Positions 1 through 37,683 of a DNA stretch of 37,683 bases are shown here, piece after piece. This stretch comes from an uncultured Verrucomicrobiota bacterium (GTDB lineage: Bacteria; Verrucomicrobiota; Kiritimatiellia; RFP12; UBA1067): the NCBI GenBank assembly GCA_945834475.1, contig CAMAHK010000001.1:82175-119857 (forward strand), written 5' to 3'. Below the pieces are notes generated by a model that was not told where the DNA came from, did not search any database, and saw nothing but the letters and a program-made list of their open reading frames with translations. The position numbers and the translations under genes were made by a program. Numbering within the stretch: the stretch's first letter is position 1; each line of letters opens with the position of its first letter.

Positions 1-34
1 GTTCGGACAAGGCGGGGCATTGGGAGGTGTTGAT

Positions 35-1378
35 ATGAATGACGTTGTCATTTCCGTTAAGAACGTCTCGAAGTGCTTTGAGATGTACGAAAAACCGGTG
101 CACCGTCTTTATCAGACGCTATGCGCCGGCAAGAAGAAATTCTACAAGGAGTTCTGGGCGCTAAAGGATATCAACTTCGAAGTTCGGAAGGGTGAGTGTG
201 TCGGCATCATCGGCCGCAATGGCGCGGGCAAGTCGACGCTACTACAGATTATCACCGGCACGCTTGCGCCGACGACGGGCGAGGTGAAGGTCAGCGGACG
301 TGTTGCGGCACTGCTCGAACTTGGTTCCGGCTTCAATCCGGAATTCACGGGACGGGAGAATGTCTATCTGAACGGTTCGATTCTCGGTCTTTCGAAGGAG
401 GAAATCGATGCCCGTTACGATGATATCCTCGCTTTTGCCGATATCGGTGAGTTTATCGACCAGCCTGTAAAAACCTACTCTTCGGGTATGATGGTGCGTC
501 TTGCGTTCGCGGTAATTGCTCATGTGGATGCCGATGTGCTTATTGTCGACGAGGCTCTTTCGGTTGGTGATGCTTTTTTCCAACAGAAGTGTATGCGCTT
601 CATGCGGAAGTTCATGGAAGAACATACGGTACTGTTTGTAAGCCACGATACTGCGGCATTAACCAATTTCTGTCAGCAAAGTGTGTTGCTTTCTAATGGT
701 GTCATTGAGTTGATCGGCAGTACGAAGGATGTCATTGGACAATACTTGAAGGACTTGTATGCGGCGAATCAAGATGTCGACGCTGTTTGGGAACGGCAGG
801 GGGACAATGGTTTGGCGCGAGGGAAAGAGGAGTTGACGGATTATCGCGATCAACGATTGAATGTCATTAACAACAGTACATTGAGAAACGATATACGGAT
901 ATTTGAATTCAACCCGGAGGCGTCTTCATTCGGCCGTGGTAGCATGTTGATTAAGGCTGTCGAATTCCGGGATGTTTATGGCTCGCCCTTGTCATGGGTT
1001 GTTGGGGGAGAATTAGTGCGGCTGCATGTCGAGTGTGAGGTTAAAGCATCGGTAATATCTCCTATTGTCGGATTCTTTATCAGAGATAGGCTTGGCCAGG
1101 AGATCTTCGGGGATAACACATGTCTTACCTACAAGGATAGGCCGTTGCAAGCCGAAGCAAAAGATCGGGTTGTTGCGGAGTTTGAGTTCAGAATGCCATT
1201 CTTGATGGCAGGGGATTATTCTGTATGTGTGGCGGTCGCGGAAGGTACGCAAGATAATCACGTTCAGCACCAATGGATGAATGAAGCACTGATTTTTAAG
1301 TCGACTTCATCGTATGTGGGGCGTGGACTTGTTGGAATTCCAATGAAGTCCATAAATATGGTTGTTAAGAAAGGTTGA
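35..1378 (+). CDS. Polysaccharide ABC transporter ATP-binding protein, Wzt-like
   Basis: This is the ATPase subunit of an exporter that moves undecaprenyl-linked polysaccharide across the inner membrane. Residues about 1-240 form an ABC nucleotide-binding domain with Walker A GRNGAGKST, signature YSSGM, Walker B DVLIVDEAL and the switch histidine in VSHD. Residues about 290-447 form a separate beta-rich domain resembling the Wzt C-terminal domain, which in known systems recognises the modified end of the glycan. The ATG at 35 was chosen over an upstream in-frame TTG at 20 because GGGAGGT at 22-28 sits 6 nt before it. The partner permease (Wzm type) would be upstream, outside the window. The stop overlaps the next start (TGATG). 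The family is certain; the exact substrate is not known. Confidence 0.93.
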   Translation: MNDVVISVKNVSKCFEMYEKPVHRLYQTLCAGKKKFYKEFWALKDINFEVRKGECVGIIGRNGAGKSTLLQIITGTLAPTTGEVKVSGRVAALLELGSGFNPEFTGRENVYLNGSILGLSKEEIDARYDDILAFADIGEFIDQPVKTYSSGMMVRLAFAVIAHVDADVLIVDEALSVGDAFFQQKCMRFMRKFMEEHTVLFVSHDTAALTNFCQQSVLLSNGVIELIGSTKDVIGQYLKDLYAANQDVDAVWERQGDNGLARGKEELTDYRDQRLNVINNSTLRNDIRIFEFNPEASSFGRGSMLIKAVEFRDVYGSPLSWVVGGELVRLHVECEVKASVISPIVGFFIRDRLGQEIFGDNTCLTYKDRPLQAEAKDRVVAEFEFRMPFLMAGDYSVCVAVAEGTQDNHVQHQWMNEALIFKSTSSYVGRGLVGIPMKSINMVVKKG

Positions 1379-4300
1379 TGTCAATGGACGGCAGATCTGA
1401 GATCTACAAGATTAATGCTGACGCGGAGAAGGAGAATACTCCAATCTATTTCTTTGCTCGCATGGTCGGTGAAGAGCATGCTAGGATTCTGGATGTGGGA
1501 TGCGCCTGTGGGGATAACGGAGGAGCTTTGAAGGCCGCTCGTAAATCCGTTCTGTGCGGAATTGAATTGGATTCTGAATCTGCAAGGATTGCGAAAGAAA
1601 CAGGTGTCTATGAGGACGTGATTGTTGCGAATATCGACAATCTGGAGTCATCTGATTTAGAAGGCTTCAAAGAAAAATTTGATTATGTGCTTTTCGGTGA
1701 TGTATTAGAGCATTTGAGAGATCCTCTGCAAGCCATTCGGCTTTTTTCGTCGTGCCTAAGAAGCGGTGGCTCCGTAATCGCATCGATACCTAATGTTGCG
1801 CACATGAGTATCAAGGCCAATCTGTTGGTTGATGACTTCACATATACGGATGTGGGGCTCTTGGACAAGACACATATTCATCTTTTTACATATAGAAGCA
1901 TCGCTTCGTTGTTTGCATCGGCTGGCCTATTGATTGAGGATGCCGGCTTTACGATGGTTCCTCGCAATGGATGGCAGAAGAATGATCCGTGGGGCGTCCT
2001 TTCTCCTGCTGAAAAGGAATTGATTCTTTCAGACCGTCACTCGTATGTCTGCCAATATATCGTAAGGGCATCCTTCTCTGCCGCGGAGACGTCTTGCATA
2101 GAGGTGCTCAACCGTGCGAAGCTGACGCTCACGGAAGAAAATACGCCTAAGTATATTCATTCTTATCGTGAGGAGATGATGGCCGCTCTAGACGGAGTCG
2201 GTAAGGATATGACTATTAAGGCGGTCTCGGACTTGAGTTATGCATATCTTCAGCAATTGACGGAATATCGCAAGAATCTCGCCGAGACGAACGAGAGATT
2301 ATCCGAACTCGTCGCTAAGAGTAGCCAATTGGAAGCCGAGAAGGATTCCTTAGCAGCGCTTAGTCGAGCACAAGAAGTCGAGCACGCTTCGTTGTCGGAA
2401 CGATGTGCTGAGCTGGAAGCCGAAAAGACTTCCCTGTCAAATCAGAATGCTGTACTGGCGGCAGAATGCGGCGATCTTAGATCGCAACTCTCGGAGGTCG
2501 TGTCGGAAAAGAAGAATTTGTGTGTGGTTAACAAGCGATATGAGCTGGCTCAAGATGCTGTTGTCGGATATCTTTACGGTTTTCAACGCGGCGGATCGTC
2601 GCGAATCGTTAATATTGCTAAGCATGTCGGTCTGCAATTGATGAAAGGCGGCATAGGCGATAAGAAGGATTTCCTTCGTTGGGTTGTTGATGGCGTGAGA
2701 AGGAAGAACCTGCCGGATCCGCGTTTTAATCCTTTTGTGGATATCTACGAGACCGTAAGGAATACGTTCGATCTTGCTCGAGCCCAACCGCAGTCGTCGG
2801 AAGCCGCTTCCTCTGCTGAGTCAACACAGGAGCCACCGCCTTCGCCATCGGTGCGGACACTTACGCCAAAGCGGAAGACAGGCCTTGACAGGTACGATAT
2901 CATTTTCCTGTCAGTCATTAGCTATGATTTTCGCTATCAGCGACCCCAACAGATAGCTGATTATTATGCAAAGGCGGGGCATCGCGTGTTTTATTTCAAT
3001 GCTGATTTTGCTGTTGGCGAAACAATTCAGGTTCGGGAATCGCACAAGAACCTCTTTCAGGTGACCTTGAGTTTTGATGCGCCGTCTTCTGTGTATGCGA
3101 AGGACTTCGCCTCCTGCCAAGAGCAGATGAAGCGACAACTCAAGTCGTTACTGAAGGATTATGCAATTGCAGATGCCATTGTCATTTCCGAGTATCCGAT
3201 GTGGTCAGATGTTGTGAGCTTCTTGCGTCAGGGGTATGCGATGTGCGATGTCGTTGACTACCTCGATGATTGGGATGGCTTTGAGGATACGGCCACGCCG
3301 GAACTGAAGTCCAAGACGCATACGCTCCTGTCTAATTGTGGCGGCATTATCGCTTCATCCCAATACCTAGCGGATAAGGCGAAAAAGTACGGGAAGCCTG
3401 TCTCGCTTGTCCGCAACGGTACGGAATTTGCCCATTTCAATCGTGCGTTCGGTGCAAAGAAAAAAAGCAAAAGGAAGACAATCGGATACTACGGGGCGAT
3501 ATCCCATTGGTTTGACTTCGGCAAGATAGAGGCATTGGCGAGGGCCTTGCCGGACGTCGATATCGAACTCATAGGTGCAGTTACCGAGAATGTTGACAAA
3601 CTGAAATCGTTTCCGAATGTCAGGTTCTTGGGTGAGAAGAAGTATCAGGAGCTTCCTGAATGCATTGTCGATTGGGATGTCTGCCTTATTCCCTTTGATA
3701 CGTCTACGTCGCTGATTCAGGCAACGAATCCCGTTAAGTTCTACGAGTATCTCAGCGCAGGAAAGAAGGTCGTCGCAACAGAGATTCCGGAGATTGCCGC
3801 CTTCCGTGATAAATACGTATACCTTGCGAACGACAATCGTTGCTTCGTTGAGGCGGTGAAGAAGTGTTTAAACGGATTTGATACGCTAGCGACTCCCGAG
3901 GAATGCGCGCAATTCGCACGGGACAACGACTGGCAGAATCGTACGAGGGTCATCTCTCAGGAGATAGAGGCGCTATTGCCCAAGTTCAGCATTGTCGTCT
4001 TGACATATAATCAGCTTGCCTATACGAAGGCCTGCCTGGAAAGCATCTTGCGGTGGACCGCCTATCCGAACTATGAGTTGATTGTTGTGGATAATGATTC
4101 GCAGGACGGAACCGCTGACTACCTCAGGGAATTCGAGAAGCGTGACAGTCGAATCAAGGTGATTCTGAATGGAAAGAACCTTGGCTTTGCTGCAGGTAAC
4201 AATGTTGGACTGCGCGTGGCAACGGGCAAGTTTCTTGTTCTTTTGAATAACGACACCATTGTTTCTCCCGGCTGGCTATCTCGAATGGCGGCTCATTTCG

Positions 4301-4824
4301 AGCGTAATCCGTCCTGCGGAGCCCTGTGCCCGGTGACGAACTCAATTGGTAATGAGGCGGAGGTTCCGGTTTGCTATACGACAAGCGAGGAGTTCTTGGC
4401 CGAGGCGAACGAGCGTCTTTTTGACGAGGCGTTTGTCTCTCGTAAGATGAAGAAGGCTATTGCGATGTATTGCTTTTGCGTATCGCGTAAGGCCTTCGAG
4501 TCCGTTGGACTGATATCCGAGGCCTACGGAAGAGGCATGTTTGAGGATGATGACTATTGCATGGCCTTGCATGCCAAGGGCTATTTGACGGATTGCATCG
4601 ATGACGTCTTGATCCATCACTTCCACAGTGTGTCCTTCAATGTGATTAAGTCGGAGGAAAAGCAGGCCCTCTTTGATCATAACCGAAAGATTTTTGAAGA
4701 GAAGTGGAAATGCGAATGGAAGATGCATTCCTATCGCGAAGGCGTCACTTGGAATACGAACATGAAAACACAACAGGCATTCGATCAAATCCTTGCCGGT
4801 TGCATCACAATATTTGAGAACTAA
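1378..4824 (+). CDS. Multidomain SAM methyltransferase / coiled coil / GT4 / GT2 glycan protein
   Basis: A 1148-residue cytoplasmic fusion. Residues about 15-235 are a class I SAM methyltransferase (glycine-rich ILDVGCACGDNGG, then FDYVLFGDVLEHL). Residues about 285-390 are a charged coiled coil rich in LEAEK-type repeats. Residues about 505-865 are a GT4-like glycosyltransferase (RPQQIADYYAKAGHRV near the start, NPVKFYEYLSAGKKVVAT near the end). Residues about 868-1140 are a GT2 glycosyltransferase (SIVVLTYNQ, IVVDNDSQDGT, LLNNDT). The coiled coil resembles the spacers of chain-length or chain-capping proteins such as WbdD, which pair with Wzt-type ATPases; this role is inference. The start could be the ATG at 1378 (overlapping the previous stop) or the ATG at 1384, which is better spaced from AAAGG at 1370-1374. 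Confidence 0.9.
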   Translation: MSMDGRSEIYKINADAEKENTPIYFFARMVGEEHARILDVGCACGDNGGALKAARKSVLCGIELDSESARIAKETGVYEDVIVANIDNLESSDLEGFKEKFDYVLFGDVLEHLRDPLQAIRLFSSCLRSGGSVIASIPNVAHMSIKANLLVDDFTYTDVGLLDKTHIHLFTYRSIASLFASAGLLIEDAGFTMVPRNGWQKNDPWGVLSPAEKELILSDRHSYVCQYIVRASFSAAETSCIEVLNRAKLTLTEENTPKYIHSYREEMMAALDGVGKDMTIKAVSDLSYAYLQQLTEYRKNLAETNERLSELVAKSSQLEAEKDSLAALSRAQEVEHASLSERCAELEAEKTSLSNQNAVLAAECGDLRSQLSEVVSEKKNLCVVNKRYELAQDAVVGYLYGFQRGGSSRIVNIAKHVGLQLMKGGIGDKKDFLRWVVDGVRRKNLPDPRFNPFVDIYETVRNTFDLARAQPQSSEAASSAESTQEPPPSPSVRTLTPKRKTGLDRYDIIFLSVISYDFRYQRPQQIADYYAKAGHRVFYFNADFAVGETIQVRESHKNLFQVTLSFDAPSSVYAKDFASCQEQMKRQLKSLLKDYAIADAIVISEYPMWSDVVSFLRQGYAMCDVVDYLDDWDGFEDTATPELKSKTHTLLSNCGGIIASSQYLADKAKKYGKPVSLVRNGTEFAHFNRAFGAKKKSKRKTIGYYGAISHWFDFGKIEALARALPDVDIELIGAVTENVDKLKSFPNVRFLGEKKYQELPECIVDWDVCLIPFDTSTSLIQATNPVKFYEYLSAGKKVVATEIPEIAAFRDKYVYLANDNRCFVEAVKKCLNGFDTLATPEECAQFARDNDWQNRTRVISQEIEALLPKFSIVVLTYNQLAYTKACLESILRWTAYPNYELIVVDNDSQDGTADYLREFEKRDSRIKVILNGKNLGFAAGNNVGLRVATGKFLVLLNNDTIVSPGWLSRMAAHFERNPSCGALCPVTNSIGNEAEVPVCYTTSEEFLAEANERLFDEAFVSRKMKKAIAMYCFCVSRKAFESVGLISEAYGRGMFEDDDYCMALHAKGYLTDCIDDVLIHHFHSVSFNVIKSEEKQALFDHNRKIFEEKWKCEWKMHSYREGVTWNTNMKTQQAFDQILAGCITIFEN

Positions 4825-4841
4825 CATAATAGGGTGGGGAT

Positions 4842-5081
4842 ATGCAGGATAGGAGAAACGTTGTCGGATTTGTTGATTCACTTGTGCTCGCACTTGTGTC
4901 CTCGGTATACCTTGGATTGATTTTTCCGTTGCAGTCTTACTTGCCGAATACGGATTCCTTTGGGTTTTCGACTTCTGACATTCTTGTCTTCTGCGGTGTT
5001 CGTACGATTACATTAGCGGCGATACTACTCGTTGTTTCACATTTTACACGTCAAAGAGGTTTAAAATGCCCAAGAAAGTAA
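4842..5081 (+). CDS. Small predicted membrane protein, unrecognised
   Basis: A 79-residue ORF with two hydrophobic stretches, about residues 10-30 and 48-66, separated by a polar loop containing PNTDSFGFS. GGTGGGGAT precedes the ATG. Its last 16 nt overlap the start of wecB, and the wecB ribosome-binding site (AGAGGT) lies inside it, which suggests translational coupling. I recognise no family. It could be a genuine two-helix protein of the glycan cluster, or the N-terminal remnant of a longer membrane enzyme whose body has been lost. It is supported by position, RBS and hydrophobic pattern only. Confidence 0.5.
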   Translation: MQDRRNVVGFVDSLVLALVSSVYLGLIFPLQSYLPNTDSFGFSTSDILVFCGVRTITLAAILLVVSHFTRQRGLKCPRK

Positions 5082-6199
5082 TGGTGATCTTCGGGACGCG
5101 TCCCGAGGCGATTAAGATGGCGCCGGTAGTTAAGGCGCTCAAGGCTGAGCCTTCTCTCGAGGTGAAGGTTTGTGTAACCGCGCAGCATCGCCAGATGCTC
5201 GATCAGGTCATGGAAATCTTCGGGCTTACTGCTGACTTCGATCTCAATGTTATGGCGCCGAATCAGACGCTCGGCGATGTCACCTGCAAGGTATTGAAGG
5301 GGATTGAAGGCGTTTTCGCCGAATGGAAACCCGACATGATTCTCGTCCAGGGTGACACGACGACTGTAATGGCCGCGGCGCTTGCCGCGTTCTATCATAA
5401 GATCGAAATCGGACACGTCGAAGCTGGCCTTCGAACCGGCAACCTCTATTCTCCTTGGCCGGAAGAGGCGAATCGTCTTTTGGCCGGTTGCCTCGCGACC
5501 CAGCACTACGCGCCTACTCCTCGTTCGCAGGCGAATCTGCTTAAGGAAAACAAAGATCCGAAGACCGTCTTTGTTACGGGAAATACCGTTATCGACGCGC
5601 TTCATGAAGCTGTCAAGATCATGGACTCGAATGAAGAACTAAAAGCGAAGCTTGCCGCGCAGTTCCCGTTCTTAGATCCCATGAAGCGTCTGGTGCTCGT
5701 TACCGGTCATCGCCGCGAGAACTTCGGAGATGGCTTTATTCACATCTGCGAGGCGATCAAGCGCGTCGCATCCCGCAAGGACGTTCAGGTCGTCTATCCG
5801 ATGCACATGAATCCTAATGTGCGAAAGCCGGTGAACGAGATTCTAGGTGGACTCGATAATGTGCATCTCATCGAACCGCTTGATTACCTCTCGTTCCTCT
5901 ACATGATGCGTCAGAGCTATCTTATCATGACCGACTCCGGCGGCGTGCAAGAGGAAGCACCCTCGCTCGGAAAGCCCGTTATTGTCATGCGCGATACGAC
6001 CGAACGTCCTGAGGCGGTGGATGCGGGCACGGTCATTCTTGCAGGCACCGAAACCGAAGCGATGGCAAGCGCCGCGGAAAAGCTCTTAGATGATAAGGCG
6101 TTCTACGATAAGATGGCTCATGCCGTTAACCCTTATGGCGATGGTTTGGCGGCTAGAAGAATCGCTGAGCTTGTTTCCAAGGGAACCATGAGCATTTGA
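5066..6199 (+). CDS. wecB: UDP-N-acetylglucosamine 2-epimerase (non-hydrolysing)
   Basis: Interconverts UDP-GlcNAc and UDP-ManNAc in the cytoplasm, supplying an activated ManNAc precursor for surface glycans. The 377-residue length is normal. Family motifs are FGTRPEAIKMAP at the N-terminus, VQGDTTT (Asp97), GHVEAGLRT (Glu119), VTGHRRENFG and TDSGGVQEEAPSLGKP; the Asp, Glu and His correspond to the known catalytic residues. No UDP-ManNAc dehydrogenase (wecC) is visible in the window, so whether the product is oxidised is unknown. The stop codon overlaps the next start (TGATG), which places it in the same transcript as the glycosyltransferases. Confidence 0.97.
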   Translation: MPKKVMVIFGTRPEAIKMAPVVKALKAEPSLEVKVCVTAQHRQMLDQVMEIFGLTADFDLNVMAPNQTLGDVTCKVLKGIEGVFAEWKPDMILVQGDTTTVMAAALAAFYHKIEIGHVEAGLRTGNLYSPWPEEANRLLAGCLATQHYAPTPRSQANLLKENKDPKTVFVTGNTVIDALHEAVKIMDSNEELKAKLAAQFPFLDPMKRLVLVTGHRRENFGDGFIHICEAIKRVASRKDVQVVYPMHMNPNVRKPVNEILGGLDNVHLIEPLDYLSFLYMMRQSYLIMTDSGGVQEEAPSLGKPVIVMRDTTERPEAVDAGTVILAGTETEAMASAAEKLLDDKAFYDKMAHAVNPYGDGLAARRIAELVSKGTMSI

Positions 6200-7260
6200 T
6201 GCGCATTCTTTATCAGTCCCCTGTCTCCTGGTCTTGGATTCGTCAACGACCTCATTTCGTTGTTGAGGGACTTGCGCATTCAGGACAGGAGATTGTCTGG
6301 CTATATGCGGCAAACTTTCTGCGCTGCCGCCGGCTCGACATGCGGATCGGGCGACTGCGGGTTGTTGAAGTACCGGTATTGCCGTGGGCATACCGTTGTG
6401 GCCTTATCGCGTACATCAATCGCTGGCTTGTTGATCGGGCTTTGCGGGATGTGCATCCGGAAGGTCTTATCATGACGGTCCCTTTTGCCGCCTGCCTTTT
6501 GCCGAAGAGAATTCTCGAACTGCCGATTGTCTATGATTGCATGGATGTTCAAACGGCATTTTTCTTGGGTAAGCGTCGAGAAGTGACCGCGAGATTGGAG
6601 GATGATCTTGTTCGGGGATCCCGCGCGATTATAGCAACCTCACCGATGATTGCTGAACATCTCGCACTCAACTATGGTGCGCCACTTGAACGGTTGTCGG
6701 TTGTTGCCAATGGCATTGATCTCGCGGTGATTCGGACGGCTGTGGTCGCACCAGAATGGAGAAATGTGGCCTATTTCGGGACCATATCCTCATGGTTTGA
6801 CTGGAACTCTGTTTGCCAAGCGGCAAAGGAATTGCCGCAAGTTAGTTTTGATCTTTATGGACCTGTCGATGGCCAAATTCCGCTCGGTTGTCCTAAGAAT
6901 ATTATTCTTCATGGTCCCGTCGAACATGCGATGGCAATTGAACTGATGCATGAGTCATCGGTGTTGATCATGCCGTTTGTTCGGAACGAATTGATCGATG
7001 GCGTTGATCCTGTGAAGATGTATGAATATCTGGCCGTGGGACGTCCTATTGTTGCGTCATGGTGGCCGCTACTTGAGAAGTTTGCTTCCTGTCCGGCTGT
7101 CATGTTCTATGGGCATGAAATGTCGCTGTCACAATGCTTGCGTTATGCCTTGTCAACAGACTGCATCTGCCCAATACCATACGAATTTCTCAACGGGAAT
7201 AGCTGGGCCAGGAGAATTGAAGAGATTAATCGAATCATTCTGGCGAATATGATGAAATAA
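6199..7260 (+). CDS. Glycosyltransferase, GT4-like
   Basis: A 353-residue glycosyltransferase of the GT-B fold. The N-terminal half opens with a QRPHFVVEGLAHSG segment and includes VYDCMD; the C-terminal half carries YFGTISSWFDWNSV and DPVKMYEYLAVGRPIVAS. It is clearly related to the GT4 domain inside the 1148-aa protein at 1378 (compare YYGAISHWFDFGKI and NPVKFYEYLSAGKKVVAT), so the two probably arose by duplication within this cluster. The ATG at 6199 overlaps the wecB stop; an in-frame TTG at 6196 is less likely. Donor and acceptor sugars cannot be read from the sequence. Confidence 0.85.
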   Translation: MRILYQSPVSWSWIRQRPHFVVEGLAHSGQEIVWLYAANFLRCRRLDMRIGRLRVVEVPVLPWAYRCGLIAYINRWLVDRALRDVHPEGLIMTVPFAACLLPKRILELPIVYDCMDVQTAFFLGKRREVTARLEDDLVRGSRAIIATSPMIAEHLALNYGAPLERLSVVANGIDLAVIRTAVVAPEWRNVAYFGTISSWFDWNSVCQAAKELPQVSFDLYGPVDGQIPLGCPKNIILHGPVEHAMAIELMHESSVLIMPFVRNELIDGVDPVKMYEYLAVGRPIVASWWPLLEKFASCPAVMFYGHEMSLSQCLRYALSTDCICPIPYEFLNGNSWARRIEEINRIILANMMK

Positions 7261-7266
7261 GCGAAG

Positions 7267-7821
7267 ATGAAAGTTATCGCTACAGAAATCGAGGGCGTGA
7301 AGATCATCGAGCCGGATGTGTTCGGTGATAATCGCGGGTGGTTTGTCGAGCAGTACAACACCGAGCGGTACAAAGCCGCTGGCATTACAGCCGATTTCGT
7401 GCAGGACAACGAGAGCTTTTCGTCCAAGGGCGTCGTGCGCGGGTTGCACTGGCAGGCCGGCGAGCATTGCCAGGCGAAGCTCGTGCGCGTCATTCGCGGA
7501 GCAGTATGGGATGTTGCGGTCGACATCCGCAAGGGTTCGCCGACCTTCGGCAAACACGTGAGCGTGGTGCTGACCGGCGAGAACAAGAAGCAGTTTTTCA
7601 TCCCGCGAGGCTTTGCCCACGGGTTCGTTGTGCTGGAGGACTCGACGCTCTTTTCGTACAAGTGCGACAATCTCTACTGCAAGGAGAGTGAGTGTGGTCT
7701 TATGTTCAATGACCCGGCTCTCGGCATTGAGTGGCCGGAGATTGATGTCGCGATCAAACTTTCGGAAAAGGACCGGAAACATCCATCGCTCGCCGACATC
7801 GAAGCCTGGGAGGATAAATAA
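7267..7821 (+). CDS. rfbC: dTDP-4-dehydrorhamnose 3,5-epimerase
   Basis: Third step of dTDP-L-rhamnose synthesis: epimerises dTDP-4-keto-6-deoxyglucose at C3 and C5. The 184 residues form the expected cupin with the catalytic His in RGLHWQ (His61), the second His in PRGFAHGF (His118) and the conserved Tyr in [10 protein letters not shown] (Tyr131). RDNRG-like FGDNRGWF is at the N-terminus. The gene is intact, and its stop overlaps the rfbA start (TAATG). It lies beside rfbA and the damaged rfbD and rfbB, so the usual four-gene rhamnose module is present but only half is readable. Confidence 0.97.
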
Positions 7822-8693
7822 TGGCAAGAAAAGGCATAATCTTGGCAGGCGGTGCTGGTACGCGCCTCCACCCGTTGACGCGTGTTGTATCGAAGCAGTT
7901 GTTGCCGGTCTACGACAAGCCGATGGTTTTTTATCCGCTGTCGACACTGATGCTTGCCGGGATCAGAGAGGTGCTCATCATTTCAACGCCGCAGGACTTG
8001 CCGAATTTCGAGCGCCTTTTCGGTGATGGCTCCGATCTTGGCATGAAGTTTTCGTATAAGGTGCAGGATGTGCCAAATGGACTTGCGCAGGCCTTTGTTC
8101 TTGGGTGTGAGTTCATTGGTGATGATGATGTTTGTCTTGTCCTCGGTGACAATATCTTTTATGGAGCGGATTTACCAATGCTTTTAAAGAAGGCGGCCGC
8201 GAAGAGTGAGCCGACTGTTTTTGGATACCGTGTGGGCGATCCCGAACGATACGGTGTCGTTGAGTTTGATGCGAGTGGCAAGGCTGTTTCATTGGAGGAG
8301 AAGCCAGTGAAGCCGAAATCAAATTACGCTGTAGTTGGCCTTTATTTTTATCCAAACGACGTGGTGGTGAAAGCTGTAGCATTGGAGCCGTCGGCGCGAG
8401 GCGAGTACGAAATTACTGATCTTAATCGCGAGTACTTAAATGAGGGGCGGCTTACCGTCGAGACGATGGGTCGTGGGTTCGCATGGCTTGATACTGGAAC
8501 GCATCAGTCGCTTGCGGATGCTACGAACTTCGTGCGTGCGCTCATTGAGCGTCAGGGGCTTCAGATATCATGCATTGAGGAGATTGCCTGGTCGCGCGGC
8601 TGGATCGACGACGCGCAGTTGCGTCGTCTCGCCGACGGCTACGGTAAGAGCTCGTACGGTGCCTATCTCAAGAACCTCGTAAAGGGCATCTGA
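7821..8693 (+). CDS. rfbA: Glucose-1-phosphate thymidylyltransferase
   Basis: First step of the dTDP-rhamnose pathway: dTTP plus glucose-1-phosphate gives dTDP-glucose and PPi. The 290 residues match the family length. The nucleotide-binding loop [16 protein letters not shown] is at residues 5-20, followed by [34 protein letters not shown] and [12 protein letters not shown]. The ORF appears intact. It overlaps rfbC by one base and is followed after one base by the rfbD start. dTDP-glucose made here could still feed another pathway even though rfbB at this locus is broken. Confidence 0.97.
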
Positions 8694-8694
8694 G

Positions 8695-9239
8695 ATGAAG
8701 GTGCTTCTTACAGGTGGAAAGGGGATGCTCGGCAGAACGATTTGTCGTGAGTTTGTGGGTCGATGTGAAATTATTCCGACTGACTTGCCGGCGGCTGACA
8801 TAACGGATGAGGAGTGCATTGATCGCGTTATTGCAGATGAGCAGCCTGATGCTGTAATCCATTGTGCAGCGATGACAGCAGTTGACCGATGCGAGGAGGC
8901 TATAGATTTGGCTTATCGGCTCAATGCGCGTGGCTCGGCTAATGTAGCCGCTGCGTGCAACCGAAGAGGGGTGCGGCTTATTGCCATTTCGACGGATTAT
9001 GTTTTTTCTGGAGACTCTGATAGACCGTACTCTGAGTTTGACTTGGCGAATGGGGGCAATACAATCTATGGCAAAAGCAAGTTTGCGGGAGAGGAGCTTA
9101 TGAATTCCCGCGTCCTGCGCCGAGGCCGAAGAATTCGCGTCTGGACAAGATGATGTTTAGGATTTCGGGACTTCCGCCAATGCCTGATTGGCGCGAGGCG
9201 CTTGCGGAGTTCATGAAATTAGAGTTCAGTGCCCAGTAA
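8695..9239 (+). pseudogene. rfbD: dTDP-4-dehydrorhamnose reductase, internally deleted and frameshifted
   Basis: The reading frame from 8695 gives a normal RfbD N-terminus: LLTGGKGMLGRT nucleotide-binding loop, HCAAMTAVD, STDYVFSGD and the catalytic YGKSKFAGE (Tyr-x-x-x-Lys). After about residue 137 the frame turns to unrelated residues and stops at 9153. In a different frame, about 9099-9239, the sequence reads the characteristic RfbD C-terminus (PRPAPRPKNSRLDK, then LPPMPDWREAL) and ends at a stop. The two halves abut near 9094-9104, so roughly 110 central residues, including much of the substrate-binding region, are missing relative to the usual ~290 aa. Either a real deletion with frameshift or an assembly collapse would look like this. 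Confidence 0.88.
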
Positions 9240-9257
9240 AAGTAAAGGAGACAGAAA

Positions 9258-9689
9258 ATGGCATATTCCAAACGATGCATTGTGACCGGCGCCGCCGGCT
9301 TTATCGGTTCCGCTCTCGCGAGGCTCCTCCTCAAGGAGACCGAGGCGACGGTCCTCGTCGTCGACAAGCTAACATACGCGGGTGTCCCGGAGTCGCTGAA
9401 AGAGGTCGGGCTCGATTCCGAGACGCTCGCCTCGTCCAATTCGCGGCTCTCTTTCATGAAGGCCGACATCTGCGACCAGGAGGCGATGGATTGCGCGTTC
9501 GCGGAGTTCCGCCCCGATACGATCTTCCACCTCGCTGCGAAGCTCATGAACGAGCTCGGTTGGCGTCCGCGCGAGAACTTCGAGACGGGCATCCGCAGGA
9601 CTGTCCAGTGGTATCTAGACAATGAATGGTGGTGGAAGCCCATCCACGAGAAGAAGTATTCGGGTCAGCGTCTCGGTACGGGGAAATGA
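9258..9689 (+). pseudogene. rfbB: dTDP-glucose 4,6-dehydratase, large in-frame internal deletion
   Basis: Only 143 codons against about 330-350 in the family. Residues 1-95 are a good RfbB N-terminus (VTGAAGFIGSALARLL, DKLTYAG, FHLAA). From residue about 97 the protein jumps straight to the family's C-terminus (LGWRPRENFETGI, then TVQWYLDNEWWW). The middle, with the catalytic YxxxK and DHVRGP-type substrate region, is absent, so no dehydratase activity is expected. The frame is kept across the junction near 9534-9550. A strong SD (AAAGGAGA) precedes the ATG, and the stop overlaps the next gene (ATGA), so the remnant is probably still translated. Confidence 0.88.
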
Positions 9690-10540
9690 GCGACGGCCCG
9701 ATGATCGACGTCCTGCTCGCAACATATCGCCCGCAGGCAGCGATGCTGAAGGCGCAAGTCGATTCCATACGTGCGCAGCGCGGCGTCGATGTAAACCTGA
9801 TATGCCGCGAGGATTCAGAGGGCCTTGGTGCTTGCGGCAACTTCAGCGCACTGCTGGCTGAGTCCAGTGCGGAATACGCGGCGTTCTCCGATCAGGATGA
9901 CGTTTGGGACAATGACAAGTTGGGAAAGTCCCTCGCCAAGATGCACGAACTGGAGGCGATTTACGGCAAAGACGTCCCCTTGCTTGTGTTTTGCGACGGC
10001 TATGTGACGGATGCCGAGCTGAATCGGAAGCCTGGAACTGTATTGTCGAGGCAGCGTGTCAATATTGCAAAAGGGCTTTGCTTCAATAGATTGTTGATGC
10101 AGAATTTTGTTGCGGGGAATGCAATGTTGTTCAATGCCGCGCTCCGCAAGAAGGCGGGCGTGGTCCCTGTGCGAGCGTTAATGCATGACGCATGGCTTGT
10201 TCTTGTTGCTGCAGCGTTTGGGCATGTCGGGTTTGTGAATAAGCCGCTCTATCTTTACCGGCAGCATGGAGAAAATGTGTTTGGGGCAACAGATTGCGGT
10301 CCAAGGCATTTTCTTATGAGGGCATTGGCCGGTGTATCAGCTTTTCGTTCAAGATTGATGGCAAATGCCGCGGAGGCCGCCGCCTTTGTGGAGAGGTTTG
10401 GCGGCGAGTCTCCTAAGTCGGCAATGGTATTCGCGGCACTGCCGACATGCGGATGGTTGGAACGGCGCATCCACATCGTCCGGCATCGGCTATTCAAGCA
10501 TGGATTCTTACGGAATCTTTCATTGCTTCTGTTTGCATGA
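9686..10540 (+). CDS. Glycosyltransferase family 2, rhamnosyltransferase-like
   Basis: A 284-residue GT-A fold transferase. MIDVLLATYRPQ opens the nucleotide-binding domain, LGACGNFSALL and FSDQDDVWDNDKL give the DxD-type metal/nucleotide site, and MHDAWLVLVAAAFG and LYLYRQHGENVFG are typical of the RfbN/WbbL-like subgroup. The segment between CRED and SEGLGACGNF is shorter than in many relatives, so a small deletion there is possible but unproven. The ATG at 9686 overlaps the rfbB remnant stop (ATGA); an upstream in-frame start at 9626 would lie inside rfbB and is rejected. Its likely donor, dTDP-rhamnose, cannot be made from this locus as it stands. Confidence 0.85.
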   Translation: MSDGPMIDVLLATYRPQAAMLKAQVDSIRAQRGVDVNLICREDSEGLGACGNFSALLAESSAEYAAFSDQDDVWDNDKLGKSLAKMHELEAIYGKDVPLLVFCDGYVTDAELNRKPGTVLSRQRVNIAKGLCFNRLLMQNFVAGNAMLFNAALRKKAGVVPVRALMHDAWLVLVAAAFGHVGFVNKPLYLYRQHGENVFGATDCGPRHFLMRALAGVSAFRSRLMANAAEAAAFVERFGGESPKSAMVFAALPTCGWLERRIHIVRHRLFKHGFLRNLSLLLFA

Positions 10541-11442
10541 AAACGGCATACCTCATTGATCGCGACTCTGTTGGCGGCGGGATGGAGTATGTTCGCCGAC
10601 AGATGGCGGCGCATCCGAATGATGAAACGCGGGTGTTCTTCTCGGATCGCGGCGATTGCACGGCGGCGAAGATGAATGCCTGGGGGGCGGATGTGATTCA
10701 CGTGAACCACCTGAAGGCTCTTCTGCAACTCTTTCGTAACCCATTTGTGAAACCGCATGGCCGAGTTATTTTCACCGTTCATGGTATTCACTTGCGGAAG
10801 TATGATTTTCTCCCGAAATCGTTCCTTAACCGCACGAAGCGGTTTGTCCGGTTGTCACTCGAAAGATGGCTCTATCGAAAGTGCGACCAACTAATAGCGC
10901 TGACGGAAACTGACGCGAAGGATATAAAAAGGCTTTACGGAGAGAATTTGCCCGTTGCAGTCGAGGCGAATTCTATTGATGTGTCAAGCTTGAAGAACCC
11001 CGTCGGCCTTAAATATTGTGAAAATGAGTTCGCGTTTGTTTGTATCGCGAGATTCGATTTCCAGAAGGGGCAGGATATTCTTGTCAAGGCGATCGATCTT
11101 GCGCAAAAGGAATTGCGTGCGTTAGGGAAAAGAACGCTTCTGATCGGTGGCGGAGCGACGCTTGAGGAAACGAAAAGATTTGTCGATGAAAAAGGAATAT
11201 CCGATTTGGTTGAATTCGCCGGTGAAATTCCCGATGCCGGAGTCTATATGACATGCGCAAGAGTGCTGGTAGCGCCGAGCCGTTGGGAAGGAATGCCGTA
11301 TTTACTCCTTGAGGCCGTTGCGCGCGGCCGGCGTGTAATTGCTTCCGACTGTCCTGGAAATCGCGATATCTTGAAGAATTATGCTCATGCTACATTATTC
11401 TCCGTTGAGGATTATATTGCGCTTGCGGGATTATTAAGTTAA
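10537..11442 (+). CDS. Glycosyltransferase family 4
   Basis: A 301-residue GT-B transferase. The start at the ATGA overlap with the preceding GT2 stop gives MKTAYLIDRDSVGGGMEY, a sensible N-terminus with the glycine-rich acceptor loop. TVHGIHLRKYD is in the first domain; IARFDFQKGQDILVKA and PSRWEGMPYLLLEAVA with the GT4 E-x7-E region are in the second. It ends soon after SDCPGNRDILKN, perhaps 20-40 residues earlier than many relatives, so the C-terminal helix may be short. It is the last gene of the glycan cluster, about 60 bp before the tRNA promoter. Confidence 0.87.
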   Translation: MKTAYLIDRDSVGGGMEYVRRQMAAHPNDETRVFFSDRGDCTAAKMNAWGADVIHVNHLKALLQLFRNPFVKPHGRVIFTVHGIHLRKYDFLPKSFLNRTKRFVRLSLERWLYRKCDQLIALTETDAKDIKRLYGENLPVAVEANSIDVSSLKNPVGLKYCENEFAFVCIARFDFQKGQDILVKAIDLAQKELRALGKRTLLIGGGATLEETKRFVDEKGISDLVEFAGEIPDAGVYMTCARVLVAPSRWEGMPYLLLEAVARGRRVIASDCPGNRDILKNYAHATLFSVEDYIALAGLLS

Positions 11443-11503
11443 AGGCCGTTGTTGCGTATTTTGCGTTCGTCTAGAGGCCGTGTTTGTTTTTGTCGATACC
11501 CCA

Positions 11504-11532
11504 TTGACAGGCGAAAATGAAAAGCGTATAAT
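11504..11532 (+). promoter_or_regulatory. Sigma-70 promoter of tRNA-Pro
   Basis: TTGACA at 11504-11509 and TATAAT at 11527-11532 are separated by exactly 17 nt, a consensus match in both boxes. Transcription would begin near 11539, about 30 nt before the tRNA. It is one of only two promoters in the window with a clear -35 box. Confidence 0.9.
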
Positions 11533-11570
11533 ATCGCACGTTTTCGCCCATAAGGGTAATCTCCCTTTGT

Positions 11571-11647
11571 CGGAGCGTAGCGCAGCCTGGTAGCGCGTTT
11601 GCTTCGGGAGCAAAAGGCCGAGGGTTCAAATCCCTCCGCTCCGACCA
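11571..11647 (+). tRNA. tRNA-Pro (anticodon CGG)
   Basis: A 77-nt cloverleaf. Acceptor CGGAGCG (11571-11577) pairs with CGCTCCG (11637-11643), discriminator A is 11644 and the CCA end (11645-11647) is encoded. The D-arm region reads GCGCAGCCTGGTAGCGC, the anticodon loop is TTCGGGA with CGG at its centre, and the T-arm is GAGGG-TTCAAAT-CCCTC. It decodes CCG proline codons. It stands between the lower-GC glycan cluster and the higher-GC housekeeping block. Confidence 0.97.
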
Positions 11648-11655
11648 ATTTCAAG

Positions 11656-11689
11656 AACTCGTTTCGCCAAGTGGCGGGATGAGTTTTTT
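11656..11689 (+). terminator. Rho-independent terminator after tRNA-Pro
   Basis: Arms 11656-11668 and 11673-11685 pair over 13 positions (including G-T wobbles) around the loop AAGT, followed by a run of six T at 11684-11689. It ends tRNA transcription just before the convergent 3' end of rex. Confidence 0.88.
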
Positions 11690-11696
11690 GCTTTGA

Positions 11697-12335
11697 TCAC
11701 CCTCGCGCGATCGTGTGCGAGAGGACGGCGAGGGACTGCGCGATGTCAACGTTCTGAACCGTTACGCCCTCGGGTACGGTGAGTTGGATCGGCGCGAAGT
11801 TGAGAATGCCCTTGATGCCGGCGGCGACAAGTTCGTCGGCGCACTTCTGGGCACCGGTGGCCGGCACGGTCAGGATCGCGAGGGAAAGCTTCAGCCGCTT
11901 GGTGAGGCCGGTGAGCTCGTCCATCGGACGAACCTTGACGCCGTGAAAGGTGCGTCCGTACGTCTCGGGATTCGCATCAAAGGCCGCCGCGATGTTGAGA
12001 TTCTGCTCTTCGAAGCCCGAATAGCCCAGGAGGGCGCGTCCCAGCATGCCGACGCCGACGAGCGCGGCATCGGTGGCGCTGTCCCAGCCCAGGGCGCGGT
12101 TCATCGCTTCGCAGAGCTCGCGGGCCGGATAGCCGCAGCGCGGCTTGCCGGGAATCCCCGCCATGGCGAGATCCTTGCGGGTGAGGACGGGATCGAGCCC
12201 GAGTTCTTCCGCCAAGACCGCGCTCGAGACCGTCAGTTCGCCGCCGGCGATCTTGGTCTTGATCGCCCGCAGGTAGATGGGATAGCGACGGATGGTCGGC
12301 AGTGGCAGCGTGTAGGGTCTCGTTTCCTCTTTCAT
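11697..12335 (-). CDS. rex: Redox-sensing transcriptional repressor Rex
   Basis: A 212-residue homodimeric repressor that senses the NADH/NAD+ ratio and controls fermentation and respiration genes. Residues about 1-75 form the winged-helix DNA-binding domain (TIRRYPIYLRAI, LTRKDLAMAG, KPRCGYP). The Rossmann domain starts at about residue 90 with GVGMLGRALL, continues with IAAAFD and ends with GIKGILNFAP, all hallmarks of Rex. The ATG at 12335 is the only sensible start and has no Shine-Dalgarno. A TATAAT box ends 8 nt upstream, so the mRNA is probably leaderless. It is divergent from gatB, with about 80 bp between the start codons. Confidence 0.95.
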   Translation of the reverse strand: MKEETRPYTLPLPTIRRYPIYLRAIKTKIAGGELTVSSAVLAEELGLDPVLTRKDLAMAGIPGKPRCGYPARELCEAMNRALGWDSATDAALVGVGMLGRALLGYSGFEEQNLNIAAAFDANPETYGRTFHGVKVRPMDELTGLTKRLKLSLAILTVPATGAQKCADELVAAGIKGILNFAPIQLTVPEGVTVQNVDIAQSLAVLSHTIARG

Positions 12336-12343
12336 GGGTAGAG

Positions 12344-12352
12344 ATTATACCA
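12344..12352 (-). promoter_or_regulatory. Extended -10 promoter of rex, leaderless spacing
   Basis: On the minus strand the sequence reads TGGTATAAT, with the -10 hexamer at 12349-12344 and 8 nt before the rex ATG. No convincing -35 is seen at normal distance (TTGATG at 12375-12370 is 20 nt away). Initiation 6-8 nt past the -10 would fall on or next to the start codon. Confidence 0.7.
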
Positions 12353-12400
12353 TACTTCCGCGTGAGCCGCATCAAGCTCAATCCAAATCGTCAAAATTTT

Positions 12401-12409
12401 TGTTATAAT
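12401..12409 (+). promoter_or_regulatory. Extended -10 promoter of gatB, leaderless spacing
   Basis: TGTTATAAT, with the hexamer at 12404-12409 and the gatB ATG at 12418, leaving 8 nt and no SD. No -35 match at 17 nt. An A/T-rich stretch (CAAAATTTTTG, about 12392-12402) lies just upstream. Confidence 0.7.
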
Positions 12410-12417
12410 ATCCACTT

Positions 12418-13971
12418 ATGGAATTCGAAAACACCATCGGGCTGGAGACGCATGTCCAGCTGAAGACAAAGACAAAGATGTTCTGCAGCTGCCTGTTGAA
12501 GACGGGCTGCGAACCGAATACGAATGTCTGCCCCGTGTGCCTCGGCTATCCGGGTGCGCTTCCGGTCATGAACAAGGAGGCGGTGAAGTTCACCGTCATC
12601 TCGGGCATGATGCTCGGCTGCGAGATCAATAAGCACGCCGTCTTCGACCGGAAGAACTACTTTTATCCCGACATGGCGAAGGACTACCAGATCTCCGAGA
12701 ATGGCCAGCCCCTCTGCCTCGGCGGCGGCGTCGAGATCACGCGGGCTGACGGCACGAAGAAGTTCATCCGCATCAACCACATCCATCTCGAGGAGGATGC
12801 GGCGAAGATCAACCACTACGCGACGACCTCGGGCGTGGACTTCAACCGCGGCGGCACGCCGCTGATGGAAATCGTCTCCGAACCCGACATGGAGTCGGCC
12901 GACGACGCGATTGCGTACCTGACGGCGCTGAAGGAAATGCTCGTCTACGCGGGGGTCTCCGACTGCAACCTCGAAGAGGGCAACATGCGCAGCGACGTCA
13001 ACATCTCGATCCGTCCCAAGACGGGCGAGAGACTGCCGACGAAGCCCGACGGCTCGATCGACTTCTCGAAGCTCGGCACGAAGGTCGAGATCAAGAACAT
13101 GAACTCCTTCTCCGGCATCCACGCCGCGCTCGTCTACGAGGCGAAGCGTCAGCGCGAATGCATGGCGCACTCGATTCCGCTCGTGCAGGAAACGCGCCGC
13201 TGGGATCCGGACGCGATGGAGACCGCGCCGATGCGCTCGAAGGAGAACGCGCACGACTACCGCTATTTCCCGGAGCCGGACCTCGTGCCGGTCGAACTCA
13301 GCGAAGAGCAGATCGCCGAATGGCGCAAGCTCCTCCCCGAGAAGCCGGAGCTCCGCCGCGCCCGCATGATCGAAGACTACGGCATCGCCGAGTATGACGC
13401 GGAAGTCCTCTCGCAACACAAGGCCAACGCCGACTACTTTGAAGCGGCGGCGAAGGTTTTTGAACGACGCGACAGGAGTGTCGCGTCCCCGACTGCTGAC
13501 GCCCCCAATGGGGACGCGACACTCCTGTCGCGTCAGTTTGACAAGAAGCTCTGCAAGCAGCTTTGCAATCTCTTCATGTCGGACGTGATGGCGCTGATGA
13601 ACGCGTCAGGCAAGGCGATCGGCGACTGCGCGATGACCCCAGCGGCGCTCGCCTCGCTCGTCTCGCTCGCGGCGAAGGGCACGATCAACGGGCCGACGCT
13701 GAAGGAACTCCTGCCCGAAATCTTCGAAAAGGGTGGCGATCCGGAGGCGATCGTGAAGGAACGCGGCCTTGGCGCCGTTTCCGACACGGGGGCGCTGGAG
13801 GCGTTCGTCGATCAGGCGATCGCGGCGAATCCGGGTCCGGTCGCGGACTTCAAGGCCGGCAAGAAGGCGGCCGCCGGGTTCTTCGTCGGTCAGGTCATGA
13901 AGCTCTCGAAGGGCAAGGCCGATCCGAAGATCGTCGGCGGGCTCGTCGCGAAGAAGCTTGCGGCGCTCTGA
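12418..13971 (+). CDS. gatB: Aspartyl/glutamyl-tRNA(Asn/Gln) amidotransferase subunit B
   Basis: Subunit B of GatCAB, which binds misacylated Glu-tRNA(Gln) or Asp-tRNA(Asn) and amidates it with ammonia from GatA. Residues 1-300 hold the cradle domain: IGLETHVQLKTKTKMFCSC, the zinc-type cysteines ending in NVCPVCLGYPG, YFYPDMAKDYQIS, and RGGTPLMEIVSEPD. The C-terminal YqeY-like tail follows (KGTINGPTLKELLPEI, VGQVMKLSKGKADP). At 517 aa it is slightly long because an in-frame palindromic element (13466-13534) adds about 23 residues at the hinge before the tail. gatA and gatC are not in the window. There is no SD, and a -10 box lies 8 nt before the ATG. Confidence 0.97.
   Translation: MEFENTIGLETHVQLKTKTKMFCSCLLKTGCEPNTNVCPVCLGYPGALPVMNKEAVKFTVISGMMLGCEINKHAVFDRKNYFYPDMAKDYQISENGQPLCLGGGVEITRADGTKKFIRINHIHLEEDAAKINHYATTSGVDFNRGGTPLMEIVSEPDMESADDAIAYLTALKEMLVYAGVSDCNLEEGNMRSDVNISIRPKTGERLPTKPDGSIDFSKLGTKVEIKNMNSFSGIHAALVYEAKRQRECMAHSIPLVQETRRWDPDAMETAPMRSKENAHDYRYFPEPDLVPVELSEEQIAEWRKLLPEKPELRRARMIEDYGIAEYDAEVLSQHKANADYFEAAAKVFERRDRSVASPTADAPNGDATLLSRQFDKKLCKQLCNLFMSDVMALMNASGKAIGDCAMTPAALASLVSLAAKGTINGPTLKELLPEIFEKGGDPEAIVKERGLGAVSDTGALEAFVDQAIAANPGPVADFKAGKKAAAGFFVGQVMKLSKGKADPKIVGGLVAKKLAAL
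13466..13534. repeat. 25-bp perfect inverted repeat inside gatB
   Basis: Arm 13466-13490 is the exact reverse complement of 13510-13534, with a 19-nt loop. Each arm contains its own palindrome (GACGCGACA-GGAG-TGTCGCGTC and its mirror), so the DNA or RNA could fold as one long hairpin or two small ones. It is read in frame within gatB as a polar linker (RRDRSVASPTADAP onward). It resembles a REP/MITE-like insertion rather than gene sequence. Confidence 0.92.
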
Positions 13972-13986
13972 CCGAGTCCGGACAGA

Positions 13987-14016
13987 TTGACAGTAAACGG
14001 CATTTTTTGATAGACT
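13987..14016 (+). promoter_or_regulatory. Sigma-70 promoter of ribH
   Basis: TTGACA at 13987-13992 and TAGACT at 14011-14016, spacer 18 nt. Transcription would start near 14023 and leave a leader of about 28 nt before the ribH ATG, too short for an FMN riboswitch. Confidence 0.7.
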
Positions 14017-14050
14017 TTCACCCGTTTGTCTGAAAAACGAAAGATTGAAC

Positions 14051-14509
14051 ATGAAAGAGATCGTTGGCGAGTTGAGTGCAAAGGGCATGAAGATGGCTCT
14101 CATCGTGAGCCGCTTCAACAGCTTTTTGACCGAGCAGCTGGTGAAGGGTGCGGAGGACGCGTTCGTCCGCATGGGCGGCAAGACCGAGAACCTGACGCTG
14201 GTGCGTGTTCCCGGGGCGTACGAGATTCCTGTTGTGGCGAAAAAGCTCGCGGCGACGAAGATCGATGCGATTATCGCGCTGGGTGCGGTCGTGCAGGGTG
14301 CGACGGTTCACGCCGATCTCATCAATCAGGCGACCGCGAAGGCGTTCAGCGAGATCTCCGTCGAGACGGGCGTGCCCGTCCTCAACGGCGTCGTCTCGGC
14401 CGAGAACCTCGAGCAGGCCGTCGAGCGCTGCGGCACCAAGCAGGGCAACAAGGGCTTTGCGGTGATGCAGTCGGCGATCGAGATGGCGAATGTGCTCAAA
14501 CAGGTTTGA
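14051..14509 (+). CDS. ribH: 6,7-dimethyl-8-ribityllumazine synthase
   Basis: Condenses 5-amino-6-ribitylaminouracil with 3,4-dihydroxybutanone 4-phosphate, the penultimate step of riboflavin synthesis. The 152 residues fit the family. Motifs are IVSRFNSFLT, VRVPGAYEIPVVAKKL, GAVVQGATVHADLI (with the catalytic His region), GVPVLNGVVSAENLEQAVER and GNKGFAVMQSAIEM. No other rib genes are nearby. The ATG at 14051 is preferred over an in-frame TTG at 14045. The SD is weak. It is followed after 26 nt by the phosphofructokinase gene, likely in the same transcript up to the terminator at 15799. Confidence 0.95.
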   Translation: MKEIVGELSAKGMKMALIVSRFNSFLTEQLVKGAEDAFVRMGGKTENLTLVRVPGAYEIPVVAKKLAATKIDAIIALGAVVQGATVHADLINQATAKAFSEISVETGVPVLNGVVSAENLEQAVERCGTKQGNKGFAVMQSAIEMANVLKQV

Positions 14510-14535
14510 ATTTCACATCAAGAAAGACACTAAAA

Positions 14536-15780
14536 ATGGCTAAGGAAGTTAAGAAGGTTGCATTTCTGACGGCGGGCGGTCTGGCTCCGTGCCTCTCCTC
14601 CTCGATCGGATTCCTCATCGACGAGTACAACAAGAAGGCTCCGCAGGTCGAGATGATCGGCTACGTGAACGGCTACATGGGCCTCCTCAAGGGCGACTCG
14701 ATCCCCGTGACGGCTGAGGTCCGCAAGAACGCGCTCGTCCTCACGAAGCACGGCGGCTCCCCGATCGGCAATAGCCGCGTGAAGCTCACGAATGTCAAGG
14801 ACTGTGTCAAGCGCGGTCTTGTCAAGGAAGGCGAGGATCCGCTCAAGGTTGCGGCCGATCAGCTCGTCAAGGACGGCGTGGACGTCCTCCACACGATCGG
14901 CGGCGACGACACGAACACGACGGCGGCCGACCTCGCGGCCTACCTCGCGACGAACAACTATCCGCTCATCGTCGTCGGCCTTCCGAAGACGATCGACAAC
15001 GACGTCTATCCGATCAAGCAGTCGCTCGGCGCGTGGACCGCGGCCGAGGAGGGTGCGAAGTTCTTCCTGAACGTCGTCAAGGAGAACTCGGCGAATCCGC
15101 GTGCGCTCACGGTGCACGAAGTCATGGGCCGCAACTGCGGCTGGCTCACCTACAAGACGGCGCAGTACTACCGCAAGATGCTCGGCGCGATGGCGACGCG
15201 CGGCCTCTTCCTCGACGACTTCCTGCAGACGCAGGGCCGTCAGGACGTCCACGCCGTCTACGTGCCAGAGTCGAAGATCGACTTCAAGGCCGAGGCGGAG
15301 CGTCTCAACAAGATCATGGACAAGTGGGACAGCGTCAACATCTTCGTCTCCGAGGGTGCGGGCGTGAAGGACATCATCGCCGAGATGCGCAAGCGCGGCG
15401 AGGAAGTCCCGGTCGACGCATTCGGCCATCCGCGGCTTGACAAGGTCAACGTCGGCCAGTACGTCGGCAAGCGCTTCGGCGAGCTCCTCAAGGCCGAGAA
15501 GGTCCAGGTCTTCAAGTCCGGCTACTTCGCCCGTGCGGCGGCGCCGAACAAGAAGGACCTCAAGCTCATTGAGAAGTGCGCCCGCAAGGCGGTCGAATGT
15601 GCGCTGAACGGCATCTCGGGCGTCGTCGGTCCGGACGAGAACGCGGCGGCCGAGATTCGCGCGTGCGAGTTCCCGCGCATCAAGGGCGGCAAGCCCTTCA
15701 ACGTGCGCAAGGGGTCCTTCCGCAAGATGCTCGCCGACATCGGTCAGCCGGCTCCGCGCAAGAAACGCACGGTGAAGTAA
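14536..15780 (+). CDS. Pyrophosphate-type 6-phosphofructokinase
   Basis: Phosphorylates fructose-6-phosphate at C1 in glycolysis. The 414-residue protein has the phosphofructokinase core: TAGGLAPCLSS near the start, IGGDDTNTTAADL (residues about 121-133), GLPKTIDNDVYP (about 149-160) and HEVMGRNCGWLT (about 194-205). GGDD in place of GGDG, and PKTIDND with Lys in place of PGTIDND, are the substitutions known to mark PPi-dependent rather than ATP-dependent enzymes, so PPi is the probable phosphoryl donor and the reaction probably reversible. The open frame runs upstream into ribH, but the ATG at 14536 is where homology begins. A strong terminator follows. Confidence 0.93.
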   Translation: MAKEVKKVAFLTAGGLAPCLSSSIGFLIDEYNKKAPQVEMIGYVNGYMGLLKGDSIPVTAEVRKNALVLTKHGGSPIGNSRVKLTNVKDCVKRGLVKEGEDPLKVAADQLVKDGVDVLHTIGGDDTNTTAADLAAYLATNNYPLIVVGLPKTIDNDVYPIKQSLGAWTAAEEGAKFFLNVVKENSANPRALTVHEVMGRNCGWLTYKTAQYYRKMLGAMATRGLFLDDFLQTQGRQDVHAVYVPESKIDFKAEAERLNKIMDKWDSVNIFVSEGAGVKDIIAEMRKRGEEVPVDAFGHPRLDKVNVGQYVGKRFGELLKAEKVQVFKSGYFARAAAPNKKDLKLIEKCARKAVECALNGISGVVGPDENAAAEIRACEFPRIKGGKPFNVRKGSFRKMLADIGQPAPRKKRTVK

Positions 15781-15798
15781 GGTTGGGAAGCCGACACG

Positions 15799-15834
15799 AC
15801 GACCCGCGCCGTAAGGTGCGGGTCGTTTCGTTTT
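15799..15834 (+). terminator. Terminator after the phosphofructokinase gene
   Basis: A 12-bp stem (15799-15810 with 15815-15826, one G-T wobble) closes on a GTAA tetraloop and is followed by a T-rich stretch (TTCGTTTT). Its T tract runs straight into the extended -10 of mazG. Confidence 0.85.
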
Positions 15835-15842
15835 GATATAAT
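15834..15842 (+). promoter_or_regulatory. Extended -10 promoter of mazG, leaderless spacing
   Basis: TGATATAAT with the hexamer at 15837-15842, followed by 7 nt and the mazG ATG at 15850. The -35 position would fall inside the terminator hairpin and has no match. No SD is present. Confidence 0.72.
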
Positions 15843-15849
15843 ATGTCCC

Positions 15850-16494
15850 ATGAATGGCATTGATCGACTTCATGAAATCGTTCGTCGGCTGAGGGACCCG
15901 CAGACGGGCTGCCCGTGGGATCGCGTCCAGACGCTCGAGACGCTCAAGCCGTGCGTCTTGGAAGAGACGTACGAACTCCTCGCGGCGATGGACAAGCCCG
16001 AGGACTCGGCGAATCATATCGAGGAACTCGGCGACGTGCTTCTCCAGGTCATGTTCCAGAGCGTGATGGCCGAACAGGAAAACAAGTTCACATTCGAGGA
16101 CGTCACGAACGGTGTCGCCGATAAGCTTGTCCACCGTCATCCGCACGTGTTTGGGGACGTCGTCGCCAAGGACGAGGCGACGGTGATGAAGAACTGGGAG
16201 CGCATCAAGCAGATGGAACACCGCAAGGAGGCGCGCCACTCCGCGCTCGACGGCGTGCCCGCGACGCTGCCCGCGCTTCTCAAGGCGCGTCGCACGATGG
16301 AGAAGGCCAAGCGCGTCGGTTACGAGGAAGACCTCAAGCCCGTCGCGATCGAAGGCGATCCCGGCGAATTCCTCCTGCGCGTCGTAAAGTCCATCGCCGC
16401 CCAGGGCGTCGATTCCGAAGCCGCCCTCGAAAAGGCGACGGCCGCCTACGCCGCCCGCTTCCGCGCCTTCGAATCCGATCAGAAGAAAATCTGA
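15850..16494 (+). CDS. mazG: Nucleoside triphosphate pyrophosphohydrolase MazG
   Basis: Hydrolyses NTPs and dNTPs to monophosphate and PPi, a house-cleaning activity. The 214 residues include LRDPQTGCPWDRVQT (residues about 15-29), the metal-binding helix LEETYELLAAMD and EELGDVLLQVMFQ, then HPHVFGDVVAKD and NWERIKQME, all standard for MazG. It is somewhat shorter than the ~260-aa E. coli protein, mainly at the C-terminal repeat of the fold. The ATG at 15850 sits 7 nt after a TATAAT box with no SD. A C/T-rich repeat tract begins right after the stop. Confidence 0.93.
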   Translation: MNGIDRLHEIVRRLRDPQTGCPWDRVQTLETLKPCVLEETYELLAAMDKPEDSANHIEELGDVLLQVMFQSVMAEQENKFTFEDVTNGVADKLVHRHPHVFGDVVAKDEATVMKNWERIKQMEHRKEARHSALDGVPATLPALLKARRTMEKAKRVGYEEDLKPVAIEGDPGEFLLRVVKSIAAQGVDSEAALEKATAAYAARFRAFESDQKKI

Positions 16495-16532
16495 CCACCA
16501 CCGTCCACCTCCACCTTCAACCTCCACCTCGC
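16495..16532. repeat. C/T-rich CCACCTC/CAACCTC tract before ispH
   Basis: A tract of short CCACCTC- and CAACCTC-like units fills the whole gap between the mazG stop and the ispH start. Positions 16504-16532 (29 nt) recur exactly, in inverse orientation, at 17355-17383 inside ispH. It leaves no recognisable SD before the ispH ATG. Confidence 0.85.
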
Positions 16533-16534
16533 AG

Positions 16535-18274
16535 ATGCGGATTATCCCCCTCGAGCCCCACGGCATGTGTGCCGGTGTCAACGCCGCGATCGCGAAGGCG
16601 TTGAAGCTGCGCGGCGTCTATTGCCTTCACGCGCTCGTCCACAACGAGATCGTGATCAACGAGCTGAAGGCGCTCGGCTTCACGTTCGTCGAGCGCATTG
16701 AGGACGTTCCCGAGGGCGAGACGGTTGTCTTCTCGGCGCATGGTGTTTCGCCGCGCATCCGCGAGATCGCGAAGGCGCGCCGGCTGAAGGTCGTTGATAC
16801 GACGTGTCCCTTCGTTGCGAAAGTCCACAAGGCCGCGAAGGCGTTCGCGGAGCGCGGGCTTCCTGTCGTCATTCTCGGCGATCCGAATCACGCCGAAGCT
16901 CAGGGCATCGCCGGCGAAGTGGAGTCCGTCGGCGGCGTGGTGGTCTGGAACACCGTACCGTCGAGCAAGACCGTACCGTCGAGCAAGACCGTACCGCGAG
17001 CCGTCCTCGGCCGCGGCGAGGTAACAGCCGATACGCTTGTGCGGCTTGGAGACGCCGCGGGCGAGACGCACCGCGGTACGGGGCTTGGAGACGCCGCGGG
17101 CGAGACGCACCGCGGTACGGGGCTTGGAGACGCCGCGGGCGAGATGCACCGCGGTACGGGGCTTGGAGACGCCGCGGGCGAGACGCACCGCGGTACGAAG
17201 CTGGCCGTCGTCTCGCAGACGACGATGAACGCCGACGACGTCACGCGTCGCGTCGCGGAACTTCGCGCGACGCACCCGGGCCTCGAGACCACCGCCGAAG
17301 TCTGCCGCGCAACGAAGGAGCGACAAGATGCGGTGCGCGCGTTCTGCGCACACCGCGAGGTGGAGGTTGAAGGTGGAGGTGGAGCGAGAGGCGAACGGGC
17401 TGTTCTTGTTCTCGGCTCGACGACGTCGTCGAACTCGAAGCGGCTCGCCGAAGTCGCGCGGCAGTGCGGCGCGAAAGCGTTTCTCGCGGGGTCAATGGAC
17501 GAGGTGAAGAAACTTGATTTCACGGGCGTCGAGAAGCTCGGCGTCACCAGCGGCGCGTCGACGCCGGAAAGGTTCTTTATGGAAGCGGTGAAGTTTCTCC
17601 GCCATGTGCCGGAGCATGTGGCGATGATCATGGACGGCAACGGACGCTGGGCAACGCACCGCGGCAAGAAGCGCGGCGAGGGACACATCGCCGGGGCGAA
17701 GACGCTCGGCAATGTGCTTGAGTGGTGCGGCGACCGCGGCATCAAGTATCTGACCGTCTATGCGTTCTCGACCGAGAACTGGAAACGTCCGAAGGAAGAG
17801 GTCGACGGACTCATGTCGCTTTTTGCCCGGATGCTGAAGTCGAAGGAGAAGGACTTCATGAAGAACGAGGTCCGCTTCCGCATGATCGGCCGCCGTGGCG
17901 ACCTCTCGGCGAAGCTTCTCAAGACGATCGAGCAGCTTGAGGCGAAGACCGCGCATTTCGAGCGTCAGTTCATCGTCGCGATTTCCTACGGCGGACGCGC
18001 CGAGATCATCGACGCGGTGAACGCCGCGGTCAAGGCCGGTGAACCGGTGACGGAAGAGACGTTCGCGAAATATCTCTATGCGCCGGACGTACCCGATCCC
18101 GATCTCGTCATCCGCACGAGCGGCGAGCTGCGCACGTCGAACTTCCTCCTCTGGGAAACGGCGTACGCGGAATACTATTTCACGGACGTTCTCTGGCCCG
18201 ACTTCTCCGAAGCCGAACTCGACAAGGCCCTCGACGCCTACGCGTCGCGTCATCGCCGCAAGGGCGGCGTGTAG
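16535..18274 (+). CDS. ispH: IspH-UppS fusion: HMBPP reductase joined in frame to undecaprenyl diphosphate synthase
   Basis: A 579-residue fusion of two isoprenoid enzymes. Residues 1-348 are 4-hydroxy-3-methylbut-2-enyl diphosphate reductase, the last MEP step making IPP and DMAPP. The three [4Fe-4S] cysteines are present at Cys12 (HGMCAGV), Cys91 (DTTCPFVAKVH) and Cys257 (EVCRATKERQ), with FSAHGVSP and GVTSGASTPE. Residues 349-579 are cis-prenyltransferase UppS, which makes the lipid carrier for peptidoglycan and O-antigen: MIMDGNGRWA, YAFSTENWKRP, VIRTSGELRTSNFLLWE, YFTDVLWPDF. No stop separates them, but an SD and ATG at 17566-17581 could also start UppS alone. About 80 residues of repeat-derived sequence (140-222) and a VEVEGGGG insert interrupt IspH in loop positions. 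Confidence 0.93.
   Translation: MRIIPLEPHGMCAGVNAAIAKALKLRGVYCLHALVHNEIVINELKALGFTFVERIEDVPEGETVVFSAHGVSPRIREIAKARRLKVVDTTCPFVAKVHKAAKAFAERGLPVVILGDPNHAEAQGIAGEVESVGGVVVWNTVPSSKTVPSSKTVPRAVLGRGEVTADTLVRLGDAAGETHRGTGLGDAAGETHRGTGLGDAAGEMHRGTGLGDAAGETHRGTKLAVVSQTTMNADDVTRRVAELRATHPGLETTAEVCRATKERQDAVRAFCAHREVEVEGGGGARGERAVLVLGSTTSSNSKRLAEVARQCGAKAFLAGSMDEVKKLDFTGVEKLGVTSGASTPERFFMEAVKFLRHVPEHVAMIMDGNGRWATHRGKKRGEGHIAGAKTLGNVLEWCGDRGIKYLTVYAFSTENWKRPKEEVDGLMSLFARMLKSKEKDFMKNEVRFRMIGRRGDLSAKLLKTIEQLEAKTAHFERQFIVAISYGGRAEIIDAVNAAVKAGEPVTEETFAKYLYAPDVPDPDLVIRTSGELRTSNFLLWETAYAEYYFTDVLWPDFSEAELDKALDAYASRHRRKGGV
16952..17000 (+). repeat. 18-bp direct repeat in ispH
   Basis: An 18-bp unit (ACCGTACCGTCGAGCAAG) occurs at 16952-16969 and 16970-16987, with a third partial copy to about 17000. 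It encodes TVPSSK twice. The CCGTACCG core matches the ends of the palindromic elements in the dsbD-like gene. Confidence 0.9.
17045..17200 (+). repeat. Four tandem 39-bp repeats in ispH
   Basis: Units start at 17045, 17084, 17123 and 17162 and are nearly identical (unit 3 has ATGCAC for ACGCAC; unit 4 ends in AAG). Each encodes LGDAAGETHRGTG. The opening GGCTTGGAGACGCCGCG and the GGTACGGGG end match the right arm of the palindromic element at 18474-18551, so the array seems to be an amplified half of that element. Unit length is a multiple of three, so copy changes keep the frame. Confidence 0.95.
17357..17384. repeat. Purine-rich tract in ispH, inverse copy of the pre-ispH tract
   Basis: GAGGTGGAGGTTGAAGG-type sequence. 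Positions 17355-17383 are the exact reverse complement of 16504-16532 (29 nt). It is read in frame as EVEVEGGGG between the IspH Cys257 region and the next beta strand. Confidence 0.88.
17566..17581 (+). promoter_or_regulatory. uppS: Internal ribosome-binding site and ATG for a stand-alone UppS
   Basis: GGAAAGG at 17566-17572 is followed after 6 nt by an in-frame ATG at 17579, giving MEAVKFLRHVPEHV, which is where a normal UppS would begin (231 residues). This could yield free UppS in addition to the fusion. GGAAAGG also encodes conserved IspH C-terminal residues, so chance is possible. Confidence 0.5.
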
Positions 18275-18291
18275 CGCGCGCAGGGTGCGCG

Positions 18292-18330
18292 AACGTTGAA
18301 GTATGAATGATGAAGGTTGAATGATGGAGG
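18292..18330. repeat. Degenerate GTTGAA/ATGATG tract upstream of the dsbD-like gene
   Basis: A short-period purine-rich stretch (GTTGAAGTATGAATGATGAA and onward) fills the gap between uppS and the dsbD-like gene and ends in the GGAGG Shine-Dalgarno. It resembles the (CAACCTC)n family on the other strand. Confidence 0.5.
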
Positions 18331-18340
18331 TAAACGTTTT

Positions 18341-19693
18341 ATGAAGAAACTCCTGGTTGCGGCGGCGTTGGGCATGATGGCCTCGGTTTTGTTTGGCGAG
18401 ATCCAGATCATCGACGGGGTCAAGTACGAATGCAAAGACGGCATGTGCATGCCCGTCGAGGAAGACGAGGACGCCGTACCGCCGCCCGCCTCGGGCGCGG
18501 CGCTGGACAGCCGGCTTGGAGACGCCGCGCCCGAGGCGGGCGGCGGTACGGGGCGGCTAGCCCAGGGCTATATGAAAGCCGATGCCTTCATCGCGTTTCT
18601 TCGCAACGAAAAATCCGACGATCCTCTGTCAACCTCAACCTCCAACCTCAACCTCGACTCCACCTCCACCTCATTTCTCCACCTCCTCGCCACGCTTCTC
18701 CTCATCCTGCTCGGCGGCCTTGCGATGAACCTCACACCGTGCGTGCTGCCGATGATACCGATCAACCTGATGATCATCGGCAAGTCTGCGGCGCGCGGCG
18801 CGTGGTACGGACTCGGCATTGCGCTCGCGTATGGCGTTCTCGGCGTTCTTGCGGCCGTGGGCGGGATGGCGTTCGGGACGATCCAGGCGAATCCGTGGTT
18901 CAATCTCGGCATTGCGATTCTCTTCGTCATCCTGGCGCTCGCGCTCGCGGATGTCTTTTGCATCGACCTTTCGAAGAAGCGCGCGGGACTCGCCCAGAAG
19001 AAGCAGACGATGCTGCCGGGACTCTTCGCGTTCTTCATGGGTGTCGTGAGCGCGGTCCTTGCGGGCGCGTGCGTCGCGCCGATTCTCATCTCGGTGCTGC
19101 TCCTGACGGCGAAGCTCTATGCCGAGGGACAGACCCTCGCGCTCGGACTTCCGTTCGTGCTGGGCCTGGGCATGGCGCTTCCCTGGCCGTTCCTCGGCGC
19201 GGGCTTTCAGGTTCTCCCGAAGCCGGGCGCATGGATGAAGGGAGTGAATCGCGCTTTTGCGTTCCTCGTCCTCGGATTCGCCGCCTGGTACGGGTGGTTG
19301 GCCTGGCAGGGGTTCAGCTCCGTACCGCGGTGCGTCCCCGCCCGCGACGCTGACGAGCCGCTGTTACCCGCCGCGGGCGAGACGCGCCGCGGTACGGTCC
19401 TTCGCGCCACCCCCGAAACCCTCCCCGCCCTCCTCTCCTCTCTCAACCTCCAACCTCAACCTGGAGAATCGGCAAAGCCGATTCTCATCGACTGCTGGGC
19501 GACGTGGTGCAAGAACTGCGCGGCGATGGAGCGCGTGATGGCGGAGCCGACGGTCGCCGAGGAGCTGAAGAACTTCACGGTCATCAAGCTCCAGGCCGAG
19601 GATATGAAGGCGCTGAAGCAGCTCCCCGGCTTCGGAGAGATTCGCGGCCTCCCCGCCTTTGTCATCTTGCCGCCCTTGCCGCCAGCGAAGTAA
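18341..19693 (+). CDS. dsbD: DsbD-like thiol:disulfide interchange protein lacking the alpha domain
   Basis: Likely carries reducing equivalents from cytoplasmic thioredoxin to periplasmic thiols. The start at 18341 (GGAGG at 18326-18330) gives a signal peptide, MKKLLVAAALGMMASVLFG; an upstream in-frame TTG at 18317 is less likely. Residues about 100-320 form the membrane domain with the paired cysteines in NLTPCVLPMIP and AGACVAPI. Residues about 375-450 are a thioredoxin domain with WATWCKNC. The periplasmic DsbD-alpha domain is missing, so another acceptor must be used. Four repeat insertions (18474-18551, 18629-18689, 19320-19397, 19441-19486) fall between domains and add low-complexity linkers. 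450 residues from this start. Confidence 0.88.
   Translation: MKKLLVAAALGMMASVLFGEIQIIDGVKYECKDGMCMPVEEDEDAVPPPASGAALDSRLGDAAPEAGGGTGRLAQGYMKADAFIAFLRNEKSDDPLSTSTSNLNLDSTSTSFLHLLATLLLILLGGLAMNLTPCVLPMIPINLMIIGKSAARGAWYGLGIALAYGVLGVLAAVGGMAFGTIQANPWFNLGIAILFVILALALADVFCIDLSKKRAGLAQKKQTMLPGLFAFFMGVVSAVLAGACVAPILISVLLLTAKLYAEGQTLALGLPFVLGLGMALPWPFLGAGFQVLPKPGAWMKGVNRAFAFLVLGFAAWYGWLAWQGFSSVPRCVPARDADEPLLPAAGETRRGTVLRATPETLPALLSSLNLQPQPGESAKPILIDCWATWCKNCAAMERVMAEPTVAEELKNFTVIKLQAEDMKALKQLPGFGEIRGLPAFVILPPLPPAK
18474..18551. repeat. 29-bp perfect inverted repeat in the dsbD-like gene
   Basis: Arm 18474-18502 is the exact reverse complement of 18523-18551, with a 20-nt loop. Ends are CCGTACCGCC and GGCGGTACGG. 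The loop and right arm share GGCTTGGAGACGCCGCG with the 39-bp repeats in ispH. It is translated in frame as a Pro/Gly/Ala-rich linker after the signal peptide region. Confidence 0.93.
18629..18689. repeat. CAACCTC/CCACCTC tract in the dsbD-like gene
   Basis: Short C/T-rich units in the same family as the tracts at 16495 and 19441. It is read in frame as STSNLNLDSTSTS, immediately before the first membrane helix. Confidence 0.85.
19320..19397. repeat. Imperfect palindromic element in the dsbD-like gene
   Basis: Begins CCGTACCGCGG and ends CCGCGGTACGG. The two arms are imperfect reverse complements over about 28 nt. Same family and length (78 bp) as 18474-18551. It lies between the last membrane helix and the thioredoxin domain. 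Confidence 0.85.
19441..19486. repeat. CAACCTC tract plus 10-bp hairpin
   Basis: A TCTCAACCTCCAACCTCAAC tract is followed by GAGAATCGGC-AAA-GCCGATTCTC (19464-19486), a perfect 10-bp stem. It encodes the start of the thioredoxin domain (GESAKPILID), so the hairpin overlaps real domain sequence. Confidence 0.75.
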
Positions 19694-19696
19694 AGT

Positions 19697-19702
19697 GATA
19701 AT
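19697..19702 (+). promoter_or_regulatory. Possible -10 element of nanA
   Basis: GATAAT at 19697-19702, four bases after the dsbD-like stop, with about 45 nt of leader before nanA and a good SD (AAGGAAAG). No clear -35. Confidence 0.4.
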
Positions 19703-19752
19703 ATATGCAGGTCTAGTCGCTTTCAATTCAATCCCTAATTAAGGAAAGCATA

Positions 19753-20649
19753 ATGAAGATCAAGAAGCTTCAGGGACTCATCGCCGCGGCTCACACCGGT
19801 TTCAATGCGGACGGTTCCGTCAATCTCGACATCATCCCGAAGCAGGCCGAGATGCTCATCAAGCAGAAGGTCACGGGCGCCTACATCTCCGGCACGACGG
19901 GCGAAGGCATCTGCTGCTCGATCGCCGAGCGCGAGGCGGTGTTCGACGCGTGGGTCAAGGCCGCGAAGGGCAAGCTCTTCCTCATCGCGCACATCGGCGC
20001 ACTCGCGCTTCCGGACGTGCAGGAGCTCGGCGCGTATGCCGTCAAGTGCGGGATGGACGCGACCTCGATCGTGCCGCCGAACTTCTTTAAGCCGGGTTCG
20101 GTCGACATGCTCATCGCCTACCTCAAGGAAGCGCTCAAGACCTCCGAGAAGCTCCCGTTCTACTACTACCACACGGGTATGTCGGGCGTGAACTTCGACA
20201 TGCAGACCTTCCTCGAGAAGGCCGACGGCATGATCAAGAACCTCGCGGGCATCAAGTTCAACTATCCGGATCTCTACATGTTCCAGCGCTGCCTGCGCGC
20301 GTGCGGCGGCAAGTACGACATCACGTGGGGCATCGACGAGTGGTTCGCGGGCGCGGTCGCGCTTGGCGCGAAGTCGGCGATCGGCTCGACCTACAACTAC
20401 TCGGCCGGCATCTACTACAAGATCTGGGACGCCGTGAAGAAGGGCGACCTCAAGACGGTCGAGAAGAACATGAAGCGCGTCTGCGACATCGTGGACATCC
20501 TCGTGCAGTACGGCGGCGTCGCCGGCGGCAAGGTGATGTGCAAGATGTGGGGTGTCGACCTCGGCGACGTGCGCGTCCCGAACAAGACGATTTCGCCCGA
20601 GGGTAAGAAGGACATTCTCGCCCGCATCAAGAAAATCGGCGTCAAGTAA
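19753..20649 (+). CDS. nanA: N-acetylneuraminate lyase (DHDPS/NAL family aldolase)
   Basis: Class I aldolase of 298 residues that cleaves N-acetylneuraminate to ManNAc and pyruvate. The barrel shows GLIAAAHTGFNADGSV, ISGTTGEG (pyruvate carboxylate loop, about residues 46-53), the YYYHTGMSG segment with the catalytic Tyr near residue 137, and the Schiff-base Lys168 in LAGIKFNYPD. The YxxxxxSG pattern favours sialate lyase over dihydrodipicolinate synthase. An AGE-type epimerase that could process ManNAc lies at 26995. No sialidase or transporter is visible in the window, so scavenging must use genes elsewhere. Confidence 0.9.
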   Translation: MKIKKLQGLIAAAHTGFNADGSVNLDIIPKQAEMLIKQKVTGAYISGTTGEGICCSIAEREAVFDAWVKAAKGKLFLIAHIGALALPDVQELGAYAVKCGMDATSIVPPNFFKPGSVDMLIAYLKEALKTSEKLPFYYYHTGMSGVNFDMQTFLEKADGMIKNLAGIKFNYPDLYMFQRCLRACGGKYDITWGIDEWFAGAVALGAKSAIGSTYNYSAGIYYKIWDAVKKGDLKTVEKNMKRVCDIVDILVQYGGVAGGKVMCKMWGVDLGDVRVPNKTISPEGKKDILARIKKIGVK

Positions 20650-20694
20650 ACGTGACGCTCTCGCCGATGCAAGCGCAGATGTGCGTACATTTTT

Positions 20695-20703
20695 TGGTAT
20701 ACT
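20695..20703 (+). promoter_or_regulatory. Extended -10 promoter of the DUF3990 operon
   Basis: TGGTATACT with the hexamer at 20698-20703, 28 nt before the ATG at 20732. No -35 is seen. A GGAG motif lies 15-16 nt before the ATG, farther than usual. Confidence 0.65.
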
Positions 20704-20731
20704 ATCGTTCGAGGAGATAACAAATCATACG

Positions 20732-21388
20732 ATGAGACTTTACCACGGCAGCCCTGAAGAAGATTTCGTTCCAAGATTTGGTCTCGGCAACGATGAGCAT
20801 GACTATGGCCGTGGTTTTTATACGACAGCAATTCCAGAACTGGCGCGCGAGTGGGCCGTCGGTATGCAGAATTCCGCTGACGGATGGCTACATGCGTACG
20901 ATGTCGATCTCGAGGGGCTGAAGATCTTTGATTTTACCGAGGTCGGCGTGCTGGCGTGGATCGCGGAGTTGATGAAACATCGCAAGGCCGACGATTCGCC
21001 CGTGTATGTGCGAGACGTCACCAAGTTCATCGCGCGCTATGGCGTTGACATCTCGGGTTATGACGTCGTTCGCGGCTGGCGGGCGGACGCCTCGTACTTT
21101 TTCATCGCCCAGCTCTTCGTACGTAATCAACTTGACGTGACGGCTTTGGATGCGATGCTTCGTCTGGGAGATCTTGGCATCCAGTACTTCTTCCAGTCCG
21201 AGGCGTCGTTTGCGCGGCTGAAGGAGGACGAATCCGCGAAAGAGCGCGTCCAGGCCGCCGAGTATCGCGGCAAGTATGACGAGAGGGACCGTGCGGCCCG
21301 CGAGAAAATGAATCGGATCGCCTATGATCAGGCGCTCAATCCGATCATCAGGACGTTTTCGTCGCTCTTAGGGGAGATATTGCAATGA
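20732..21388 (+). CDS. DUF3990-type protein, putative ADP-ribosyltransferase-fold toxin
   Basis: A 218-residue protein. The N-terminus MRLYHGSPEEDF and DYGRGFYTTAIPELAREWA match the DUF3990 pattern (YHGS, then FGxGFYxT and a trailing WA), and QYFFQSEASFARL near residue 150 resembles the closing motif. DUF3990 is placed in the ADP-ribosyl clan, so mono-ADP-ribosylation of a host target is possible, but this is unproven. The C-terminal 50 residues are a charged helix. The start at 20732 is where homology begins. It overlaps the next gene by ATGA, the layout of a toxin-antitoxin pair. Confidence 0.75.
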   Translation: MRLYHGSPEEDFVPRFGLGNDEHDYGRGFYTTAIPELAREWAVGMQNSADGWLHAYDVDLEGLKIFDFTEVGVLAWIAELMKHRKADDSPVYVRDVTKFIARYGVDISGYDVVRGWRADASYFFIAQLFVRNQLDVTALDAMLRLGDLGIQYFFQSEASFARLKEDESAKERVQAAEYRGKYDERDRAAREKMNRIAYDQALNPIIRTFSSLLGEILQ

Positions 21389-21816
21389 ATCATCCCTACG
21401 ACGAGCTTTATCTCACGCAGGTGGTCGAGACGCAGGGAAAGTTCTTCGAGAAGTTGCAAGATGTCGAGCCGCGCATCGATTCCGAGAAACTGATCGAGGC
21501 CTACATGCGCAGTGATCTTCGGCGTCAACTGGACGAAGGCCATGCGTTCTTCTTGACGTTGAACGATGAGCAGCTCAAGCGACGCTTTCTCGACTCGGGA
21601 TACGAACCCGAGCCTGGTGAGCCCTTGCAGGGCTTTATGCCGAATTGGATTGGGCGCTTCTATGCCTATGCCCAATGGTATCTGAACATTCCGAGTGCGC
21701 AGCTGGTCGAACGTCTTTCGGTCGCGAATTTAACCTCGCGTTATCCTGGTGCCCATGATCTTGATCTTCGCTTGGCGGTGGAGAAACTTTGTCAACTGAA
21801 TGAAAGGACTGCATAA
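21385..21816 (+). CDS. Conserved hypothetical protein, candidate partner of the DUF3990 protein
   Basis: A 143-residue, largely helical, acidic protein starting inside the DUF3990 stop codon. It begins YDELYLTQVVETQGKFFE and ends with GFMPNWIGRFYAYAQWYLN and HDLDLRLAVEKL. The segments look conserved (aromatic-rich, intact frame), but I cannot name the family. The coupled position suggests an antitoxin or immunity-like partner; no DNA-binding motif is seen, so it would act by protein contact if so. It is followed directly (TAAATG) by a secreted-protein gene. Confidence 0.7.
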   Translation: MNHPYDELYLTQVVETQGKFFEKLQDVEPRIDSEKLIEAYMRSDLRRQLDEGHAFFLTLNDEQLKRRFLDSGYEPEPGEPLQGFMPNWIGRFYAYAQWYLNIPSAQLVERLSVANLTSRYPGAHDLDLRLAVEKLCQLNERTA

Positions 21817-22194
21817 ATGAAGAGACTGATGATGTGTGTTGTGCTGGCGCTGAGCCTTTGCTCGTTTGCTAAGGAAGCTAATCTCACGGTCGTGCGCAAT
21901 CCACCGACGACGGTGATGCGTGAGTGGACGCCGCTTTCGCTGACGCTGATCTCGCCTGTCGCATTGCCGCCAGGCAACTGGGATGTCTACGGCCTTCAGG
22001 CCGGTGGCTTCAGCTGGGCGGAAAACGTCGTGGGTGTGCAGGCCGGCTTCTTCAATACGGCCGACATCGTCAAGGGCCTTCAGATCGGCGGCATCAACGT
22101 GACGCGTCAGATGTATGGCGTGCAGATCGGCCTCATCAATGTGATCCAGGATAACGACATCCCGTTTCTCCCGGTCATCAATTGCTACTTCTGA
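21817..22194 (+). CDS. Secreted GLQxG/GVQxG surface-repeat protein (LA_2272-like)
   Basis: A 125-residue protein with a signal peptide (MKRLMMCVVLALSLCSFA). Residues about 55-115 are repeats of roughly 12-16 residues: VYGLQAGGFSW, VVGVQAGFFNT, VKGLQIGGINV, MYGVQIGLINV. This G-[LV]-Q-x-G pattern is typical of the LA_2272-type surface repeats, short beta turns thought to lie in or on the outer membrane. GAAAGGA precedes the ATG. Function unknown. It leads a run of envelope genes ending in lpoB. Confidence 0.75.
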   Translation: MKRLMMCVVLALSLCSFAKEANLTVVRNPPTTVMREWTPLSLTLISPVALPPGNWDVYGLQAGGFSWAENVVGVQAGFFNTADIVKGLQIGGINVTRQMYGVQIGLINVIQDNDIPFLPVINCYF

Positions 22195-22211
22195 ACATGA
22201 AAAGGAGTGTT

Positions 22212-23270
22212 ATGACGATGAAGATGCTGATGGCGGCGGTGATTGCAGCGATGGCGTTCGGGGCTGTGGCTCAGGAGTTCTCGCCGAAGAAGGTGGCGGT
22301 GTTTGTTCAGAATCGGACGAAGGTCGCCGGGATGGACGATGAGATGGACGGCATTCGCGACCGTCTCGCGGCAGCGATCGCGGGGACGGGCGAGCTGGAG
22401 GTCGTTGATTCGGCTTTCTCGGTCGACACGTTCCGTCGGTGGAAGATTACGACGGCCGAGGAAAAGGCGGGGCTCGTCTCCGGCATCTTCACGGGCGGTT
22501 CCGCGCCGAATGTCGCGAAGATGCTGGGCTGTGACTACATCGCGGCGGCGACAGTTGTCGGCGCAACGGCGATGAATCGTAACATGAACGGCCGTCTCGC
22601 CAAGGTCTTCACCCTGCGCATGACGCTCAAGGTGATGGACGCGACGGGCGCAAGCGTGTTCGCGATGCCGCCGTGGACGCGGCAGTATCCCGTCTTGGAT
22701 GCGACGGACGAGCCGATCAGCTACTACAACATCCTCATCGACCAGTGGAGTGAGGAGGCCGGCACGGCGGTCGCGAACAGTTCGGCGAAGTGGCGCAAGC
22801 CGAATCTGCCGACGGCGGCGCTGGCGACTGTTCATTTCGCGACGACGATTGATGAGACGATCGCCGAGCTCGAAAGCCAGACGAAGGGCGCGACGGGCGA
22901 GCAGCTTGTCGAACTTCGTCGCGTCTGCGGCGGTGCGTCTGTCGAGATCGACGGCGCGGTCATCGGGTCCGCGCCAGGCGATTTCAAGGTCGCGCCAGGG
23001 CTGCATCAGCTCAAGGTTTCGCGCGAGTGGATGAAGCCGTATGCGGCGACGATCAACGTGACGGACGGTATGGTGCTCAAGGTCGCACTCGAGATGTCGG
23101 AGGAAGGCCTCGCGAAGTGGGGCTCGACCGAGGCACTCCGGGCGGATCTGGCGAAGCGTTATGCTGAGGCGGCGATGACGCGCGGCATTAAGGTGAACTA
23201 CAATCTCGACACGTCGAACTGGCAGGATGTCTCGACCGGCGTCCCGACCCAGAACGTCATCCTGAAGTAA
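22212..23270 (+). CDS. Secreted CsgG-like protein with PEGA domain
   Basis: A 352-residue periplasmic protein. The signal peptide is MTMKMLMAAVIAAMAFGAVAQ. Residues about 25-180 start KKVAVFVQNRTKV and read like a CsgG/TolB-type alpha/beta domain (MLGCDYIAAATVVG). Residues about 235-290 form a PEGA domain (ASVEIDGAVIGSAPGDFKV, then PGLHQLKVSREW). CsgG-related proteins accompany LpoB and YcfL in several genomes. GGAG at 22204-22207 supports the ATG at 22212 or 22218; the ATG at 22197 would give a longer form. Four bases separate its stop from the next start. Confidence 0.7.
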   Translation: MTMKMLMAAVIAAMAFGAVAQEFSPKKVAVFVQNRTKVAGMDDEMDGIRDRLAAAIAGTGELEVVDSAFSVDTFRRWKITTAEEKAGLVSGIFTGGSAPNVAKMLGCDYIAAATVVGATAMNRNMNGRLAKVFTLRMTLKVMDATGASVFAMPPWTRQYPVLDATDEPISYYNILIDQWSEEAGTAVANSSAKWRKPNLPTAALATVHFATTIDETIAELESQTKGATGEQLVELRRVCGGASVEIDGAVIGSAPGDFKVAPGLHQLKVSREWMKPYAATINVTDGMVLKVALEMSEEGLAKWGSTEALRADLAKRYAEAAMTRGIKVNYNLDTSNWQDVSTGVPTQNVILK

Positions 23271-23274
23271 GCCG

Positions 23275-24588
23275 ATGCGCAATATCCTTTACAGGCTCGG
23301 AGTCCCTCTTCTAGTCGCCGCCGCAGCGGGCTGCGTGACGATGGATGAGGATTCCGAGAAGGCCGTTGCGGCGCTACGGATTGGGCAAACCGAGATGGCT
23401 CTCCAATGGAGCGAGGAACTTGCTCGGGAAAGCCATTACACGAAGCGCCTGGGCGAGGTCGAGGCCGCGCGCGTCAATATGCTTTTGGGCCGTCTTTCGC
23501 AGGCGGAGACTTGGTATCGCCGGGCGATAGACCAAGCGATTGATCGTAAGGAGGCACAGCCGAAGATTAAACTCTCGGATGTCGGCAACGAGGTTCTGGC
23601 CGGTACGGTGACTGACGACCGTACGCGCGAGTATGTGCTGTCACCGTACGAACTCAATCTGGCACTGGAGTACGCGATCCTCACGCAGGAAGCTCTCGGG
23701 AAACGTGAGGACGCGCTGGTTGACGCGCGTCTTGCGGTTTACGTGCAGGACAATCTCGCGGAAACCTACGGAGCTGACGTGACTAAGGCCGAAGCTTCGG
23801 CATCCGCAACGGCGAAGGGCATCTGCGACGATTCGATGAAGTCCGTGACCGACCTAATGGCGGAAACGCGCAATTCTTGGGAGAATCCCGTTCTGTGGTG
23901 GCTCACGGGCGTCCTCTTCGAGGCGAATGGTGAACGCGATTTCGCCTTGCAGAGCTATCGCAAGGCGGCGGCGATTCGCGGGGATAACCCCGTCTTCGCG
24001 GCGGATGTCGCGCGGCTTGAGGCGAATAAGCCGATTGCAGAAACGGAAGGCCGCGTTGTGTTTATCTGCGGCGAGGGTTTTGTCGCGGGACGCCACTCGC
24101 TCAAGGTGCCCGTGCCGCTTTATACGGCGATGTCTATCGACATTCCGTTTTACCGCGATGCGTCGTACACGCCGCGGACGGTGATGATCGGCGAAACGGG
24201 CCTCCCGGCTTCGGCGGCGTCGCCGGCCATGAACATTCAGTCCTTGGCCTGCCGTGACCTCAAGGATCATCTGCCGGGCATCGTCGCGCGCAACCTGACG
24301 CGGGCGGCGACCGCAGCGGCGGCACAGGCGGCCGTCAATCATGCCGGGAACGATTACGCGAAACTTGCGGTGCTGGCGGCGAATGCTGCGGCCATGGCCT
24401 TTCGGCGGGCGGATACGCGTTGCTGGCGGACGTTGCCGCTCGGCGAGCAGGTCTGGAGCGCAACCGTGGCACCGGGCACGCATGAGTTCAATGTCAGTTT
24501 TGGCGAAAAGATTCAAGTCGTGAAGCTGGATCTGAAACCCGGCGAGACGAAGATTTTGTATGTCAACGGAATGGAGTACAAACAATGA
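23275..24588 (+). CDS. COG3014-type TPR lipoprotein
   Basis: A 437-residue lipoprotein: signal peptide with lipobox LLVAAAAGC, so Cys19 or so would be lipidated. Residues about 25-250 are helical TPR-like pairs (MALQWSEELARES, NMLLGRLSQAETWYRRAI, DALVDARLAVYV, ALQSYRKAAAI). The C-terminal part contains PVPLYTAMSIDIPFYR, an alanine-rich helical stretch and a beta-rich end (FNVSFGEKIQVVKLDLKPGETK). This arrangement matches the COG3014 family found next to ycfL and lpoB in gammaproteobacteria. It overlaps ycfL by ATGA. It likely sits in the periplasm with the LpoB system. Confidence 0.78.
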   Translation: MRNILYRLGVPLLVAAAAGCVTMDEDSEKAVAALRIGQTEMALQWSEELARESHYTKRLGEVEAARVNMLLGRLSQAETWYRRAIDQAIDRKEAQPKIKLSDVGNEVLAGTVTDDRTREYVLSPYELNLALEYAILTQEALGKREDALVDARLAVYVQDNLAETYGADVTKAEASASATAKGICDDSMKSVTDLMAETRNSWENPVLWWLTGVLFEANGERDFALQSYRKAAAIRGDNPVFAADVARLEANKPIAETEGRVVFICGEGFVAGRHSLKVPVPLYTAMSIDIPFYRDASYTPRTVMIGETGLPASAASPAMNIQSLACRDLKDHLPGIVARNLTRAATAAAAQAAVNHAGNDYAKLAVLAANAAAMAFRRADTRCWRTLPLGEQVWSATVAPGTHEFNVSFGEKIQVVKLDLKPGETKILYVNGMEYKQ

Positions 24589-24992
24589 ACAAGATTAGTC
24601 TTCTGGCGGCGCTCCTGGTTGGAGCCGCCGGGTGTGTCGAAACCGCGGGAACGCGGGTGACCTTGGATACGCGCACGGGAGAGGCGTCCGTCCTCGAATG
24701 CTCGACGCGCCTCTCGAATCGGTTGAAGGTCGTGCGTGCGACGTATAGTGATGCGAGTGAGGGCATCAAGCGGGCGACGGTGACGGTTGCCTCAGATACG
24801 CACAAGCGGCAGGAGCTTCAGGCCCGTATGGTCTGGCTGGACGAAGACGGCGCGGAGATTGATGCGGATGCGAAGTCCTTCCGCGCAATCGTGCTGGATG
24901 GTATGGATACGACGACCATTACGGGTGTCGCACCGAACTCCCGCGCGGTGTCGGTGAAGCTTCAGGTCCGCGAGACGGATACGGCGCAGTGA
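24585..24992 (+). CDS. ycfL: YcfL-like lipoprotein (DUF1425)
   Basis: A 135-residue small lipoprotein with signal and lipobox LLAALLVGAAGC. The mature part is a single beta-sandwich-like domain (LSNRLKVVRATYSDASEGIKRA, LQARMVWLDEDGAEID, TTTITGVAPNSRAVSVKLQVRE), which is the DUF1425/YcfL layout. It lies between COG3014 and lpoB, the same order seen in gammaproteobacteria. Family assignment rests on this context as much as on sequence. Confidence 0.72.
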   Translation: MNKISLLAALLVGAAGCVETAGTRVTLDTRTGEASVLECSTRLSNRLKVVRATYSDASEGIKRATVTVASDTHKRQELQARMVWLDEDGAEIDADAKSFRAIVLDGMDTTTITGVAPNSRAVSVKLQVRETDTAQ

Positions 24993-25038
24993 TTCGCAGT
25001 CGGCAATGAGTGGTTTGTGACTAGTAAAGGAAGCTAAA

Positions 25039-25635
25039 ATGAACAAGGTTTTGATGATTGGTGTGGCGGCAGTGGCCGCTTCGGTTCTGTCGGGTTGCGC
25101 GACGACGCAGGCGCGCGAGACGCAGTTGGATCGCAAGGCGATGTCCGCCGCGCTGGAGCCGCAGGATGTGCGTCGGACTGTCGAGAAGATGGTCGATTCG
25201 ATGCTCGCGGACCAGGACTTCATCGCGGAGATCGGTGGGAAGAAGCCGGTTCTCGATGTCTCGGGGATCCAGAATCGTTCGACGATGCACGTCGATATGG
25301 CATCGATTACCGATTCGATCCGCACGAAGCTTCTCCGTTCGCGTAAGTTCCGCTTCATGGATCGCACGAATGCGGCGGAAGACCTGCAGTTTATGAACGA
25401 TCAGGCGCTCAACGGTTTGACGGACCAGAACAAGGCGGTCCGCGCCGGTCAGCAGTCCGCCGCGCAGATGTACCTTTACGGGGCGCTCACGGAAATGCGT
25501 CAGCAGGTCGACGGCGTGACGGACCGCTACTACAAGTTCACGTTGAATCTGAAGGATCTCAAGTCGGGCGAGCTCGTCTGGTCTGACGAGCAGGAGATCC
25601 GCAAGGAACAGACGAAAAGCGTCATGGGCTTCTGA
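25039..25635 (+). CDS. lpoB: Penicillin-binding protein activator LpoB-like lipoprotein
   Basis: A 198-residue outer-membrane lipoprotein (lipobox SVLSGCATT). In E. coli LpoB reaches through the peptidoglycan to activate the synthase PBP1b. The mature domain starts after a short linker: DVRRTVEKMVDSMLADQDF, PVLDVSGIQNRSTMHVD, LLRSRKFRFMDR, YLYGALTEMRQ and YKFTLNLKDLKSGELVWSDEQEIRKE, all standard for the family. A good SD (AAAGGAAG) precedes the ATG. No PBP1 gene is in the window. Confidence 0.88.
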   Translation: MNKVLMIGVAAVAASVLSGCATTQARETQLDRKAMSAALEPQDVRRTVEKMVDSMLADQDFIAEIGGKKPVLDVSGIQNRSTMHVDMASITDSIRTKLLRSRKFRFMDRTNAAEDLQFMNDQALNGLTDQNKAVRAGQQSAAQMYLYGALTEMRQQVDGVTDRYYKFTLNLKDLKSGELVWSDEQEIRKEQTKSVMGF

Positions 25636-25683
25636 TTCACGCTGAGATTTGTGGGTCGCCCGGTTTCAATAATCTAATTAGTG

Positions 25684-25770
25684 CTAGAATCTGTCTTCAT
25701 AGTCCCAGCCGAGAAACTTCTTGAAGCCGCAAATTAAGGACAAGGTCAAGAACAATTCATAATCGTTCAT
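25684..25770 (-). CDS. Micro-ORF 2, 28 residues, overlaps micro-ORF 1
   Basis: On the minus strand an ATG at 25770-25768 overlaps the stop of the preceding micro-ORF (ATGA). The 28 codons run MNDYELFLTLSLICG and end KKFLGWDYEDRF before TAG at 25686-25684. It has a short hydrophobic N-terminal half and a charged, aromatic C-terminal half. No known family. Support comes from coupling, position behind the CaCA antiporter and a clean frame; the size is too small for statistics. Confidence 0.45.
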   Translation of the reverse strand: MNDYELFLTLSLICGFKKFLGWDYEDRF

Positions 25771-25856
25771 TTCCCGTCGACTAGGCGGCCGAGCAGGCAC
25801 ATGCCGAGGACGAGAAGGATGTCGAGGGCGACGATAACGCAGAGTCGTAGAATCAT
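25767..25856 (-). CDS. Micro-ORF 1, 29-residue predicted single-helix membrane peptide
   Basis: Minus-strand ATG at 25856-25854 with a strong SD (AAGGAG at 25868-25863, 6-nt spacer), only 22 nt after the CaCA stop. The peptide begins MILRLCVIVALDILL and continues VLGMCLLGRLVDGK, one hydrophobic helix with an Asp in the middle and basic ends. It overlaps micro-ORF 2 by ATGA. It may be a regulatory or accessory subunit of the antiporter; that is inference. Confidence 0.6.
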   Translation of the reverse strand: MILRLCVIVALDILLVLGMCLLGRLVDGK

Positions 25857-25877
25857 GATGTGCTCCTTGATTGAGGA

Positions 25878-26816
25878 TTAGAGCCAGGTCAGAAGGGCGT
25901 AGGCCAGGAAGCCCAGCAGCAGAACGGCGCCACGCCAGCGTGTGAGCCGCCGCGTGAAGAGAAGTGTGGTTATGGCAAAGAGAAACGGCAGATCTCGCGA
26001 CAGGATTTCTGGCGCAGCGTGGTCAAGCGGATGCAGCGCCGCGCTGATGCCGACGACGGCGAGCATATTGAAGAGGTTGGAGCCGAGGATGTTGCCCAGG
26101 ATGAGATCGGTCTGCCGACGGCGAAGGGCGACGATCGAGGTCGTGAGCTCGGGGAGTGACGTGCCGGCGGCAACGACCGTGAGGCCAATCACAAGTTCGG
26201 GCACACCGAGCTGTCGCGCAATCGTTTCCGCGCTCCAGACGACAAGAGCGGACGAGCCAAGTAGCACGGCAAGTGAGACGGCCAGCGGCAGGAGACGTCC
26301 GTCAGAGGATCTTTCAGGCGTTGTTGCGGGAATGGCATTGCGTGCGTCACGACGCAGAAGGGCGAAGACATAGATTGCAAAGAGGACGAGCAACAGGATT
26401 CCGCCGAGACGGGTCACGCCGTGGCAGAAGGCGAGGATTGCGGCGGAAATCAGCGTTACCGCGAGGAGAACCGGCAGGATGCCGTGACGGATACGCGGTT
26501 TGATGCGGAGTGGATGGATGAGGGCGAGAAGGCCGAGAATGACGGCGATGTTGTAGCTGCACGATCCATAGGCGTTGCCGAGCGAAAGGTCAGCGTGGGC
26601 GTCGAGCGCGGAAAAGACCGAGACCGTCAGTTCGGGCAGAGATGTGCCGAAGCCGACGATGACGATACCAATCAGAAAGGGTGACATCGAAAGGCGCCGG
26701 GCGAGTCCGACGGACTCGTCAACAAAACGCTCAGAGCTCCATCCCAAGAGAAGGAATCCTCCGGCAAGAGTCAGCGCGGCCTCCCAGATGTTGAATTCGG
26801 TCAGGGTCGTTGTCAT
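25878..26816 (-). CDS. Calcium/sodium antiporter, CaCA family (YrbG-like)
   Basis: A 312-residue inner-membrane cation exchanger with about ten hydrophobic helices in two inverted halves. The two alpha-repeats are GFGTSLPELTVSVFSAL with GNAYGSCSYNIAVILG, and AAGTSLPELTTSIVAL with GNILGSNLFNMLAVVG; the GTSLPE acidic residues bind the cation in this family. The first repeat has GSCSYN where most have GSNIFN, which may alter selectivity. The ATG at 26816 is preferred: an upstream frame to 26975 runs over a -10 box and lacks hydrophobic pattern. Two micro-ORFs follow downstream in the same direction. Confidence 0.92.
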   Translation of the reverse strand: MTTTLTEFNIWEAALTLAGGFLLLGWSSERFVDESVGLARRLSMSPFLIGIVIVGFGTSLPELTVSVFSALDAHADLSLGNAYGSCSYNIAVILGLLALIHPLRIKPRIRHGILPVLLAVTLISAAILAFCHGVTRLGGILLLVLFAIYVFALLRRDARNAIPATTPERSSDGRLLPLAVSLAVLLGSSALVVWSAETIARQLGVPELVIGLTVVAAGTSLPELTTSIVALRRRQTDLILGNILGSNLFNMLAVVGISAALHPLDHAAPEILSRDLPFLFAITTLLFTRRLTRWRGAVLLLGFLAYALLTWL

Positions 26817-26852
26817 GGGCGTTTCCCAGTTGGCTGTTGATGAAACACCTGA

Positions 26853-26858
26853 ATTATA
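26853..26858 (-). promoter_or_regulatory. -10 element of the CaCA gene
   Basis: TATAAT on the minus strand at 26858-26853, with about 30 nt of leader to the ATG at 26816. No -35 at normal spacing and no TGn extension. The gap to the divergent AGE gene is 178 bp. Confidence 0.55.
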
Positions 26859-26962
26859 CGTCCTTGGCGCGGCGAAGTCGGTCGCAAAACGAACGACAAT
26901 TCCAAAGACAGCCATCCGGCCAAATGCAGTAGTTCTTCTCTCTCCTGTCTGTTTGGGGTTTG

Positions 26963-26971
26963 TGCTATAAT
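26963..26971 (+). promoter_or_regulatory. Extended -10 promoter of the AGE epimerase gene
   Basis: TGCTATAAT with the hexamer at 26966-26971, start of transcription near 26978 and an AGGGAG SD at 26981-26986, 8 nt before the ATG. Confidence 0.72.
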
Positions 26972-26994
26972 ACACGCACTAGGGAGAACTCAAC

Positions 26995-28167
26995 ATGAAG
27001 ACGACTTATTGGCAAGACTGCAGCGTCGCCTACAAGGACGAGCTTTTGAACAACATCATGCCGTTCTGGATGAAGCACGGCTTCGACAAGAAGAACGGCG
27101 GCGTGTACACGTGCGTCGACCGTGACGGCACGCTGATGGACACGACGAAGTCCGTCTGGTTCCAGGGCCGCTTCGGCTGGATGACGGCCTACGCGTACAA
27201 CCTCGTGAAGAAGGACAAGAAGTGGCTCGCCGCGTCCAAGAGCTGTTGCGAGTTCCTCGAGAACCACTGCTTCGACAAGAAGGACGGCCGCGCGTACTTC
27301 GAGGTGACGGCCGAGGGCGTCGGGCTCCGCAAGCGCCGCTATGTCTTCTCCGAATGCTTCGCCGCGATCGCGTACGCCGAGTACTCGCTCGCTTCGGGCG
27401 ACAAGGCCTGGGGCAAGAAGGCGCTCGAGCTTTTCAAGCGCATCCGCAAGTTCGTCGCGAACCCGAAGAAGTACATGCCCGCAAAGTACGAGCCGACCCT
27501 CGAGGCGCAGGGCCACTCGCTCACGATGATCCTCATCAACGTCGCGAATGTCCTCAAGCAGATTTCCGATGATCCGGTCCTCGACCAGCAGATCACCGAG
27601 TCCATCGAGATGCTGGTCAAGTACTTCATCCATCCCGAGTTCAAGGCGCTCCTCGAGATGGTCGGTCCGAACGGCGAGTTCATTGACACGCTCGCGGGCC
27701 GTGTAATCAACCCGGGTCACTGCATCGAGACCTCGTGGTTCCTTCTCGACGTCGCACTCGCCCGCAAGGACGAGGCCCTCAAGGAGATCGCGCTGAAGAT
27801 CCTCGACTGGTCGTGGGACTGGGGCTGGGACAAGAAGTACGGCGGCATCATCTCGTTCAAGGACTGCCGCAACCTGTCGCCGCAGTGCTACGAGCAGGAC
27901 ATGAAGTTCTGGTGGCCGCAGTGCGAGACGGTCATCGCGACCGCCTACGCCTACAAGGTCACGGGCGACAAGAAGTACGCGAAGATGCACAAGCTCGCGA
28001 ACGACTGGATGTGGAAGCACCTCAAGGACAAGGACTATCCCGAATGGTACGGCTACCTCCATCGCGACGGCACGGTCGCCCAGCCCGCGAAAGGCAACAT
28101 CTTCAAGGGCCCGTTCCACATCCCGCGCATGCTCGTGAAGACCTGGGAACTCACGAAGGACATGTGA
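26995..28167 (+). CDS. N-acylglucosamine 2-epimerase (AGE) family protein
   Basis: A 390-residue (alpha/alpha)6-barrel sugar epimerase/isomerase. Family features are KHGFDKKNGGVYTCVDRDG, WFQGRFGWMTAYAYN, CFAAIAYAEYSLA, NPGHCIETSWFLLD with catalytic His242, KFWWPQCETVIATAYAY and KGPFHIPRML with catalytic His375. In sialic-acid catabolism such enzymes convert ManNAc to GlcNAc, which would follow NanA (19753). Cellobiose epimerases share the fold, so specificity is inference. It has its own promoter and a strong terminator, so it is monocistronic. Confidence 0.9.
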   Translation: MKTTYWQDCSVAYKDELLNNIMPFWMKHGFDKKNGGVYTCVDRDGTLMDTTKSVWFQGRFGWMTAYAYNLVKKDKKWLAASKSCCEFLENHCFDKKDGRAYFEVTAEGVGLRKRRYVFSECFAAIAYAEYSLASGDKAWGKKALELFKRIRKFVANPKKYMPAKYEPTLEAQGHSLTMILINVANVLKQISDDPVLDQQITESIEMLVKYFIHPEFKALLEMVGPNGEFIDTLAGRVINPGHCIETSWFLLDVALARKDEALKEIALKILDWSWDWGWDKKYGGIISFKDCRNLSPQCYEQDMKFWWPQCETVIATAYAYKVTGDKKYAKMHKLANDWMWKHLKDKDYPEWYGYLHRDGTVAQPAKGNIFKGPFHIPRMLVKTWELTKDM

Positions 28168-28194
28168 GTTCCTCGCAGGAGCTCTCGGAAGGAA

Positions 28195-28225
28195 GGCTCT
28201 CCGCGGGTTTTGCGGAGAGTCTTTT
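28195..28225 (+). terminator. Terminator after the AGE epimerase gene
   Basis: A 10-bp stem, GGCTCTCCGC (28195-28204) with GCGGAGAGTC (28212-28221), loop GGGTTTT, followed by TTTT. Confidence 0.85.
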
Positions 28226-28398
28226 ACATTATCGCGAACAGGGGGCTAACGGGGACAGACCCCAGTGGTGGGGTTGTAGTGGTGGGGTCGGCTGCGGCGG
28301 TTTGGGGCACTTGTGGGTTCGGCGGTTGTGAGGGTGAACAAAGGAGGGAGCGGGTGCGTCGCACCCGCTGGGTGAAGGTAAGAGGTGACACGGTGGAA
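28226..28398. repeat. Non-coding repeat debris
   Basis: Contains GGGGACAGACCCC (about 28250-28262), a short palindrome of a type common in REP-like elements, then GTGGTGGGG-rich sequence, and the palindrome AGCGGGTGCG-T-CGCACCCGCT at 28349-28369. I see no gene in it. It may be the scar of an insertion that also removed the front of the following ATPase gene. Confidence 0.55.
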
Positions 28399-28860
28399 TT
28401 AGGGATTCCAGTCCCAGAACGGGATGATGTCGATATGGCGGGAGCCGAAAGTCAGGCGGTCTCGCTGGTCTTCCGTGATGATCGTCCCGGAGTGAAGGGA
28501 GAATGTCTCCATCGCCTTGCGAAGACCTTCGATCTCGCGATCCCTGTCTTCGTCGGTCAGTTTGACGCAAGCCTGGACGGCTGCTGTGACCGTGTGGCGG
28601 TCACGGATGATAAAATCGCACTCACCGTTGTCGTCAAAGTAGCTGATGTCCCTCGTCTGGCGGCGAAGCGCGAGGTAGACCATGTTCTCAAAGCGGGCCC
28701 CATCGTTGGGAATGCTCCGGGAGGAGACCGCATGCTCGAGTCCCGTGTCCACGCAATAGACCTTCTTCGGATTCAGGATCCTGGACTTCTCGGAGCTGCT
28801 GAAGATCGGGACGAAGAAGAACAGGTAGGCCTTCTCGATCCAGTCGCACCATCTTTCTAT
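28399..28860 (-). pseudogene. C-terminal fragment of an AAA ATPase with DUF4143 domain
   Basis: The open frame on the minus strand begins right after an in-frame TAA at 28863-28861 and has no proper start. It reads DWIEKAYLFFFVPIFSSSEK, NPKKVYCVDTGLEHAV, GARFENMVYLALRR, then ECDFIIRD and IPFWDWNP before the stop. This is the usual end of DUF4143-containing ATPases, in which a DUF4143/nuclease-like domain follows a P-loop domain. The whole P-loop half (about 250 residues) is missing. A promoter-like TATAAT and ATG lie further upstream at 29002-29015 but in another frame. Confidence 0.82.
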
Positions 28861-29164
28861 TTAGTCAATTACCATTCGCCTATTTTGACTGATGGCAGTA
28901 GAGTATCATATTCAAGCGGGGATTGCAAGTATGGCGACCGGTCGAGCGAGGGGCGGTTGTTACCGTAAGATTTGTGAAGGAGAAGAAGAAAGATTTTCTC
29001 ATGCCGGAGATTATACCACAATCAAGACCCTCACCCCCCCCGGACTGGCCATCTTCTACGCTCTCAAGAAAGCCGGCATCCTGCGCGTCAGCCCGAAGAC
29101 TGAACTCAAAGGACTCGACAGCGTTGAGCATTCCGTCCGTCCGGCATTTACATGCCACGGGCGG
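28861..29164. other. Stretch without a convincing gene
   Basis: About 300 bp between the ATPase fragment and the end of the large C25 gene. On the minus strand an ATG at 29002 follows TATAAT by 7 nt and opens a 40-codon ORF (starting MRKSFFFSFTN), which I cannot relate to anything and which may be the broken 5' end of the ATPase gene. On the plus strand a frame with TLTPPGLAIFYALKKAGILR looks faintly protein-like but has no start, SD or family. I treat the stretch as degenerate. Confidence 0.5.
29010..29018 (-). promoter_or_regulatory. Extended -10 with leaderless spacing upstream of the broken ATPase
   Basis: TGGTATAAT on the minus strand, hexamer at 29015-29010, followed by 7 nt and ATG at 29002. 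Same pattern as mazG and the gene at 37585, which suggests it was the original promoter of the now-truncated gene. Confidence 0.5.
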
Positions 29165-32100
29165 TCAGTTGCCGATTATATAGCGGATGCGGAAGAACCG
29201 TGCGCCGCCGTCGCCGTTCATGAGGATTTCGTAGTTGCCGTTGGCGTCGTTCGAGTTTTCTGTCGGCACCCAGGCGGACAGATCGCTGCTCGATTCCAGC
29301 CTGCGTTCGACCCTGATGCCGTCCGGCGGATTGACGGCGAGTTTGTCGCCGAGCACCAATTTGCCGCCATTCGTTTTAAAAGTGACAATCTCTGGCTTGA
29401 CGTTTTCGCCGATGCCCAGGGCGACGTTTTCCCAATAGCGCAAGCCGTTCGCCGCGACCGCTTGCGGGTTGCGCTTTTCGCCGGACTTTTCATCGATGAA
29501 GAGTTCGGTCGCGAAGACGACGTTTTCGATCGTGATCGTTGCATCGACCAGCTGTCCGTAAAGCTTGATATCGCCCAATGGTTCGGCTATCGTACGCAGC
29601 GCCGCGCCGGAGCAATCGGCGTTCGAGTACCAGCCGCAGAACAGCTTTCCGTTATCGCCGGTCGGCATCGGCAGCCGGAAGGGGAGTTCCGTCGTGCGGT
29701 AGAAGCTGACGCCGAGGTCGTTGCGAGTCACGCCGTCGATGACGAATTCGAGCAGGCACAAGGTCGTATCGGTCGGGTATTCGCCGGCGAACTGGACCGC
29801 GATCTTGTCCGTCGTCGCCCCGCCGTAGATGCGCAAGGCTTCGAGACAGCCGTCGCCGACTTTGTCGGCACCCACTTTGGCAATTCCCGTGCTGCCGATG
29901 CCGCCGTGCAGCGAGCCGATCTGCAGTCCGCCGCCGATCGAAGGCATGGTCGCCTCGCGGGTCCACTTGAGTTCGCCGTCGGCATAGAACTTCATCGCGC
30001 CGGCCGTGCGCGCGAGCGCGTAGGTGTGGCGCAACTGCCGCGGAAAGTGCAGCGGAACCTCCGCCCAGACTTCGTACGGCGTCGACCCGTTCGTGTGCCG
30101 CACCAGCAGCACGCTTTGGTTGTTGGTGGTGACGAGTCCGAAGCCGCCGCCGGCGAGGGTGCCGAGCATGAAGAGCGGCGTATGGTCGCCGGCGGGCATG
30201 ATGCCGGCGGCCAGCACCGTCCATTCGTCGGGGTAGGCGTAGCTGCAGTAGGGCGTGACGGCGGGGTTGAGCGCACTGCCGGTGACGTAGCCTTCGGACG
30301 ACAGGTATATGTCAGAGCCTTCTTTCGTCAGTGCGGTCGCGTTCGAGCCGGTGCTCGTGAGCGAGGTGCCGAAAGTCCAGTTGTCGAGCAGCCCCGGCGC
30401 GGTGCCGACCAGTTTGAGCGCCTTGCCGGAAAGCTGCACCACCGCCTGGCGGTTGGCGACTTCGGGCAGAGTGCCGAAACTGCCGCCGTTGATGAGCGTG
30501 TAGCCGTCGGAACCCAGGGCGCGCAGTGTCGGGCCGAAAACGATCGAACCGCTGAAGGTGGGCGTGCCGGCCGAGCAGTCGATGGTGGCGCCGTCGGCAA
30601 ATTCAATGTCCAAACCCTGCAGCGAGCCGTCGACCCGCAGCACGCCGTGCTCACCGACGAGCAGCTTGGCGTATTCGATTGTCGATTTGTTGGTGGAGGC
30701 GAAGGCGGACGCCACCCTGAAGGTGCCGCGCTCCAGGGCGATTACGCCCTCGTCGCTGACGCAGGTGGAGTAGAAATAGAAGTCGGCGTTGTCGTTCAGC
30801 GCGATCGTGAGCGTATGATTGTTGAGCGTGAGTGTCGTCTTGGTGCCGCCGTACATGAGACCAAGTCCGTCGCCCTCGAGGCGCGTATCAGCCTCGAGCG
30901 TCAATTTGCGGATGCACGTTTCGCGCTTGGCGTAGGCTGCGCCCGAGTTGCGGATCGTGCCGCCAATCGAGGTGATGTCGAAATACTTTGACGGTACGAC
31001 ATGGTTAAGGTCGAGCGTCATCCCGGCGGGCAGGGTGATGCCGGCATAGGAGTGCTTGCCGATCAGGGTCACGGTGGTGTCGGCGTTGCCGCTGTCGGCG
31101 AAGGCGTCGGATGCGCTCAGGTAATACGTTTCGCCGCGGCGGGCGAGGGCCGGCTGGCTGTCGGGGATGACCTCGACGGCGAGGTCGGTCGCGGTGACGG
31201 TGTTCGTCTGGTCGGCGATGAGCCAGGGTCCGTCCTGCTTGTAGCTGATGACGATTTCGCCGGGATACGGCACCGTGTAGGTGCCGTCGTCGTTGGCGGC
31301 GATTTCGCGTTCGGGCTCTTCGGAGACGACCGTGACGCGGGTCACGCGGATGTCGTCGGGCAGATTCGGCACGGAAAGACTGACGTACCCGCGATGGACG
31401 GTCGAGAACACGGTGACGCCCGTCGCTTCGTCCGTAGTCTCGGTCACCCGATAGTAGGGCGAATCGACCGCCGGCGGCACGAGGAACCGGCAGCCGTTCA
31501 GGCGCACGGACACGCTCTCGCCGACGGTGAGCGTGAAGGGGTCGGAGGTGTCGCAGCCGAGCGTGATCACCGCCGCGCTGTCGCCTCGCGATGCCGTGCG
31601 CGCCTCGGCGAACGATTCGTAGTTGACGGTCGTCTCGGCGCCTTCCGCATCGGTCGCGGTTACGCGCGCGGCGATCGGATAGAGCCTGCCGTCGCGGATG
31701 AACCATCCCTCGGGCGGCTCGATGTCGGCGATGACCTCGACCGTCGCACCCGATGCCGCGGCGGCGGCGATGGCGTCCGCCAGCGAATCGTAATTGACGC
31801 CGTCGACGGCGGCGACCGCGTCGGTGAAGCGTCCGTACAGCGTGAGCGCACCGCTATCGGAAGTGACGGACTTAAGTTCTGCGCCGCTATAGTCCGCCGC
31901 GGTGTACCATCCGCGGAAAACCTTGTCCGCGGCCGTTTCCGGTACCGGCAGCGCGACCGGCAGCAGTTCCGAGGCATAGGCGGCGGGCGTGAGCGTCTTT
32001 TGTTCCACGCCTTCGACCATGTAGGCCAGCGGATAGATCGCCGACACGGCGGCGCAGAACAGCGCGTCGCCGCGCTGCTCGGTGTAGAGCACGGCGCCGT

Positions 32101-35100
32101 CGGCGGCCGTCGGCGTGAAGGCGAACGCGCCGCAGGCGACGAGCGCCTTTTCGCCGAGCCGGAGCTCGACGGCGGCATCCGCCAGCAGTTCGATCGGCTG
32201 GGCGGCGTCGGGAACGGAAGCCATGGCGTCCGGGAAATCGGCATAGAAGGCGTTGCCAATGCGCGCGGCGGCGGCGAGCGTGCCGGAATTGTCGAACGAT
32301 CCGCATGTGACGACCGCGCCCGGCGCGAGGGTGGCGGTGACGCCGGAACCGATTGTCCAGGCGCCGGCGATGGCGAGGCTCGGAATCGTCGCCGGCGTCT
32401 GCGCGACGGTGAACGCATCCACCGCCGGCGTTTCGCCCTCGCGCACCACCCATGCTTCGCGCACGCGCCCGCCGGCGGTGTAGGCGACGAGCCGGTGTCC
32501 GGCGGGCACGACGATGCGGTCGATGCCGTTGATCGCGTTGGCGACCAGGTGGGCGCGGCCCTGACAGTTCAAGGTTCCAGCGATGGCGATGGCGTGGGCC
32601 GTCCATTCACCGCCGTCCTTGAGCTGCGCGACGTAGCCGCTCAGGACGTCAATGCGCGATTCGCCGGCCGTGCCCTTGCCGGCGCCGAAGACGACCTGCA
32701 TGCGCGAGTTGTTGATGCGCAGCTTGATCGACCCGCAGAATTCGCAGGCGGGGGCGCTGAAGACCATCATCTGGGAGGGAGTCACCGTTCCTGCGGCGGT
32801 GATCGTGCCGGTGCCGAATGCGTGCGGAAAGACGGTCTTCTTGTTCGAGTAGCCGTTCGTGCGCTTAAACGCCGCGCCCGAGGCGGGTTCGCGGAATTCG
32901 ACTTCGCATTCATACGTCGCGTCTTCGTTCGCGAAGTAGCCGGATACGCCGTTCAGGACGACGCGCTGGACGGTCGCGGTGTAGTCGGTGAGGTCGAGGT
33001 CGAGGTGCTGGCCGGTCAGCACCAGTTCGGCGCGGCGGCTCGGCGGGAAGACATTCGTCGCGTCGCTCGATTGGTAGACGCGCCCCGTTTCGTCGGTGAA
33101 GACGATCGCCGAACCGGCGGACGTCGGATAAGCCGCCGTGTAGCCGGCGAGAATCTGCTCGTCGGTGAGGCGGACGATGCGCTTCTGCGGCAGGCCGTCC
33201 GCGCTGAAGGCGAGATGCGGGTCGGCTTCTATGCCGGCGGCGATGCCGAACTTCGCAAGCGACGAATCGACGAGCAGCGTGCCGCCGAACTTGTCGAGCG
33301 ACCCGAGGAAGACGATCGAACCGGTCCGTTCGGCCGACGAGTCGGACAGGACGAGCGTGCCTTCCCCGCTCAATTCGCCAGACAGGACGAGGTCGCGTCC
33401 GGCGCAGTCGATATAGTTCGTCTCCGCCGCGACGGTAAGCGGCCAGGGACACGTCCAGTCCGCCGCCGCGACGATCGAGCCGCCGCCGAGGGAGATCGGC
33501 ATCGAGCCGATGCTCCCGGCGGTGTTGACCGGCCACGAGTCGACTTCGAGCCGGCCGCCTTTGGTGATCTCGATCCTGCCGTAGTCGCCCGTCTTGCCGC
33601 GCACCCAGCCGTTTTGATTGAGGGCGTCGTTGGTGACGCCTCTGACGCGCACGTAGCCGCCGCGGATGGCGAGCAGCTGTTCGCCTTTGGCGTCGTAGTT
33701 GATCAGCAGCAGCGATTGCGGCGCGAGCAGCTGGCCGCCTTGGCGGACTTCGATGGCGCTCGAACCCGCCCAGTGGCCCATCATGATGCCGGCGATATGG
33801 TTGTTCTTGAAGTCGTAGTAGACGCCCTTGGGCGAAGTCTCGCCGAGCACGTTGAGCGTGCCGGCGATGTCGAGCGTGAAGACGCTGTTGCCGTCGGAGG
33901 TGTTCAGCAGCTGCACGGCGTCGACGGTGACGGTGGTGTTTGACGGAATCACAATCGCGCCTTTCGAGCCGCCGAGGTAGGCGCCGTCGGCGAAGGTCGC
34001 GTCGGAGAGCACGCCGTTCACGTTTTCGTTGTTGAGATCGATGGTGTCGAGATTGCGGTAGGGCAGCGCCACGACGGGGAATTCGGCGGCGAGCGCGGCG
34101 ACGTCGGCGGCGGAAAGCACCGCGTCGTATCCGCGCAGCTCGCCGATCGCCATGCCGTCGGCGACGGTGCGTCCGCGCAACGCCATTTCGCGGCTGTCGG
34201 TCGAGCCGACCGAGCCGAGTCCGAAGCCGTTCTTGAGGTTGAGGGAGCCCGAAAGCGAGCCGACGAGCTCGCCGTCGACATAGAAGTCGATCGCCTCCGG
34301 ACTGCGGCAAATGGTGTAGAGGTGGTAGCCGTCGCCGGGGTAGGGAATGTAATCGGTGTAGTCGACGACGCTCGCGTTGTGGGCGCTTGTCGCTTCGAGG
34401 CGGATCTTGCCGCGTTGTCCGCGCACGAGCAGCAGCTGACTCGAGGCGTAGTTGCCGAAGCCGAGCAGGACGGCGTTGTTGTTTTCGACGCGCGAAAGAT
34501 CGGCATAGAGCGCCACGCTGAAGCCGCGCTTGGCGGGCAGGTTGAAGTAGGGGTGCTCGGTGTCGGAAACGACGCGGACGAATCCGCGCGGCGCGAGCAC
34601 GCCGGTGCGCACGGCGTTGTTGGCGAAGTTCTCGCCCGTCCAGTTCGAGAACCATCCGGTCGGGTTCGCGCCGAGCTGTCCCGAATAGCGAAACGCCATG
34701 GCGACATCGCCTTCTTCGCGCACCTCGATGTTGGCGTCCTTGTCGAAGGTGAAGTTCTTCAGCAGCGAAGTGCCTTTTGGTACGACGATCGTGCCGTTGC
34801 CGGAGAAGGTGGCGTTCAGCGATTCGGATGAAGTGACGAGCGGTCCGGCCTTGGGGTTGACGCCAATGCGCAGGGTGGCGTTTCTCATCCAGACGGAGGT
34901 GTTGCCCAGAAGATCGGGCGACTCGACGTCGACGGTGCCGCCGCGCATCTGGATGTAGATGCCGGCGGCGGCGGCGGACTTCGTGCTGCGCATGACGTTA
35001 GTGGCGTTCGCGGCGGTGTCGAAGACGACTGTCTTGAGGGTGCCGCCTTCGATGCGGTCGAAGTCGACGATCGTCCCCGAGCCGTAAACGGTGACCATTT

Positions 35101-37396
35101 CGGCGTTGGTCAGTCCGCCCAGGTAGAAACGCCGCTTAGTGTAGATCTTGACGGTACCGGCGTCTTTGGTGAAGACGAGGCGCCGGCCGATGCCGCCCTC
35201 GATGCCGTCGTTGAAGGTTGCGCTCGTGCCGCCGACCTGTAGCTCGTTCATGATCTTCAGGCGGCCCGTGCCGGAAAAAACGATGTCGCCGTCCGTCGCA
35301 GCATTGACGACGGCGTTGGTGCCGGCGTTTACGACCGCGGCGGCGAAGAGGACGTTCGAGGCGGTGTGGGGAAACTCCGCGAGCGCGGTTTCGGTACGGC
35401 AGGTCTGCGCCCGGTGGCGGATGAACGGATCGCCGAACAGAGTATGCTCGAAAAGCACCCACGCGCCGGTGTTGCCGATCGAGGTCGGCACGATGCCGCC
35501 CTGGCCGAGTGAGGAAAGGTCGACGTCGATGAATTTCAGGTGTGAGTAGAGCCATGCGTCGCCGGCGGGGAGGCCCTGGCGGACGAATGCGCGCATGAGG
35601 TTGCGCCCGAGCTTGTACGACAGCATCTCGTAGGCGGGGTTGTTGTCGCGCGAGACGCCGGCGGACCAGCCGTAGCGCGAGTTGTTGACGCTGGCGACCG
35701 CGCCGCCGTCCGGCGCGCCGACGGCCGATTCACCGAGGCAGGCGACGGTGACAATCTTGCCGGCAAGCTCGCCGGACCCGCGCGTCCAGTAATCCTGGAA
35801 GCCTGTCTCGCACGGCACCGACACGTCGTAGAGCAGTGTCAGGCCGGCGGCGTCGCGAACGCGCTGGGCGGAGAGCTGGCATTCCGCGCCGAGCGCCCAG
35901 CCATGGGCGTCGGCGACCATGTAGTCGTGGTCGGAGGCGAAGAACTTCGCCGTCGCGTCGGCCGCCGTCGGCTGGCCGACCGTCCAGGCGTAGCTGTTGA
36001 CGGCGTCGACCGAGACGATCGGATAGTTCAGGGAGATTTCGCCGCGGGCGAGCCGGCGCTGGTTGAGCTCGGTGTCTTCGAAGGTGCGCGTCTGCCGGTA
36101 CTCGGCGAACATGTTCGGCGTGTCGTCGAAGAATTCGTATTCATCGCAGAGCGTGCCGTCCACGTCGCTCTTCCAGCCGAACCGCGACCACATCAGGCCG
36201 ATGTCGCCGGTGCCGTCGAATCCGGAACCCTCGGCGCGGGCGATCTTGGCGAGTAGGTTCGTCATCTGCTCGCCAGCGGTCACGAGCCTGCCGTTCGCCT
36301 CGAGCGGCTTGAGCGGAATGCGCGCGACGACAAGGTCGGCGCCGCCGTCGTACCAGCGGCGGGTGTCGGCGTTGAAATTCTGCAGATAGCAGGTCGCCGA
36401 GTAGTCCGTATTATTGGTGCACCAGGGATAGCGCTGGGTGACGTCGTCGACGGTCATCAAATCGAGGCACGAATAGTAGGTGTCGGCCGGCAGGTGCACG
36501 TCGGGACGCGGCTGGCCGCGGACGGACGGAATCGCGTTGGTGAGGTTGACCGTTTCGCCGGTCTGGTAGCAGATGCGTTCGCCGCTCGAATTGAGCCAGT
36601 TGCCGTCGCCGTCGAGTTCAATGGGGTCGATCCAGCTGCCGCCGAGAATGAGGTATGAAAGCCCCAGCGCGTCGCGATGCTCGCGCAGGTACCGGTGGAT
36701 CGATTCGGCGGGATTGCGCGGCGTGCCGTCCGTCGCCGCCGGATCGTACGGATATTCGGCGTAGATGGACGACGTGTCCTTGATCATGAAGGCAAGGTCG
36801 GGGCGGGCGGCCGAGCGCGCGGCGACGTATTCGCGCCAGAGGTTGGTGTGGACGACCGGAGTGAGGATGAGTACGTCGGCGGCTTCTGTTTCGGCGGCGG
36901 TGAAGACGCCGAAGTCTCGCGCGAGCGCACTTGCGCCGGAGGGGACGGCGACGCCGGTTGGTGCGGCGGTGCGCGTGAGCGGAACATCCCCAGGGTTGGC
37001 GACGGCATCGCGGATCTGCCGGCGGATGACCTTGGCGGGATTGCCCGTGAAGGGCGTGCCGTCCGGAGTGAAGGTGACAGTGATTTCGTAGGCGAAGTTG
37101 GTATCCGCCACCTTGACCGGCACCAGTTCGACATGATTCATGGTCAGCGCCGTGCCGACCGTCGGCGCGGCGGACTCGCCGCCGCCCGCGGCGACGGCGA
37201 CGGCCGAGGCGAAGCGGTAGCCGTTGGGCACGGCGAAGACGAGCGCCTCCTCGGCGCCGGCCGGCTGTCTCGCGGTGCGCATGACGTTTTCCGCGCCGCC
37301 GGCGGAAAAAGCAGATAAGATTACACACGCGAGCAATGCGCACACGTGCGCGCGTTGTCTTGCGGCCATGCGGTTGGCTTTTGCGTTGGTTTGCAT
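29165..37396 (-). CDS. Giant secreted peptidase C25 (gingipain-type) protein with LamG and InlB B-repeat-like segments
   Basis: A 2743-residue exported protein. AAGGGGGA before the ATG at 37396 fixes the start, and residues about 18-35 form the signal peptide core (ALLACVILSAFSAGGA). Residues about 165-680 match peptidase C25: LSYLILGGSWIDPIE, VVARIPLKPLEANG, the probable catalytic His498 in MVADAHGW and Cys553 in TVACLGES, NNSRYGWSAG and HTLFGDPFIRH. A long beta-rich, Gly/Asn/Thr-rich region follows. LamG/concanavalin-like segments lie at about 950-1110 and 2380-2515, and InlB B-repeat-like segments (KVFRGWYTAADYSGAELKSV; KLFCGWYSNADCSG) at about 1790-1865 and 2545-2620. It ends FFRIRYIIGN. 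Likely surface-attached and proteolytic; the target is unknown. Confidence 0.88.
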   Translation of the reverse strand: MQTNAKANRMAARQRAHVCALLACVILSAFSAGGAENVMRTARQPAGAEEALVFAVPNGYRFASAVAVAAGGGESAAPTVGTALTMNHVELVPVKVADTNFAYEITVTFTPDGTPFTGNPAKVIRRQIRDAVANPGDVPLTRTAAPTGVAVPSGASALARDFGVFTAAETEAADVLILTPVVHTNLWREYVAARSAARPDLAFMIKDTSSIYAEYPYDPAATDGTPRNPAESIHRYLREHRDALGLSYLILGGSWIDPIELDGDGNWLNSSGERICYQTGETVNLTNAIPSVRGQPRPDVHLPADTYYSCLDLMTVDDVTQRYPWCTNNTDYSATCYLQNFNADTRRWYDGGADLVVARIPLKPLEANGRLVTAGEQMTNLLAKIARAEGSGFDGTGDIGLMWSRFGWKSDVDGTLCDEYEFFDDTPNMFAEYRQTRTFEDTELNQRRLARGEISLNYPIVSVDAVNSYAWTVGQPTAADATAKFFASDHDYMVADAHGWALGAECQLSAQRVRDAAGLTLLYDVSVPCETGFQDYWTRGSGELAGKIVTVACLGESAVGAPDGGAVASVNNSRYGWSAGVSRDNNPAYEMLSYKLGRNLMRAFVRQGLPAGDAWLYSHLKFIDVDLSSLGQGGIVPTSIGNTGAWVLFEHTLFGDPFIRHRAQTCRTETALAEFPHTASNVLFAAAVVNAGTNAVVNAATDGDIVFSGTGRLKIMNELQVGGTSATFNDGIEGGIGRRLVFTKDAGTVKIYTKRRFYLGGLTNAEMVTVYGSGTIVDFDRIEGGTLKTVVFDTAANATNVMRSTKSAAAAGIYIQMRGGTVDVESPDLLGNTSVWMRNATLRIGVNPKAGPLVTSSESLNATFSGNGTIVVPKGTSLLKNFTFDKDANIEVREEGDVAMAFRYSGQLGANPTGWFSNWTGENFANNAVRTGVLAPRGFVRVVSDTEHPYFNLPAKRGFSVALYADLSRVENNNAVLLGFGNYASSQLLLVRGQRGKIRLEATSAHNASVVDYTDYIPYPGDGYHLYTICRSPEAIDFYVDGELVGSLSGSLNLKNGFGLGSVGSTDSREMALRGRTVADGMAIGELRGYDAVLSAADVAALAAEFPVVALPYRNLDTIDLNNENVNGVLSDATFADGAYLGGSKGAIVIPSNTTVTVDAVQLLNTSDGNSVFTLDIAGTLNVLGETSPKGVYYDFKNNHIAGIMMGHWAGSSAIEVRQGGQLLAPQSLLLINYDAKGEQLLAIRGGYVRVRGVTNDALNQNGWVRGKTGDYGRIEITKGGRLEVDSWPVNTAGSIGSMPISLGGGSIVAAADWTCPWPLTVAAETNYIDCAGRDLVLSGELSGEGTLVLSDSSAERTGSIVFLGSLDKFGGTLLVDSSLAKFGIAAGIEADPHLAFSADGLPQKRIVRLTDEQILAGYTAAYPTSAGSAIVFTDETGRVYQSSDATNVFPPSRRAELVLTGQHLDLDLTDYTATVQRVVLNGVSGYFANEDATYECEVEFREPASGAAFKRTNGYSNKKTVFPHAFGTGTITAAGTVTPSQMMVFSAPACEFCGSIKLRINNSRMQVVFGAGKGTAGESRIDVLSGYVAQLKDGGEWTAHAIAIAGTLNCQGRAHLVANAINGIDRIVVPAGHRLVAYTAGGRVREAWVVREGETPAVDAFTVAQTPATIPSLAIAGAWTIGSGVTATLAPGAVVTCGSFDNSGTLAAAARIGNAFYADFPDAMASVPDAAQPIELLADAAVELRLGEKALVACGAFAFTPTAADGAVLYTEQRGDALFCAAVSAIYPLAYMVEGVEQKTLTPAAYASELLPVALPVPETAADKVFRGWYTAADYSGAELKSVTSDSGALTLYGRFTDAVAAVDGVNYDSLADAIAAAAASGATVEVIADIEPPEGWFIRDGRLYPIAARVTATDAEGAETTVNYESFAEARTASRGDSAAVITLGCDTSDPFTLTVGESVSVRLNGCRFLVPPAVDSPYYRVTETTDEATGVTVFSTVHRGYVSLSVPNLPDDIRVTRVTVVSEEPEREIAANDDGTYTVPYPGEIVISYKQDGPWLIADQTNTVTATDLAVEVIPDSQPALARRGETYYLSASDAFADSGNADTTVTLIGKHSYAGITLPAGMTLDLNHVVPSKYFDITSIGGTIRNSGAAYAKRETCIRKLTLEADTRLEGDGLGLMYGGTKTTLTLNNHTLTIALNDNADFYFYSTCVSDEGVIALERGTFRVASAFASTNKSTIEYAKLLVGEHGVLRVDGSLQGLDIEFADGATIDCSAGTPTFSGSIVFGPTLRALGSDGYTLINGGSFGTLPEVANRQAVVQLSGKALKLVGTAPGLLDNWTFGTSLTSTGSNATALTKEGSDIYLSSEGYVTGSALNPAVTPYCSYAYPDEWTVLAAGIMPAGDHTPLFMLGTLAGGGFGLVTTNNQSVLLVRHTNGSTPYEVWAEVPLHFPRQLRHTYALARTAGAMKFYADGELKWTREATMPSIGGGLQIGSLHGGIGSTGIAKVGADKVGDGCLEALRIYGGATTDKIAVQFAGEYPTDTTLCLLEFVIDGVTRNDLGVSFYRTTELPFRLPMPTGDNGKLFCGWYSNADCSGAALRTIAEPLGDIKLYGQLVDATITIENVVFATELFIDEKSGEKRNPQAVAANGLRYWENVALGIGENVKPEIVTFKTNGGKLVLGDKLAVNPPDGIRVERRLESSSDLSAWVPTENSNDANGNYEILMNGDGGARFFRIRYIIGN

Positions 37397-37422
37397 TGTT
37401 CCCCCTTGTTGCCACCTGACAA

Positions 37423-37466
37423 GCCAAATTGCCCCCAAGCAATTTGGCAACGGACAAATTATACCA
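37423..37466 (-). promoter_or_regulatory. Extended -10 and 5'UTR hairpin of the C25 gene
   Basis: TGGTATAAT on the minus strand (hexamer 37463-37458) would start transcription near 37451. The first bases of the mRNA form a perfect 10-bp hairpin: 37448-37439 pairs with 37432-37423 (GCCAAATTGC / GCAATTTGGC) around a 6-nt loop. The SD and ATG lie 27-40 nt further on, outside the stem. It may stabilise the 5' end of the very long mRNA or bind a factor. Confidence 0.65.
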
Positions 37467-37568
37467 AATTCAGGCCATCGCTGCGGACGTAACGGGTTGC
37501 CCATTGCCTTACCCCTAACCCCTTCGCGAACGCAGTGAGCGAATGGGATGCTAATGAGTTTCGGAATA

Positions 37569-37577
37569 TGCTATAAT
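37569..37577 (+). promoter_or_regulatory. Extended -10 promoter, leaderless spacing, of the last gene
   Basis: TGCTATAAT with hexamer 37572-37577, then 7 nt (GCGCGGC, no SD) and the ATG at 37585. Confidence 0.68.
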
Positions 37578-37584
37578 GCGCGGC

Positions 37585-37683
37585 ATGAGAGCTTTACCAA
37601 CCCCTGACGCCGCTGACCCTTCTCGGTCCTGCCTCGGGCTCAAGCTTGCCGCCGTCGGGCTGTACGCCTGGTGGTATTTCGCA
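37585..37683 (+). CDS. Start of an unidentified gene, cut by the window edge
   Basis: 33 codons are visible, starting MRALPTPDAADPSRS and turning hydrophobic and aromatic (LAAVGLYAWWYFA) at the edge, which suggests a membrane segment. The frame is open to the last base. The call rests mainly on the TGCTATAAT box 7 nt before the ATG. Confidence 0.5.
   Translation, partial: MRALPTPDAADPSRSCLGLKLAAVGLYAWWYFA

Follow-up and report, generated by a model that had tools for sequence, protein, structure and literature searches.

KdpF and CydX are bacterial peptides of about 30 residues that are encoded next to their large partner, and MgtS and MntS are peptides that are induced under ion stress. According to the sections of PMC10710835 available to us, MgtS (31 aa) and MntS (42 aa) are small regulators of metal-ion transporters in E. 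coli, and AcrZ (49 aa) lies as a single helix against AcrB and changes its activity, so that small membrane proteins that steer transporters are known from this source for Mg2+, Mn2+ and drug pumps. In animals, phospholemman (FXYD1) is a small single-pass protein that has been suggested to act on NCX1, the direct interaction being described as debated in the available part of PMC8215385. In the available portions of the literature searched, such a partner was found for exchangers of animals only, and no small protein was described with a bacterial CaCA exchanger.

Here, we describe ORF1, a 29-codon frame directly behind a CaCA exchanger gene in a 37,683-nt stretch of DNA (the window) from an uncultured Verrucomicrobiota bacterium (contig CAMAHK010000001.1 of assembly GCA_945834475.1, positions 82,175 to 119,857 of the forward strand). 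ORF1 has homologues in which the reading frame is conserved, and its family is repeatedly linked to CaCA genes and, in many relatives, lies in an operon with genes for an ECF sigma factor and an anti-sigma-like protein.

The exchanger locus and ORF1

The exchanger gene, ORF1 and a second short frame, ORF2, are all read from the minus strand of the window. The CaCA Na+/Ca2+ exchanger gene (25878..26816) was identified by PF01699 (E 6.8e-60) and by TIGR00367 (calcium/sodium antiporter), the curated cut-off of which (179.65 bits) is exceeded at 199.1 bits. Its product has 312 aa when counted from an ATG homologous to the starts of its relatives, an alternative 365-aa frame with a GTG start being present as well. 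The TAA stop of the exchanger (25880-25878) is followed by a Shine-Dalgarno (SD)-like AAGGAG (25868-25863) that precedes the ATG of ORF1 at 25856 by 6 nt. ORF1 itself (25767..25856, 29 codons plus stop) translates as MILRLCVIVALDILLVLGMCLLGRLVDGK and ends with a stop codon at 25769-25767. Within the ATGA at 25770-25767, this stop overlaps the start of ORF2 (25684..25770, 28 codons, translation MNDYELFLTLSLICGFKKFLGWDYEDRF), the stop codon of which ends at 25684. An initial annotation of the window had reported the hydrophobic ORF1 with its SD motif at 6 nt behind the antiporter, as well as the ATGA overlap with ORF2, and both are present as described; only the distance from the antiporter stop to the start of ORF1, given there as 22 nt, is 21 nt by our count.

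Because the locus is bounded by a convergent gene for an LpoB-like lipoprotein (25039..25635, plus strand; PF13036, E 8.4e-36) and by a divergent gene for an N-acylglucosamine 2-epimerase (26995..28167, plus strand; PF07221, E 1.3e-43), the exchanger, ORF1 and ORF2 would make up one transcription unit. Neither a terminator-like nor a sigma-70-type promoter-like site was recognised between 25500 and 27200. On the convergent side, a plus-strand cluster (22182-25635) encoding PEGA-domain, TPR-containing (weak match), DUF1425 and LpoB-like proteins ends against the exchanger unit. Beyond the epimerase gene, a 2779-aa minus-strand frame (29165-37504) carries Peptidase_C25 (presumably of the gingipain type) and Laminin_G_3 domains, together with a Flg_new-type repeat that stays below its cut-off; Pfam gave no match for the long plus-strand frames lying over it (28892-30991 and 31001-33943), which are probably antisense artefacts.

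When 61 genomes of the genus were searched with the 29-residue ORF1 sequence, six weak matches (E 0.005-0.28) were returned besides ORF1 itself. Five of these form one family, in which a hydrophobic helix is followed by G-[KR]-[LM]-[AV]-DGK, and the sixth, sitting inside a 497-codon frame, is not of this family. Three of the five lie directly upstream of CaCA genes, and a fourth (in genome G097) is likewise upstream of one. When the CaCA genes of the order were taken with their flanks (67 distinct loci) and short hydrophobic frames with an SD-like motif were listed, a similar short gene was found upstream of the exchanger in ten of them; frames in L008, L009 and L016, and TatA-like or anti-sigma-like frames in L038, L049 and L060, were excluded by eye from the profile of these ten. 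The ten-member profile, which does not contain ORF1, ranked ORF1 straight after its own members (E 8.3e-8 among 6349 frames; next E 3.7). Because four of the ten had been matches of ORF1, a further profile was built from six members that ORF1 had not previously matched (L003, L047, L049, L059, L060 and L071), and this profile placed ORF1 first among 1049 window frames (E 2.8e-6, with 0.13 for the second-ranked frame). With either profile, the score of ORF1 was reached by none of 10,000 shuffles (5000 whole and 5000 within-segment), in a test that kept ORF1 out of both profiles and was not fully blind, the six relatives having been listed by place, SD motif and hydropathy and then kept by eye. 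The match to the family profile extends across the start, the helix and the G-[KR]-x-x-[DE] stretch behind the helix. ORF1 ends in LVDGK, a charged tail being the family feature after the helix, and its relative in L240 is equally short; since that peptide also has 29 aa and ends at DGK, a reading of ORF1 and ORF2 as one frameshifted gene is not needed.

ORF1 has its best codon-use score in its own frame (0.35-0.37 bits/codon, vs –0.37 to –1.28 when the same strand is read in the two other frames). Depending on the training genes, this score is reached by 3 of 108 or by 2 of 50 spurious small frames located inside genes; the two long plus-strand frames, probably antisense to a Pfam-supported gene, were kept out of the training. 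By hydropathy only, the best 19-residue mean of 2.77 is that of a membrane helix. No match to ORF1 was found in Pfam (to E 10) or NCBIfam (to E 1), and no close relative of the window locus was present in the genomes searched, the nearest exchanger being 50% identical. On the evidence of these sequence comparisons, ORF1 is a gene far below annotation limits and a member by descent of a family for which we coin the name PEP.

The PEP family and its gene neighbourhood

PEP proteins have one predicted helix and mostly a charged tail, and the complete members in the loci have 29-57 residues. An SD-like motif precedes 27 of 31 PEP starts, the window included and L238, whose contig begins inside the gene, excluded from the tally of starts and lengths. 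With a 19-member profile (E≤0.001), PEP was found at 32 places in 28 of the 161 genomes of the order. An 11-row alignment matched 40 of 387 genomes of the phylum at E≤0.1, five of them at E≤3e-4 and all five from the same order, while the remaining rows were mostly short stretches of longer frames. Among 5.8 billion proteins, a 25-row alignment (E≤0.01) retrieved 107 PEP proteins, none with a Pfam domain; few carry a source name, which is then "hypothetical protein" or, once (for a 61-residue protein), that of an ion transporter. The records that carry the exchanger include rumen and gut Kiritimatiellae. For 11 pairs of PEP relatives that are at least 70% identical (ORF1 is in none of them, and some pairs are not independent of each other), pN/pS was 0.16-0.65, with ten pairs at 0.44 or less; by this measure, the coding frame of the relatives of ORF1 is under purifying selection. 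In the 99-residue protein P0068, what looks like the helix region of an anti-sigma-like protein forms the N-terminal part and is continued by a complete PEP with the same sequence as that of G036, possibly as a fusion left by a deletion.

The gene neighbourhood was surveyed in 33 loci, 31 of them with PEP, which together with the window gives 32. The consensus order is ECF sigma factor, anti-sigma-like, (OadG, OadB), (Na+/H+ exchanger with PTS-EIIA domain), PEP, (TatA-like), (CaCA), in which the bracketed genes are optional and no single locus need carry all. Pfam searches with examples identified the sigma factor, TatA_B_E, OAD_gamma, OAD_beta and Na_H_Exchanger. The anti-sigma-like protein owes its name to its position after the sigma gene and to its one helix, a known anti-sigma domain having been sought and not found (two proteins without a Pfam family above cut-off, one without an NCBIfam family). 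The sigma and anti-sigma-like genes lie on the strand of PEP in 19 of the 32 loci, the anti-sigma-like gene alone, at a contig edge, in one more, and both are divergent from PEP in one further locus. A CaCA gene is found beside PEP in 17 of the 32, counting the window and one C-terminal half (L236), and in the CaCA-adjacent relatives (16 of the 31 loci) PEP is upstream of the exchanger. Outside the genus of the window, where 16 loci were found by the profile alone, ten have the sigma pair and five a CaCA gene. Seven loci (L230, L231, L232, L239, L240, L245 and L246) combine the sigma and anti-sigma-like genes and PEP with none of these transporters in the 700 nt before and 1500 nt behind PEP and the rest of the stretch taken; three others (L233, near a contig edge, L234 and L243) have none of these genes on the strand of PEP. 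Counted over the 67 CaCA loci, PEP is beside the exchanger in only 11, most exchangers of the genus having no adjacent PEP, and a scan of further contigs gave no PEP match at any of 59 CaCA loci (best E 0.52, 8377 frames). Within the genus, the 11 genomes with a clear anti-sigma-like gene (E≤2.4e-11) all belong to the 14 with PEP, five more genomes having doubtful matches (E 0.002-0.009). PEP occurs without this gene in the window genome (86% complete) and in G098 (80% complete), where it was sought and not found, and at a contig edge in G036.

The anti-sigma-like proteins of L228-L255 have in common a C-terminus of the type W-x-L-L-G-x-[LF]-R-[ED]-C-[FL]-x-R, behind which basic and acidic residues follow; it is located far from the predicted sigma-binding N-terminus. 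A TatA-like gene lies directly behind PEP in six loci (L042, L043, L228, L241, L242 and L248), and in three of these operons OadB or the Na+/H+ antiporter precedes PEP. The window genome also encodes a Na+ pump elsewhere (L259, G000:C33:17000-25176), the OadB of which is 78% identical to that of G011; an OadG-like frame precedes this OadB, and a 561-aa frame that we take, by resemblance, to be decarboxylase-like follows it. A second PEP beside this pump was considered and rejected, as neither a PEP nor an anti-sigma-like match occurs there (best E 0.72).

In several loci, PEP outlasts transporter genes that have been lost. L229 has an OadB cut to a 16-residue stub beside a PEP that is still open, and in L236 an open PEP lies between a 38-residue stub of OadB and the C-terminal half of CaCA. 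By eye, the same is seen in L247 (= L118), with a short CaCA start behind PEP, and in L248 (= L112), with one behind the TatA-like gene, both remnants lying below the computed threshold. These eroded loci come from draft assemblies, and part of them could reflect errors of assembly.

In a tree of 82 CaCA proteins (from 120 rows, keeping only five of L152-L194 and excluding rows shorter than 250 aa), the window exchanger forms a group (100/98) with the exchangers of G003:C31 and G098, and each of the three has PEP; the long branch of the window exchanger makes its placement less sure. A second clade has PEP in 11 of 13 rows, both exceptions coming from G043, and one PEP row (L038) lies elsewhere. 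Presence of PEP changes five times on this tree, vs a mean of 14.0 when labels were shuffled, with none of 500 shuffles as low. In G003:C31 and G098, the end of PEP, which lies before the exchanger there, overlaps the start codon of the exchanger; as far as gene layout can tell, this suggests coupled translation in these two nearest relatives. The simplest reading is that the lineage of the window shifted the peptide gene from before to behind the exchanger, so that the order became reversed. Where the initial annotation suggested looking for the pair downstream of CaCA genes, the relatives with an exchanger beside PEP have PEP upstream of it, and no counterpart of ORF2 was found in the genomes of the genus searched.

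Candidate partners of the peptide and the standing of ORF2

In the reading that we prefer, and whose chances we put at about even, ORF1, as one of the tiny and presumably single-pass membrane proteins that make up this conserved family, would bind the neighbouring exchanger to tune its activity or stability. The sigma pair would sense envelope or ion stress and would induce the peptide together with the genes for the Na+ pump, the antiporter and the exchanger. ORF1 would be translated from within what would be the exchanger's transcript, and its product, judged by hydropathy only, would insert as one helix, Lys/Arg lying close to the N-terminus and the charged tail at the opposite border of the membrane. 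This helix might then dock against the exchanger. No sigma arm was found in the window, where the peptide gene seems to have been relocated behind the exchanger; because only the exchanger remains beside PEP there, it is favoured as the partner for the window. The earlier proposal of a small regulator or subunit of the exchanger hence stands as a fair lead for ORF1, given its single-helix, exchanger-linked family, but is not supported for ORF2.

Because the anti-sigma-like gene is on the strand of PEP in 20 of 32 loci, the partner could instead be the signalling pair. PEP would then be the third part of a sigma/anti-sigma switch, in which it holds, stabilises or releases the anti-sigma-like protein, and the transporters would only be members of the regulon. 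By linkage, this alternative is nearly as well supported as an exchanger partner: sigma and/or anti-sigma-like genes accompany PEP on its strand in more loci than CaCA does (20 vs 17 of 32), genomes of the genus with a clear anti-sigma-like gene all have PEP, and seven loci have no transporter of these kinds near PEP. These seven loci, together with the survival of PEP beyond its transporters, imply that the exchanger is not the only possible partner. However, PEP has stayed beside the exchanger in the window genome and in G098, in neither of which an anti-sigma-like gene was found, and in G003:C31 and G098 PEP overlaps the exchanger start, so that we regard a role in the switch as rather unlikely. 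That PEP has no dedicated partner and acts as a general membrane peptide induced by stress, or as a toxin-like one, we consider improbable: its neighbours vary, and in length and hydropathy it resembles known stress peptides and type I toxins, but the recurrent operon with sigma and ion transporter genes, the purifying selection on the relatives and the conserved residues after the helix all speak against it.

For ORF2, no homologue was found in the 61 genomes of the genus (one match besides itself, E 0.158, 36% identity), and no match in Pfam (to E 10) or NCBIfam. By eye, the first ~260 nt behind the exchanger in the two nearest PEP-exchanger relatives contain no ORF2-like frame. When sequences were simulated, a run of at least 28 codons from a fixed ATGA arose in 27% of them with the local composition and in 42% with that of the window, and since such runs are common by chance, length and ATGA overlap alone are weak evidence for ORF2, the frame of which is open for 112 codons from stop to stop. 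In codon use, ORF2 too scores highest when read in its own frame (0.27-0.51 bits/codon, vs –0.43 to –1.15 for the other frames of this strand), a score matched by none of 108 spurious frames with one training set and by 6 of 50 with the other. Its best 19-residue hydropathy mean, 0.98, is not that of a membrane helix. ORF2 therefore remains unproven as a gene, and we lean towards it not being one. Where the initial annotation took both micro-ORFs for real genes and saw a hydrophobic pattern in them, this is upheld for ORF1 by its homology, the shuffles and its hydropathy, but ORF2 shares neither the homology nor the pattern. An RNA structure in place of a protein in the ORF2 region was rejected as well (z –0.22), as was membership of TatA/B, for which Pfam gave no match and a local TatA-like profile was equalled by 117 of 3000 shuffles (1892 reported). 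We find it very doubtful that ORF2 descends, in shortened form, from a TatA-like or anti-sigma-like operon neighbour, or that it is a young, coupled gene: it occupies the position that TatA-like genes have behind PEP in six loci, its MNDYEL start resembles the MNDDEL/MGDYEL starts of anti-sigma-like proteins, one of its first six comparisons gave 0.005 and its codon use is frame-specific, but several families were tried in these descent tests, the wider of which were not significant, and, besides the shuffles that equalled it with the TatA-like profile, others scored as high against anti-sigma-like N-termini (51 of 1500), whole anti-sigma-like proteins (215 of 1500) and the anti-sigma-like profile (351 of 3000, 1671 reported).

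Comparison with described small membrane proteins

KdpF, CydX, MgtS and AcrZ each have a curated profile in Pfam or NCBIfam, and ORF1 matched none of these families (Pfam to E 10, NCBIfam to E 1). PEP is a sizeable family (107 proteins) with no informative name, its operon points to a sodium/calcium stress response, and ORF1 itself is a conserved gene that had been overlooked despite well-known genes on both sides. We know of no MgtS or MntS beside CaCA exchangers or ECF sigma operons. To judge from the part of PMC11364881 available to us, small-protein catalogues of this kind may contain PEP sequences unnamed. In the available sections of PMC10710835, MgtS and MntS are like PEP in size (about 30-40 residues) and act on ion transporters, as PEP would, but neither ORF1 nor its relatives have a Pfam or NCBIfam match to such families. 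KdpF (of KdpFABC) and CydX (of cytochrome bd) are, like PEP, small and single-helix, and are subunits according to the accessible part of PMC10903887; they differ in family and in partner, and PEP is also found away from the exchanger. AcrZ also differs from PEP in family, and its partner is an RND pump. Phospholemman is an animal protein to whose family ORF1 has no match, and its FXYD motif is not in ORF1.

Tentatively, and at less than even chances, PEP may be a bacterial counterpart of phospholemman or sarcolipin: an ECF-sigma-controlled helix of 30-50 residues that would directly regulate CaCA exchangers, and perhaps the Na+ pump and the Na+/H+ antiporter of the same operon. The window would then hold a surviving, stripped two-gene unit of exchanger and peptide, and PEP would be the first micropeptide partner of a bacterial exchanger.
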